Shown: positions 1-51,505 of the stretch, one piece after another
Layout: each line of letters begins with the position of its first letter
Numbering within the stretch: position 1 is the first letter of the stretch
DNA from: Bacteroidota bacterium
Lineage (GTDB): Bacteria > Bacteroidota > Ignavibacteria > UBA10030 > UBA8401
Assembly: GCA_019455105.1 (NCBI GenBank)
Contig: JACFMZ010000002.1
Span: forward strand, 1 to 51,505
Length of the DNA stretch: 51,505 bases
Direction: 5' to 3'
The notes under the pieces: model-generated
Seen by the model: only the letters and a program-made list of their open reading frames with translations
What the model was told of the DNA's origin: nothing
The model's database searches: none
Position numbers and translations under genes: made by a program

Positions 1-1735
1 GGTCTGCCGCTTCTTTATACTGTTCGCCGGAAAGATGAAGAATTGAACAGAGCGCGGAAAATTTATACAATCCTTCCGCACAAACAGCGGCAGTGTAAGC
101 AAATTGTTTTCCGGGAAGATGCCGCTCCCACGGTCCGGATTCCGCCCGAATTAAATTTACGGAATCAATGCAATGCAGAAGAACATCGGCAATATTCTTT
201 GTCAGCACGGATTTCCATTGCAGCGCAAACGCCGTATCGTTGCTTGTGCGGATATAATCGGAAAAGGCGGTGAGAAAGAGACCGAAGCCGTCAATTTCAA
301 TATTCGGGCCGGCGTCGTTGAAATCAGATTCTTCAATGCCCGTTCCGAAATAGCGGCAGACGGAAATTTTGTAATCCATGCCGATACCGTAATCTTTTCC
401 ATCGGTAAAAATAAAATTTTTATAGCGATTGGCTTTTGCCTGAAGCATAAACTGCAGTCCGTTTTTTGCTTCGCTCCATAAACCCAGTTCGGTAAGCGCG
501 CGTACGGCGTATGAACCATCGCGCACCCAGGCAATATTCCAGGAACCGGGCGGAAGCGAAGCAAGAAGCTGTCCGCGGGCGCCGGGAAAAATTTCCGATT
601 GACCCACCTGCGACATTTTCAAAACGGCAATGGACTGCTCAACGGTCTTCCGTTCGGAAGGGGATAAAGAGTTCGGAAGCGCGCAGGAGGCAAAAATATT
701 TTTCATGTAACGGCGCTCTTCATCAACCAGCGAAACGGCGGAAGCAGTAATTCTCTTTTCGGCGGCGGCAACGGCATTAATGTTATTGTGCAGGGAATCG
801 ACAAACGAAAAGAGAAAATATTTTTCCGCATCGCCGTTCTTTTCTCTTATGAAATTCGTTGAAAGTAAAAGCCCCGCGGCATTTTCCGATGAGAACGTAA
901 CGGCGTTGATATATTTTTTTTCTCCGCGAAGAACAGCGTAAAATATTTTTTCATCAGCAGTGAACGGCGCAAAATAAGAAATGGAAAAGTTGTTGTAATC
1001 CGCGCGAATAATATGCGTCTGCTCGTCGTAGCCGATACGAACCGGCTTTTCCTGAATATTTGGGCGAATGTTTAATGCAAAGGGGCGGACAGCGTGCGAC
1101 GAATCATACGCCTGAAATATATGCGGCAGCAACGATTCAATGCAGTTCCTTTTCTCGTCGTAAACGGCGGCAATCAATCCATTGCTTGTTGTTAATTTGT
1201 AGTATGATTTTTTCGGCGCCGGACCGAGATTAAGTTCTTTTTCAACTTCCTCTTTTGTAAACAACCCTGTCAGTCCGCCGATTATTCCGCCGGGTCCGCC
1301 GCCGTCGTACACCCGCACGGCAAGAATATTTTCTTCTTTCAAAAGATCGGCAGGAATTTTATACGCCCGCTGCACATTCCATGCGGATTCGACGGCGGGA
1401 GGAAATTTTCCGGTAGAGCCGATGCGGATGCCGTTCAGAAATGTTTCGTCAACATCATCAACTTTTCCAACGAATAGATATAATTCCGTGGTGAGATATT
1501 TTTTGGGAACGGTAAACCGAACGCGGTACCATGCGTATCCGTCGTAATTGGAAAATCCCTGCGTTTCCCATTGGCTCGGAACGGTAATTTTTTTCCATTG
1601 AGCATCATCGAATTCCGGATTTTTATATTGAAGGCTGTCTCCCGCATGTATTTTCCAAACAGAAGGAAGTTCAACAGTCTGCGCCTGAAGCGAAAGCGAA
1701 AAAAGAAGAAGAAAGAAAATTGTGCGGTAGTTCAT
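1..1735 (-). CDS. Secreted GH15-like glycosidase with N-terminal sugar-binding domain (partial)
   Basis: The reading frame is open from the ATG at 1735 to the left edge (578 codons seen; the C-terminus lies outside the window). The protein begins with a signal peptide (NYRTIFFLLLFSLSLQAQ). Residues about 25-170 look like the jelly-roll domain found at the front of GH2-type enzymes (SVWKIHAGDS, WYRVRFTVP, FLNGIRIG, LAVRVYDGGGPGG). From about residue 370 an alpha-helical catalytic region resembles glucoamylase/trehalase family GH15: WVRDGSYAVRALTELG near residue 400 matches the family's substrate-binding WLRDASY-type motif, and GPWERH lies near residue 533. It probably hydrolyses glucosidic bonds in the periplasm or outside the cell. 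The start is 5 bases after the hydrolase stop, so the two genes are probably co-transcribed. The substrate cannot be read from the sequence. Confidence 0.72.
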   Translation of the reverse strand, partial: MNYRTIFFLLLFSLSLQAQTVELPSVWKIHAGDSLQYKNPEFDDAQWKKITVPSQWETQGFSNYDGYAWYRVRFTVPKKYLTTELYLFVGKVDDVDETFLNGIRIGSTGKFPPAVESAWNVQRAYKIPADLLKEENILAVRVYDGGGPGGIIGGLTGLFTKEEVEKELNLGPAPKKSYYKLTTSNGLIAAVYDEKRNCIESLLPHIFQAYDSSHAVRPFALNIRPNIQEKPVRIGYDEQTHIIRADYNNFSISYFAPFTADEKIFYAVLRGEKKYINAVTFSSENAAGLLLSTNFIREKNGDAEKYFLFSFVDSLHNNINAVAAAEKRITASAVSLVDEERRYMKNIFASCALPNSLSPSERKTVEQSIAVLKMSQVGQSEIFPGARGQLLASLPPGSWNIAWVRDGSYAVRALTELGLWSEAKNGLQFMLQAKANRYKNFIFTDGKDYGIGMDYKISVCRYFGTGIEESDFNDAGPNIEIDGFGLFLTAFSDYIRTSNDTAFALQWKSVLTKNIADVLLHCIDSVNLIRAESGPWERHLPGKQFAYTAAVCAEGLYKFSALCSILHLSGEQYKEAAD

Positions 1736-1740
1736 ACGAA

Positions 1741-2583
1741 TTATGATTGAAGAAAGGTTGTTACGCGTTGAAAAAAAACTTTCGGCTCATCCAGCCACGG
1801 AAAATGTCCGGAATGTTCCATCATTACCAGCTGTGCATGGGGAATTTCTTTTGCCATACGCTCGCTCCACGAAGGAGAAACGTGAACATCATGCGCACCG
1901 CCGATGATGAGAGCAGGAACGGAAATTTCCGGCAGGCGATCGGTTACGTTATACCGCGCCAATTCGTTCATAACAAAATATTGATTGCGTTTCGGATCGA
2001 AATCCGTGTGAGAAAAAATGTCATCAATAATTTTTCTTCCTTCCGCCGTCTGCACATCGTACGCATAAATTGCGCGATTGAATTTTTTTACGCGCTCATC
2101 GTGCGGAAGCGAGCGGATTTCTTTGGAAAGCGCATCATATTGCGGAAAGAGCGGATGCGCGGGATCGCGGAATGTTCCTTTGTGAAAACGTCCCGTCGGC
2201 GCCGAGCAGACAACCACTAATTTTTTTACGAACGGCTGATGGGCAAGCGTATATTCCAGCGCCGTCCATCCGCCGGCGGACTGCCCCAGCACATTCCATT
2301 GGTTGATGTTCAGATGAAGGCGAAGCGCTTCGATATCATTAACGAGCGCAGGAATGCCGTAATCGCTCTTTTCTTTCACCGGTCCGGATTTTCCCGTGCC
2401 GCGCGGGTCGAGACGAATAAGCGTAAAATATTTTGCCAGTTCTTCCAGCGCTGTCCAGCGGTGCCCGTCAACGCCCCAGGTGACGGGACAAATAAAAAGC
2501 GGATCGCCGCTGCCGAGAATGGAATAGTGAATTTGTGCTGAATCAATTGAAAGGTGAAATGAGCCGGTAGAAATATTATGCAT
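1741..2583 (-). CDS. Alpha/beta-fold hydrolase
   Basis: This 280-residue protein has the usual order of an alpha/beta hydrolase: an oxyanion-hole region near residues 30-40, RLDPRGTGKS near 57-66, nucleophile elbow GQSAGG with Ser102, acidic residue in IIGGAHDVH near 230, and catalytic His in HSGHFPW near 260. It resembles prolyl iminopeptidase or haloalkane dehalogenase-like members, but the substrate cannot be inferred. There is no signal peptide, so it is probably cytoplasmic. It lies directly upstream of the GH15-like gene on the same strand. A decayed piece of a close paralogue lies at 3905-4093, on the far side of the ATPase gene. Confidence 0.85.
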   Translation of the reverse strand: MHNISTGSFHLSIDSAQIHYSILGSGDPLFICPVTWGVDGHRWTALEELAKYFTLIRLDPRGTGKSGPVKEKSDYGIPALVNDIEALRLHLNINQWNVLGQSAGGWTALEYTLAHQPFVKKLVVVCSAPTGRFHKGTFRDPAHPLFPQYDALSKEIRSLPHDERVKKFNRAIYAYDVQTAEGRKIIDDIFSHTDFDPKRNQYFVMNELARYNVTDRLPEISVPALIIGGAHDVHVSPSWSERMAKEIPHAQLVMMEHSGHFPWLDEPKVFFQRVTTFLQS

Positions 2584-2712
2584 AAGAGAATATCATGAAG
2601 AAAAGTTAGCAATGAGTTTCGGTAACGCTATGCGTCTGTATCAGCATATCCTTTTGAACCTGTACATAATATCATCAAGAATACCTTTTTGTTTTGCTAA
2701 TTTGCGTGCCAT

Positions 2713-3864
2713 TTATACCGCTAATTCCGCCAGCCATTCTCCTGCCTTTGTTATGGAGATTCCGTGTACTGTTTCGTTCTGTCGAAGATTATGTACTAAC
2801 TGCACGGGGGTAACATTTTTAAACCGCTCGGAAAAATACCGCAATGGACGGGAAACATCATTGTCGCTCTGTTTCACCTCAATAAAATGCGTCGGTTCGT
2901 CTTCGTCTACGAGAACAAAATCCACTTCCTTTTTTTCCTTGGTTTTCAGATAATGCAGCGAACTGTTTTTCCCTTCCACATCGTATAAAAAATGCGTGTG
3001 TTTTAGCAGGCAGACGGCGCACATATTTTCCAGTTTTGTTCCGTTATCGCCTTCGATAAAAGCCGTATCGTAAAAATATATTTTTGGTTCTTTCAACAGC
3101 GAACGGGCAATATTTTTATGAAAAGGATAAATCAAAAAAATGATATAGAGACCTTCCAATATCTGAATATATTTTTTAATGGTGTTTGTTGAAACCTGCA
3201 AATCTCCCGCAAGAGCGTTGTACGAAAGAGGAGAACCAACGCGCGAGCGCAGAAGTTGTAACAGCAGTTTCATTGTACGAACCTCATGTATTCTGCTGAA
3301 TTCCACAATATCTTCGCGGATGATATCGGTAAAGTATTGGTTGTGCCACCGTGCAGATTCTGTGCGTGCTTTTTCTTTTTCCATTGTTGTTCCGTTTAAC
3401 AACGGTTCGGGAAATCCTCCGAACGCCGTCAGCAGTTCAACGGCATCATACGCAGAAATATTTTCACTAATAATTTCTTTTACAGAAAAAGGAAGCAGCC
3501 GAAGGTGCGCGTATCTGCCCGCCAGCGAGTCGCCGGTTTGACGGAATGTATCCAACCGCGCGCTTCCGGTTACCAAAATGGATTGATGCCGTTCTTTTGA
3601 GTCGTACACACCCTTTAAATAATTTTTCCAGTTTTTCATTTTATGAATTTCATCAAACACAATCAGGTCGGCATTGTGCGCCCACGACATTTTTTGTATA
3701 AGCGGAACATCGTTAATGTTATCGTAATTTAAATATTGAGGAGTGTGGAATTCTGCCATGACCTGCTTTGCAAGATAGGTTTTGCCTACTTGCCGCGGTC
3801 CGGTAATGAAGACCATTTTCTTATTCAAATCGTCAAGAATTTGCTTAAACAGATATCTTTTCAT
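2713..3864 (-). CDS. ATP-binding protein, AAA_14/DUF4143 family
   Basis: The 383-residue product carries a Walker A motif (GPRQVGKT, residues about 21-28), a Walker B motif (ADLIVFDEIHK, about 65-75) and a sensor-type VTGSARLD. The C-terminal half has the features of DUF4143, including a winged-helix-like stretch (LSYNALAGDLQVSTNTIKKY) and a nuclease-fold-like tail (EVDFVLVDED then HFIEVKQ). Proteins of this family are common, often solitary, and of unknown role; they are frequently transferred. The gene lies between an intact alpha/beta hydrolase gene and a degenerate fragment of a second copy, which suggests it arrived within or next to a duplication. Confidence 0.85.
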   Translation of the reverse strand: MKRYLFKQILDDLNKKMVFITGPRQVGKTYLAKQVMAEFHTPQYLNYDNINDVPLIQKMSWAHNADLIVFDEIHKMKNWKNYLKGVYDSKERHQSILVTGSARLDTFRQTGDSLAGRYAHLRLLPFSVKEIISENISAYDAVELLTAFGGFPEPLLNGTTMEKEKARTESARWHNQYFTDIIREDIVEFSRIHEVRTMKLLLQLLRSRVGSPLSYNALAGDLQVSTNTIKKYIQILEGLYIIFLIYPFHKNIARSLLKEPKIYFYDTAFIEGDNGTKLENMCAVCLLKHTHFLYDVEGKNSSLHYLKTKEKKEVDFVLVDEDEPTHFIEVKQSDNDVSRPLRYFSERFKNVTPVQLVHNLRQNETVHGISITKAGEWLAELAV

Positions 3865-3904
3865 AGTGAAAATATATCAACATATTGCATATTAGTCAAG
3901 ACCA

Positions 3905-4093
3905 TTATGCAATACAGTATCTAATGGGTAACTTCAATCCTTCGGCGGGTAACCGAAATGGTGAAATTATTGGTATTCGCCAAACACCGCACGTAACGGG
4001 ACAAATAAAAAGCGGATCGCCGCTGCCGAGAACCGAACAAAAAACCGATGTTGAATCTGCCGCTAATTGAAATGAATAATTTTTCATACACAA
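3905..4093 (-). pseudogene. 5' remnant of a second alpha/beta hydrolase gene
   Basis: Translated on the minus strand this 62-codon frame contains LGSGDPLFICPVT followed by CGV, almost the same as residues 24-38 of the intact hydrolase encoded at 1741-2583 (LGSGDPLFICPVT then WGV), and the preceding residues are also related (SF.L..DS). At the DNA level, 37 bases at 3996-4032 are identical to 2483-2519. Beyond the GV the similarity stops and the frame ends, so only the start of the gene is left. I read it as a decayed paralogue or a leftover of a local duplication. Confidence 0.7.
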
Positions 4094-4638
4094 ATATAGG
4101 TAATAATTTTGAATGATAATTAAGGAAACATGAATCTCAGTTTTTCAGGATAAATGATGGGACAAGAGCCGATAATGACGATAAAGAAATTTAAAATGTT
4201 TACGAAAAGCATAAAGATTAAAAAGAGCTTCAACAATGTTGCGTTTGAAAAAAATATTTGATAAATACAACCAATTGCCGGATGTGATAAAAAAAGACTA
4301 AGAATATGCAATGGTGAATATTATTAGACGTTATTCATATTTGCCCAAGCGCAGTATAATTACTAGTTAGGCAGCAACAAATCGAGTGTAGCTTTTCTAT
4401 AATCAGTTTTCGTTTTTTCAAAACTCAGCAAGCTTAAAAATTGTCAATCAAGTGAAGTGCTCGCACAAGTAACACAAAAAGCGTGTAACTTGCGCGTAAG
4501 CAGCAAAAAGCCCACGCAACAATGCCGAATGAAAATTTGAGATTTCCTTTATCAAGGAAGTTTTATAGATTTCGGCAGTTCAAAAGTTAAAATAAATCGG
4601 CATCGTTGCTTTGTGTAAGGTTCGAGTTTCAGCTAAAA
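4094..4638. other. Non-coding stretch, left part of repeat-rich region
   Basis: No convincing gene is present. A 63-codon hydrophobic frame on the minus strand (4120-4311) has no ribosome-binding site and low-complexity membrane-like content, so it is not called. GTTAGGCAGCAA at 4366-4377 is the exact inverted partner of TTGCTGCCTAAC at 4665-4676, and together they bracket about 290 bases without an ORF. Confidence 0.5.
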
Positions 4639-4866
4639 AAATAAACAGTCAGCAAAATTCACAATTGCTGCCTAACCCGCGCATCAAACTGACCACACAA
4701 CCGCTGGCGCTCTTGAAAACTCGAAAGTTGTATCTTCAATTTACAGTTTATGATACGAAAGCTGAGTTTAAATTTAACAAACATTTTCCATCACACTACA
4801 ACGTTGGGTGGCAGCTCCCGAAGGGATGCCTTCGGCATTAGCCGCGGTCCGTTAGGGCGCACGAAT
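4639..4866. repeat. Repeat A, copy 1 (attC-like mosaic unit)
   Basis: About 228 bases are shared with 5481-5706 at roughly 85-90% identity by eye. The unit contains the core GCCTAAC (4670-4676), an inner arm CCACACAAC (4693-4701) that nearly pairs with GTTGGGTGG (4803-4811), a small hairpin CCGAAGG/CCTTCGG (4818-4835), and ends with GTTAGGG (4851-4857). The outer cores resemble the RYYYAAC and GTTRRRY boxes of integron attC sites. The length (about 185 bases from core to core) is longer than usual, and the last base of the right core does not fit. Confidence 0.75.
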
Positions 4867-4908
4867 AAATGTCGTGCATTATTAATCATCTAAATAAAGG
4901 GAGTCATA

Positions 4909-5388
4909 ATGAAAACCAAACTAATCACAGCGTCTGCAATTGCTATCGTATTTTCTATTCTCTTCTGGGGATGCGCTACGATAATGCATGGATCGAGTCA
5001 GAAAGTTGGCATTTCAAGTTCACCAACAGGAGCTAAGGTAACGGTTGATGGTAAAATATTAGGTGATGCACCATTATTCGCTAATCTTGGTCGTGGGGAT
5101 GAACATATTATAACTCTCGAACTGCCTGGTTATCAGAAATCACAGTTTACAATAACAAAAAGTGTGAGCGGTTGGGTTTGGGGCAATATTATTTTTGGTG
5201 GTCTTATCGGTCTTGCGATAGATGCTGTTTCTGGTGGATTATATGATTTGTCGCCGGAACAAATTAACGCTGAATTAAAGAAAGATGGTATTACTGCAAT
5301 ACAACAAAAGGATGGCGTATATATTTTGTCAGTAATGTCTCCCAATCCGAATTGGAAAAAAATTGGCAATTTAAATCCAGTTCAATAA
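4909..5388 (+). CDS. PEGA-domain lipoprotein
   Basis: The 159-residue protein starts with a lipoprotein signal (MKTKLITASAIAIVFSILFWG, Cys22), followed by a PEGA-type beta repeat (VGISSSPTGAKVTVDGKILG, then LPGYQ, residues about 33-85) and a glycine-rich hydrophobic stretch (GNIIFGGLIGLAIDAVSGG, about 93-110). PEGA domains occur in surface and periplasmic proteins of unknown binding role. A clear ribosome-binding site (AAAGGGAG) precedes the ATG. The gene is alone, lying between inverted GTTAGGGCGCACGA (4851-4864) and TCGTGCAGGCTAAC (5393-5406) and between two copies of repeat A. This suggests it was acquired as a mobile cassette. Confidence 0.8.
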   Translation: MKTKLITASAIAIVFSILFWGCATIMHGSSQKVGISSSPTGAKVTVDGKILGDAPLFANLGRGDEHIITLELPGYQKSQFTITKSVSGWVWGNIIFGGLIGLAIDAVSGGLYDLSPEQINAELKKDGITAIQQKDGVYILSVMSPNPNWKKIGNLNPVQ

Positions 5389-5401
5389 GTGATCGTGCAG
5401 G

Positions 5402-5469
5402 CTAACCTCTTTACTAAGTAAAAAGTCAAGCGAAAAAAATAAAAAATAAATCCCTGCTCGAACCGGAGA
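5402..5469. repeat. Repeat B, copy 1
   Basis: These 68 bases are identical to 6382-6449. The repeat begins with CTAACC directly after the lipoprotein insert, is A-rich, and ends with CTCGAACCGGAGA. In this copy it runs into repeat A copy 2 through a short linker, so the B-A pair fills the gap between two inserted genes. Confidence 0.85.
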
Positions 5470-5480
5470 GAAAAAACAGT

Positions 5481-5706
5481 AAATAAATAGTCAGTAAAAT
5501 TCACAATTGCTGCCTAACCAGCGCATCAAACTGACCACGCAACCGCTTGCGCTCTTGAAACTCGAAAGTTGAGCAGTCAATTTACAGTTTATGATACGAA
5601 AGCTGATTTTACATTTAACAAACAATTTCTATCGCGCTACAACGTTGCGTGGCAGCTCCCGAAGGGATGCCTTCGGCATTAGCCGCGTTCCGTTAGAACG
5701 TACGAA
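5481..5706. repeat. Repeat A, copy 2 (attC-like mosaic unit)
   Basis: This is the second copy of the 4639-4866 unit. It has the core GCCTAAC (5512-5518), a perfect inner inverted pair CCACGCAAC (5535-5543) and GTTGCGTGG (5644-5652), a hairpin CCGAAGG/CCTTCGG (5659-5676), and the end core GTTAGAA (5692-5698). The arms differ between copies, and pairing is perfect here but has one mismatch in copy 1. That fits a structure-bearing element, though chance cannot be excluded. Confidence 0.75.
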
Positions 5707-5740
5707 CAAGCATAGATAATTTTGTAAAAGTATCTTGAGA

Positions 5741-6046
5741 TTAAATTAGATGGTCGAGATTTCTAGAGGCGTGAATTACCCCGATGGATTTGAATTACTT
5801 TATCGTGGATTATATAGAAAACAAGGTAAGAGTCGAGGATCAATACTCGGTACCCATATTCTCTCAGTTTGGGATGTCGAGGAACTCTACCTAGCGAGAT
5901 TCTTGAGAAAGTGCACCGATGCGTTTATCAATTTTATTAATAAACGCCAATGCCCGAGCAGGACTATCTTTGGCAATCCAATCGAAGATATTATTAAGAT
6001 CTTCTTGAGCAATAGGAAGATAGCGTATTACAAACTGTTTAGGCAT
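5741..6046 (-). pseudogene. ParE/RelE-type toxin gene broken by two single-base indels
   Basis: From the ATG at 6046 the frame reads as a ParE-family toxin (MPKQFVIRYLPIAQEDLNNI, then FDWIAKDSPARALAFINKID) and stops at TAG (5891-5893) after 51 codons. The expected rest is present in another frame: GRVPRHPKLREYGYRVLILD then SYLVFYIIHDKVIQIHR. It returns to the first register for VIHASRNLDHLI and a TAA at 5741-5743. One lost base near 5893-5894 and one extra G in the run at 5779-5782 explain both shifts. The ATG overlaps the antitoxin stop by 8 bases, as expected for a toxin-antitoxin operon. Either the toxin is inactivated or the assembly has errors. Confidence 0.82.
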
Positions 6047-6305
6047 GGGCTCGACGTCGCAACGAAGCAATCATTTGGGCATGAGTTATTCCCTTTTTAC
6101 CGGCGGCAGATTGAGATTGTGCAACGCCCAACTGTTCGAAAAGCTCGGATTGTGCTTTTAGTCTTTCGTAGTGATCGATAGTCATAATGACCATGTCACC
6201 TTCGCCATTCTTGGTAAGGTAAATGGGTTCATCTTTTTCACGGGCAAGGGTGGTTATTTCGCGAGTACGGTTTCGCATACTCGAGATGGATTTAATAATT
6301 GGCAT
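6039..6305 (-). CDS. Phd/YefM-family antitoxin
   Basis: The 88-residue protein has the hallmarks of a Phd/YefM antitoxin: an N-terminal SISSMRNRTREIT segment that forms the DNA-binding dimer, the central EPIYLTKNGEGDMVIMTIDH signature, and a C-terminal toxin-binding tail (LGVAQSQSAAGKKGIT). It would neutralise the ParE-type toxin encoded just downstream with an 8-base overlap and repress its own promoter. A perfect dyad TTAGTACTAA lies 31 bases upstream of the start. The antitoxin frame is intact although the toxin is broken. The module sits as an insert between GTTAGAACGTACG (5692-5704) and CGTGCGCCCTAAC (6374-6386), opposite in strand to the neighbouring lipoprotein gene. Confidence 0.88.
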   Translation of the reverse strand: MPIIKSISSMRNRTREITTLAREKDEPIYLTKNGEGDMVIMTIDHYERLKAQSELFEQLGVAQSQSAAGKKGITHAQMIASLRRRAHA

Positions 6306-6335
6306 GGTGTTATTCCAGTTAATTGTTGATATAAA

Positions 6336-6345
6336 TTAGTACTAA
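6336..6345. promoter_or_regulatory. Possible operator of the toxin-antitoxin operon
   Basis: The perfect 10-base palindrome TTAGTACTAA is located 31-40 bases upstream of the antitoxin start in an AT-rich region. Phd/YefM proteins bind short palindromes over their own promoter, so this is a plausible binding site. The assignment is by position only. Confidence 0.4.
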
Positions 6346-6381
6346 ATAGTGATAAAATCAAGTACGTCAACCGCGTGCGCC

Positions 6382-6449
6382 CTAACCTCTTTACTAAGTA
6401 AAAAGTCAAGCGAAAAAAATAAAAAATAAATCCCTGCTCGAACCGGAGA
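6382..6449. repeat. Repeat B, copy 2
   Basis: This copy is identical over 68 bases to 5402-5469 and begins directly after the CGTGCGCC end of the toxin-antitoxin insert. Here it is not followed by repeat A; the sequence diverges after CCGGAGA. The perfect conservation of a non-coding A-rich block indicates recent duplication or active homogenisation. Confidence 0.85.
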
Positions 6450-6565
6450 AAGAAAAATAGCAAGCAAACAATATCAAACGTTAAAAAATCAATAAAGCTT
6501 AATCTTGCCTCAATAATTCGAGCTGCAAGTTAAATAAAACACCTCCATAAAAATAAATCCATTTC

Positions 6566-6675
6566 CTTTTCTCTTGAGCATAATTTTTAATTTTATGTTC
6601 TCATTCCTAAAATTTGCTATATTCAAATCGTAACTATTTGCGCGTTAATTTTGTGAGCGTATAGCATGTCTCAAC
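6566..6675. repeat. Repeat C, copy 1 (leader of the ORF6N gene)
   Basis: About 110 bases upstream of and into the ORF6N gene recur at 7357-7468 with a moderate number of differences. The repeat covers the whole leader (TTTTCTCTTGAGCATAAT onward) and the first codons (TGTCTCAAC). Confidence 0.8.
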
Positions 6676-7169
6676 TTATTCCTTCTGAAGTTATAGAGCA
6701 ACGAATTTTACTTATTCGTGAGCAAAAAGTTCTATTAAGCACAACATTGGCAGAATTGTATAATGTTGAACCAAGAGTGTTAATGCAGGCGGTAAAACGA
6801 AACAGTAAAAGGTTTCCAGGCGATTTTAGGTTTCAATTAACACCGGAAGAATTTAACAATTTGAAATCACAATTTGTGATATCAAAAAGAGGGGGAATTC
6901 GCAAATTACCGTATGCCTTTACCGAACAAGGCGTTGCAATGCTTTCATCGGTATTGCATAGCAATCGTGCAATTGAAGTGAATATTGCCATTATGCGCGC
7001 GTTTGTAAAATTACGCGAAATACTTTCTACGCATAAAGACCTTGTAAAAAAGTTGGAAGATTTAGAACGTAAATTTGAATCTCACGATAAACATATTAAA
7101 ATTGTGTTTGATGCACTTCCCCAGCTAATGGCTGAACCGAAAAAGAAAAAATACAACGTTGGCTTTTAA
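6666..7169 (+). CDS. ORF6N-domain DNA-binding protein
   Basis: The 167-residue protein matches the ORF6N family: IEQRILLIREQKVLLSTTLA, then ELYNVEPRVLMQAVKRN, RFPGDFRFQLT, SQFVISKRGGIRKLPYAFTE, QGVAMLSSVLHS and AIMRAFVKLRE (domain about residues 8-115), with a charged coiled tail (LVKKLEDLERKFESHDKHI). ORF6N domains come from phage regulators and are abundant, often solitary, in Bacteroidota genomes; the regulated target is unknown. The gene is flanked by a direct repeat that includes its own leader, which suggests a tandem duplication or a mobile unit. Confidence 0.85.
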   Translation: MSQLIPSEVIEQRILLIREQKVLLSTTLAELYNVEPRVLMQAVKRNSKRFPGDFRFQLTPEEFNNLKSQFVISKRGGIRKLPYAFTEQGVAMLSSVLHSNRAIEVNIAIMRAFVKLREILSTHKDLVKKLEDLERKFESHDKHIKIVFDALPQLMAEPKKKKYNVGF

Positions 7170-7356
7170 TATCGTGAACACACTTCTCACAACTTCGCCG
7201 GCAACTGCCGCCGATTTTATTTTTCCTCTCGTTCCTAACATCTTGTAGGGAACGGAATAAGTAAGAAGCTCCGCTTCGCCGACAACTAACAACACCTGCC
7301 GAGTAAGCAATAACACGCACACGATATAAAATTTATAATACAGGTCAACCTCATTC
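7170..7356. other. Non-coding region after the ORF6N gene, with a hairpin
   Basis: No gene is seen. CGTTCC (7230-7235) and GGAACG (7249-7254) can form a stem that extends slightly with a bulge. It lacks a T-run on the plus side, so it is only a weak terminator candidate. Confidence 0.35.
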
Positions 7357-7468
7357 CCTTTTTCTCTTGAGCATAATTTTAAATTTTATGTTCTCATCCC
7401 TAAAATTTACTATATTCAAGTCGTAACAATCTTCGCGTCAATTTTGTAAAACTATTGTTTGTCTCAAC
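7357..7468. repeat. Repeat C, copy 2 (orphan leader)
   Basis: This is the second copy of the ORF6N leader, again ending with TGTCTCAAC, but no ORF6N coding sequence follows. It is therefore either the 5' stub of a lost second ORF6N gene or the right-hand repeat of an inserted unit. Confidence 0.75.
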
Positions 7469-7551
7469 CCGAGTAGATATTATTCATTTGCGGGTAAAAG
7501 ATTTTAATACCCGGTGTTATGCAAAAGAGTAAAAACAGTTCGACGCGGCGC

Positions 7552-7620
7552 AAAAACGTCAGTCATCCTTCGACGCATGCCGATAAACAACATCGGCATT
7601 TGCTCGGGATGACTGTTTTT
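7552..7620. repeat. Long imperfect palindrome (REP-like or bidirectional terminator)
   Basis: Outer arms CAGTCATCC (7560-7568) and GGATGACTG (7607-7615) and inner arms ATGCCGAT (7577-7584) and ATCGGCAT (7592-7599) form a two-part hairpin with a 7-base loop. A-run AAAAAC precedes and TTTTTC follows, so it could terminate transcription from both sides. The pattern GTCATCC-TTCGAC...GGATGAC resembles dispersed palindromic repeats seen in many genomes. Confidence 0.6.
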
Positions 7621-7688
7621 CTTGTTCTGTGCAACATTGGTTATTAAGTACAACATAAGAAGAAAAATATATCGTTAGATTTTAATCA

Positions 7689-8630
7689 ATGAAAACAATT
7701 CTCACGTCATCTGTTGCCAAAGCATCGGAAATTATTTTGAAAAATAACCTTGCCGCTTTTCCTACGGAAACTGTGTATGGTCTCGGCGCAAATGCGTACA
7801 GCAGCGCTGCGGTGAAAAAAATTTTTATTGCAAAAGGAAGACCAAGCGACAACCCGCTGATTGTGCATATCGGCGACATCGGCCAGCTTCCGTCTGTGAT
7901 ATCAAAAATTCCTCTCTTTGCCGAAAAACTTATTGCCGAATATTTCCCCGGTCCGTTAACGCTCGTTCTTCCGAAAAATAAAAATATTTCTTCTCTTGTT
8001 ACTGCGGGATTGCAAACAGTCGGCGTAAGAATTCCGAATCACAACATCGCACAAAAATTTTTAAAAGAATGCGGCGTGCCGGTAGCGGCGCCTTCGGCAA
8101 ATATTTCGGGCAAGCCGAGTCCCACAACGTGGCAGGCAGTACAGCAGGATTTGAACGGGAAAATTTCCTGTATTCTTAAAGGAAATCCTTCCCGCGTCGG
8201 CGTTGAATCGACGGTGGTGGACTGCACCGGGAAAACTCCGGTAATTTTGCGGGCGGGGGGCGTAACGCTGGAACAATTGAGAGAAATAATTCCTTCCACG
8301 CGTCTTTCACGACTGACGGCAAACGGAAAAGTAAAAAGCCCGGGAATGAAATATCGTCATTATTCTCCCCTGGCGAATGTTGTTGTTGTCGGCGGCGTAA
8401 AAGAGACTGTTCCATTAAAAAGTTCTGCGTATATTGGAATGGAGAAAACAAAAGAAAACGGATTCGGCGTAAAAAGAATCTGCCGCACCAAAGAGGAATA
8501 TGCTCAAGCGCTGTTTCATTTTTTCAGAGAATGCGATGCAAAAAAAATTGAGACGATCTACTGTGAACAAGTGAGCGAAGAAGGAATCGGCTTAGCGCTG
8601 ATGGATAGAATTCGAAAAGCCTCATTGTAA
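7689..8630 (+). CDS. sua5: Threonylcarbamoyl-AMP synthase (Sua5 type)
   Basis: The 313-residue protein makes threonylcarbamoyl-AMP from threonine, bicarbonate and ATP, the first step of t6A37 modification of ANN-decoding tRNAs. The N-terminal YrdC domain (about 1-200) shows AAFPTETVYGLGANA, KGRPSDNPLIVHI, YFPGPLTLVLP, GVRIPNHNIA, PSANISGKPSPT and ESTVVDCTG. After KSPGMKYRHYSP follows the Sua5 C-terminal domain (about 210-313), so it is the long Sua5 form rather than the short TsaC form. It probably acts in the cytoplasm. It is followed after 20 bases by murB on the same strand. Confidence 0.93.
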   Translation: MKTILTSSVAKASEIILKNNLAAFPTETVYGLGANAYSSAAVKKIFIAKGRPSDNPLIVHIGDIGQLPSVISKIPLFAEKLIAEYFPGPLTLVLPKNKNISSLVTAGLQTVGVRIPNHNIAQKFLKECGVPVAAPSANISGKPSPTTWQAVQQDLNGKISCILKGNPSRVGVESTVVDCTGKTPVILRAGGVTLEQLREIIPSTRLSRLTANGKVKSPGMKYRHYSPLANVVVVGGVKETVPLKSSAYIGMEKTKENGFGVKRICRTKEEYAQALFHFFRECDAKKIETIYCEQVSEEGIGLALMDRIRKASL

Positions 8631-8650
8631 GAATATTATTCGGGTGATCA

Positions 8651-9715
8651 TTGACGATACAAGAAAACATAGAATTGGCACCGTTCACCACCATTCAACT
8701 GGGCGGAAGAGCGAAATATTTTTGTTCCTGCGCGTCGGAAGAGGAATTGAGAGATGCGCTCTTTTTTGCCGGCAGAAAAAAACTCCGCACGCATATTCTC
8801 GGCGGCGGCAGCAATACAATTTTTTTGGATGAAGGGTTTGACGGGCTGGTGATAAAAATTAATTTTAAAGGCATTACGTTTACCGATAATGGAAAAGAGA
8901 TACTGGTTTCGGCAAAGGCGGGAGAAGATTGGGACAGTCTTGTTTCGCTCTGCGCGGAGCAGGGCTATGCCGGCATTGAATGTCTTTCCGGTATTCCGGG
9001 AAGCGTCGGCGCCGTACCGATACAAAATGTCGGCGCGTACGGGCAGGAAGTGAAAGATACAATTGAAAAAGTGAAAGTAATTCATCAAAGTACGTTCAAT
9101 AGAATTTCATTTTCAAAATTCGACTGCCGGTTTTCTTATCGCATGAGCCGTTTTAAGCGGGAAGATGCGGGAAAATATATCGTTACGGAAGTCGTTTTCC
9201 GGCTGCAGAAAAACGGACGGCCGACGACCGCGTATCCTGAAGTGAAGCAAACCATGGAATCCCAGCTTCATCTCCCTTCGCTTGCCGATGGGAAAGAAGC
9301 GCTCGAAGCCGTGAGAAAAACCGTATTGTCGCTTCGAAGAAAAAAATCGATGGTGATTGATGCGAACGATATGAATACAAAATCGGTCGGCTCATTTTTT
9401 TTAAATCCGTTTGTTGACAACGAACAATTTTCACTTATGACGGAAAGATGGAAAAGCGCCGGCAACGAAACGGTAATTCCCTCGTTCTCATCCGAAGGAA
9501 AAATAAAACTTCCCGCCGCCTGGCTGATTGAAAAATCAGGGTTTCACAAAGGATATACAACACAAGGCGCCGGCATTTCTGAAAATCATTCGCTGGCGTT
9601 AGTCAACCGCGGCGGCACAACAAAAGATTTGCTGAATTTAGCAAAAGAAATTCAGGAAGGCGTGCAGGAAAAATTCGGCGTGAGGCTGGAGCTGGAAGTG
9701 AATGTTATTCAGTAA
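8651..9715 (+). CDS. murB: UDP-N-acetylenolpyruvoylglucosamine reductase
   Basis: The protein catalyses the NADPH-dependent second step of UDP-MurNAc synthesis for peptidoglycan and uses FAD. Visible signatures are FTTIQLGGRAKYF (residues about 12-24), LGGGSNTIFLDEGFDGLVI, GIECLSGIPGSVGAVPIQNV then GAYGQEV (FAD-binding), SVGSFFLNPF with the catalytic Ser region, and PAAWLIEKSGFHKG. At 354 residues it is the long type I form. The start is a TTG with GGGTGA just upstream; there is no in-frame ATG near the conserved N-terminus. It is probably co-transcribed with sua5. Confidence 0.93.
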   Translation: MTIQENIELAPFTTIQLGGRAKYFCSCASEEELRDALFFAGRKKLRTHILGGGSNTIFLDEGFDGLVIKINFKGITFTDNGKEILVSAKAGEDWDSLVSLCAEQGYAGIECLSGIPGSVGAVPIQNVGAYGQEVKDTIEKVKVIHQSTFNRISFSKFDCRFSYRMSRFKREDAGKYIVTEVVFRLQKNGRPTTAYPEVKQTMESQLHLPSLADGKEALEAVRKTVLSLRRKKSMVIDANDMNTKSVGSFFLNPFVDNEQFSLMTERWKSAGNETVIPSFSSEGKIKLPAAWLIEKSGFHKGYTTQGAGISENHSLALVNRGGTTKDLLNLAKEIQEGVQEKFGVRLELEVNVIQ

Positions 9716-9748
9716 TTTTTTATTTTTTAAAGAACTAAGGAGGAAGCG

Positions 9749-10483
9749 ATGATGAAAATTTTATTTTGTGCGTTATTGTTCAGTTCGTACGTTCTTGCCT
9801 TTGAAGCAGGCGACGGCAGCATGAAAAAAATAAAAACCGCAGACAGCGTTGATGCGAATATATTCCTTGTCCGTTCATCCGAGCCGACAAAAAATTTTCT
9901 CTTTTTGTTTCACGAATGGTGGGGATTGAATGACAACATTAAGCAAGAAGCTCGCAAACTACAAAAAGCATTGCCGAAGGTGAATGTTGTTGCCGTTGAT
10001 TTGTATGACGGAAAAGTTACTGACGATCCGAAAACAGCGGGGGAATATGTTCAGCAAATGAATCCCGAACGGGCGGCATCAATTATAAAAGGAGCCATTG
10101 CCTATGCCGGCAGCGGCGCGAAAATTGCTTCTCTCGGCTGGTGTTTCGGCGGAGGGTGGTCGCTGCAGAGCGCGCTTCTGGAAGAACATCAGGCGGCGGG
10201 ATGCGTGATCTATTACGGCATGCCGGAAAAAAATATTGAACGGTTAAAAACATTACAGTGCAATGTGCTGGGAATTTTCGGCACGCAGGATGGTTCAATT
10301 ACGCCTCAGATTGTGAAAGAGTTTGAGAACAATATGAAAGAAGCAAAAAAGAAACTTGAAGTCCGTAATTATAACGCGCCTCATGCTTTTGCAAATCCCA
10401 GCAACCCGAAGTATGATAAAACAAAAACGGAAGATGCCTACAAACATACCATGGCGTTCTTAAAAAAATCATTCGGATTATAA
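9749..10483 (+). CDS. Exported dienelactone hydrolase-family protein
   Basis: The 244-residue product has a signal peptide (KILFCALLFSSYVLAFEA) and a dienelactone hydrolase fold with the Cys-Asp-His triad: GWCFGGGW (Cys near residue 131), FGTQDGSI (Asp near 177) and NAPHAFANP (His near 211). The conserved glutamate motif FHEWWGLND is near residue 51. It is a periplasmic or secreted esterase/hydrolase of unknown substrate. A strong ribosome-binding site (AAGGAGG) precedes two consecutive ATG codons; I chose the first. Confidence 0.85.
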   Translation: MMKILFCALLFSSYVLAFEAGDGSMKKIKTADSVDANIFLVRSSEPTKNFLFLFHEWWGLNDNIKQEARKLQKALPKVNVVAVDLYDGKVTDDPKTAGEYVQQMNPERAASIIKGAIAYAGSGAKIASLGWCFGGGWSLQSALLEEHQAAGCVIYYGMPEKNIERLKTLQCNVLGIFGTQDGSITPQIVKEFENNMKEAKKKLEVRNYNAPHAFANPSNPKYDKTKTEDAYKHTMAFLKKSFGL

Positions 10484-10492
10484 ATTGTTATT

Positions 10493-10882
10493 GTGAAAAA
10501 TCCGCACGCCATAGACCGTAAGTTTCTTGAAGAGCAGTCTGCCGGCATTACGGAAGAAGATATCCGCCGGATTCAACCGAAGCTGAAAGAGATTCGCCGG
10601 GAATTTGAGCGGCAGGCGCCGCTGAAACGATTCTTTGAAGATGCTAAACTTCTTATTCTGCTTCTGCAGGAATATCATTCGGGAAATTACCGCACCGTTC
10701 CGTGGTGGGCAATTTCCGCCGTTGTGTTTGCGCTGCTGTATGTATTTAATCCGATGGATATTATTCCGGAATTTATTCCCGTCATCGGATATATTGACGA
10801 TGCGGCGGTGGTTGCTCTCTGTCTTTCGTTTATTGAAGAAGAACTTGTAAAATTTCAATTCTGGAAGTTACGTCATCAATGA
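10493..10882 (+). CDS. YkvA-like DUF1232 membrane protein
   Basis: The 129-residue protein has a polar helical N-terminal half and then the DUF1232 motif with a hydrophobic segment (VVFALLYVFNPMDIIPEFIP, then VIGYIDDAAVVALCLSFI). The role of the family is unknown. The start is GTG, 9 bases after the previous stop, and the end overlaps the next gene by 4 bases (ATGA), so translation is probably coupled. Confidence 0.8.
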   Translation: MKNPHAIDRKFLEEQSAGITEEDIRRIQPKLKEIRREFERQAPLKRFFEDAKLLILLLQEYHSGNYRTVPWWAISAVVFALLYVFNPMDIIPEFIPVIGYIDDAAVVALCLSFIEEELVKFQFWKLRHQ

Positions 10883-11538
10883 GAAAAATACTATTAATGG
10901 TATCCGTTTTTCCGGTACTGCTTTTTTCGCAGACTCCGTACGATTCTTTATACTTGAAAAGTAAATTTTACGCCTCACAGATTGCAAACTATCAGCTTTC
11001 GAGGACAAAAAGCGCCGATGTGGTGATGCTCGGAAATTCCATCACCTATGGAGGCAATTGGAATGAGCTGCTGGGAAGAGAACGGATTATAAACCGAGGC
11101 ATTGTCGGTGATAATCTTCCGGGAATTCTCCGGCGGATGAATTACGTGTATGCGCTGAAACCAAAACTCTGTTTTATTATGGCGGGAATTAATGATTTAT
11201 ACGCTGATGCTTCGGTGGATGAAATTCTTATCCGCTATGCTATGGTTGTTGATACACTCCGTGCGAACGCGATTATTCCGGTTATTCAGTCAACGCTTCA
11301 TGCAAATCCGAAATGGAAACGAACCGAAGAAAAAAATCCTCTCGTTACGCAATTGAACAGTAAATTAAAACTGTTCGCGCTTCAGAAACATCTGGAGTTT
11401 ATCAATCTCGATTCGCTTCTTTCAAAAAATGAAATATTACAAGATGAATATACCACCGACGGAATTCATCTTACTCCGCAGGCATACGCGGTGTGGAGAG
11501 AGCTGCTGGATGCAGTTTTACGAAAGTACGGCTTGTAA
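10879..11538 (+). CDS. SGNH/GDSL-type esterase, exported
   Basis: The 219-residue protein has a signal peptide (MRKILLMVSVFPVLLFSQ) and the four SGNH blocks: block I VVMLGNSITYGG (Ser near residue 53), block II INRGIVGDNLPG (Gly), block III MAGINDLY (Asn) and block V TTDGIHLTPQAY (Asp and His). It resembles periplasmic acyl esterases and PAF-acetylhydrolase-like enzymes acting on carbohydrate or lipid esters. It overlaps the upstream YkvA-like gene by 4 bases, which suggests a four-gene run from 9749. Confidence 0.87.
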   Translation: MRKILLMVSVFPVLLFSQTPYDSLYLKSKFYASQIANYQLSRTKSADVVMLGNSITYGGNWNELLGRERIINRGIVGDNLPGILRRMNYVYALKPKLCFIMAGINDLYADASVDEILIRYAMVVDTLRANAIIPVIQSTLHANPKWKRTEEKNPLVTQLNSKLKLFALQKHLEFINLDSLLSKNEILQDEYTTDGIHLTPQAYAVWRELLDAVLRKYGL

Positions 11539-11545
11539 AAATATC

Positions 11546-11575
11546 TTGTAAATCAAAAAGAAAAAATTGTATCTT
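11546..11575 (+). promoter_or_regulatory. Candidate promoter of the FKBP gene
   Basis: TTGTAA (11546-11551), an 18-base A-rich spacer and TATCTT (11570-11575) form a plausible -35/-10 pair. Transcription would start near 11582, just before the hairpin at 11587-11608. The call is by pattern only. Confidence 0.4.
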
Positions 11576-11586
11576 AATGCAAGTTT

Positions 11587-11608
11587 AACGTCCCTGTAAC
11601 GGGACGTT
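11587..11608 (+). terminator. Hairpin between the esterase and FKBP genes
   Basis: AACGTCCC (11587-11594) and GGGACGTT (11601-11608) pair perfectly over 8 bases with a 6-base loop, followed by ATTTGTG. It may terminate the esterase transcript. If the candidate promoter just upstream is real, it would instead be a 5'-leader stem of the FKBP messenger. Confidence 0.6.
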
Positions 11609-11642
11609 ATTTGTGTACACATATAATAGAAGAGGATCGTTC

Positions 11643-12407
11643 ATGAAAAAACTTGTTGTTGTGGTGTTGGTTTGTCTGTTCGGCACGCTGCCGATAACAG
11701 CACAGAAAGCGAAAACGAAAAAAACACCGGCGCCGCAAAAAACTACAGCACCGCAAAAAGCAGAAGCTGCGGTAAAAACTAATGCGGAAAAAATGAGTTA
11801 TGCCGTCGGGTATGATCTTGCGTTAAAGATTTATGCCGATATGAAAAACAAAGGATTAGAGTTTGAAATTCCTTCTTTTCTCGAAGGAATGCAGGATGCT
11901 TTTTTGAATAAAGAAGTAAAACTTACGCCGGAAGAGGCGCAAGCCGCAATGATGGAATATCAACAATTGCTGCAGACAAAACAGGAAGAGCAGAGAAAAA
12001 AATATACCGAGATGCTGGAGAAAGTAAAAAAAGAGGGAGAAGACTTTCTTGCAGAAAATAAAAAGAACGACAGCGTAAAAGTTACCGCCAGCGGACTGCA
12101 ATATAAAATTCTACGGACCGGTTCCGGTCCATCGCCGGCGGAAACCAGCACCGTTGTTGTGGATTACCGCGGACGATTGATTAACGGAACTATTTTTGAC
12201 GAATCATACGCGCGGGGCGAGCCGGCAACATTTAAATTAAATCAGGTTATCCGCGGCTGGACAGAAGGTTTGCAATTAATGAATACCGGAGCAAAATTTG
12301 AATTTTATGTTCCCAGCGATCTTGCGTACGGCGACCGTCAGGCAGGAAGTTTGATTCCGGCCGGTTCTACATTAATTTTTGAAGTTGAACTGAAAGAGAT
12401 AAAATAA
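11643..12407 (+). CDS. FKBP-type peptidyl-prolyl cis-trans isomerase (FklB/Mip-like)
   Basis: The protein is exported (MKKLVVVVLVCLFGTLPITA) and has a Lys/Pro/Ala-rich linker, an N-terminal helical dimerisation domain (MSYAVGYDLALKIY, EGMQDAFLNKEVKLT, then a long charged helix) and a C-terminal FKBP domain (about residues 165-254: YKILRTGSG, VVDYRGRLINGTIFDESY, VIRGWTEGLQLM, FYVPSDLAYG, IPAGSTLIFEVELKEI). It helps fold proteins in the periplasm. The ATG at 11643 is preferred over one 30 bases upstream because it starts the signal peptide and follows AGAGGA. A strong terminator follows. Confidence 0.9.
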   Translation: MKKLVVVVLVCLFGTLPITAQKAKTKKTPAPQKTTAPQKAEAAVKTNAEKMSYAVGYDLALKIYADMKNKGLEFEIPSFLEGMQDAFLNKEVKLTPEEAQAAMMEYQQLLQTKQEEQRKKYTEMLEKVKKEGEDFLAENKKNDSVKVTASGLQYKILRTGSGPSPAETSTVVVDYRGRLINGTIFDESYARGEPATFKLNQVIRGWTEGLQLMNTGAKFEFYVPSDLAYGDRQAGSLIPAGSTLIFEVELKEIK

Positions 12408-12433
12408 CATCGTTCTGAAAATTTGAATTTCAC

Positions 12434-12468
12434 AAACGCCGCTTTGTTATGCGGCGTTTCTTTTTTAC
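12434..12468 (+). terminator. Rho-independent terminator after the FKBP gene
   Basis: AAACGCCGC (12434-12442) pairs with GCGGCGTTT (12451-12459) across an 8-base loop and is followed by TCTTTTTT. Confidence 0.88.
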
Positions 12469-12519
12469 TCTCGGTGATTTCTCCGTATATTGTGCGTAAT
12501 AAATCTGAAAGGAACTTCT

Positions 12520-13542
12520 ATGTCCACAAAGGCAGTCTTAATTACCGGAGCTAACGGAGAAATCGGGCACGGATTAATAACACAATTGACAGAACGAAAT
12601 CCGAATCTCCGTGTTGTTGCGCTGGATGTTCATCCGGTGAATAAAGAATTAAAAGAGCGCTGTCACGAAACCATTGTCGGCGATATTATGGATACCGTAA
12701 TGATTGACCGTCTTGCGGCGTTTTATGATTTTCAATCCATTTATCATCTTGCGGCAATTCTTTCCACCAAAGCCGAACGCGAACCGGTTCTCGGTCATCG
12801 CATTAATGTTGATGGAACTTTAAATCTTCTGGAACTTGCTGCGCGCCAATCGCGGGCATCCGGCGAAAATGTAAAATTTTTATTTCCCAGCTCAATAGCC
12901 GCGTACGGTCTGCCGGATGTAGAAACAAAAATGCGCGCCGGAAAAGTGAAAGAAGATGAATGGTCAAGCGCCCGCACAATGTACGGCATTAATAAAAAAT
13001 ACTGCGAAGATCTCGGCCGTTATTATAATTGGTATTACCGCCAGACCGATCCGCAGAGCGCGGCGGGGCATGTTGATTTCCGCGCCATCCGCTTTCCGGG
13101 ATTAATCAGCGCCGTTACGCTGCCGACCGGCGGAACGAGCGATTACGGACCGGAGATGATGCATTTTGCCGCGCAGGGAAAAGAATATAACTGCTTTGTA
13201 CCGGAAACCGCCACGCTTCCGTTTATGGTAATGGTTGATGCCATTAATGCGCTCTTGCAGCTCGAAGCCGCGCCGGCTAAAAATCTTACGGCGTTAGTGT
13301 ACAATATCGGCGCATTCAGCGTTACGGCAAAAGAATTTTATGATGTGATAAAAAAATATTTTCCCGGCGCGAAAGTAAATTTTGCTCCGGATGCGCTTCG
13401 CCAAAAAATTGTAGACAGTTGGCCCGCCGATGTTGATGATTCGCTGGCAAAAAGAGAATGGGGCTGGAAGCATGAATATGATTTTCACCGCGCCTTTGAG
13501 GAATATTTAATTCCCGCCGTAAAACAGCGCTATCAAAAATAA
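12520..13542 (+). CDS. NAD-dependent epimerase-type L-threonine 3-dehydrogenase
   Basis: The 340-residue extended SDR has the Rossmann motif GANGEIG (about residues 11-17), the acidic end of beta2 (VVALDVHP), a Ser in FPSSIAAYG and the active YGINK (Tyr and Lys). The C-terminal half matches SDR-type threonine dehydrogenases: RFPGLISAVTLPTGGTSDYG, FMVMVDAINALLQL, YNIGAFSVTAKEF and DSWPADVDDSLAKREWGW. It would oxidise L-threonine to 2-amino-3-ketobutyrate with NAD+. The ATG at 12520 follows AAAGGAA and is preferred over a TTG/GTG-type start 30 bases earlier. A related sugar epimerase role is possible but less likely. Confidence 0.8.
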   Translation: MSTKAVLITGANGEIGHGLITQLTERNPNLRVVALDVHPVNKELKERCHETIVGDIMDTVMIDRLAAFYDFQSIYHLAAILSTKAEREPVLGHRINVDGTLNLLELAARQSRASGENVKFLFPSSIAAYGLPDVETKMRAGKVKEDEWSSARTMYGINKKYCEDLGRYYNWYYRQTDPQSAAGHVDFRAIRFPGLISAVTLPTGGTSDYGPEMMHFAAQGKEYNCFVPETATLPFMVMVDAINALLQLEAAPAKNLTALVYNIGAFSVTAKEFYDVIKKYFPGAKVNFAPDALRQKIVDSWPADVDDSLAKREWGWKHEYDFHRAFEEYLIPAVKQRYQK

Positions 13543-13580
13543 TAAATAACGAAAAAAACGAATACTCAATTCATCTTTTT

Positions 13581-14063
13581 TTATTTTTCCGGGCGAAAGT
13601 AAATCGGAAGGCGGGCTTCGCCGGCAATTTTTTCCGCCAGCTGTTTCCCTTCGCTGCTGAATGCCCAGCAGCATAATTCCTGAATGCGGTAAGTTTTTTG
13701 AATTTCGCGGAGCGAAGAAAGAACGAGATTTTTAATTATTCCTTTCCGCCGGAATTCCGGAAGAACAAGCGCAGAGCAGAGATAAAGAGCGGAAAATTCT
13801 TTTTCGCGCAGCGTTCGTTCAAACAGCTCTTTTTCGGAAAGCTGGCACGCAAGAAACAATTCCATAACGGAACGGGTAACGGGAATAACAATTGACCAGG
13901 CAGCCGGACCGTTTTCATTGTGGTATTCTCCCATACACGCAGGATGAACGGCGTGAAGCTGCGCCATTACCGCTTCGTTCACATCCAGCTGATTCGGATC
14001 ATTCTTTGCGCTGAAAAATTCATCCGCTAAGCGCATCAGCCGGGAAAAATTATCCTGTTTCAT
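13581..14063 (-). CDS. GNAT-like acetyltransferase
   Basis: The 160-residue protein (starting MKQDNFSRLMRLADEFF) shows the acetyl-CoA-binding pattern of GNAT enzymes, CSALVLPEFRRKGIIKNLVL (about residues 105-124), after a beta-rich stretch that includes AWSIVIPVT. The substrate is unknown. The start at 14063 is chosen because an upstream extension to 14264 would overlap the divergent gene at 14151 and has poor content. It converges with the epimerase gene. Confidence 0.65.
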   Translation of the reverse strand: MKQDNFSRLMRLADEFFSAKNDPNQLDVNEAVMAQLHAVHPACMGEYHNENGPAAWSIVIPVTRSVMELFLACQLSEKELFERTLREKEFSALYLCSALVLPEFRRKGIIKNLVLSSLREIQKTYRIQELCCWAFSSEGKQLAEKIAGEARLPIYFRPEK

Positions 14064-14150
14064 ATTGCTGCCATAAGAAGAAAAGAAAATTCGTTTCACA
14101 TTCCACTGAGAAAAATCGTATTTTATTCTGTCAATACAAAGGAAAAGTTT

Positions 14151-14390
14151 ATGAACGACCGCATTGCCATTGAACTGCGCTGCAGTAAAACACCGGACGG
14201 AAAATATAATGCAAAGACTTTCTTTAACGGTAAAGAACAAAAAGGAAAAGAATTTTCTGTTCATCGATCCACGGATTTTGCTGTGGTGCAGTTATATCAA
14301 CGGCTGAAAAACGAACATGCCGCTTCGGAAATACAGGTGAAAGGATTAGATCCGCAGAGCCTGCAAAAAATATTTCAATGGAAGAAATAA
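14151..14390 (+). CDS. Small hypothetical protein, 79 residues
   Basis: The product is charged and soluble (NDRIAIELRCSKTPDGKYNA at the start, ending LQKIFQWKK). I do not recognise a family. The first half looks beta-rich, the second helical. It is preceded by AAGGAAAAG, and its end overlaps or closely precedes the zincin gene, so the two are probably one transcript. Confidence 0.6.
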   Translation: MNDRIAIELRCSKTPDGKYNAKTFFNGKEQKGKEFSVHRSTDFAVVQLYQRLKNEHAASEIQVKGLDPQSLQKIFQWKK

Positions 14391-14413
14391 TAATTCCGGC
14401 ATTGGTATTCACT

Positions 14414-14791
14414 ATGACCCGCGAACAGTTTGAACACCTTGCTCAAGAAGCGTTCGACAATCTTCCGGCGGATTTTCGCGACCGCGTAGAGAATGTGCAG
14501 ATTGTTATCGAGGAATATCCTTCCGATGATGTGATAAAAAAAATGAAGATCAACCGCGGTTCGCTGTTAGGATTGTATCAAGGTATTCCGCTGACACAGC
14601 GCGGACAGTGGTACGGCATGAGCGCCACTGTTCCGGATAAAATTTCTCTCTACCAAAAAAATATTGAATCCGTCTGCCGGAACGATGAAGAAATTGAGCG
14701 GAGAATTACCGAAGTGCTGTACCACGAACTCGGACATTATTTTGGAATGGATGAAAAGCAGGTGAGAGAAGCGATGAGAAAGTTTATTTGA
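14414..14791 (+). CDS. Minimal zinc metallopeptidase-like protein (zincin_1)
   Basis: The 125-residue protein has MTREQFEHLAQEAFDNLP at its N-terminus and the zinc-binding signature YHELGHYFGMDE (HExxHxxxxxD) near the C-terminus, the pattern of the short metallopeptidase family often found in bacteria with unknown substrates. GLYQGIPLTQRG and IEEYPSDDV are typical family segments. An ATG 36 bases upstream at 14378, overlapping the preceding gene, is also possible; the later ATG fits the family's usual start. Confidence 0.8.
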   Translation: MTREQFEHLAQEAFDNLPADFRDRVENVQIVIEEYPSDDVIKKMKINRGSLLGLYQGIPLTQRGQWYGMSATVPDKISLYQKNIESVCRNDEEIERRITEVLYHELGHYFGMDEKQVREAMRKFI

Positions 14792-14855
14792 GTAATCAAT
14801 CTTGATTATGGAAATAAGGTCAGTTAGATTGTAGAAAAATAAAGAAGGTTATACT

Positions 14856-16436
14856 TTGAGCGATTTAATGAACATAAAAGAAGCCAGCGAGTGGGCTTCT
14901 CAATATTTAGGAAAATCTGTTACGCCGTCCAATATTTCATATTTAATTCAGTATGGAAGAGTAAAAAAAATTGGAGAAAACGGCAAAACGCAAATTTCAA
15001 AAAAAGAACTTGCTGAATATTATAAATCCTACAATGGAAAACGGGAACTTGAATGGAAAGATCAACTTGGCAATGATTTAAATTGGGCGTTGTCGTTTGA
15101 CCAATACAAAGAAGCAGAAACGACAAAACACGTTCACCGTCTGCATCCATATAAGGGAAAATTTATTCCTCAACTTGTTGAATATTTTCTCGACAATCAC
15201 ACCGATAAATTTAAGAAAGAAATCTACTTTCACAAAGGCGATATAATTCTTGACCCATTTTGCGGAAGTGGAACGACATTAGTACAGGCAAATGAGTTAG
15301 GAATGCACGCGGTTGGGATTGATATTTCTGCATTCAATGCACAAATAAGCAATTGCAAAATTACCAAATTTGATTTGGCTGATGTTCAAAACGAAATCAA
15401 TCGAATAACAAAATTATTAAAAAATTTTCTTGCCAATTCTCACACGGTAGAATTTGAAGCAAAGCTGTTAAAAGCATTGTACGAGTTTAACAACGAATAC
15501 TTTCCAGTTCCTGAATACAAATACAAAGTTAAAAGACGTGAGATAGATGAAAATAAATACGGCGCGGAAAAAGAAAAATTATTTCTTCCAACATTTAAAA
15601 AATTAGTAAAAGAATACAACGTAAAACTCCTTGATGAAAACCCCAAATCATTTTTAGAAAAATGGTATTCTCATCATATTCGGAATGAAATCGATTTTGT
15701 TTTTAATGAAATAAAAAAAATTAAAAATACCGAGACAAAAAGAATTATTAGCGTTATTTTAAGCCGCACCATTCGTTCTTGCAGAGCAACAACACACGCT
15801 GATTTAGCAACGTTGGTTGAACCGATTGCGACAACGTATTATTGCTCAAAACATGGAAAGATCTGTAAGCCGTTGTTTTCAATTCTAAAATGGTGGAAAA
15901 CATATACAAAAGACACAATTAATCGTCTTTCTGTGTTTAATAAAAAATATCGAACCCAAACATCACAATATTGTTTAGTCGGCGATGGGCAAACAATAGA
16001 TGTTCTAGAAAAGTTGGAAAAGAACAAACCTGATTTAGCAAAATTGGTAAAGAAGCAAAAGATTAACGGAATATTTTCCAGTCCTCCATACGTTGGCTTA
16101 ATTGATTATCACGAACAACACGCGTATGCTTACGATTTATTTGGTTTCAAACGCCAAGACAATTTAGAAATCGGGCGAATGGCTTTTGGGCAAGGAAGAG
16201 AAGCAAAGGAAAATTATGTAAAAGGAATTTCAGCCGTTCTTAATAATTGCAAAAAGTATTTGGCAAAAGATTACAACGTGTTCTTGGTTGCAAACGATAA
16301 ATGGGGTTTATATCCAAAGATTGCAGAAAATGCCGGAATGAAAATTGTCAATCAATTTAAACGTCCAGTATTAAATAGAACAGAAAAAGATAAAGGTGCG
16401 TATTCGGAAATAATTTTTCATTTGAAAGAAAAGTAA
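14856..16436 (+). CDS. Site-specific DNA methyltransferase (type II, N4-cytosine or N6-adenine)
   Basis: The 526-residue protein begins with a helix-turn-helix-like segment (MNIKEASEWASQYLGKSV...PSNISYLIQYGRVKKI, about 5-40), then HRLHPYKGKF, the AdoMet-binding motif I DPFCGSGTTLVQANELG (about 132-148), a long variable region likely holding target recognition, and motif IV SSPPY (about 407-411). The motif I before motif IV order with a long insert resembles the alpha arrangement, and SPPY favours N4-cytosine. It would protect DNA from the endonuclease encoded 2 bases downstream. The start is TTG at 14856 after AAGAAGG; an in-frame ATG follows at 14868. The gene is markedly AT-rich compared with its neighbours. 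Confidence 0.88.
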   Translation: MSDLMNIKEASEWASQYLGKSVTPSNISYLIQYGRVKKIGENGKTQISKKELAEYYKSYNGKRELEWKDQLGNDLNWALSFDQYKEAETTKHVHRLHPYKGKFIPQLVEYFLDNHTDKFKKEIYFHKGDIILDPFCGSGTTLVQANELGMHAVGIDISAFNAQISNCKITKFDLADVQNEINRITKLLKNFLANSHTVEFEAKLLKALYEFNNEYFPVPEYKYKVKRREIDENKYGAEKEKLFLPTFKKLVKEYNVKLLDENPKSFLEKWYSHHIRNEIDFVFNEIKKIKNTETKRIISVILSRTIRSCRATTHADLATLVEPIATTYYCSKHGKICKPLFSILKWWKTYTKDTINRLSVFNKKYRTQTSQYCLVGDGQTIDVLEKLEKNKPDLAKLVKKQKINGIFSSPPYVGLIDYHEQHAYAYDLFGFKRQDNLEIGRMAFGQGREAKENYVKGISAVLNNCKKYLAKDYNVFLVANDKWGLYPKIAENAGMKIVNQFKRPVLNRTEKDKGAYSEIIFHLKEK

Positions 16437-16437
16437 A

Positions 16438-17475
16438 ATGCTTGAAAAATCTAAAGTAGAAAAAATTTCTATTGAAGTAATAAAAACACTTTATTCTCGA
16501 TTTGAAAATTTCCCTGAAGACTCTTCCGATATTAGAAACGCGCCATTTCACATGGCGTTTTTAGAAGCATTTACAGATAAATTAAAAGGCAAGGTTTCAA
16601 ATGTACCGGTATTTATTAGTTTGGCAAGTTGGTTTCATGGATTAAATACCGCTTTAGGGCAAAGTTTTTTTGAAAGAACTGCACACATATTATCAGATGG
16701 CACAAAAAAAGGATTTAAAGATATAAAAATTTCATCTGACCAGCAGACAATTATTTCTGAAATAATATCAAATCTAAAAAACTCCGTTTATCAACCCAAT
16801 TTAAAACACGAAAATGAATTACTCTTACAGAACAATAATGATAAACATTCTAAAAGTATTCCAGAATTTACTGCTGATTGTTATTTTGAAGAAAAAACTA
16901 AATTGGTTTTAATTGAATTAAAAACGGTAAAGCCGAATAGCAGTATTTCTAAAGAATCAAAAGAAAAAATACTACAGGCCAAAGCAGGATTACAGAATAC
17001 AAATCCTCATAAAAAAATAATTTTTTATATAGGTTTTCCCTTTGATCCGCAAAGTAAAACTGCTACAGGATATAATAAAAAATCATTTTTTGATTATAAT
17101 GTTGAGTTTAAAAAATTTTTTGATCCCGATGAAGTGTTACTTGCCAGTGAATTGTGGGATTTTTTATCTGGAAATAAAAATACTATGGGACAAATATTAA
17201 AAATTATCAATGCAATTGCTACGCCTAAGTTTTTAGATGAATATGAATTTTTGAACAATCATGCAAATAGAGAAAAACAATCAGGCAAATATTTAATACT
17301 GTTAAAAAGATGGAATTTGTTTTCAGAATGCTATTTAATTAAAAATAGCAAAAAATTATACAAGGCAATCGAATCAGAACCAAGATTATTCAGAATTCTC
17401 AACCAACCAATATTTACAAAAGATGGTAAATATAACGAAAGTCGTTCTGCAAGATTAAAAGAGGCAATTAAATAA
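16438..17475 (+). CDS. Type II restriction endonuclease, TdeIII-like
   Basis: The 345-residue protein resembles the TdeIII restriction endonuclease family: PFHMAFLEAFTDKLKGKV, SLASWFHGLNTALGQSFFER and AHILSDGTKKGFKDIKIS. The PD-(D/E)XK-like core is IPEFTADCYF (Asp near 146) followed by VLIELKTVKPNS (Glu159, Lys161), then FYIGFPFDPQSKTATGY and ELWDFLSGNKNTMGQILKII. The founding enzyme cuts GGNCC; whether this one shares the target is inference. It starts one base after the methyltransferase stop, so they are one operon. It is strongly AT-rich, which suggests horizontal transfer. Confidence 0.82.
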   Translation: MLEKSKVEKISIEVIKTLYSRFENFPEDSSDIRNAPFHMAFLEAFTDKLKGKVSNVPVFISLASWFHGLNTALGQSFFERTAHILSDGTKKGFKDIKISSDQQTIISEIISNLKNSVYQPNLKHENELLLQNNNDKHSKSIPEFTADCYFEEKTKLVLIELKTVKPNSSISKESKEKILQAKAGLQNTNPHKKIIFYIGFPFDPQSKTATGYNKKSFFDYNVEFKKFFDPDEVLLASELWDFLSGNKNTMGQILKIINAIATPKFLDEYEFLNNHANREKQSGKYLILLKRWNLFSECYLIKNSKKLYKAIESEPRLFRILNQPIFTKDGKYNESRSARLKEAIK

Positions 17476-17491
17476 TTAGTTGGAGTGTATT

Positions 17492-17686
17492 ATGCGTAGC
17501 GATAAAGTTATTTACAGTTTATGCATCCAAGACATTCAGGTTGTCGCTCTTGAAATTTTGGATAGAAAACTTACTAAAGAAGAACTTGATAAAGTTTTGG
17601 GACCAATTGCCGATAGAATATCGTGGTATGATGTAATTGAAGACGTAATTACACAAGAAATTGAATTCAATTCTGACAAGCCATAA
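17492..17686 (+). CDS. Small protein of the restriction-modification operon, 64 residues
   Basis: The acidic product reads MRSDKVIYSLCIQDIQVVAL, then a helix-rich remainder with EELDKVLGPIADRISWYDVI. It contains no motif that I can assign. The ATG at 17492 has TTGGAG in good position; a TTG at 17480 is the alternative. It lies 16 bases after the endonuclease stop and before a strong terminator, so it belongs to the same transcript. A control protein is possible, but there is no clear helix-turn-helix. Confidence 0.7.
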   Translation: MRSDKVIYSLCIQDIQVVALEILDRKLTKEELDKVLGPIADRISWYDVIEDVITQEIEFNSDKP

Positions 17687-17729
17687 ATCTCTCCAATTCT
17701 TTTCGTATATTACACCGTCATTAAACACA

Positions 17730-17759
17730 ATCCCGCTTTTGTTTTGGCGGGATGTTTTT
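17730..17759 (+). terminator. Rho-independent terminator of the restriction-modification operon
   Basis: ATCCCGC (17730-17736) pairs with GCGGGAT (17747-17753) across a T-rich loop and is followed by GTTTTTA. A second small ATCCC/GGGAT stem follows near 17790-17810. Confidence 0.85.
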
Positions 17760-17870
17760 ATGTTTGCACACGCACGGGCAGATACCGTGTAAAAATCCCG
17801 CTTTACGGGATGCCGTACAGCGGCACATCACGGAATGACGCACTTTTTTTTGATTACTGAATACTAAACC

Positions 17871-19862
17871 ATGCTTGCAGTCAACAATCTCTCCATAAAT
17901 TACGGCGAACGGTATTTGTTCGACGATCTTTCATTTACCATTAATCCGCATGACCGTATCGGGCTGGTGGGAAGTAACGGTGCGGGAAAATCCACGCTCT
18001 TAAAAATTATTGCCGGCATCAATCCGCCGATGGAAGGAAGCGTCAATAAAGCACGCTTTATTACCACCGGTTATCTGCCTCAGGATGCTGTGGTAGAATC
18101 GGATCTTTCGCTTTACAAGGAAGTCGAATCGGCGTTTGAAGATGTGCTGATGATTGAACAGGAACTGCACGAGGCGTACGAGAAGCTTGCCGTGAGCGAT
18201 CATACTTCGGAAGAATATGCCGAGCTGCTGGAAATAATCGGCGAACTTCAGCATAAGCAGGAAGATGCCGATGCGTTCCGGTTGAAATCGAAAATTGAAA
18301 TAGTGTTAATGGGCTTGGGGTTTTCCGTTCCGGATTTGGAGCGGCAGACAAAAACATTCAGCGGCGGCTGGCAGATGCGTATTGCGCTGGCAAAACTGCT
18401 GCTGCTGGAACCTTCCGTTCTGCTTCTCGATGAGCCGACGAATCATCTCGATATTGAATCACTGCAATGGCTGGAAGAATATCTGCAGCAGTACAACGGC
18501 GCAATTATTCTTGTTTCCCACGACCGCGCTTTTCTGGATTCGCTTACCAAAAAAACCTTTGCACTTAGTTTGGGGAAAATGGAAATCTATTCCGGCAATT
18601 ATTCCTTTTATGAAAAAGAGCGGGTGCTTCGCAAAGAATTAATTCTTAATGCGAAAAAAAATCAGGAGCAGCAGTTAAAGCAAACAGAGGAATTTATTGA
18701 ACGCTTCCGCTATAAAGCAACAAAAGCGCGTCAGGTGCAGAGCCGTATAAAGCAGCTGGAAAAAGTTGAGCGGATTGAAGTGGAAGATGAAGAAGAAGAA
18801 ATTCATTTTCATTTTCCGCAGGCGCAGTCCAGCGGGCGCGTGGTAATGGAATTACAAAATATTCGCAAAACATATCCGCGCACTAACGGAGCAGGCGGAG
18901 AAAATATTGTGTATGACCAATTACAATATACGATTGAACGAGGCGATCGCATTGCCATTGTCGGCGTGAACGGCGCGGGAAAATCAACCATTTCAAAAAT
19001 TGCCGCCGGCATTGAAGCGTTTCAATCCGGCGAACGAATAGTCGGGTATAATGTTATTGTTTCGTATTTTGCCCAGCATCAGGCGGAAGAACTGGAGATG
19101 AATAAAGAAGTGCTGCAAACGGTGGATGAAGTGGCACAGGGAGAAATTCGAACCAAGCTGCGGTCGATACTCGGTTCGTTTTTATTCCGCGGCGATGATG
19201 TGTTCAAAAAAGTAAAAGTGCTTTCCGGTGGAGAAAAAAGCCGGCTGGCGCTTGCCAAAATGCTTCTGGCGCCGGCAAATTTTCTTATTATGGACGAGCC
19301 GACGAATCATCTCGATATGCGCTCAAAAAAAGTTCTGCAGGAAGCGTTAAAAGAATTTGACGGAACGTATCTTATTGTTTCGCACGACAGGGCATTTCTT
19401 GATACAATTGTCAATAAAGTGCTGGAAATTTCTCCCGGCGGAAAAATAAAAACATATCTCGGCAATGTCAGCGAATATCTTGAGGCGAAGAAAAAAGAAA
19501 AACAGCTTTCTCTAATTACCGGAGAAGTAAACCGCCGGCATGAAACGCCGTTGAATGCGTCAGCAGAGGTTCACGCTGCGCACGGAGATACTCGCGGGAA
19601 AGAGAACAAAGGAAATGGAAACACGGCACCGAAGAAAAATCTCTTTCAAATAAAAAAACGATTGGAAAAAATTGAAAAAGAAATTGCGCAGCTTGAAGAA
19701 GAGAAAAAGAAATTGGAAACAGCCATGACAAAGGCAGAATTTTTCAAACATCCCATTAAAGCAAAAACAATGACGTCGGAATATGACGAGATAACAAAAA
19801 AACTGAATGTGTTAATGGAAGAATGGGCGGAACTGGAAGAAGAACATGAAAATCAGCGTTGA
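17871..19862 (+). CDS. ABC-F family ATPase
   Basis: The 663-residue soluble protein has two ABC domains and no membrane part. Domain 1 has GSNGAGKST (about residues 35-43), FSGGWQMRIALAKLL and LLLDEPTNHLDI. Domain 2 has GVNGAGKST (about 364-372), LSGGEKSRLALAKML and LIMDEPTNHLD. The linker (QLKQTEEFIERFRYKATKAR) is typical of ABC-F proteins, which act on the ribosomal E site. A basic C-terminal coiled coil (KKRLEKIEKEIAQLEEEKKK) resembles the Uup/YdiF type. A translation factor or ribosome-protection role is likely; which subgroup cannot be decided here. Confidence 0.92.
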   Translation: MLAVNNLSINYGERYLFDDLSFTINPHDRIGLVGSNGAGKSTLLKIIAGINPPMEGSVNKARFITTGYLPQDAVVESDLSLYKEVESAFEDVLMIEQELHEAYEKLAVSDHTSEEYAELLEIIGELQHKQEDADAFRLKSKIEIVLMGLGFSVPDLERQTKTFSGGWQMRIALAKLLLLEPSVLLLDEPTNHLDIESLQWLEEYLQQYNGAIILVSHDRAFLDSLTKKTFALSLGKMEIYSGNYSFYEKERVLRKELILNAKKNQEQQLKQTEEFIERFRYKATKARQVQSRIKQLEKVERIEVEDEEEEIHFHFPQAQSSGRVVMELQNIRKTYPRTNGAGGENIVYDQLQYTIERGDRIAIVGVNGAGKSTISKIAAGIEAFQSGERIVGYNVIVSYFAQHQAEELEMNKEVLQTVDEVAQGEIRTKLRSILGSFLFRGDDVFKKVKVLSGGEKSRLALAKMLLAPANFLIMDEPTNHLDMRSKKVLQEALKEFDGTYLIVSHDRAFLDTIVNKVLEISPGGKIKTYLGNVSEYLEAKKKEKQLSLITGEVNRRHETPLNASAEVHAAHGDTRGKENKGNGNTAPKKNLFQIKKRLEKIEKEIAQLEEEKKKLETAMTKAEFFKHPIKAKTMTSEYDEITKKLNVLMEEWAELEEEHENQR

Positions 19863-19894
19863 GCGCAGAGTGTTCAATCAGCGCGCCTTGTGTT

Positions 19895-20782
19895 ATGATA
19901 AATCTTAAAAATATTTCTGCCATCGGCTGGATGCTTTTCAGCGCGTTGTGCTTTGCGTTAATGGGAGCGTTTTCCCACCAGCTGGCGTGGCAGTTCGACT
20001 GGAAGGTGATTTCTTTTACGCGGGCAAGCATCAATTTTATTTTTGTGGCAGCGCTGGCGCTCTGGACAAAAAAAGAATTGCTCTTTTTTAAAGCGCCGAA
20101 ATTTTTATGGGGAAGAAGCATTAACGGAACGCTCTCAATTTTCGGCACGTTCTATACGCTTTCAAAACTGCCGATTGCGGAAGCAACTTCTGTTATTAAC
20201 ACCATGCCGCTCTGGATGGCGATTCTTATTTCGTTTGTGAGCAAAAAGCGCGTGCCGAACGGCGTCTGGTTTTCCGTTCTCTGCGGAATTGCCGGCGTCA
20301 TGTTTATTCAGCAGCCCCATTTTGATGAAGGAAATTTCGCCGTCGCCGTCGGGATTACCGGAGCGTTCTTTGCTTCGGTGGCGGTGTATAATCTTCATCT
20401 GATAAAAAATTTGCATCCGACAACAATTGTTGCGCACTTTACTTTTGTGGCAAGTATTATTTCATTTATTGTTATGATTCCTTCGGCGCATACGTTGTTT
20501 GATGCCGCGCGCTATAATCCGTTAACCATTATTGCGCTGATCGGTGTCGGCGCCAGCGGAACCGTTGCACAGCTGGCAATGACCCGCGCGTATATGCTCG
20601 GCAATCCCGCAATTAATTCCACGGTAGGATTGGCGCAGGTTGCATTTGCGGCGGTTTTGGATATTTTGATTTGGAGCCGCGAGTTTAACGAGATGACCAT
20701 CATCGGCATTGTGCTGATAACTATTCCGACAACATTATTTGCGGCAAGAATTCAATTTCGGAACAGAACGCAAAGCGTGTAA
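19895..20782 (+). CDS. EamA/DMT-family transporter
   Basis: The protein has about ten hydrophobic segments in two EamA halves (GWMLFSALCFALMGAFSHQL at the start of the first; FAVAVGITGAFFASVAVYNL at the start of the second), with the typical SKLPIAEATSVINTMPLWMA segment. It is an inner-membrane metabolite exporter or importer of unknown substrate. The ATG at 19895 fits the first helix; a TTG at 19859 overlapping the ABC-F stop would add 12 residues. It is likely co-transcribed with the ABC-F gene. Confidence 0.85.
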   Translation: MINLKNISAIGWMLFSALCFALMGAFSHQLAWQFDWKVISFTRASINFIFVAALALWTKKELLFFKAPKFLWGRSINGTLSIFGTFYTLSKLPIAEATSVINTMPLWMAILISFVSKKRVPNGVWFSVLCGIAGVMFIQQPHFDEGNFAVAVGITGAFFASVAVYNLHLIKNLHPTTIVAHFTFVASIISFIVMIPSAHTLFDAARYNPLTIIALIGVGASGTVAQLAMTRAYMLGNPAINSTVGLAQVAFAAVLDILIWSREFNEMTIIGIVLITIPTTLFAARIQFRNRTQSV

Positions 20783-20789
20783 AAATAAT

Positions 20790-20818
20790 TCAAAGCAGCA
20801 TGCGCCGTTCATTGCTTT
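20790..20818 (+). terminator. Hairpin after the EamA gene
   Basis: CAAAGCA and TGCTTTG pair across a GC-rich loop, followed only by TTGTTG, so termination would be weak. If the dGTPase starts at its upstream GTG (20822) the hairpin would touch its ribosome-binding site. Confidence 0.4.
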
Positions 20819-20821
20819 GTT

Positions 20822-22123
20822 GTGAACGAACAATTTAATTTCTTATTGTCTTTTGATTCTATGAATACATTCTATACAGCTTTTGATACCGCTTGTCTTC
20901 ATGAAGAACGGCGCAGTGATTATCGCACGCCGTTTGAACAGGATCGCGACCGGATTATTCACACGTCGGCGTTCCGCAGGCTGCAGGCAAAGACGCAGGT
21001 TTTTCTTTCCGGCGAATATGATTTTTACCGCACGCGTTTAACGCATTCGCTTGAAGTGGCGCAGATCGGCAGAGCTATTTGCAGCTACCTGCAAAAAAAC
21101 AGCCGGCATTTTTCCGAATCATTTTATATTGATGCAAATTTGGTAGAAGCGGTTTGTCTTTCGCACGATCTCGGTCACCCGCCGTTTGGTCATGCCGGCG
21201 AGCGGACGCTGAATTTTCTTATGCGCAATTACGGCGGGTTTGAAGGAAACGCGCAAACGCTTCGCCTGCTGACCGAAACAATTTATTCCGAAAAGGGAAA
21301 ACGAAAAGGAATGAGCCCGACGCGCGCATTTTTAGACGGCGTGCTGAAATATAAAACGCTTTTTTCAGAATTAGAAAAACCGCTGAATCATTTTATCTAT
21401 GACGAACAGAAAGAATTTTTAGCTTTTGTGTTCGACGGAATAGATATTTCGGAAAAGTTTCCGGCAGGAAAAACACGCGATAATGTTCGAAGCATTGAAT
21501 GCCAGATTATGGATTGGGCGGACGATGCGGCTTATTCGTTAAACGATGTGGTGGACGGAATTCATTCCGGTTTTATTACAAAAGATAAGGTTGAACGCTG
21601 GGCGGAACAACAAGCTTTCGACGTCGATCAGCAAAAAAGTTTGGATGCTTTATTTGATGCCATACAGGGAGGATATGTCGAGCGTTTTATGTCCGGTATG
21701 ATTGGAAAATATATTGAAGCTTGCAGCGCCGAACCGTCGGAAAATTTTATGAGTGCGAAAACACACCGCTACGCTTTCCGTCTGCGGATTGATGAAACAA
21801 TAAAGAGTCAGTCGAAAATATTTAAAAAACTTTCGTATCATCTTGTCTTTCAATCACCGCAATTGAATCAGGTTGAAAAAAAGGGAGATTATTTGTTGAA
21901 CAGAATTTTCCATGCGTTTACGGAAAATTATTTAAATGCTCAACAAAACGGAATGCATCTTCTTCCGGTTTCGTTTGAACAGGCAATTCTTTCTTCGGAT
22001 GATGTAAAGATTCGCATTCGCTTAATCTGCGATTATATTGCGGGAATGACGGACGGCTTCGCTATTCGCACCTATAAGCGTTTGTTTGACCCGGATTTCG
22101 GTTCAATGGTGGATTTAATTTAA
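20822..22123 (+). CDS. dgt: Deoxyguanosinetriphosphate triphosphohydrolase-like HD protein
   Basis: The protein hydrolyses dNTPs, probably dGTP, to the nucleoside and triphosphate. Family marks are PFEQDRDRIIHTSAFRRLQ then KTQVFLSGEYDFYRTRLTHS, the HD metal-binding motif CLSHDLGHPPFGHAGE (about residues 119-134), FEGNAQTLRLLT and MDWADDAAYSLNDVVDG with the later Asp. At 433 residues from the GTG at 20822 it has normal length. An ATG at 20861 gives a start closer to the conserved region, so the start is uncertain. Confidence 0.9.
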   Translation: MNEQFNFLLSFDSMNTFYTAFDTACLHEERRSDYRTPFEQDRDRIIHTSAFRRLQAKTQVFLSGEYDFYRTRLTHSLEVAQIGRAICSYLQKNSRHFSESFYIDANLVEAVCLSHDLGHPPFGHAGERTLNFLMRNYGGFEGNAQTLRLLTETIYSEKGKRKGMSPTRAFLDGVLKYKTLFSELEKPLNHFIYDEQKEFLAFVFDGIDISEKFPAGKTRDNVRSIECQIMDWADDAAYSLNDVVDGIHSGFITKDKVERWAEQQAFDVDQQKSLDALFDAIQGGYVERFMSGMIGKYIEACSAEPSENFMSAKTHRYAFRLRIDETIKSQSKIFKKLSYHLVFQSPQLNQVEKKGDYLLNRIFHAFTENYLNAQQNGMHLLPVSFEQAILSSDDVKIRIRLICDYIAGMTDGFAIRTYKRLFDPDFGSMVDLI

Positions 22124-22264
22124 GAGTAAACATTATTTTCAGCTTCCGGAAAATATATTTTCACGCAAGAGAGAACGAAAACCAAAAAATGTTCTTCCAA
22201 ACTATTAACAAGAGACTTCTGAAATAATCGGTAAAAAAAATCAGATTGCTTAAATAAACTTTTT

Positions 22265-23704
22265 ATGGAACAAAAGAAATTGCATTACGGAGATATTGTT
22301 GACCTAACGATTGAATCCACCGGATTTGAAGGGAAGAGTGTTGCCCGCCTTGACGGTCTTGTTATTTTTGTGGAAGGCGCCGTTGCGGGTGATGTGGTAA
22401 AAGCAAAAGTTCTGAAAGCAAAAAAGAAACATGCAGAAGCAAAAGTTATAGAAGTTCTTTCTCCTTCAAAAGAACGCGTTGCGCTCCGCTGTTCGTATTT
22501 CGGAACGTGCGGCGGCTGCAAGTGGCAGCATGTTGATTACCAGTCGCAGCTGCAATTTAAACATCAGCATGTTATTGATGCGGTTGAACGAATCGGCGGA
22601 ATACAGGATGCTGCAATTCTTCCGATTATCGGCTCAGAGAAAAATTATTTTTACCGCAATAAATTGGAATTTTCATTCAGCGATAAAGAATGGATTATTG
22701 AAAAGCCTGAAACAACGGATGATCTGTCCGGTTCAGAGAACAACAATTCCATTGCCTTAGGATTTCACGTTCCGCAGCGATGGGATAAAGTGCTGAACAT
22801 TGAAGAATGTTTTCTTCAATCCGAATTGAGTAATGAAATACTTAATACAGTCCGTGCTTTTGCCGTTGAAGAGCATCTTCCGGCGTATTCTCAGGAAACG
22901 CAGAGCGGATATTTCCGAAATCTTGTTATTCGGGAAGGGAAACAGACCGGCGATGTTATGGTAAACGTTGTAACCTTTGAAGATATTCCGGAAGCAATGA
23001 AAAAACTTTCCGGCGTGCTGACAAAAAAATTTCCGGAAATTACAACCATCATCAACAATGTCAATCGGCGGAAATCTCAGGTTGCTGTCGGCGATTTTGA
23101 AAATGTGTATTACGGCGAAGGGATAATTCACGACAAAATCGGAGATAAAATATTTCAGATTTCGGCAAATTCTTTCTTTCAAACAAACACGCTGCAGGCG
23201 GAAAAGCTTTATGCCGTTGCTAAAGAATTTGCCGATTTCCGCCCGACAGATGTTGTGTATGATTTATATTGCGGAACGGGAAGTATTGCCATTTACATTT
23301 CCGATGCCGTGAAACAGGTGATAGGCATTGAACTTGTGGAAAGTTCAATTCAAAACGCCGAAACAAATGCGCATTTAAATGGAATTGAAAACTGCGAATT
23401 TCTCTGCGGCGATTTAAAAGATCTGCTGACGAAAGAAACGGAGTGGAAAGAACGTTATGCTTCACCGAATGTAATTATTGTCGATCCGCCGCGAAGCGGA
23501 ATGCATCCTGATGCGGTTGAAGAATTAGGAAAGATGAAAGCGCCGAAAATTATTTATGTGAGCTGCAACCCTGCCACTTTCGCGCGCGATGCGCAGATGC
23601 TTTCGCACTACGGATATGCCGTAGAAAAAATTCAGCCTGTTGATATGTTTCCGCACACCTACCATATTGAATGTGTGGGAAAATTAGTTTTAAAATCCGT
23701 ATGA
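22265..23704 (+). CDS. rlmD: 23S rRNA (uracil-5-)-methyltransferase, RlmD/TrmA family
   Basis: The 479-residue protein has an N-terminal TRAM domain (about 5-65: YGDIVDLTIESTGFEGKSVA), an iron-sulfur cluster motif with Cys in CSYFGTCGGCKWQHVDYQ (about 77-94), and an AdoMet-binding methylase domain (VYDLYCGTGSIAIYI, about 330). The catalytic motif VSCNPATFARD (about 436) and VDPPRSGMHP are present. It makes m5U in 23S rRNA (U1939 or U747 in E. coli numbering). The last 15 bases overlap the end of the convergent barrel gene. Confidence 0.92.
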   Translation: MEQKKLHYGDIVDLTIESTGFEGKSVARLDGLVIFVEGAVAGDVVKAKVLKAKKKHAEAKVIEVLSPSKERVALRCSYFGTCGGCKWQHVDYQSQLQFKHQHVIDAVERIGGIQDAAILPIIGSEKNYFYRNKLEFSFSDKEWIIEKPETTDDLSGSENNNSIALGFHVPQRWDKVLNIEECFLQSELSNEILNTVRAFAVEEHLPAYSQETQSGYFRNLVIREGKQTGDVMVNVVTFEDIPEAMKKLSGVLTKKFPEITTIINNVNRRKSQVAVGDFENVYYGEGIIHDKIGDKIFQISANSFFQTNTLQAEKLYAVAKEFADFRPTDVVYDLYCGTGSIAIYISDAVKQVIGIELVESSIQNAETNAHLNGIENCEFLCGDLKDLLTKETEWKERYASPNVIIVDPPRSGMHPDAVEELGKMKAPKIIYVSCNPATFARDAQMLSHYGYAVEKIQPVDMFPHTYHIECVGKLVLKSV

Positions 23705-24439
23705 TAATCCGAGCAAAAGAAACATTCCGCTGTAATCGGCTTCAATGGAAGATGTTTTGATGCCACGTTCATTTCTGAATTGATCTAAAAGCAGGAAGCG
23801 ATATCCGATTTCAAACGTCAGCCCGGTTCTGCGATAGATCGGGGTAACCTGCTGAAGCGAAAACCGAAATCCATATCCGTCGCCGGTGTACGTTGTTGAA
23901 CTGCTTCCGGCTCCTTCCACATTTGTTGACTGCGTAATAGAAGCAAGCGCATAGATAAAACCAATTTCCGCTTTCATGCGGGTTTTCCGTAATACAATTC
24001 CAGTGCTGATGGTGATTGGATAAACGGAATAGGTTGTTTTTGTCGATGTGCTTAACGTTCCGATAACGGTGGAAGTGTCGCGCGTGGCAAAGGCATCAAA
24101 ATCAAACTGGCGTGATGAACTCAGCAGCTCTCCGCGCAGCGTAAGAAAAGTCGGAAGATTCACCGGACGATACGTCATCCACAGAGAAAATAATCCGGGA
24201 GTACGGATAATCGGTTCGCTGGTATTGAAATACGAATTTTGGAACTCAATATTTTTATTGATGTTTTCCGGATTGATAAAAACAACGCCGCCGGAAATAC
24301 CGAGACTTAAAACCGGATCGGGTACATACCTGAATAACGTATCTTGTTCTTCAAAAAAATCCGATGAGGAATTTTCCTGGGATGAGCCGACGGCAAAAAT
24401 GAACAAGAGTGAAAATAATATTAACAGATAATTTTTCAT
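23690..24439 (-). CDS. Predicted outer-membrane beta-barrel protein
   Basis: The 249-residue protein has a signal peptide (NYLLILFSLLFIFAVGSS) and alternating beta strands rich in aromatic and Gly/Thr residues (LSLGISGGVVF, LFSLWMTYR, YSVYPITISTGIVLRK, GLTFEIGYRFLLL). It ends with a strand terminating in GLSYGF, typical of outer-membrane barrels with a terminal Phe. I do not recognise the family. It lies downstream of a small lipoprotein gene, 8 bases away, probably in one operon. Confidence 0.7.
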   Translation of the reverse strand: MKNYLLILFSLLFIFAVGSSQENSSSDFFEEQDTLFRYVPDPVLSLGISGGVVFINPENINKNIEFQNSYFNTSEPIIRTPGLFSLWMTYRPVNLPTFLTLRGELLSSSRQFDFDAFATRDTSTVIGTLSTSTKTTYSVYPITISTGIVLRKTRMKAEIGFIYALASITQSTNVEGAGSSSTTYTGDGYGFRFSLQQVTPIYRRTGLTFEIGYRFLLLDQFRNERGIKTSSIEADYSGMFLLLGLSYGF

Positions 24440-24447
24440 AGGATGTC

Positions 24448-24855
24448 CTATTTTTTAATGGCAGTAATACGAAGAACGACAGCTTGCGGCGAATATCCCT
24501 TCAACTCAATAATGTAAATTCCCGGCGGAACTTTATTTCCCCGCGTATCGTCTCCAAACCATTTTGTTTTAAAACTTCCGGCAGTATGGCTGGTATTATA
24601 AACCAGATTTTGAATTCGTTCTTGAAATTGATTATAGACAATGACCGATACCAGTGATGAAGAGCCGCCGGAGGAAGGAACGCCGTATTCAATGGTTGTT
24701 GTATCTGTAAAAGGATTTGGGTAATTTTGATTCAGATAAAATGCCGGCGGCGCGGTTCCGGTTCCGCTCTGCGGGCCCGTGGTAACTTCGTTACAAGAAA
24801 GAAGAAAAAATGAAATTCCTGCTGCCAGAAGAAGGGAACAAAAATTTGATTTCAT
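24448..24855 (-). CDS. Small lipoprotein consisting of a sorting-domain-like module
   Basis: The protein has a lipoprotein signal with SFFLLSC and then almost at once FYLNQNYPNPFTDTTTIEYG, the start of the NYPNPF type C-terminal module (FlgD Ig-like/type A sorting domain), ending with PPGIYIIELKGYSPQAVVLRI. Nothing else is attached. Usually this module ends large secreted proteins; here it is the whole mature body. The ATG at 24855 follows AAGGAAG and is preferred to a start 24 bases earlier. Confidence 0.75.
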   Translation of the reverse strand: MKSNFCSLLLAAGISFFLLSCNEVTTGPQSGTGTAPPAFYLNQNYPNPFTDTTTIEYGVPSSGGSSSLVSVIVYNQFQERIQNLVYNTSHTAGSFKTKWFGDDTRGNKVPPGIYIIELKGYSPQAVVLRITAIKK

Positions 24856-25031
24856 TGCGTTATCTTCCTTTTCTATCATGAATGTTCTTGAGCTGAGAGA
24901 ATGGTAGAGAGTTATAGAAAAAAAAGCAAGAAATTTAAAATATTTATTTTTTAAAATCGTGTCCTAAACGCCCTTTAAAAAAGATATAAATATAATGAGG
25001 GGTATTGTTTAATAAGCAATAAGGAGAAAGT

Positions 25032-27875
25032 ATGAAAAACCTCACGATACAAATGCTTCTGTGCATCACTCTTTTTCCGGCGATTCTCTTTTCGCAGCAA
25101 AGCAGCATGCTCTACTATCGTTCAGCAGTTATGGACGGAAATAACGTTAAAACAGTTTTTGGAAATTGGGGGGTAATTGCCCAGCCGATTGATACGAAAC
25201 CGAGAGGCGCCTGGCGGTATCCTGCGAACGGATATTTCGGCGATGAATCAATAATGATCGGCGTCGAGTTTCCGATAAAGGATTATAATAATGACGGAAT
25301 TTTAGATACACTTCGCTCGGTAATAACCTGTCCTGTTGCCCGCCCGGCAAAAAATCCAGATTCAAGTCCCCAAGGTGATCACTGGACATTCTTACCGCTC
25401 AACACAACAGTGAATGAAAATTCAACGAGCGTTCCAATAAGCAATGATCCTTCATCATGGCCTCTGTCGTGGAACGGTCAGTGGAAGGGAATGAACGCGG
25501 AGGGAAAAATAGACGCTGATTTGGAATCATATTTTGAAATGAATGATCAAAATGATCTGCGGTATAATTTTTCCGCAAATAATGAATTTGGTTATGCCGT
25601 TCACCCTGATTCAACAAATAGCAACCGAAACGGCGCAGGGCTGCGGGTTGCGGTGCGCTATTTGCAGTTCAACGATCCGCTGTTTAAAGATCTTTTGTTT
25701 CGCGTGTATGATATTACCAATGAAGGAACCACAAATTATTCAAAACTCTTTTTCGGATATTTGGTAGGAACCTATATCGGCGTAACCGGTGCAACAGATT
25801 TTAGAGAATACGATGATGATTATTCTATATTCTATAAAAAAGAAAATTTAATTCTCGCCGGCGATTATCCGCAGGATAATTCCCGTAATCCTTTTTGGAG
25901 AGGTTCTGTCGGAAAAGTAGGTTTTACATTTATTGATGCGCCGAACCGCAATGAAATTGGCAGTTATAATTATTTCGCTCCTGCCGGCAATATTGATTTA
26001 CGAAATGATAAGACGTTATGGAAAATGTTTTCGGAAGGAACAAATTCCACACCGGCATCAATTGTGAATGATACAACGGTGCTGCACGGTGAAGATGGTG
26101 ATTTTACATTCGGCTCGCATTATTTTCCTCTTAATGGAGGAGAAACAAAACGGATTGCTTCGGTAATTGTCTTTGATTCGCTGAAAGATAATCTGGTGAT
26201 TAAAACAAAATTTGCTCAGGTTTTGTATCGAAATAATTTCGATCGGTCAAAAATCGGTGCCTCGTTAAGTCTAAAAAATTTAAATTCCTTCAAAAAAATT
26301 TCCGAAACTTTTACCGTGCAATGAAACGCAGCGGCATCTACTGATGATTCTGTTGAAATTTATTTCAGCCCGAACGCCGGCGAAACGTGGAGCTGCATCG
26401 CTGAAAAAGTACCAAATACCGGAAGCTATGTATGGAACACGAAATATGTACCGGATTGTGCGTTTGGTGAAATTGCAGTCTTTATAAAAAATCATAACGG
26501 GGAATATTATGATTTTTCATTAAGCAATAACTTTGTGATTGATAACGAACAGAACGGCGCGCCGTTTATACAAATTGCCGACCCGATAGAGAGTGGCTTA
26601 TTAGTGACCGATTCGATAATAACATTTCACATCCTTGCCGGAGATCCGGAGACAGCATTGTTGCAGCTGCAATGTTGGGCTGATGTTGGTTATGGATTTG
26701 TTCAATTTCATTCGCAGAATATCACCTCCGATTCGACATTTCAAACGATTGTCGTTCCGCTTTCTCAAGCACCGAACGGTGATAAATTTATTTTAAAAAC
26801 TATTATTTCGGATAATAACAGCACGTATGAAGTGATAAATGAGCCTTTCTCAAAACATACACAGAAAAAAATACTGACGACAACAAACGCTCAGTTTAAG
26901 AATCGTAATACAACCGTTCCGGTTCAAATTAATGTTGCAGAGAGAAATAAAGTAACGAATGATCTTTACTATATAACATTTAACGATACAACCTCTTATC
27001 ATGAAAAGAGATTTTCTGTGTATAATGTTTCGCAGGGGAAATATACTGTTGACAACGAACTATTGTACACGAAAGCGGAAACAAAGCCGTTTGACGGTTT
27101 AACAATGTATGCGGAAGATGTGCAAACAACTATGGATAGTCTCTTTTGGAAATCTGTAAACAACTATCAATATAGAACTTCTTTCTCTACTGTTGATATT
27201 CCTTCTATTGATTTATATGCCTATCCCAATCCATCGGATTATAAAATTATTTATTATGATCATGTTGTTGATACGTCTCTTTCGCGGTTCGGAGCAACGG
27301 CAGTTCCGGTTACCTATTCCATAATAAACAGCAGTACCAATGAAAAAATAAAATTTATTGCCGATGAAGGAACGAGTTATCTCCAGCGATTTTTATTTGT
27401 GAAAATCGAAAACAGTGAGAGGTACACTTGGTCTCTTATCATTCAGCCGCCGTTCGGCAAAGCTGAAAACATTTTACCCGTTGCCGGAGATACGTTCTAT
27501 ATTGTTACGAAAAAAGGTCTTTCATTTCGCGATACGATTGAAGTAAAAAATGTTGCGCTCGGTATCAGTGATTTGAGAAATTCACTCCCTCAATCAATGG
27601 TGTTGTATCAAAATTATCCGAATCCGTTTAATCCTGCAACCGTCATTAGCTATCAACTGCCGGCGGCGGGCATAGTGCGGTTGAAAATATTTGATATGTT
27701 GGGAAGAGAAATCGCCGTGCTGGTAAACGAAGAACAAAACGCAGGAATACAATCAGTGGTGTGGAATGCAGCAAATTGTGCGAGCGGAATATATTTTTAC
27801 CGGCTTGAAGCAGCGAATAACTCGTTCGGATCGGGAACGTTTGTTGATGTAAAGAAAATGCTGCTCTTAAAATAA
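25032..27875 (+). pseudogene. Large T9SS surface protein gene interrupted by one in-frame TGA
   Basis: From the ATG at 25032 (AAGGAG upstream) one frame runs to 27875 with a single stop, TGA at 26322-26324; no other stop occurs in 947 codons. The N-terminal part has a signal peptide (MKNLTIQMLLCITLFPAILF) and a beta-rich extracellular region. After the stop the frame continues EIYFSPNAGETWSCIAEKVP and ends with the sorting module (VLYQNYPNPFNPATVISYQL, then GREIAVLVNEEQ, ASGIYFYRLEA). The stop follows FTVQ and is followed by NAAAS, a place where related repeats carry Trp, so TGG changed to TGA is likely. Without readthrough the product loses its secretion signal. A separate start at a GTG (26535) lacks a signal peptide. 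Confidence 0.82.
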
Positions 27876-27918
27876 AACCGGCAAATTGCCGCCTCAGGTA
27901 TTTTTCAATACAACAAAA

Positions 27919-27957
27919 CAGCTTCAAGAGAAATTTAGAATGTTCGTCTTGAAGCTG
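27919..27957. terminator. Inverted repeat after the surface-protein gene
   Basis: CAGCTTCAAGA (27919-27929) and TCTTGAAGCTG (27947-27957) pair perfectly over 11 bases with a 17-base loop. AAAA precedes and TGTATATATT follows. It lies between two converging genes, so it may terminate both transcripts. Confidence 0.65.
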
Positions 27958-28026
27958 TGTATATATTCTAGAGACAAAACCCGAGAGAGCTAACTGCCTG
28001 TAAACTAAAAATAAAAACCCGTTTAT

Positions 28027-28467
28027 TTATTCATCCGCCGAAATTTTTTCTCTTTTCTTTTTAATAATTGAATCAAACGATAAATCTCCGGCGCCGAAAA
28101 TAAGATAGGTAAGAAGCAAAACAAGCACGAGAACAGAAAGTTCTAACGACTGCCCGACGGAAAGCAATCCTTGTTTTAAATGAATTAAAAATACCGCACC
28201 GAACAATATCGGTACTTGCAGCAGGGAGGCAAGCCTGGTTACCAAGCCGATTGCGAGTAACAATCCTCCGATGATATGAGCCACCGTAATGTAGGAATAC
28301 CACCAGTACATTTTATCTTCACCCGCAAGACGAGTCAACGCTTCCGGTTCTGAAGCAAGAATTACTCCCCGCACAAAGAGAGCAACTCCAATGAAAATAC
28401 GAATAAGCGCATACGCAACATTGGTGTTGTTGTTCAGCCACGCAATCATTTTCTCGATGAGTTTCAT
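28027..28467 (-). CDS. DoxX-family membrane protein
   Basis: The 146-residue protein has four hydrophobic segments (AYALIRIFIGVALFVRGVIL, YITVAHIIGGLLLAIGLVTR, LQVPILFGAVFLIH, LELSVLVLVLLLTYLIF) with the DoxX-type first helix and R-x2-G pattern. DoxX proteins are small integral membrane proteins with poorly defined redox-related roles. It lies on the same strand downstream of nosY, 123 bases away, so joint transcription with nos genes is possible but not shown. Confidence 0.82.
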   Translation of the reverse strand: MKLIEKMIAWLNNNTNVAYALIRIFIGVALFVRGVILASEPEALTRLAGEDKMYWWYSYITVAHIIGGLLLAIGLVTRLASLLQVPILFGAVFLIHLKQGLLSVGQSLELSVLVLVLLLTYLIFGAGDLSFDSIIKKKREKISADE

Positions 28468-28590
28468 TTAGACTCCTTACATTATTTTATGATTTTTATT
28501 GAACCTGCTGTTTCGTCGTTCAAACAAAGATAAGAAAAATTATTAATTTAACACCTCAAATATTTTTCTAAAGAAATAAAAAGGTAAGTG

Positions 28591-29379
28591 TTAAAAATCC
28601 TTTCTCTTAAAATATCTGCTGCTGAAGAAAAACGGTATAATAATCCACGCTGCAAGAGCAAGAAACGAAATAATAAATCCCAGCGAATCTCCGAAGAATT
28701 TTTGAAACACCGCTCCGGTGTATCCCATAAGGGCGGCAATATTAAACTTCATAAGAAATAAAATTCGTCCGAGATCAATCGGGTTTAAAATAGTAAGCGC
28801 AATCATGCTTTGTTCAAGTGGATATTCCTGAAACAGGTAAATAAGCAGAAGCACAATACCGTCGTACGCTACCGCCAGCACAAGCCAGATAAAAATAGCA
28901 ATGCCGAGCCCCTTGGCTTTATCATCCTGCCGGACGGAAATGAGAAATGAAAGCGCAATAAAAATAAAGGTGAGCAGAATGCCCATCAGCAGCAGCACAA
29001 GAAATCCTCCGAATTGGTCGTTCACTTTGCCGAAGAGGAAAAAAGGAAGTGAAAATCCGACAGCAAAGCCGGCGGAGATGGGAATGGATGTTCCTAAAAA
29101 TATTCCGCGGTACAGCGATTTCCGGTCAATCGGCTGGCTGAGCATCATTTCAATAAATTCGCGCGAGTTGTAAAAATAAATTGAGCCGAAAATAATTGCC
29201 ACGAGCGGAATAATAAGAATAATGATATTCATTAAACTAATGTACGCTTTGCTGACATCGCCGCTGAAGGTAAACAAACCGTACCCGACGAAAAAAAAGA
29301 AGGCAGTGTAAAACGCCACCCATTTGCTTCGAATAGTGTTGTGAATTTCGTAGAATAAAATTTCTTTTACTAATTTCAT
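28591..29379 (-). CDS. nosY: Nos ABC transporter permease
   Basis: The 262-residue protein has about six membrane segments (WVAFYTAFFFFVGYGLFTF, IIILIIPLVAIIFGSIYF, and others) and the ABC-2-type motif NSREFIEMMLSQPIDR. With NosF and NosD it forms the NosDFY complex that supports assembly of the copper-sulfur centre CuZ of NosZ. It is last in the nos gene order and starts 25 bases after nosF. Confidence 0.87.
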   Translation of the reverse strand: MKLVKEILFYEIHNTIRSKWVAFYTAFFFFVGYGLFTFSGDVSKAYISLMNIIILIIPLVAIIFGSIYFYNSREFIEMMLSQPIDRKSLYRGIFLGTSIPISAGFAVGFSLPFFLFGKVNDQFGGFLVLLLMGILLTFIFIALSFLISVRQDDKAKGLGIAIFIWLVLAVAYDGIVLLLIYLFQEYPLEQSMIALTILNPIDLGRILFLMKFNIAALMGYTGAVFQKFFGDSLGFIISFLALAAWIIIPFFFSSRYFKRKDF

Positions 29380-29404
29380 AATGAATACCGGAAGAGGGAA
29401 AAAT

Positions 29405-30118
29405 TTATTGTGGTAAACTCCGTGTCATCAATTCGGCAACTGCTCTCTCAAGCTTTGTTTCGTTTTTATCTTCAAGCAGAGACTGAACGCTTCCGTGAAA
29501 TTTAATTTCTCCGTCGAGCAGAAAAACAATTTCATCCGAAAGCTCCTGCACATCGTTCATAAGATGAGAAGTGAGCAGAATTGTTTTCTTTAGTTCTTTC
29601 TGCTTCAGTACCAAATCTTTAAAATAACTGCTGGAAACGGGATCCAGCCCAGCCGTCGGCTCATCGAGAATAATAATTTTCGGATTGAACGCGAAAGCAA
29701 TAAGCGTGGAAATTTTTTGTTTTGTTCCGCCGGAAAGATTTTTAAACGGCTTTTCCATTTCTTTTTCAAGATTAAATATTTTCATCAACTCGTCATCATC
29801 ATAGTCGTTCAAATGTCTGATGGAGCGAATTAACGAGAGAATTTCATTGCCGGTTAAATTTTCGGGATACCGGGCGGTTTGTGGCATATATCCGATACTG
29901 TTGCGGTAGGCAAAATCATCGGCAATGCTTTTTCCGTTCACTTCAATAGTTCCGGCGGAAAGTTTTACGAGTCCTAAAATTGATTTTATGAGCGTTGTTT
30001 TTCCGGAGCCGTTCGGGCCGACAACAGCAGTAACTTTTCCTTCTTCAAAGGTAACGTTGATATTTTTTAGAACGGAAACCTTTCCGAAATTTTTTTGGAG
30101 ATTTTTTATCGTAATCAA
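29405..30118 (-). CDS. nosF: Nos ABC transporter ATP-binding protein
   Basis: The 237-residue ATPase has Walker A GPNGSGKTT (about 32-40), signature LSGGTKQK (about 129-136), Walker B IIILDEPTAGLD (about 148-159) and H-loop LLTSHLM. It pairs with NosY as the energising subunit for CuZ maturation. Its ATG overlaps the nosD stop by 4 bases. Confidence 0.9.
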   Translation of the reverse strand: MITIKNLQKNFGKVSVLKNINVTFEEGKVTAVVGPNGSGKTTLIKSILGLVKLSAGTIEVNGKSIADDFAYRNSIGYMPQTARYPENLTGNEILSLIRSIRHLNDYDDDELMKIFNLEKEMEKPFKNLSGGTKQKISTLIAFAFNPKIIILDEPTAGLDPVSSSYFKDLVLKQKELKKTILLTSHLMNDVQELSDEIVFLLDGEIKFHGSVQSLLEDKNETKLERAVAELMTRSLPQ

Positions 30119-31383
30119 AGTGCGGGCCTCATTCTTGGCTGTGAATCGGTTAACGCTTTCGGAGTAATTGCCGGTATAATGCTTTCGGCAATATTCATCA
30201 TATCAATAAATAAACTGTGCAGAAGAATCAGCGCCGTCGGTTGAGATTCAATAATCATAGAGAACATTGTTACGGGGCGAAAGGGAACATCGCCGTAGCC
30301 GTCGTTATTCAAATCGTATCCTTTATACGCCGCCCAGTAATTTTTAGAAAAGGTATTAAAATTTTGCCGGCTGTTGGTGGAGACATCGAACGCATTGGCG
30401 ATAAAATTATTATCGTAAAAATAATTATCCATCGAGTTTGCCATCAGCTTGAGCGCCCAGCCGTTTTTACTGAAGGTGTTGTTTGAAATTGTTACTCTTC
30501 CGCATCCTTCCATATATAAGCCGACTGAGTTCTGGTCAATAATATTTCGTTCAATTTTACTGTCTGAAATATCTTTCAGCAAAATTCCGTACGATGTGGT
30601 TCCCCAGTTGTTAATAAAATGATTCTCTTTCATCAGCACATTTTTTGTGTACATTACGGCAACACCGGCGCCGTTCTGTTCAAACGTATTGTTGGCGTAC
30701 TCGCAGCTGTCGGAATACATAAAATGGAGTCCGTACCGCAGATTTCCTTTGCTGTAATTATTTTGAATTTTTCCGTTTCGAACAAATTCAAAATAAATAC
30801 CGTCGCGGTGATTAAGTATTTGATTATTGATGATTGTAATATCTCTGCAATACCATAAATGAATACCGTTGCCCGAGGTAACTTCGCGGACGCTTTCTCC
30901 CTTGATAAAATTATTTTCAATGGTACAATCAGCCGCTTTGGCGAGATAGACAGCAAAAAAATTATTTAAAAACTTACAGTTTGTAATTGAACAGTTCTTC
31001 ACTTCCTTTAATTTTATTCCGGCATTTTCTTCCAGAAAACTTAATCCCGAACCCTGTATCTGTAATCCTGAAAAATGCACATCATCGGCGGTTACAGTGA
31101 AAATTTCTCCCTCTTCTTTTCCGTCAATCACCGGAAAATTATCGCCGATGATGGTAATTTTTTTATTCACCAAAATATTTCCTTCGGCATATTCGCCGCT
31201 GGTAACCAGAAGAGTATCGGAAGGATTTGCCAGAAGAAGCGCGGCAGAAATTGTTTTCACCGGCCCGTTTTTGGAAACGGTAATTGTCGTTGCCGAAACG
31301 CTGCAGGCAAACAGAAAAATAACAACAGCAAGAGTTGTTGAAAGAGTAATTTTTTTTGGAATGGACATGTTAGACGGTGCCAT
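30115..31383 (-). CDS. nosD: Periplasmic copper-processing protein NosD
   Basis: The 422-residue protein has a signal peptide (KITLSTTLAVVIFLFACSVS) and right-handed beta-helix repeats of the carbohydrate-binding CASH type (NCSITNCKFLNNFFAVYL, TIINNQILNHRDGIYFE, GKIQNNYSKGNLRYGLHF and later turns) through about residue 350, with the NosD-typical NWGTTSYGILLKDI. It delivers or processes copper for NosZ from the periplasm. A later Met at 31368 is an alternative start. Confidence 0.9.
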   Translation of the reverse strand: MAPSNMSIPKKITLSTTLAVVIFLFACSVSATTITVSKNGPVKTISAALLLANPSDTLLVTSGEYAEGNILVNKKITIIGDNFPVIDGKEEGEIFTVTADDVHFSGLQIQGSGLSFLEENAGIKLKEVKNCSITNCKFLNNFFAVYLAKAADCTIENNFIKGESVREVTSGNGIHLWYCRDITIINNQILNHRDGIYFEFVRNGKIQNNYSKGNLRYGLHFMYSDSCEYANNTFEQNGAGVAVMYTKNVLMKENHFINNWGTTSYGILLKDISDSKIERNIIDQNSVGLYMEGCGRVTISNNTFSKNGWALKLMANSMDNYFYDNNFIANAFDVSTNSRQNFNTFSKNYWAAYKGYDLNNDGYGDVPFRPVTMFSMIIESQPTALILLHSLFIDMMNIAESIIPAITPKALTDSQPRMRPAL

Positions 31384-31401
31384 GAGAAGAAGGGACTTCC
31401 C

Positions 31402-31857
31402 TTACATGCTTCGCTGGCGCACTAACTCAATAACATCAACCCAGCTCATCGGCGTACCGCCGTTTTCCTGCAGAAATTTTTGAGCTTCTTCTTTGGCGCC
31501 GAAAGCGCTGACGTTTAATCCCATCGGACTGCGAAAATTTTCATTCTGAATATAAAAAGCCGATTGCGGGTTGGTGAAGGTTTCGGGTTTTAAGAAATCG
31601 GTAACAAAAAACTTTTGTTTCCCATCGGCAATAATACTTTTTGCCAGTGCATATTTAATTAAGCATTCAATGGAATCAAATTTTAAAACTTTTCCTTTGT
31701 CGGTAACTATCTCGGCGCCGTATCGATTGTCGGTAATAAGCATGCGGCAATGTTCGCATTCATCCTGTCCGTACTGTATCGGACTGGGGTGAGTGCTGCA
31801 TCCGGCAAGAAGGAGAATTGAAATACTAAAAGCAAAGAAAAAGATTTTTTTATACAT
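31402..31857 (-). CDS. nosL: Copper chaperone lipoprotein NosL
   Basis: The 151-residue protein has a lipobox (LLLAGCSTH, Cys20) and the copper-binding motif CEHCRMLI near residues 33-40, followed by the NosL fold (AEIVTDKGKVLKFDSIECLI, then VTDFLKP and an MGLNVSAFGAKEEAQKFLQE segment). NosL binds Cu(I) and hands copper to the NosZ assembly system. Its ATG overlaps the end of the upstream membrane protein gene by 8 bases. Confidence 0.92.
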   Translation of the reverse strand: MYKKIFFFAFSISILLLAGCSTHPSPIQYGQDECEHCRMLITDNRYGAEIVTDKGKVLKFDSIECLIKYALAKSIIADGKQKFFVTDFLKPETFTNPQSAFYIQNENFRSPMGLNVSAFGAKEEAQKFLQENGGTPMSWVDVIELVRQRSM

Positions 31858-32437
31858 GGGTATTCAATTTTTCTTTTCTATCAAGATATAATGCCGCCGC
31901 TGCCAGCAGAACCGAAAGTGCAAGAATCCAGGAACTAATTGAGGGAAGCGAGATAGCATTGAAATTTAAAAGCATTTTTGAACCGATAAGCGGCGGCTGA
32001 TACGCCATACCCGGAACTTTAATTGCCGCGTGCGGATTCAGATCGTGTCCGTAGTCGTATTCCCACAAATAAAAATCGTATAAGCCGACGACGGCAATAA
32101 CAAAAAATAATATTAACCAGGTAGAGACCAGAGTTTTCTTTCCGGAGATTCCCGCGGTTAAACCAAAGAGAATTAAGAAAATAATGATGTACGGCATTAT
32201 TTTTAATTCGGGAATAGCATCGGCTTCAATTTTTTTCATGCCAATGTAATGATTCAGCATGTTAATATTTTCTAAATCATTTTCTCCCTGGCCGGTTACT
32301 TTTGTCAGCCAGATTTCCAAACCAAGTCCTTCTGGGTATTGCGGCGCTTCAAGATTAACTTTCCAGAGCGGAAAGAAGAACGATAGGATTAATATCAGCG
32401 AGGCAATAATAACAAGAATTTTAGATTTATGTTTCAT
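31850..32437 (-). CDS. Multi-pass membrane protein of the nos cluster
   Basis: The 195-residue protein has about five hydrophobic segments (ILVIIASLILILSFFFPLW at the start; LKIMPYIIIFLILFGLTAGI; TWLILFFVIAVVGLYDFYLW; ISSWILALSVLLAAAALYL). Between the first two lies a soluble loop with NMLNHYIGM. I do not recognise a named family. Its position right after nosZ resembles the membrane protein NosB of clade II clusters, but homology cannot be judged here. The ATG at 32437 is preferred to a TTG 12 bases upstream. Confidence 0.75.
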   Translation of the reverse strand: MKHKSKILVIIASLILILSFFFPLWKVNLEAPQYPEGLGLEIWLTKVTGQGENDLENINMLNHYIGMKKIEADAIPELKIMPYIIIFLILFGLTAGISGKKTLVSTWLILFFVIAVVGLYDFYLWEYDYGHDLNPHAAIKVPGMAYQPPLIGSKMLLNFNAISLPSISSWILALSVLLAAAALYLDRKEKLNTHV

Positions 32438-32457
32438 GGTGTACCACAAAATTAAAG

Positions 32458-32491
32458 CAGCACAGATCCGCTGTAAACGGAATCTGTGCTG
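32458..32491 (-). terminator. Strong hairpin between nosZ and the downstream nos genes
   Basis: CAGCACAGATCCG (32458-32470) pairs with CGGAATCTGTGCTG (32478-32491) with one bulged base and a 7-base loop. On the minus strand CTTTAATTTT follows. It lies 15 bases after the nosZ stop and may act as a partial terminator or as a stabiliser of the nosZ messenger. Confidence 0.72.
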
Positions 32492-32506
32492 AACGTAAGT
32501 GATTAA

Positions 32507-34462
32507 TTATTTGCCGGTTCCAAAAGATAATTTAACATTCGATCCTTTGGGTGATACTCTTAAGTATCCCTGCATTTCTTGGTGAAGAGCAGAGCAGAAA
32601 TCCGTGCAATAGAACGGATAAATTCCTTCTGCTTTCGGTTCCCATTTTAAAGTTTCGGTTGCACCGGGTAAAATAAGTAATTCAGAGTTCGGTGCTCCCT
32701 TTACGGCGAAGCCGTGCGGAATATCCCAATCTTGTTCAAGATTTGTTACGTGGAAATAGACGACATCGCCGACTTTAATTCCTTCAATATTATCGGGAGC
32801 AAAGTGTGTGCGAATGGTTGACATATACACATGCACTTCATTTCCGTTTCGAACGACGCGCGCATCTTTTTCCGCTTTAATGCCGTACGGATGCTGATTT
32901 TCTTCAATCTTATAAATTTTCTTTGAGTTCTTCATAATAATATCGGCGGGAATAGCCTGTGCGTAATGCGGTTCGCCGATCGTCGGAAAATCTAACAGCA
33001 GTTTCATTTTATCGCCGGAAATATCAATCAACTGTGCGGATTGGGTCAGTTCGGGACCGGTCGGTAAATATCGATCTTTGGTAATTTTATTAAGAGCTAC
33101 AACATATTTTCCCCACGGTTTTTTTGTATCGCCGCCGGGAATACATAAGTGACCAATAGAATAGTACGTCGGAATTCTATCCACAACTTCCCAGGTTCCG
33201 ACTTTCCATTTTACAATTTCGGAAGAAATAAAGTTCGACGTGTACGCATATCCTTTATCGTCAAATTCCGTATGAAGAGGTCCTAAGCCGGGATTTTGTA
33301 CTTCGCCGGCTACAACCGATTCATATTTTATCACCGGAATGCCGTCAATAGTTTTTTCAAACTCCTTATTCTCAATTGCTTTCAACATTTTCTCAAAAGA
33401 ATGCGCTGTAATGGTTGAAGAAAGTTTTCCTCCGGCAACAATGTATTCGCCGGTCGGGTTCACATCAACGCCGTGCGGAGATTTCGGTGTCGGCAGATAA
33501 TAAATCATTCCCGGGCATTCTTCGGGCAGAAGAACCTTTACGCTGGTTTTTTTATTTGAAACGCCCATGTGTTTCTTTTCATCATAGCGATTAATAAAAT
33601 AATCGGCGCTGACGGTTTTTGCTTTTCCTTTGGCTGCGTATTCTTCGGCTTTCTTCCAGTTAATAGCGGCAATAAAATCTTTGTCATGCTGTGAGGCATT
33701 CACTTCTAATAATGTGTTTGCCTGCTCGGTGTTGTAACTGGTAAAAAATGCCCAATCGTGCGACGGACCTTTTCCGGAATGAGAAAGATCATAATCAAAG
33801 CCGGGAACTAAAATTTGAAAAGCAATATCCATGGCGCCGTCTTTTGCCACTTTTACAAAGCTGATAGTTCCTTTGAAATTTTCTTTGTATGATTTAATCG
33901 GAACATCTTTGTTGGGAATCGGAACGCTGAAACGAGTTGAAGCAACAACGTACTCTGTATTTTCGGTGAGGAACGGCGAACCGTGATTTCCTGCCGAGTT
34001 CGGAATTTCAATAATCTCTGCAGTGGTAAAGGTAGAGAGATCCATTCTGGCAATTCGCGGCGTGTTGTTACCGTTAATGAACAGCCATCGTCCGTCGGCA
34101 ACACCGTCGGTCTGCGACAATTCCGGATGGTGCGCATCATCCCATGGAATAAAACCATGCGTAGTCATCAGCATCGGTTTTGATTCTTCAGAGTAACCCC
34201 ATGCCTTTTCAGGATCTTGAGAGAATACGGGAATCACTCTAAACAATCTTCCGCTGGGCAGACCATAGACGCCAACCTGTCCGCTGAAGCCGCCGGAAGT
34301 GAAAAGATAAAAATCATCGTACGTTCCGGGCGGAACATATACTTTTGCTGCCTCATCGCCGGTCGTAAGATTTTTTGAATCTTGACAACTGTAATGTACC
34401 ACCGTAAATGCCGCTAAGAGTAGAACGGCATAGAGAGTGTTCTTGAGGTATTTTTTGTTCAT
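32507..34462 (-). CDS. nosZ: Nitrous-oxide reductase, Sec-dependent clade II type
   Basis: The 651-residue enzyme reduces N2O to N2 in the periplasm. The N-terminus is a Sec or lipoprotein signal (KYLKNTLYAVLLLAAFTVVH, then YSC) without twin arginine, as in clade II. The seven CuZ histidines can be seen in DAHHPE (two), GPSHDW, SPHGVD, GPLHTEF, SIGHLC and EPHYAQ. The C-terminal cupredoxin domain holds the CuA ligands in FYCTDFCSALHQEMQGYLRV (Cys, Cys, His, Met). It is preceded by a cytochrome c gene (28 bases) that may be its electron donor. Confidence 0.96.
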   Translation of the reverse strand: MNKKYLKNTLYAVLLLAAFTVVHYSCQDSKNLTTGDEAAKVYVPPGTYDDFYLFTSGGFSGQVGVYGLPSGRLFRVIPVFSQDPEKAWGYSEESKPMLMTTHGFIPWDDAHHPELSQTDGVADGRWLFINGNNTPRIARMDLSTFTTAEIIEIPNSAGNHGSPFLTENTEYVVASTRFSVPIPNKDVPIKSYKENFKGTISFVKVAKDGAMDIAFQILVPGFDYDLSHSGKGPSHDWAFFTSYNTEQANTLLEVNASQHDKDFIAAINWKKAEEYAAKGKAKTVSADYFINRYDEKKHMGVSNKKTSVKVLLPEECPGMIYYLPTPKSPHGVDVNPTGEYIVAGGKLSSTITAHSFEKMLKAIENKEFEKTIDGIPVIKYESVVAGEVQNPGLGPLHTEFDDKGYAYTSNFISSEIVKWKVGTWEVVDRIPTYYSIGHLCIPGGDTKKPWGKYVVALNKITKDRYLPTGPELTQSAQLIDISGDKMKLLLDFPTIGEPHYAQAIPADIIMKNSKKIYKIEENQHPYGIKAEKDARVVRNGNEVHVYMSTIRTHFAPDNIEGIKVGDVVYFHVTNLEQDWDIPHGFAVKGAPNSELLILPGATETLKWEPKAEGIYPFYCTDFCSALHQEMQGYLRVSPKGSNVKLSFGTGK

Positions 34463-34490
34463 TGCTGCTCCTTGAAATTGTTTTGTGGGT

Positions 34491-34967
34491 TTATTTTTTA
34501 GCTTTTAAGCCTTCATCGAGAACTCTAAAGTATTCAAGCAATTCTCTCGCATCTTGAAGATTAACGTTCTGGTTTGTCATTCGTTGTAAATAGACGGCAA
34601 GCATTTGTTTTGCGTGCGGGTGTTTATCAATGTTTTCATCCGGATTCAGCACCATGTTCATAAAAAATTCCGGTGTTACTCGTTCCAAAACATTTCGCTG
34701 CGCCGGTCCGACATAGCGTTCATCAAGTTTATGGCATGAAGCACATTTTGATTCAAAAATCTTTTCTCCCTTTGCCGCCATTTTTTTATCAATTGCGCCG
34801 AGAACAACTTTTTCTTTTACCGGACCAAAACCGTTTTCTTTTTCCCATGCCGAAAGCTCCGGTTCCGAAGTTTTTGCTGTGCTCTTTTTATTGGAACTGT
34901 CACCGCATCCGGCAAGCATTAAAATCGAAAGAGACATAAATGCTGCGGATAAAATAAATTTTTTCAT
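34491..34967 (-). CDS. Lipid-anchored c-type cytochrome of the nos cluster
   Basis: The 158-residue protein has a lipobox (LMLAGCGDS, Cys21), a charged linker, one haem c site CASCHKLDERYVGP (about 75-88) and Met residues in the tail that could be the axial ligand (HAKQMLAVYLQRM). It is first in the nos transcript, and clade II clusters often carry such cytochromes, so it probably feeds electrons to NosZ. An AGGAG motif precedes the start. Confidence 0.88.
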   Translation of the reverse strand: MKKFILSAAFMSLSILMLAGCGDSSNKKSTAKTSEPELSAWEKENGFGPVKEKVVLGAIDKKMAAKGEKIFESKCASCHKLDERYVGPAQRNVLERVTPEFFMNMVLNPDENIDKHPHAKQMLAVYLQRMTNQNVNLQDARELLEYFRVLDEGLKAKK

Positions 34968-35264
34968 TTGTTACTCCTGCTTAATGGTATAGATAGTGAA
35001 ATGTGAATACAGTAAACCTTACTGAATAGTACGACAGAACTACGAAGATTAAAATACGAAAAAATGAGCTAAGAATCGACAACTTTATAACGTTCAAAAC
35101 TCACTATTGTCGAAGATTTCTAAAAGCGTGAATTCTGTTAACAGGAAGGCGGTGAAAATAATTCTCCAAAATAAAATTACATTCGTGCAATTTTCAAAAA
35201 ACTTAGTTACTTTTCTCATTGTATTTATTGATAAATTCCGTTGTTTTGATAAAAATTGGAAATC
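34968..35264. other. Divergent intergenic region between the nos cluster and the ClC gene
   Basis: About 297 bases are non-coding and AT-rich. It should hold the nos promoter (minus) and the ClC promoter (plus). I looked for an FNR/CRP-like TTGAT-N4-ATCAA dyad and found none that is convincing. Confidence 0.5.
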
Positions 35265-36662
35265 ATGAAAAGAATCCCTGTGCTGATACGAAAATATCTC
35301 AGCGCTGAAAACATTGAAAAATTAAAAACATTCTCCCAGCATATTCCGCTTCAATCAATTCCATTATGGATTGCCTCAGCAATTACAGCATTAACGGCAG
35401 TTGCTTATTCAATGATATTTACATACGCGGAAAATTTTAGAATTTATCTGTCGGCACAACATCCCTATCTTTTTTTTATTATTACGCCGGCCAGCTTTTT
35501 TCTTTCCTGGTATTTTGTCTATCAATTTTCGCCGTTTGCCAGCGGCAGCGGCATTCCGCAGTTAATGGCGGCCGTGGAATTATCCGATCAAAAAAAATCA
35601 CCGGCAATTTTCAGTCTGCTGAATGCCAAAATATTTCTTGTAAAAATTATCAGCAGCATTACGGCAATTTTAGGAGGCGCGGTTATCGGGCGCGAAGGAC
35701 CGACGCTGCAGCTTTCCGGTTCTATTTTTTATTATACGCACCGCTGGCTTCCTGAACGCTGGCCAAAGTTTTCGCGCAAGGTAATGTTAATTACCGGCGG
35801 CGCGGCAGGGCTTTCCGCCGCTTTTAATACTCCGCTCGGCGGAATTGTTTTTGTTATTGAAGAGCTAACGCGTACGCACATTACCACGTTTCGCACAGCG
35901 GTTTTTTCGGCAGTGATAATTGCGGGAATGACGGCGCAATTAATTCTCGGTCCGTATTTATATATCGGATATCCTACAATTGTTGTTGAAGGATATCAAA
36001 CAATTCTGTGGTCGGGATTAATCGGAATAATTATTGCGCCGATCGGAATTTTTTATACCTCCATTGTGTACAATATTATGCGATGGCGGAAAACCGTAAA
36101 AAGTTTTAAAAAGCAGATATTGTATTCTCTTTCATTCGGATTTGCCGTGGCGCTCTTTATGTTTTTTGTCGGCTCGGAAAGCTGCGGTTCGGGAAGAGAA
36201 TTATTTACTCATTTACTGTTCACACCGGGTGCCGAAGTGAATGTGCAGACGGCTCTTTCAAGAATTGTTACATCAATCTTTTCTTATTCAAACGGTTCTG
36301 CCGGCGGTGTTTTTTCACCGGCATTGGGAACCGGCGCCGGGCTTGCTTCGCTGCTGGCTCAGTTGTTTCATGTTTCTACGGCGTATCATAATATGTTAAT
36401 CCTTGCAGGCATGTGCAGTTTTCTTACCGTGGTAACTGGTTCTCCGTTTACTTCCGCAATCATTGTGCTGGAAATGACGGATCGCCATTCAGCAATTTTT
36501 CATTTAATGCTGGCGGCAATGCTGTCGCATCTAACGGCGCGCTTAATGCAGAAAGAATCTTTTTATGAACGGATTAAACATGACTTTTTGAAATTATACT
36601 CAGCCGATGAACAGAAAGCAATTATTCCGGAGAAACCTGCGAAGACTTCAGCCAGTGCGTAA
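35265..36662 (+). CDS. ClC-family chloride channel or H+/Cl- antiporter
   Basis: The 465-residue membrane protein shows the selectivity-filter motifs GSGIPQL (about residue 93), GREGPTLQ with the gating Glu (about 144), and GVFSPALGTGAG (about 345), plus the region FNTPLGGIVFVIEELTR where transporters carry the internal proton Glu; the Glu is present, so an antiporter is plausible. The ATG at 35265 is preferred over the TTG 9 bases upstream. The gene's 3' end overlaps the convergent hydrolase gene by 41 bases. Confidence 0.92.
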   Translation: MKRIPVLIRKYLSAENIEKLKTFSQHIPLQSIPLWIASAITALTAVAYSMIFTYAENFRIYLSAQHPYLFFIITPASFFLSWYFVYQFSPFASGSGIPQLMAAVELSDQKKSPAIFSLLNAKIFLVKIISSITAILGGAVIGREGPTLQLSGSIFYYTHRWLPERWPKFSRKVMLITGGAAGLSAAFNTPLGGIVFVIEELTRTHITTFRTAVFSAVIIAGMTAQLILGPYLYIGYPTIVVEGYQTILWSGLIGIIIAPIGIFYTSIVYNIMRWRKTVKSFKKQILYSLSFGFAVALFMFFVGSESCGSGRELFTHLLFTPGAEVNVQTALSRIVTSIFSYSNGSAGGVFSPALGTGAGLASLLAQLFHVSTAYHNMLILAGMCSFLTVVTGSPFTSAIIVLEMTDRHSAIFHLMLAAMLSHLTARLMQKESFYERIKHDFLKLYSADEQKAIIPEKPAKTSASA

Positions 36663-37560
36663 AAAATTTTATCACCCGCTTTTCATATTCTTTCTTTCCC
36701 ACCTCGTACACATTGTTATGATTTGCCGCCGCAACGAACCATAATTCTTTCGGCTCGTTGGCGGCAACAAATAATTCCTGACTATATTGGTACTTAATAA
36801 ATTTATCTTCAATTCCGTGAATGAAGAAAATAGGAACGTGAATATTGCCGACGGAAGAAAGAGGCGAAACTTCCCGATGTTTAAATTTTGCAATTTTTTC
36901 CGAGCGCTTCATGGAAATATTCCGCAGAAAATGCCACGGCAGACGAAGCAATCGTTTCTGATAATCAACCGTAATTTGCCGGAGCGTTGCAAAGCATGCT
37001 TCGGAAATAACGGCGGAAATCATCGGTTCAATACTTGCCGCCTGCACGGCGATTGCCGCCCCCATAGATGTTCCGAAGACGCCGATTTTTCCGATGGGAA
37101 TTCCATGTTTTTCGCCCCGCTCTTTTACCGCATCAATGGCTTTTTGCACATCATACTTTTCGTAATAACCGTACGTGCAGTAATTTCCGCCGCTCTTTCC
37201 GTGCGCACGCGAATCATACAATAATACGTTGAACTGATTGTTGTGAAAAATTTTTGCCAGAAGCAGCCCGCTGATTTTGTTATCGCCGACGCCGTGCAGA
37301 TAGATGATGGTGGCTTTTGGTTTTTCGGCAGGAATGAACCAAGCGGCAAGTTTTGTTTTATTATCGGCGGCAGTGAAAAAAAATTCGTCGTAGGTTAAAT
37401 CCAGCTCATTCGGCGCTGTCGGCTCGCCGCGATGCTCGTAAAATTCCGCACTTCGTCTCCGCGGATGCAGCATCATAATGGGACCGATAACAAAGACCAA
37501 TGCCGAAACCGTCAGCAGAAAAGTTAGAGCAAGGAGGATGAGAAAAAGAAGCAGGCTCAT
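36622..37560 (-). CDS. Membrane-anchored alpha/beta hydrolase
   Basis: The 312-residue protein has an N-terminal membrane segment (LLLFLILLALTFLLTVSALV) and a serine hydrolase fold: TIIYLHGVGDNK, YDSRAHGKSGG, nucleophile GTSMGAA (Ser near 165), acid in FIHGIEDKFI, and His in AANHNNVYEVG. It resembles the BAAT/YqkD-type hydrolases with unknown substrate. Its ATG overlaps the aminotransferase stop by 4 bases, and its end overlaps the convergent ClC gene by 41. Confidence 0.85.
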   Translation of the reverse strand: MSLLLFLILLALTFLLTVSALVFVIGPIMMLHPRRRSAEFYEHRGEPTAPNELDLTYDEFFFTAADNKTKLAAWFIPAEKPKATIIYLHGVGDNKISGLLLAKIFHNNQFNVLLYDSRAHGKSGGNYCTYGYYEKYDVQKAIDAVKERGEKHGIPIGKIGVFGTSMGAAIAVQAASIEPMISAVISEACFATLRQITVDYQKRLLRLPWHFLRNISMKRSEKIAKFKHREVSPLSSVGNIHVPIFFIHGIEDKFIKYQYSQELFVAANEPKELWFVAAANHNNVYEVGKKEYEKRVIKFFTHWLKSSQVSPE

Positions 37561-38702
37561 GAAAATTCCTCATTCAGCGAACGGAACATAGAAAGAAAAA
37601 CCGAGATATCTTCTTCCGAATTGTAAAAGTGAGGTGCAATGCGAATCATTCCTTCGCGCATTGAAACAATAATATTTTGTTCCGAAAGTTCTTGAAATAT
37701 TTCCTTCGCTTTAGGATGCTGCACGGTAACAATGCCGGCGCGTTCGCCGGTATGATGAGGCGTAATAATTTTGCATCCCATTTCTTCCGCCGATGAAAAA
37801 ATTTTTTCCGTAATGGAATGAATGTGCGATTGAATTGCTTCAATTCCAATTTCTAATAGTGTCTGCGTTGATTTGCCGAGAGCGGCAACGGCAAGATAAC
37901 TCTGCGTGCCGTTTTCGTAGCGCCGCGCGGTTTCGTCAAAATCAATGCGGTAATTTAAAAAATCGCTGAAGAAATTTTTATTGCTCGTCCATCCGGCATT
38001 TGCCTGGTGAATGCGCTGCTGCAATTCTTCCGTGAGATAAATGAAACCTAATCCCATCAATCCCATCAACCATTTATGCCCTCCGCAGGAAAGAAAATCA
38101 ATCTGAAAATTTTGTACGTCCATCGGTGAAACACCGAGCCCCTGAATGGCATCAACGCAGAAAAGAATTTGTTTCTCTCTGCACAGTTTGCCGATTGTTT
38201 CTAAGTCCGCTTTGTAGCCGCTGAGAAACTGCACAAAAGAAAGAGAGAGAAGTTTCGTCTTCGGTGTTATTAATTTTTCAATTTCTTCAATGTAAATTTT
38301 TCCGTTATCGGTGCGAACAAAATCAATTTCCACGCCGGACCGTTTTAAATTTAAAAACGGAACAACGTTTGCCGGAAATTCGCTGTCGTTCAATAAAATC
38401 CTGTCGCCCGATTTCCATTCCAAGCCGTTGGCAAGAATATTCAATCCTTCGGAAGTATTCTGCACAAAGCCGATCCGCTCCGCCGAAGCATTCAGTATTT
38501 TGGCGAGATTTTCTTTCAGCAGCGCCGACGCCCGCTGTGTTTCAAGAAACGGATCAATACTGCCGACGGTTCGGCTTTCAAGAAAGGCGTCAACAGCATG
38601 ATTCACGCGCGTAGAAAGGGGACTGATGGCGGCGTGATTTAAATAAATTTTTCCGGTGAGCAGATGCGGAAACCACGAACGATATTGTTGAAGGTTATAC
38701 AT
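37557..38702 (-). CDS. Class V aminotransferase (cysteine desulfurase/NifS-like fold)
   Basis: The PLP enzyme begins YNLQQYRSWFPHLLTGKIYL then NHAAISPLS, and the PLP-binding Lys lies in LSCGGHKWLMG, with the preceding VDAIQGLG aspartate region. NGTQSYLAVAALG and the C-terminal MREGMIRIAPHFYNSEED are typical. It could be a cysteine desulfurase, kynureninase-like or isopenicillin-epimerase-like enzyme; the substrate cannot be fixed. The start at 38702 is chosen because the upstream extension to 38870 overlaps the divergent glycosyltransferase and lacks family similarity. Confidence 0.85.
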   Translation of the reverse strand: MYNLQQYRSWFPHLLTGKIYLNHAAISPLSTRVNHAVDAFLESRTVGSIDPFLETQRASALLKENLAKILNASAERIGFVQNTSEGLNILANGLEWKSGDRILLNDSEFPANVVPFLNLKRSGVEIDFVRTDNGKIYIEEIEKLITPKTKLLSLSFVQFLSGYKADLETIGKLCREKQILFCVDAIQGLGVSPMDVQNFQIDFLSCGGHKWLMGLMGLGFIYLTEELQQRIHQANAGWTSNKNFFSDFLNYRIDFDETARRYENGTQSYLAVAALGKSTQTLLEIGIEAIQSHIHSITEKIFSSAEEMGCKIITPHHTGERAGIVTVQHPKAKEIFQELSEQNIIVSMREGMIRIAPHFYNSEEDISVFLSMFRSLNEEFS

Positions 38703-38759
38703 ACGTATAGAGAATATAACCGAAGATGAAAAATGAAGCAAGTTTCGTATATTCAAACA

Positions 38760-39857
38760 ATGAAAACAGCAATTGTTCACGACTGGCTTACCGGAATGCG
38801 GGGCGGCGAAAAATGTCTCGAAGTATTGTGCGAACTTTTTCCCGACGCGCCGATTTATACCCTGCTTCATAACCGCGGAGCAATGTCGCCGCTGATTGAA
38901 TCAAAAAAAATTATCACATCATTTATTCAGCACCTTCCGTTGAAAGAAAAAAAATATCGTTCGTATCTTCCGCTTTTTCCGCTGGCGATTGAACAGTTTG
39001 ATTTTTCAGAATATGATCTTGTCATTTCCACAAGTCATGCCGTTGCCAAAGGAGCGAAAGTAAAAAACGGAATTCACATTTGTTACTGCCATACGCCCAT
39101 GCGTTATGTGTGGGAAATGTATGATGAATATTTCGGAAAAGGGAAAGCCGGCGTGTTCACCCGCTCCGCAATGCACTGCGTTGCACCGTATCTCCGCCGA
39201 TGGGATGTGCGAACGGCAGATCGCGTTCATTATTATATTGCGAATTCCGAAAATGTACGAAAGCGTATTCAGGAACATTACCACCGCGAAGCTGAAGTAA
39301 TTTTTCCGCCTGTTGATACGGAGCTCTTTTCTCTTTCGGAAAAGAATGAAGAGTACTTTTTGATGGTGAGTGCTCTTGTTCCATATAAAAAAGTTGAACT
39401 GGCGGTTTCGGTCTTCAATGCGAACAAGAAAAAACTTTTTATCATCGGGAAAGGACCGGAAGAACGAAAACTTCGCGCAATGGCAAATTCCAATATTGAA
39501 TTTCTCGGATGGCGAAGCGATGAGGAACTGCAGCGCTATTATTCTGCCTGCGCTGCATTAATTTTCCCCGGTGAAGAGGATTTCGGCATCGTTCCGTTGG
39601 AAGCAATGGCATGCGGAAAACCGGTGATTGCTTTCGGCAAAGGAGGCGCGCTGGAAACCGTGGCGGAAGGGAAAACAGGAATATTTTTCTATCAGCAAAC
39701 CGAAGAATCGCTTCAGCAGGCGATTCAGCTATTTCAGAACACAAAATTTTATCCGCAATCCATCAGGAAACATGCGCTGCAATTTTCCCGCCCGATGTAT
39801 AAGCAAAAAATGAAAGCATTTATAGAATCAAAGCTCCCAAAACCTCTTAATCTATAA
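38760..39857 (+). CDS. Glycosyltransferase family 4
   Basis: The 365-residue protein starts MKTAIVHDWLTGMRGGEKCL, a common N-terminus of GT4 enzymes, and has the C-terminal donor-binding half: LIIGKGPEERK-like FIIGKGPEERKLRAMA, FLGWRSDEELQRYYSACAAL, and EEDFGIVPLEAMACGKPVIA, with the E-x7-E nucleotide-sugar motif. It probably transfers a sugar in polysaccharide or glycolipid synthesis. The ATG at 38760 fits the family start; a Met 27 bases upstream is less likely. CGTATATT 16 bases upstream may be the -10 region. Confidence 0.9.
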   Translation: MKTAIVHDWLTGMRGGEKCLEVLCELFPDAPIYTLLHNRGAMSPLIESKKIITSFIQHLPLKEKKYRSYLPLFPLAIEQFDFSEYDLVISTSHAVAKGAKVKNGIHICYCHTPMRYVWEMYDEYFGKGKAGVFTRSAMHCVAPYLRRWDVRTADRVHYYIANSENVRKRIQEHYHREAEVIFPPVDTELFSLSEKNEEYFLMVSALVPYKKVELAVSVFNANKKKLFIIGKGPEERKLRAMANSNIEFLGWRSDEELQRYYSACAALIFPGEEDFGIVPLEAMACGKPVIAFGKGGALETVAEGKTGIFFYQQTEESLQQAIQLFQNTKFYPQSIRKHALQFSRPMYKQKMKAFIESKLPKPLNL

Positions 39858-39890
39858 GCAGTTGGAGTGAATTGACGGTTGAAAATTACG

Positions 39891-39919
39891 TTGACTCTCT
39901 AAATGGATTTTTCTATATT
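39891..39919 (+). promoter_or_regulatory. Sigma70-like promoter of the M23-atp block
   Basis: TTGACT (39891-39896), a 17-base spacer and TATATT (39914-39919) make a near-consensus promoter about 45 bases before the M23 peptidase start. The two elements lie in an interrupted dyad (GACTCT..AAAT and ATTTAGAGTC), which could be an operator. Confidence 0.65.
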
Positions 39920-39963
39920 TAGAGTCCTGTTTACTGTGTTTAATAGTACTTTTGAAAGTTAAA

Positions 39964-40848
39964 ATGTCATCTAACGGACAGAAGCATCATTCTTCAAAAA
40001 AAGATATTTATGAAATTGTCGTCATTCCGTCCGGCGATGCAGCAGCTACAAAATCATTTAAAATTTCACGAAACGGAATAATTTTTGGAAGTATCGGCGT
40101 CGTACTTTTAATAGTGATTATAACGGCTGCAGTGATGTTGTATTCGCCGGTGAATGATTATCTGCCGATTTCAGAACAGCAATTGACCCGCCGGTACGGC
40201 GGACAAATTGTTGACGTTCAGCATAAATTAATTTCTCTTTCGGAAGAAGTGTTGGTGTTAAGAGAGTACAACCGAAAATTACGATTTGCTCTCGGACAGG
40301 AAGCGCCGAGCGATACATTGTTGTTCGCAGGAATTCCGGATGAAGATGAACAAGATTTTGCTCCGGCACCGTCTTCCATAGAAACAGAAGAAACGCAGAA
40401 CCGTAACACGGATGAAACAAGTTTGCGAAAGCCGACCGTTTCGTTTGTAAAAGAATTTTCATACAAGCCGGACTTTCCGATAATTTCTCCGGTTGCCAGT
40501 TATATTTCAAGAACATATCAAGCTCAAAGCGGTCATGAGGGAATTGATTTTGCCGGTAAACCCGGCTCGTTGATTATCGCGCCGGCAGATGGATATATAA
40601 TTTTTTCCGGATGGACGCCCGATGACGGTTATACATTTGTCATGGCACATGGAAACGGTTATGCAACGGTGTATAAACATAATCAATCCATTTTAAGAAA
40701 GACCGGTGAGTTTATAAAACGCGGTGAAACTATTGCGCTGCTGGGAAATTCAGGCATAACAAGTTACGGTCCGCATTTACATTTTGAAGTGTGGAAAGAT
40801 GGTCAATCGCAAAATCCTAATGATTATTTTATAGCGAGTACTTTATAA
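39964..40848 (+). CDS. M23-family peptidase with N-terminal membrane anchor
   Basis: The 294-residue protein has a short cytoplasmic tail, one membrane helix (IIFGSIGVVLLIVIITAAVM, about residues 39-58), a coiled-coil region and a C-terminal LytM/M23 domain with GHEGIDFAGKPGS (first zinc His and Asp) and GPHLHFEVWKDG (HxH). It would cut or remodel peptidoglycan cross-links. It is followed without gap by a bactofilin gene, a pairing known for cell-shape control. The ATG at 39964 is chosen over a TTG at 39952. Confidence 0.9.
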   Translation: MSSNGQKHHSSKKDIYEIVVIPSGDAAATKSFKISRNGIIFGSIGVVLLIVIITAAVMLYSPVNDYLPISEQQLTRRYGGQIVDVQHKLISLSEEVLVLREYNRKLRFALGQEAPSDTLLFAGIPDEDEQDFAPAPSSIETEETQNRNTDETSLRKPTVSFVKEFSYKPDFPIISPVASYISRTYQAQSGHEGIDFAGKPGSLIIAPADGYIIFSGWTPDDGYTFVMAHGNGYATVYKHNQSILRKTGEFIKRGETIALLGNSGITSYGPHLHFEVWKDGQSQNPNDYFIASTL

Positions 40849-41207
40849 TGGCAGAAAAGACATTCGTAAAAGATTTAAATCTGATCGGTGCCGGTACGAC
40901 CGTAGAAGGAAAAATTCGAACGCAGGGAAGTTTACGTCTCGATGGAAAAATGACCGGTGAAATTCATGCGGCAGAAAATCTTGCTATTGGAGCTACCGGC
41001 GAGATTGAAGGAATGATTAACGGAAAAAATATCACTGTCGGCGGAAAAGTAAAAGGAAATATTTCTGCGGTAGAGAAACTTGTGCTGGAAGGGAAGTCCG
41101 TTGTTAAAGGAGATATGCGGGCGGCGCGCTTGGTGATTGATGAAGGCGCAACGTTTGACGGCAAAATTTCCATGACCGAAAACCGTCCGGGCGGACAGGG
41201 ATATTAA
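40848..41207 (+). CDS. Bactofilin
   Basis: The 119-residue protein is a polymer-forming cytoskeletal protein: FVKDLNLIGAGTTVEGKIRT, GSLRLDGKMTGEIHA, IGATGEIEGMINGKNITVGG and similar six-residue beta-helix repeats with short polar tails. It probably scaffolds the M23 peptidase encoded upstream; the two genes share the A of TAATG. It is also the lead-in gene of the ATP synthase operon, as in several Bacteroidota/Chlorobiota genomes. Confidence 0.92.
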   Translation: MAEKTFVKDLNLIGAGTTVEGKIRTQGSLRLDGKMTGEIHAAENLAIGATGEIEGMINGKNITVGGKVKGNISAVEKLVLEGKSVVKGDMRAARLVIDEGATFDGKISMTENRPGGQGY

Positions 41208-41208
41208 T

Positions 41209-41460
41209 ATGAAACCGTCGGGCAGGGATGACGAAAAGCTCGGCGTAATGTTGCAATCGTTCAGTCCGTATTTAACGCTGGGAGCGCAGCTGGCTGTTTC
41301 TGTTGTTGTGTTTTTCTTTATCGGAAAATATCTCGACGAACATTTTAACACTGCCCCGTGGTTAATGATTGTTTTTGTTCTGCTCGGCATTGCCGGAGGA
41401 ATGATAAAGTTTTTCCGAACCGTGATGGAGCTTTCAAAGAAACAAGATGAGCAGAAATAA
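41209..41460 (+). CDS. atpZ: AtpZ-like F0F1 accessory membrane protein
   Basis: The 83-residue protein has two membrane helices (LTLGAQLAVSVVVFFFIGKY and WLMIVFVLLGIAGGMIKFFR) and the YLDEHFNTAP loop typical of AtpZ/AtpI-related small proteins that help Mg2+/Ca2+ uptake or F0 assembly. Its end overlaps the next gene by 14 bases. Confidence 0.82.
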   Translation: MKPSGRDDEKLGVMLQSFSPYLTLGAQLAVSVVVFFFIGKYLDEHFNTAPWLMIVFVLLGIAGGMIKFFRTVMELSKKQDEQK

Positions 41461-41863
41461 TTCTTTGAAATTAAATTTTCCTCTGCAGGTACTGATAACG
41501 GTGCTGGCTGCCGCAGGATTAAGCTTTTATCCGCTGAATGAATTCGGCGATTCGGAAATAATTAGCGGAAGCATTGCAGGGTTGATTCTCAGCACGGTTA
41601 ATGTGCTGCTTGGTTATGCTGCAATTGAATTTTCGTTTCATTCTTCCTATACGCATTTTATACAGATTGTGTTAGGCGGAATTGCCCTGAGAATGTTTTT
41701 CATCCTGTTTGTGCTGTTAGTGCTGATAGGAATTTTTAAGTTTCATATAGTTTCATTAATTACTTCGCTGTTTAGTTTGTATGTAATTTTTTTAGTGCTC
41801 GAAGTTTTTTACATACACAATCGATGGCAGCAAAAAATATCACAAAATACGGAAGTTCAATAG
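41447..41863 (+). CDS. AtpI-like membrane protein
   Basis: The 138-residue protein has four hydrophobic segments (FPLQVLITVLAAAGLSFYPL; IAGLILSTVNVLLGYAAIEF; IQIVLGGIALRMFFILFVLL; LITSLFSLYVIFLVLEVFYI). Position between atpZ and atpB and its topology fit an ATP synthase subunit I role; sequence similarity is weak, so this is inference. Confidence 0.7.
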   Translation: MSRNNSLKLNFPLQVLITVLAAAGLSFYPLNEFGDSEIISGSIAGLILSTVNVLLGYAAIEFSFHSSYTHFIQIVLGGIALRMFFILFVLLVLIGIFKFHIVSLITSLFSLYVIFLVLEVFYIHNRWQQKISQNTEVQ

Positions 41864-41867
41864 GCGA

Positions 41868-42779
41868 ATGTTGTTTTCAGAAAAAGTTACGGAACAGACC
41901 GCACAGGCAGTCAGCGATACGCTTCACCATTCCATTGCCGATTCAACAGTAACAGCTTCTGCTATCGAGGGCAGAGAAGAAAATCTTTTCACGGAACTGC
42001 TTCATCATATTCACGACGGAAATGAAATTGAGCTTCCGTTTCTTGGTCATGTTCACCTTCCGCAGTTTGAATTGTTTGGAATAGATCTTTCTATTACAAA
42101 GCACGTTGTCTTTTTATGGATTGCGGCGTTGCTGCTTATCATTACCCTTTCAATTGTTGCGCAAAAAAACAAAAAAAACAAAGTGCCGAAAGGTTTCGGC
42201 AATCTTATTGAAGTCTTCGTGCAGTTTGTTCGTGATGAAATTGTTATTGCCAATATGGGAAAAGCGGGTTTGGGTTATCTTCCGTATCTGCTTACAACAT
42301 TCTTTTTTATTCTCACCATGAATTTATTGGGATTAATACCGTACGGCGCATCGGCAACGGGAAATGTGAGTGTAACCGGCGGATTGGCGATTATTGCGTT
42401 TATTATGATTCAGGTTTCGGCAATACGCGCGCAGGGACTCGGACATTATCTTGCCCATCTTACCGGCGGCGTGCATTGGTCGCTCTGGCCTATTATGATT
42501 CCCATTGAAATTCTTGGACTGTTTACAAAACCATTTGCGCTCTGCATTCGTCTTTTTGCCAACATGACGGGAGGGCACGTTGTTATTCTTGCTCTTATCG
42601 GTTTAATTTTTGTTTTCAAATCTATTCTGATTGCGCCGCTTTCCGTCGGCTTTGCATTGGCAATTAATTTATTGGAAATTTTTGTTGCCTTCCTTCAGGC
42701 ATATATTTTTACAATGTTAACGGCATTGTTTATGGGATTGGGAGTTCAAGCGGCATCTCACGGAGAAGAGCATCACTAA
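41868..42779 (+). CDS. atpB: ATP synthase F0 subunit a
   Basis: The 303-residue subunit has an N-terminal soluble extension of about 80 residues and then the proton-channel helices: NLIEVFVQFVRDEIVIANMG, LTTFFFILTMNLLGLIPYG, and the essential Arg in FALCIRLFANMTGGH (about residue 227), plus FVAFLQAYIFTMLTALFMGL. It forms the half channels opposite the c ring. The long N-terminal extension is a Bacteroidota-like trait. Confidence 0.95.
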   Translation: MLFSEKVTEQTAQAVSDTLHHSIADSTVTASAIEGREENLFTELLHHIHDGNEIELPFLGHVHLPQFELFGIDLSITKHVVFLWIAALLLIITLSIVAQKNKKNKVPKGFGNLIEVFVQFVRDEIVIANMGKAGLGYLPYLLTTFFFILTMNLLGLIPYGASATGNVSVTGGLAIIAFIMIQVSAIRAQGLGHYLAHLTGGVHWSLWPIMIPIEILGLFTKPFALCIRLFANMTGGHVVILALIGLIFVFKSILIAPLSVGFALAINLLEIFVAFLQAYIFTMLTALFMGLGVQAASHGEEHH

Positions 42780-42842
42780 ATTGAAAATTATTAACAATAC
42801 AAAAAACAATCTATATCAATTAATCTAATTAAGGAGAAAATA

Positions 42843-43070
42843 ATGGAATCACTCGGTCTTAGTTATTTGGCAGCAGGAATCGGCGCAGGTATCGTGCTGT
42901 TAGGCGGCGGCTTTGGAATTGGAAAACTTGCAGCAGCAGCCATGGAAGCAATGGGACGTCAGCCGGAAGCGGGCGGACGCATTCAAACAGCAATGCTCAT
43001 TGCTGCAGCACTTATTGAAGGTATTGCACTTTTTGCGCTTGTTATCTGCATTGTACTTGCCACAAAATAA
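42843..43070 (+). CDS. atpE: ATP synthase F0 subunit c
   Basis: The 75-residue hairpin has a glycine-rich first helix (GAGIVLLGGGFGIGKLAAAA), polar loop GRQPEAGG and the second helix with the ion-binding Glu in ALIEGIALFALVI. The residue after Glu is Gly and the usual Na+ ligands are absent, so it should be a proton ring. A strong AAGGAG precedes it and a hairpin follows, which fits the need for many copies. Confidence 0.95.
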   Translation: MESLGLSYLAAGIGAGIVLLGGGFGIGKLAAAAMEAMGRQPEAGGRIQTAMLIAAALIEGIALFALVICIVLATK

Positions 43071-43080
43071 ATTTTATTCA

Positions 43081-43101
43081 GGGCAGGTATTGCGCCTGCC
43101 C
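43081..43101 (+). promoter_or_regulatory. Intercistronic hairpin between atpE and atpF
   Basis: GGGCAGG (43081-43087) and CCTGCCC (43095-43101) pair perfectly around a 7-base loop; GAATTTT follows. It may act as a 3' stabiliser or partial terminator that lifts atpE over atpF expression. Confidence 0.65.
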
Positions 43102-43126
43102 GAATTTTAAATTCTAAGAGAGTTTT

Positions 43127-43612
43127 ATGATTGATATAAATCCCGGATTGATGATATGGACAATTGTAACATTCGTTGTCTTGTTAATTGTTCTTAAAGC
43201 GTTTGCATGGAAACCGCTCATTCAGGCATTGCAGTCGCGCGAAAAAGAAATTACCGATGCGCTGCAATCCGCCGAACAGGCAAAGAAAGACGCCGAGCGC
43301 ATGATTGCAGAAAATAAACTCGCAATGGAAAAAGCAAATCAGGAAACGGCAAAATTAATTGCTGAAAGCCGCGTCGTTGCCGAACAATTGAAACACGATG
43401 TGCTTTCCAAAGCGAACGACAGCGCAAAGAAAATGCTTGAACAGGCAAAAGATGAAATTGAGCGCGAAAAAGAATCCGCACTGTTGCAGCTCCGCACCGA
43501 AGTTGCCGACCTTGCCGTGAATGTTGCCGAAAAAATTCTTGATGAATCGCTCGACAGCCCCAAGCAAAAGAAATTGGTTGATAAAGTTATCCAACAGCTT
43601 CCGAAAAATTAA
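43127..43612 (+). CDS. atpF: ATP synthase F0 subunit b
   Basis: The 161-residue peripheral-stalk protein has a single N-terminal membrane helix (PGLMIWTIVTFVVLLIVLKA) and a long charged coiled coil (REKEITDALQSAEQAKKDAE onward). It links F0 to F1. It abuts atpH with no gap. Confidence 0.95.
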   Translation: MIDINPGLMIWTIVTFVVLLIVLKAFAWKPLIQALQSREKEITDALQSAEQAKKDAERMIAENKLAMEKANQETAKLIAESRVVAEQLKHDVLSKANDSAKKMLEQAKDEIEREKESALLQLRTEVADLAVNVAEKILDESLDSPKQKKLVDKVIQQLPKN

Positions 43613-44164
43613 ATGAGTAATTATAGAGCAGCACATCGTTATGCTTCCGCGCTTCTGGCGTTAACAAAAGAACAAAAAAAACCGAACGAGCTGGCGGATG
43701 ATTTGTTTCTTGTGAAAAACAGCATCGACGGCTCGCGGGAACTTCGCAGTGTTCTGGCAAGCCCCATTGTGCATAAAGACCAAAAGAAAAAAGTTCTTGC
43801 TGAAATTTTTAAGAAAAAAATCGGCGCACCGGCAGCAATGTATCTTGCGGCAATTGTTGATAAGAGGCGGGAAGATATTCTTCACGATATCTTAAAACAA
43901 TATTTTGCTTTGCGGGATGAAGAGCTTGGCATTGTGCGCGTTGAAGTAAAAACAAGCGTCGAATTTTCTGCCAAGCAGGAAAAAGAATTGCAAAAACATA
44001 TTGAAACAATCTCAAAGAAAAAAGTGGAGATTACATTCACCCTTGATTCATCGCTGAAAGGCGGCTTTATTGCCCGCGTCGGTGATACGGTGTTAGACGG
44101 CAGCGTTCGCCGTCAATTGGAATTAATGAAAATTCGCTTGAAGCAAGGCGAATATAATAATTAA
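43613..44164 (+). CDS. atpH: ATP synthase F1 subunit delta
   Basis: The 183-residue subunit has the helical N-terminal domain (YRAAHRYASALLALTKEQKK, ELRSVLASPIVHKDQK) and the C-terminal KGGFIARVGDTVLDGSVRRQ signature. It joins the top of F1 to subunit b. It starts directly after the atpF stop. Confidence 0.94.
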   Translation: MSNYRAAHRYASALLALTKEQKKPNELADDLFLVKNSIDGSRELRSVLASPIVHKDQKKKVLAEIFKKKIGAPAAMYLAAIVDKRREDILHDILKQYFALRDEELGIVRVEVKTSVEFSAKQEKELQKHIETISKKKVEITFTLDSSLKGGFIARVGDTVLDGSVRRQLELMKIRLKQGEYNN

Positions 44165-44223
44165 GCGTATCGGATATTAAGAAAAAATTTATAACCTAAA
44201 AAACGTAAAAAGGTAAAAAAGAA

Positions 44224-45774
44224 ATGGCTGAAGTTCGTCCTGATGAAATCACTGCAATTCTCCGCAAACAGCTTGCGGGATACGAAAAAGAAGTTGATAT
44301 CTACGATGTCGGAACGGTTCTCCAGGTCGGAGACGGTATTGCGCGTATTTACGGTCTCTCTCAGGTAATGGCCGGAGAGCTGATTGAGTTTCCGAATGAT
44401 GTGTTTGGAATGGTTTTGAATCTTGAAGAAGACAACGTCGGTTGTATTCTCTTCGGCGACGATACGCTGATTAAAGAAGGAGATACAGTAAAGCGGACAA
44501 AGCGTGTAGCATCCATGCCGGTCGGCGAAGCAATGCTTGGCCGCGTTATTGATCCTCTCGGCAGACCGATTGACGGACGCGGTGCGATAAAAACAGAAAA
44601 ATTTTTACCGATTGAACGGAAAGCGCTTGGCGTTATTCAGCGGCAAGGCGTAAAGCAGCCGCTTCAAACCGGATTGAAAGCAGTCGATGGCATGATTCCG
44701 ATTGGACGCGGACAGCGCGAATTAATTATCGGCGACCGCCAAACCGGAAAAACGGCTGTTGCCATTGATGCCATCATCAATCAAAAATATACGCACACTG
44801 AAGAAGCAAAGAAGCAGGGAATTAAACCGGTCTATTGTATTTATGTCGCCATCGGACAAAAAGGTTCAACGGTTGCACAGGTAGTTTCAAAGTTAGAAGA
44901 ACAAGGCGCCATGGCATACACAACGGTTATTGCTGCTAATGCCGCCGATCCGGCGCCGATGCAGTTTCTTGCACCGTATTCCGGCGCTACGCTCGGCGAA
45001 TTTTTCCGCGACAGCGGACGCGATGCGCTGGCAGTGTATGATGATCTTTCTAAACAGGCGGCGGCATATCGCCAGGTTTCGCTGCTGCTTCGCCGCCCGC
45101 CCGGACGCGAAGCTTACCCCGGCGATGTTTTTTATCTCCACTCACGTTTGCTTGAGCGCGCTTCCAAATTAAGCGATGATGAAGGAGGCGGAAGTTTAAC
45201 CGCTCTGCCGATTATTGAAACACAGGCAGGAGATGTTTCTGCATATATTCCGACGAACGTTATCTCTATTACCGACGGACAAATTTATCTCGAACCGAAT
45301 TTATTTAATGCCGGTATTCGACCCGCGATTAACGTCGGTATTTCGGTTTCCCGCGTCGGCGGAAACGCGCAGATTAAAGCAATGAAAAAAGTTGCCGGTC
45401 GTCTTCGATTGGAACTTGCACAGTACCGCGAACTGGAAGCATTTGCGAAATTCGGTTCTGATCTTGATAAAGCAACGCAGCAGCAATTACGGCGCGGCGC
45501 ACGCTTAGTGGAATTGCTGAAGCAGGGACAGTACGTTCCGCTTCCGGTGGAAAAGCAAGTGATGATGATCTTCTTGGGAACAAACGGATTTCTCGATGAG
45601 CTTCCGGTGGATCATATTCAAAAGTTTGAAAAAGAATTTTTAGAATTAGTAGAATTGCGTCACGCTGACCTTCTTAAGGAAATTGCGGATAAGAAAGATT
45701 TAACCGAGGAGATAACGAAGAAATTAAAAACCATTGCGGCGGATTTCGTGAATTCCTTTAAAGCCGCAAATTAA
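44224..45774 (+). CDS. atpA: ATP synthase F1 subunit alpha
   Basis: The 516-residue non-catalytic nucleotide-binding subunit shows [16 protein letters not shown] at the N-terminus, Walker [14 protein letters not shown] (about 170-182), [20 protein letters not shown] and the ATP synthase alpha/beta signature with the arginine finger in [14 protein letters not shown]. It should pair with a beta subunit encoded elsewhere. Confidence 0.97.
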
Positions 45775-45778
45775 TGTT

Positions 45779-46660
45779 ATGGCAACTCTACGAGACATAC
45801 GTCAGCGAATCAGCGGCGTAAAAAGTACGCAGAAAATTACCAAAGCCATGAAAATGGTGGCGGCAGCAAAAATGCGCCGTGCAACGGAAGCTATTATTGC
45901 AGCGCGTCCGTATGCTAAAAAAATGCGCGAGCTTTTGCAGCATCTTTCCACGCAGGTTGATGTTGCAAAATATCCGCAGTTTGAACAGCGCGAGGTGAAA
46001 GGCGTTGTTATTGTTGTCGTAACATCCGACCGCGGATTGTGCGGTGCGTTTAACAGCAATGCCATAAAAGCGGCGACACATCATATTGCACAACGGTACG
46101 CCGAATTACAAGCCGCCGGAAAAGTTGAATTGGTATGTATTGGTAAAAAAGGATTTGATTTTTTCAGCAAAAGAGGATATAAAATTCGTTCAAAATATAC
46201 CGGCATTTTTAACTCGCTGAATTTTGCCGTTGCAAAAGCTGTCTCCGCCGATCTTGTAAACGGATTTATAAACGGCGAGTTTGATAAAGTTGAAATTATT
46301 TTTAATGAATTTAAAAATGCGGCGCAGCAGCGGCTGGTTACCGAGCAGTTTCTCCCCGTGCTGCCGGAAGAGAACGAACAGAAAGAAGCATTAACGGATT
46401 ATATTTACGAGCCGGGAAAAGATGAAATTATTTCCGCCCTTGTGCCGAAGCATTTAAATTTTTCGCTCTGGCGCATTCTTCTCGATTCGCACGCCGCTTC
46501 GCAAAGCGCGCAGATGGTCGCGATGGAAAATGCTTCAACCAATGCGAAAGAACTTCTTCGTATTTATCAATTAAATTATAACAAAGCGCGCCAAGCAGCA
46601 ATTACCAAAGAACTGCTGGAAATTGTCGGCGGCGCAGAAGCGCTGCGTAACGCAGGATAA
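45779..46660 (+). CDS. atpG: ATP synthase F1 subunit gamma
   Basis: The 293-residue rotor subunit has the N-terminal helix ATLRDIRQRISGVKSTQKIT then KAMKMVAAAKMRRA, the TSDRGLCGAFNSN core and the C-terminal NKARQAAITKELLEIVGGAE helix. It follows atpA by 4 bases. No atpD or atpC follows; the next gene is ffh. Confidence 0.96.
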   Translation: MATLRDIRQRISGVKSTQKITKAMKMVAAAKMRRATEAIIAARPYAKKMRELLQHLSTQVDVAKYPQFEQREVKGVVIVVVTSDRGLCGAFNSNAIKAATHHIAQRYAELQAAGKVELVCIGKKGFDFFSKRGYKIRSKYTGIFNSLNFAVAKAVSADLVNGFINGEFDKVEIIFNEFKNAAQQRLVTEQFLPVLPEENEQKEALTDYIYEPGKDEIISALVPKHLNFSLWRILLDSHAASQSAQMVAMENASTNAKELLRIYQLNYNKARQAAITKELLEIVGGAEALRNAG

Positions 46661-46674
46661 AATTAAGCCAATTA

Positions 46675-48000
46675 ATGTTTGAAACACTTACTGAAAAATT
46701 AGACGGTGCGTTAAAAAAACTTCGCGGACAGGGGCGTATTTCAAAAGAAAATACGGAAGAAGCTCTTCGCGAAGTTCGCCGCGTTCTGCTGGATGCCGAC
46801 GTACATTTCAATGTTGTAAAAACATTTATTGAAAACGTGCAGACAAAAGCGCTCGGGCAGGAAGTTATTTCAAGCATTACGCCTGGCCAGTTCATTATAA
46901 AAATTATTTATGATGAAATTGTGGCGCTCATGGGAACAACGCAGGCGGAAATAACTTTCTCAAATGAAATTCCGTCGGTAATTATGGTGGCGGGTTTACA
47001 GGGTTCCGGTAAAACGACATTCTCCGGAAAACTTGCGCGTTTGTTAAAAAGTAAAGGGCGTCATCCGCTGCTGGTTGCGGCAGACGTATATCGTCCCGCG
47101 GCTATCGATCAGTTGGAAGTGCTCGGGCAGGAAATTGAAGTTCCGGTTTTTGCCGATCGAAAAGCTTCGGCGCTGGAAATTGCAAAAAAAAGTATTCAGT
47201 TTGCAAAAGAGAATGCGCGCGATACGGTAATTATTGATACCGCCGGACGCTTGGCGATTGACGAAGAGATGATGCGTGAAGTGGAGAATATTAAATCCGC
47301 AGTTGCGCCGGATGAAATTCTCTTTGTTGTTGATTCAATGACCGGTCAGGACGCCGTGAATACGGCAAAAGCCTTTCACGATAAATTAGATTTTGACGGA
47401 GTTGTGCTTACCAAGCTCGACGGCGATACGCGGGGCGGAGCGGCGCTTTCTATTCGTTCGGTCGTTGGAAAGCCGATTAAGTTTGTCGGTATCGGCGAAA
47501 AGCTGGATGCGCTCGAGCCGTTCTATCCGGAACGTATGGCATCGCGAATTTTGGGAATGGGAGATATTGTTTCGCTTGTAGAAAAAGCGCAGCAGACCTT
47601 CGACCAAAAGAAAGCGGAAAAGCTTCAGCAGAAATTGGTGAAAGCGCAGTTTACGCTTGAAGATTTTTACGACCAGCTTCAGGAAATTAAAAAGATGGGA
47701 TCCTTGTCGCAGGTTCTTTCAATGATTCCCGGCGCGAACAAATTAGGAAATTTAAATGATGTTGATGAAAAAGAATTAAAATATGTTGAAGCCATTATTC
47801 TTTCCATGACCAAAGATGAGCGCAATAAACCGGAAATTATTAACGGCTCACGCCGGCAGCGCATTGCCAAGGGAAGCGGAACTAGCATTCAGGAAGTGAA
47901 CAAACTGCTGAAACAGTTTTTTGAAATGCAGAAAATGATGAAGAACTTTAGCAAAGGAAAGAATTTTGCGCGGATGCTTGGTCAGCGGTTCGGGCGGTAA
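46675..48000 (+). CDS. ffh: Signal recognition particle GTPase
   Basis: The 441-residue protein has the helical N domain, G domain motifs GLQGSGKTTFSGKLA (about 104-118), ADVYRPAAIDQL, DTAGR, TKLDGDTRGGAAL and the C-terminal methionine-rich M domain (FFEMQKMMKNFSKGKNFARM). With 4.5S RNA it targets nascent inner-membrane proteins to FtsY. It follows atpG by 14 bases, so it may share the transcript. Confidence 0.97.
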   Translation: MFETLTEKLDGALKKLRGQGRISKENTEEALREVRRVLLDADVHFNVVKTFIENVQTKALGQEVISSITPGQFIIKIIYDEIVALMGTTQAEITFSNEIPSVIMVAGLQGSGKTTFSGKLARLLKSKGRHPLLVAADVYRPAAIDQLEVLGQEIEVPVFADRKASALEIAKKSIQFAKENARDTVIIDTAGRLAIDEEMMREVENIKSAVAPDEILFVVDSMTGQDAVNTAKAFHDKLDFDGVVLTKLDGDTRGGAALSIRSVVGKPIKFVGIGEKLDALEPFYPERMASRILGMGDIVSLVEKAQQTFDQKKAEKLQQKLVKAQFTLEDFYDQLQEIKKMGSLSQVLSMIPGANKLGNLNDVDEKELKYVEAIILSMTKDERNKPEIINGSRRQRIAKGSGTSIQEVNKLLKQFFEMQKMMKNFSKGKNFARMLGQRFGR

Positions 48001-48061
48001 TAATAAAGTTTGCAAATTATCTAATAAATAAATTACATTTGTAGTAAAGGAGAAATAATCA

Positions 48062-48475
48062 GTGGCAGTAAAATTAAGACTTCAACGCGGCGGAAAAAAG
48101 AAACAGCCGATTTACCGCATTGTTGCGGCAGACGGACGCTATAAACGGGACGGACGTTTTTTGGAAAAAATCGGTTCCTATAATCCCAACACCACGCCGA
48201 TGACGATTGAGGTAAAAGAAAATCGTGCTCTGTATTGGCTCGGTGTCGGTGCACAGCCGACCGACACTGTACGGAATTTGCTTTCGCGTAAAGGCATCCT
48301 TTTAAAATGGACATTAAAGAAAAAAGGAAAAGACGAAGCAACCATTACGGCAGAATTTGAAAAATGGTCGGCATTGCAGATGTTACGAGCAGAAAAAGAG
48401 CAAGCAAAAAAAGATCGCCGTAGAGAAAAGAAAAAAGTCGCTGCAAAACCGGCTGAAGCGCCGGCGCAAGCCTAA
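48062..48475 (+). CDS. rpsP: 30S ribosomal protein bS16
   Basis: The 137-residue protein begins AVKLRLQRGGKKKQPIYRIV and has the family segments YNPNTTPMTIEVKENRALYW and GAQPTDTVRNLLSRKGI. It is longer than the usual 80-90 residues because of a Lys/Ala/Pro-rich C-terminal extension, common in this lineage. The start is GTG after AAAGGAG. Confidence 0.95.
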   Translation: MAVKLRLQRGGKKKQPIYRIVAADGRYKRDGRFLEKIGSYNPNTTPMTIEVKENRALYWLGVGAQPTDTVRNLLSRKGILLKWTLKKKGKDEATITAEFEKWSALQMLRAEKEQAKKDRRREKKKVAAKPAEAPAQA

Positions 48476-48534
48476 CACGAATGTTGTAGCAGTACGGTAA
48501 TCTTCAGTCTTCATACATTCAACAGGAGGCAGTT

Positions 48535-48765
48535 ATGCGTGAATTCCTTGAATATGTTGCAAAACAACTGGTGGATAATCCGGATGCAGTCGTTATTACG
48601 GATGAGGAAAAAGATAATAAGATCGTATTCAAGCTTAAGGTCAGTCAGCCTGATATTGGAAAAATTATCGGGAAGCAGGGCAGAACAGCGCAGTCTATCC
48701 GTGTATTGTTAAGCGCCGTTGCAGCAAAACACGGAAAGCGTGCCATTCTTGAAGTCGAAGATTAA
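48535..48765 (+). CDS. khpA: KH-domain RNA-binding protein KhpA
   Basis: The 76-residue protein consists of one KH domain with the GxxG loop in IGKIIGKQGRTAQSIRVLLS. KhpA binds RNA, often with KhpB, and its place between rpsP and rimM is conserved widely. AGGAGG precedes the start. Confidence 0.94.
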   Translation: MREFLEYVAKQLVDNPDAVVITDEEKDNKIVFKLKVSQPDIGKIIGKQGRTAQSIRVLLSAVAAKHGKRAILEVED

Positions 48766-49288
48766 GACAACAGCGTATTGTGCAATAGCAAAAATTCTTA
48801 AACCGTTCGGTATCCGCGGCGAAGTGAAAATATTTTCGTACGCTCGTTCAGCGGAAGAATTTCGTACTCTTCATTCTGTCTATATCGGAAAAAGCGAACA
48901 CCGTCTTGCGTTCTCGAAGATCGAAACAGTTTCAGTGCGCGGCAACGATATCTATGTAAAGTTGAAAGATATTAATGACCGGACAGCATCGGAAGCATTG
49001 AGCGGAAATTTTTTATTTGTTGAAGCGACGCTGCGTAAAGAACTTCCTGCCGGAAGTTTTTTTATCGATGAACTTCTCGAAAGCCGGATTGTTAACGAAC
49101 AGGGAACAGAGTTAGGCATTCTTCATTCCGTTGAAAAAATTGCATCACAAACAATGTATATTGTTACAACGAAGCGGGGAGAAGTGCTGCTGCCGGCAGT
49201 TAAAGAATTTATTGTATCGATTGATGGAAAGAAAAAAATAATCATTGTGCGTCCGCCGGAAGGATTGTTTGAGGGAGAAATGCTGTGA
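48749..49288 (+). CDS. rimM: Ribosome maturation factor RimM
   Basis: The protein has the RimM N-terminal domain (CAIAKILKPFGIRGEVKIFS, LKDINDRTASEALSG, FVEATLRKELPAGSFFIDEL) and a C-terminal PRC barrel (LGILHSVEKIASQTMYIV, VLLPAVKEFIVSID). It aids 30S head assembly with bS16 and uS19. No ATG exists near the conserved start; I chose the TTG at 48749, which overlaps khpA by 17 bases, but another TTG at 48719 is possible. Confidence 0.9.
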   Translation: MKSKIKTTAYCAIAKILKPFGIRGEVKIFSYARSAEEFRTLHSVYIGKSEHRLAFSKIETVSVRGNDIYVKLKDINDRTASEALSGNFLFVEATLRKELPAGSFFIDELLESRIVNEQGTELGILHSVEKIASQTMYIVTTKRGEVLLPAVKEFIVSIDGKKKIIIVRPPEGLFEGEML

Positions 49289-49290
49289 GT

Positions 49291-49962
49291 ATGAGAGTTG
49301 ATATTGTCTCCGCCGTGCCCCAAGTGTTACAAAGTCCGCTCAATGAAAGCATTCTAAAACGGGCACAGAAAAAAGGATTGGCGGAAATAGTTGTTCACGA
49401 TTTACGTTCTTTTACACACGATAAGCACCGGATTATTGACGAGCCTCCGTACGGCGGCGGCGCCGGAATGGTGTTGAAACCCGAACCGATTTTTGAATGT
49501 ATTGAATCGCTTACAGCTCAACGCGCTTATGATGAGGTTGTGTATGTTACGGCAGACGGCGAACCGTTTACGCAAAAAACGGCAAACGAATTTTCGCTGA
49601 AAAAAAATATTATTATTCTCTGCGGACATTACAAAGGAATTGATGAACGGGTGCGGCAGACATTAATTACCAAAGAGCTGTCTGTCGGTGATTATGTGTT
49701 AACGGGAGGCGAGCTGGCGGCATTGGTTATTGTTGATGCGGTAACGCGATTAATTCCCGGCGTGTTGAACGACGGAGAATCGGCGCTGACCGATTCATTT
49801 CAAGACGGAATGCTGGGCAGCCCGCAGTACACGCGCCCGCCGGAATTTCGGGGAATGAAAGTTCCGGAAGTTCTCCTTTCAGGAAATCATAAAGAAGTGG
49901 CGAAGTGGCGCGACGAACAACGAAAGCAGCGAACGACAGAGCGAAGAAAAGATTTATTATAA
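49291..49962 (+). CDS. trmD: tRNA (guanosine(37)-N1)-methyltransferase
   Basis: The 223-residue SPOUT enzyme begins MRVDIVSAVPQVLQSPLNES and has DEPPYGGGAGMVLKPEP, CGHYKGIDERV and the knotted AdoMet site LSVGDYVLTGGELAALVIVD. It makes m1G37, preventing frameshifts. A GTG at 49285 overlapping the rimM stop is the alternative start. Confidence 0.95.
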   Translation: MRVDIVSAVPQVLQSPLNESILKRAQKKGLAEIVVHDLRSFTHDKHRIIDEPPYGGGAGMVLKPEPIFECIESLTAQRAYDEVVYVTADGEPFTQKTANEFSLKKNIIILCGHYKGIDERVRQTLITKELSVGDYVLTGGELAALVIVDAVTRLIPGVLNDGESALTDSFQDGMLGSPQYTRPPEFRGMKVPEVLLSGNHKEVAKWRDEQRKQRTTERRKDLL

Positions 49963-50028
49963 CGAACGAAAAAATACACATTATTAATTTCATTCAGTTG
50001 AGAGACTGATATTTAGAGAGAGGTCATT

Positions 50029-50376
50029 ATGGACAAGATAAAAATCGTTGAAGCAAGACAATACAAAAAAGATATTCCGGATTTTAAGCCCGGCGACACG
50101 CTGAATGTGCATGTGCGCGTTGTTGAAGGAGATAAAGAACGCATTCAGCAGTTCCAAGGAATTGTTATCGGCAAGCGGGGCGAAGGAATGGGCGCGACAT
50201 TTCGCATTCGAAAAATTTCCGACGGTGTCGGCGTAGAGAGAATTTTTCCGGTTCACTCGCCGAGAATAGCAAAAATTGAAAAAGTAAAAGATGGAAAAGT
50301 TCGCCGCTCCAAATTGTATTATCTTCGCGGACTTGCGGCAAAAGAAATTCGACAAAAGACCGGCGCAAATCAGTGA
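50029..50376 (+). CDS. rplS: 50S ribosomal protein bL19
   Basis: The 115-residue protein has [56 protein letters not shown] and [11 protein letters not shown], all characteristic of bL19, located at the 30S-50S interface. It follows trmD as in most bacteria. Its TGA stop overlaps the GTG start of the next gene by 4 bases. Confidence 0.96.
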
Positions 50377-51164
50377 GCGAAAATCTCCGAATCGGTCTGC
50401 TCGACGGATTGATGTTTCAGCCGCTGACAGCAATTTTTCAACGTTCCCCAAAAAAACTTGGGGAACTTTTTTTTGATACCGCGCCTCATCATATTGAACG
50501 GCTGATGGGTAAAAAGCTTACTGCCGCTTTGATGAATCCGATAAGTTTTGCGCAGTACAGTTCCGATTTGCTTGTTTATCCTTCTGCGTCGGTTTCCTCT
50601 TTCGGAATGAGCGGAGCAATCCGGCTGTACTTCAGAGCCGGAATGAAAAATATTTCTACGCTTGCGGTTAACATTACCTCGGCGGCGGAAGTTGTTCTAG
50701 CGCGCATTATTCTCGAAGAAAAATATGATGCCGCTCCTTCAATTGTTCCTGTTGCCGGGGATCTTGATGCAATGCTGCAAAAAGCCGATGCCGCGCTTCT
50801 AATTGACGCGCAGGCGGCATTCTCGGATTCGGATTATCCATTTGTTGATTTGGTTGATGAATGGTATGATGTGAGTGAACTTCCGTACGTTCATGCTGTT
50901 TTTACCGGCAGACAGAATGACTATTCTGAAAATCTACACAAGCAGTTAATGGAAGTTGAAAACGAAGCAGGGCTTCGGCTTTCGTTCGTAATAAAAGAAC
51001 TTTCAAAGAATAATTCCCACACTGAAGATTCTTACAGCAATTATCTTTCACACTTCTCCTATCAATTTTCCGATGAAGTTCTTCAATCGCTGGAAGAATA
51101 TTTTCGGCTTGCCTATTACCACGGAATACTCGACGATATTCCTGAAATTAAGATTCCTTCGTAA
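50373..51164 (+). CDS. MqnA-like protein (futalosine menaquinone pathway)
   Basis: The 263-residue protein resembles MqnA/MqnD-type periplasmic-binding-fold enzymes: [20 protein letters not shown] at the start, [69 protein letters not shown] and [20 protein letters not shown]. MqnA converts chorismate to 3-enolpyruvylbenzoate. Similarity is moderate, so another member of the family is possible. The GTG start overlaps rplS, which ties it to the ribosomal operon. Confidence 0.65.
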
Positions 51165-51305
51165 ATTTTTCCTATTCTTTTATTACCTATTTACAAAATA
51201 AAACGGCAGTGTAATCGTTTTCTTTGTAATTGAAGAAATTTTCAACGTTTAAGTATTGAATTTTTTTGGTATTAAAATTGTTATATATAACGAAGGAGAA
51301 TTCAC

Positions 51306-51323
51306 CGCCGGTATAAACCGGCG
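51306..51323 (+). promoter_or_regulatory. Leader hairpin upstream of the 47-residue gene
   Basis: CGCCGGT (51306-51312) and ACCGGCG (51317-51323) form a perfect 7-base stem with a 4-base loop, followed by an A-rich stretch and then the ribosome-binding site. It may be a 5' stabiliser or control element. Confidence 0.5.
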
Positions 51324-51353
51324 AAAAAGTTAAAAAAAGAAGGGAGGGTGTCT

Positions 51354-51497
51354 ATGACTCTCATAGTGGTGTTGGCAATAATTAGTATTTATGTCGTCAC
51401 ATGGGCAATAGTAGCCATCGGCAAGAATGCCGACCGCGACATGCACGAAGCGCTCTTTAACGCAGAAGAAGAAGAGCAGCACTGTATTGAGCAGTAA
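51354..51497 (+). CDS. Small single-pass membrane protein, 47 residues
   Basis: An ATG at 51354 preceded by AAGGGAGGG starts a 47-codon frame ending at TAA (51495-51497). The N-terminus is one membrane helix (LIVVLAIISIYVVTWAIVAI), followed by a charged acidic tail (EALFNAEEEEQHC). I do not recognise a family. The strong ribosome-binding site and good helix support a real gene. Confidence 0.65.
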   Translation: MTLIVVLAIISIYVVTWAIVAIGKNADRDMHEALFNAEEEEQHCIEQ

Positions 51498-51505
51498 CCT
51501 CAAAT

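Follow-up and report, generated by a model that had tools for sequence, protein, structure and literature searches.

A single in-frame TGA in a predicted T9SS cargo gene of an Ignavibacteria metagenome assembly, and a similar stop in infB of the same assembly

The split frame at the locus

The window analysed here is a stretch of 51,505 nucleotides (positions 1 to 51,505 of contig JACFMZ010000002.1, assembly GCA_019455105.1) from a Bacteroidota bacterium of the Ignavibacteria. Near its middle, a forward-strand frame can be read from an ATG at 25032 to a TAA at 27873-27875, and the TGA at 26322-26324 is the only stop inside it. The whole frame has 947 codons with the TGA counted, of which 430 lie 5' and 516 lie 3' of the stop. 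The features discussed below are as follows.

25021..25026, +, ribosome-binding motif AAGGAG, read in the sequence, just 5' of the ATG at 25032
25032..26324, +, first part of the frame, with 430 codons, the TGA, a leader seen by eye, and an N-terminal domain
25110..26249, +, N-terminal domain, residues 27-406, tentative (structure model, pLDDT mostly 24-80)
26292..26561, +, first Ig-like domain, residues about 421-510 (structure model, block pLDDT 74-89)
26322..26324, +, the in-frame stop, TGA, where Trp is conserved
26325..27875, +, second part, with 516 codons, the TAA, Ig-like domains, and a sorting domain
27615..27824, +, T9SS type A sorting domain, residues 862-931 (TIGR04183 and PF18962 over their cut-offs)

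When 26325-27872 was shuffled 2000 times, the longest open run from the first base reached 110 codons, so that the 516-codon run after the TGA is not a product of chance. No restart codon with a ribosome-binding motif was seen by eye in the first 190 codons of the second part. A preliminary description, made from the sequence alone, had reported one protein of 947 codons divided by a single in-frame TGA, and this is confirmed: the frame is otherwise open, and the homologues of the protein are encoded in single frames.

Two other regions of the window may be mentioned. Positions 28591-34967 hold a nitrous oxide reductase cluster, in which a Sec-dependent NosZ (TIGR04246, 960 bits) and NosD exceed their cut-offs, and in which an ABC ATPase, a permease-like protein, a NosL-like lipoprotein, and a cytochrome were recognized by eye. 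Positions 14001-18000 are low in G+C (0.32-0.36) and carry a methyltransferase-like gene with an unmatched partner, a restriction-modification pair by eye.

Architecture of the encoded protein

Judged from its sequence, the 947-codon frame is predicted to encode one T9SS type A cargo protein of an ordinary kind. A hydrophobic leader can be seen by eye at the start of the first part, which belongs to no named family. The sorting domain that the preliminary description had placed in the second part is indeed there, with 38.2 bits for TIGR04183 (cut-off 23) and 32.4 bits for PF18962 (cut-off 27). With a real stop at the TGA, leader and sorting domain would not share a frame. The same genome encodes SprA (TIGR04189, 1085.7 bits) in an open frame of 2360 amino acids and gives 92 sorting-domain matches.

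In the structure model, the N-terminal domain has a low-confidence likeness to the beta-sandwich at the N terminus of GH94 phosphorylases (best Z 9.8, with an rmsd of 4.3 over 207 residues). The TGA corresponds to residue 431, the last residue of the strand 426-431 of the first Ig-like domain, where the model has good confidence; PF10342 matches residues 424-471 weakly (E 0.059, below the cut-off). At the other end, the model resembles two known C-terminal domains, PorU's over residues 855-947 (Z 9.5, with an rmsd of 2.5) and PorZ's over residues 853-947 (Z 9.0, with an rmsd of 2.4). A Foldseek search with the whole model returned generic Ig-like chains only. These weak fold matches hint at a cell-surface, possibly glycan-related role. 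In its leader (by eye), its sorting domain, the presence of SprA, and its PorU/PorZ-like C-terminal fold, the protein is like known T9SS type A cargo (Por_Secre_tail/TIGR04183), from which it differs in that its frame is cut by one TGA in the assembly.

The cargo family is a patchy mosaic, and shared neighbours are absent across the seven homologous regions compared. Further large proteins in the group share the N-terminal domain (residues about 27-406). What lies beyond residue 403 or so also stands behind other N-terminal domains, one of which, in the same genome, is esterase-like (named by eye). A relative, G008, has a natural short form of 510 amino acids (L009, contig C171), in which the N-terminal domain (about 52% identity) is fused directly to the sorting domain. 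The region after about residue 430 is thus dispensable in principle, with the sorting domain retained in that short form.

Homologues and the tryptophan position

Each of the 100 related genomes searched gave a match of some kind, in most cases because sorting domains are common. Full-length homologues were found in six of them, at 35 to 48% identity, every one unsplit and stop-free; natural gene fission, considered as a candidate, is ruled out by these single frames. The preliminary description had noted that orthologues naturally split at this site would speak against its proposal, and these six homologues run through it.

The same description had called the site a probable Trp position, which is borne out. 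W431 is invariant in the seven rows of alignment A1; the row of the window shows W there only through reading the TGA as W, so that the independent evidence is six out of six full-length homologues. With W in the query, all 31 alignments that cover residue 431 show W (32 loci, with L009 lacking the module), one of these rows, L033, being a paralogue from the same genome. With X in the query, 29 alignments cover the position and 21 show W; the other eight are L009 (again without the module), L020 (a gap), and six distant rows (23 to 27% identity), in which we take the placement of gaps to have shifted. Because all six unsplit homologues carry Trp at this site, comparison of the sequences indicates that the ancestral codon at 26322-26324 was almost certainly TGG, one G-to-A transition away from TGA.

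A single scan of genome contigs for a second record of the same species, a weak test with patterns led by the sorting domain, returned only distant relatives, and a scan of phage records gave no match.

The sequence after the stop

The 516 codons 3' of the TGA show neither a further stop nor excess divergence. The ratio of identity after the site to identity before it is 0.60-0.90 in the six pairs that include the window and 0.61-0.82 in 15 other pairs, a test in which a very young pseudogene would give the same picture. The third-position G+C is 0.37 both before and after the TGA. If a transition weight of 4 is assumed, about 0.057 neutral substitutions per site are enough to bring the probability of no further stop down to 5%. 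The relaxed constraint to be expected of a pseudogene was thus not seen 3' of the lesion, and since there is no decay downstream of the TGA, any real lesion would be young.

Genetic code, release factor, and tRNAs

TGA ends 46 of the 254 genes of at least 200 codons sampled in this genome, and it also ends rimM and rplS. The gene of RF2, prfB, is there without an internal stop, and the other 14 Trp codons of the split protein are all TGG. The code is therefore the standard one, as the preliminary description had concluded from rplS and rimM.

Among 34 tRNA matches (ARAGORN), none had the anticodon UCA of a UGA suppressor. No tRNA-Trp was found in the assembly by an exact anticodon-loop pattern or by a looser search, and three pattern matches lacked the sequence common to the tRNA-Trp of relatives. 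In relatives, a Thr-Tyr-Thr-Gly tRNA cluster precedes tRNA-Trp; contig C33 (L044) of this assembly ends right after Thr-Tyr. Because the contig stops inside the cluster, we take the missing tRNA-Trp to be an assembly gap and not a loss. The tRNA-Thr(GGT), tRNA-Gly(TCC), and tRNA-Trp that follow in relatives are all absent from the tRNAs found here. In the tRNA-Trp of five family members (L179:1470-1543, L175, L173, L174, and L170), the anticodon stem is topped by a G27-U43 wobble pair, and pattern matches to tRNA-Trp from other families have C instead of T at position 43.

In-frame stops elsewhere in the assembly

The MAG consists of 197 contigs with a total of 3.03 Mb. A sample of 489 kb, later enlarged to 875 kb (about 29% of the MAG), was surveyed for same-frame stops by codon statistics and then by eye. 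The 875 kb gave 50 candidates, most of which are ordinary tandem neighbouring genes. Four stops are spanned by a family or a homologue: the focal TGA and the following three.

L218:6828-6830 (contig C142), +, TGA inside infB (IF-2), at a conserved Gly
L220:18752-18754 (contig C183), -, TGA within the sorting domain of a second T9SS cargo protein, with PF18962 spanning the stop
L267:2115-2117 (contig C62), -, TAG in a GH5 glycosidase, inside PF00150, which spans the stop

A further TAG, at L255:835-837 (contig C22, forward strand), may cut a secreted repeat protein; no family spans it, there may be two genes, and it was left uncounted.

The second of the four carries most of the argument. The infB frame matches IF-2 over positions 4-585 of 587 with one TGA inside, and it is the only full-length IF-2 among the matches listed for this MAG. 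In the motif QKG(T/S/M)L, caught in six of the eight loci fetched from relatives, the TGA stands where the Gly would be. IF-2 is essential in bacteria. A true stop in this gene should not be viable, so that the consensus very probably is wrong at this TGA and holds false nonsense codons. A lesion similar to the focal one therefore lies in a gene that must be intact. In a poorer assembly, that of the relative G068 (C54:276-2015), a full-length infB is also listed with one TGA, the sole other case among 99 genomes.

At the C183 stop, Trp is not the residue expected, and it is the one case in 92 of a sorting-domain match with a stop inside. Both SprA and rpoC are stop-free, from which it follows that the secretion route is present and that errors are sparse.

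For comparison, 400 kb of the genomes G010, G012, and G006 were surveyed. The rows of G012 and G006 were dropped, these genomes being richer in G+C and their candidates looking like open frames of the opposite strand. The 14 stretches of G010 (280 kb) gave four candidates, all of them tandem genes by eye; the resulting zero stops in 280 kb of control is not significantly below four in 875 kb. In a homology-based survey of the sample (about 115 kb lying under relatives' ORFs), the stops in real genes were the focal one and that on C183, and the rest were read as antisense matches. No frame-shifted gene was seen in these 115 kb or so, and errors, if present, are for this reason taken to be substitutions. 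From four stops and a stop fraction of 3.4%, their rate is estimated at roughly 1 to 2 in 10,000 bases. If errors are assumed to be even over coding DNA, of which roughly a tenth is assumed to be essential, one hit in an essential gene would be accompanied by several elsewhere, which is enough for the other three stops.

Origin of the stop

The best reading, to which we give a probability of about 55%, is that the TGA is a consensus error or a minority allele. A Trp codon of an intact cargo gene would have become TGA through a single changed base (TGG to TGA) in the metagenome-assembly consensus, the source being either a base error of the assembly or a minority or strain-mixed allele that the consensus picked. 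This option leads because a TGA also sits in infB of the same assembly, and we infer that the focal stop shares the false origin of the infB stop. The TGA, although present in the sequence, is then probably absent from the organism or has no function of its own. The case is like that of base errors in MAG consensus sequences in its isolated, stop-making substitutions in unrelated genes, one of them essential; it differs in being known from the consensus alone. A search of the literature on errors in MAGs and on T9SS in Ignavibacteria gave nothing that matched all terms, and one on T9SS pseudogenes gave unrelated papers only. A point against an error is that three of the four supported stops lie in dispensable genes, which may carry true nonsense alleles as well.

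Second in rank, and distinctly less probable although a serious contender, is a real and recent G-to-A nonsense mutation, fixed or common in the population. The product of 430 codons would reach the periplasm without a sorting domain and would not be displayed, and the gene would be a young pseudogene or a strain polymorphism. T9SS cargo proteins are numerous and dispensable, as the 92 sorting-domain matches in this genome illustrate; the gene family is patchy, with no shared neighbours in seven homologous regions; and the lesion is single, whereas an unconstrained frame would be 95% likely to hold a second stop after about 0.057 substitutions per site, so that the lesion would be young. On the other hand, nothing after the TGA looks decayed, and the infB stop, which is impossible in a living population, lowers the trust to be placed in any single stop of this assembly. 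The locus resembles single-nonsense young pseudogenes and strain polymorphisms in accessory genes in having one lesion in an otherwise intact frame, but here the lesion is known from an assembly consensus in which the essential infB has a like one. An error and a real nonsense mutation make the same predictions for all of the sequence tests run except infB, which favours error, and the 875-kb sample does not allow each single stop to be assigned to errors or to real variants. The preliminary description had put a recent mutation first and had named an error only as something to be checked; the mutation now stands second.

Programmed or tolerated readthrough of the UGA, with tRNA-Trp inserting Trp so that a short form in the periplasm and a full one at the surface are made, is improbable. 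The TGA does stand exactly at a Trp position, and the G27-U43 wobble of the five checked family members recalls PMC13092985, according to which unpairing of 27-43 in tRNA-Trp raises UGA readthrough in E. coli. But a G-U pair differs from the unpaired state tested in that paper, and the close relatives with a G27-U43 tRNA-Trp include G010 and G008. Programmed readthrough would be expected to leave the stop conserved in homologues, but none of the six full-length ones has it, and all have Trp. RF2 is intact, the infB TGA would need Gly, and the GH5 stop is a TAG. The likeness to the weakened-stem tRNA-Trp of PMC13092985 is thus a UGA at a Trp site; the differences are that no homologue keeps the UGA and that the other stops here do not fit Trp. 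The wider idea that the lineage tolerates scattered UGA codons through a leaky G27-U43 tRNA-Trp, one gene thereby giving a periplasmic protein of 430 residues as well as the full surface form, is more doubtful still. The readthrough option of the preliminary description thus finds no support, there being no UGA suppressor among the tRNAs found (tRNA-Trp itself is missing from the assembly).

The same description had also offered phase-variable loss of surface display, an on/off switch that we consider very unlikely. In its favour, phase variation commonly acts on surface proteins. The lesion, however, is an in-frame substitution and not a product of slippage; the TGA site lies in no simple repeat or close inverted repeat; and 26200-26500 matches only itself in this genome, which leaves no second copy to serve as a template. 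Neither a slippage tract nor an invertible or templated segment was found at the site, and the proposal is accordingly set aside.

Genome-wide reassignment of UGA, favoured by three TGAs among the four supported in-gene stops, can practically be dismissed, the in-gene TGA positions calling for different residues in a genome with RF2, with TGA as a regular terminator (46/254 genes, besides rimM and rplS), and with TGG at the 14 other Trp positions of the split protein. A small remainder of probability is kept for something not thought of.

Meaning for the organism and for other assemblies

If the gene is intact, as the reading of the TGA as a consensus error or minority allele would have it, its product would be a surface protein that leaves the cell through SprA and is held at the surface by its C-terminal sorting domain, which follows an N-terminal domain and several Ig-like domains. 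With infB broken in the same assembly, a split surface protein should not be taken for biology, or for two genes, without reads. More generally, before weight is given to a meaningful-looking stop in a MAG, one should ask whether indispensable genes are also broken in that assembly. If the stop is real, the organism would have lost one surface protein among about 92 sorting-domain matches.
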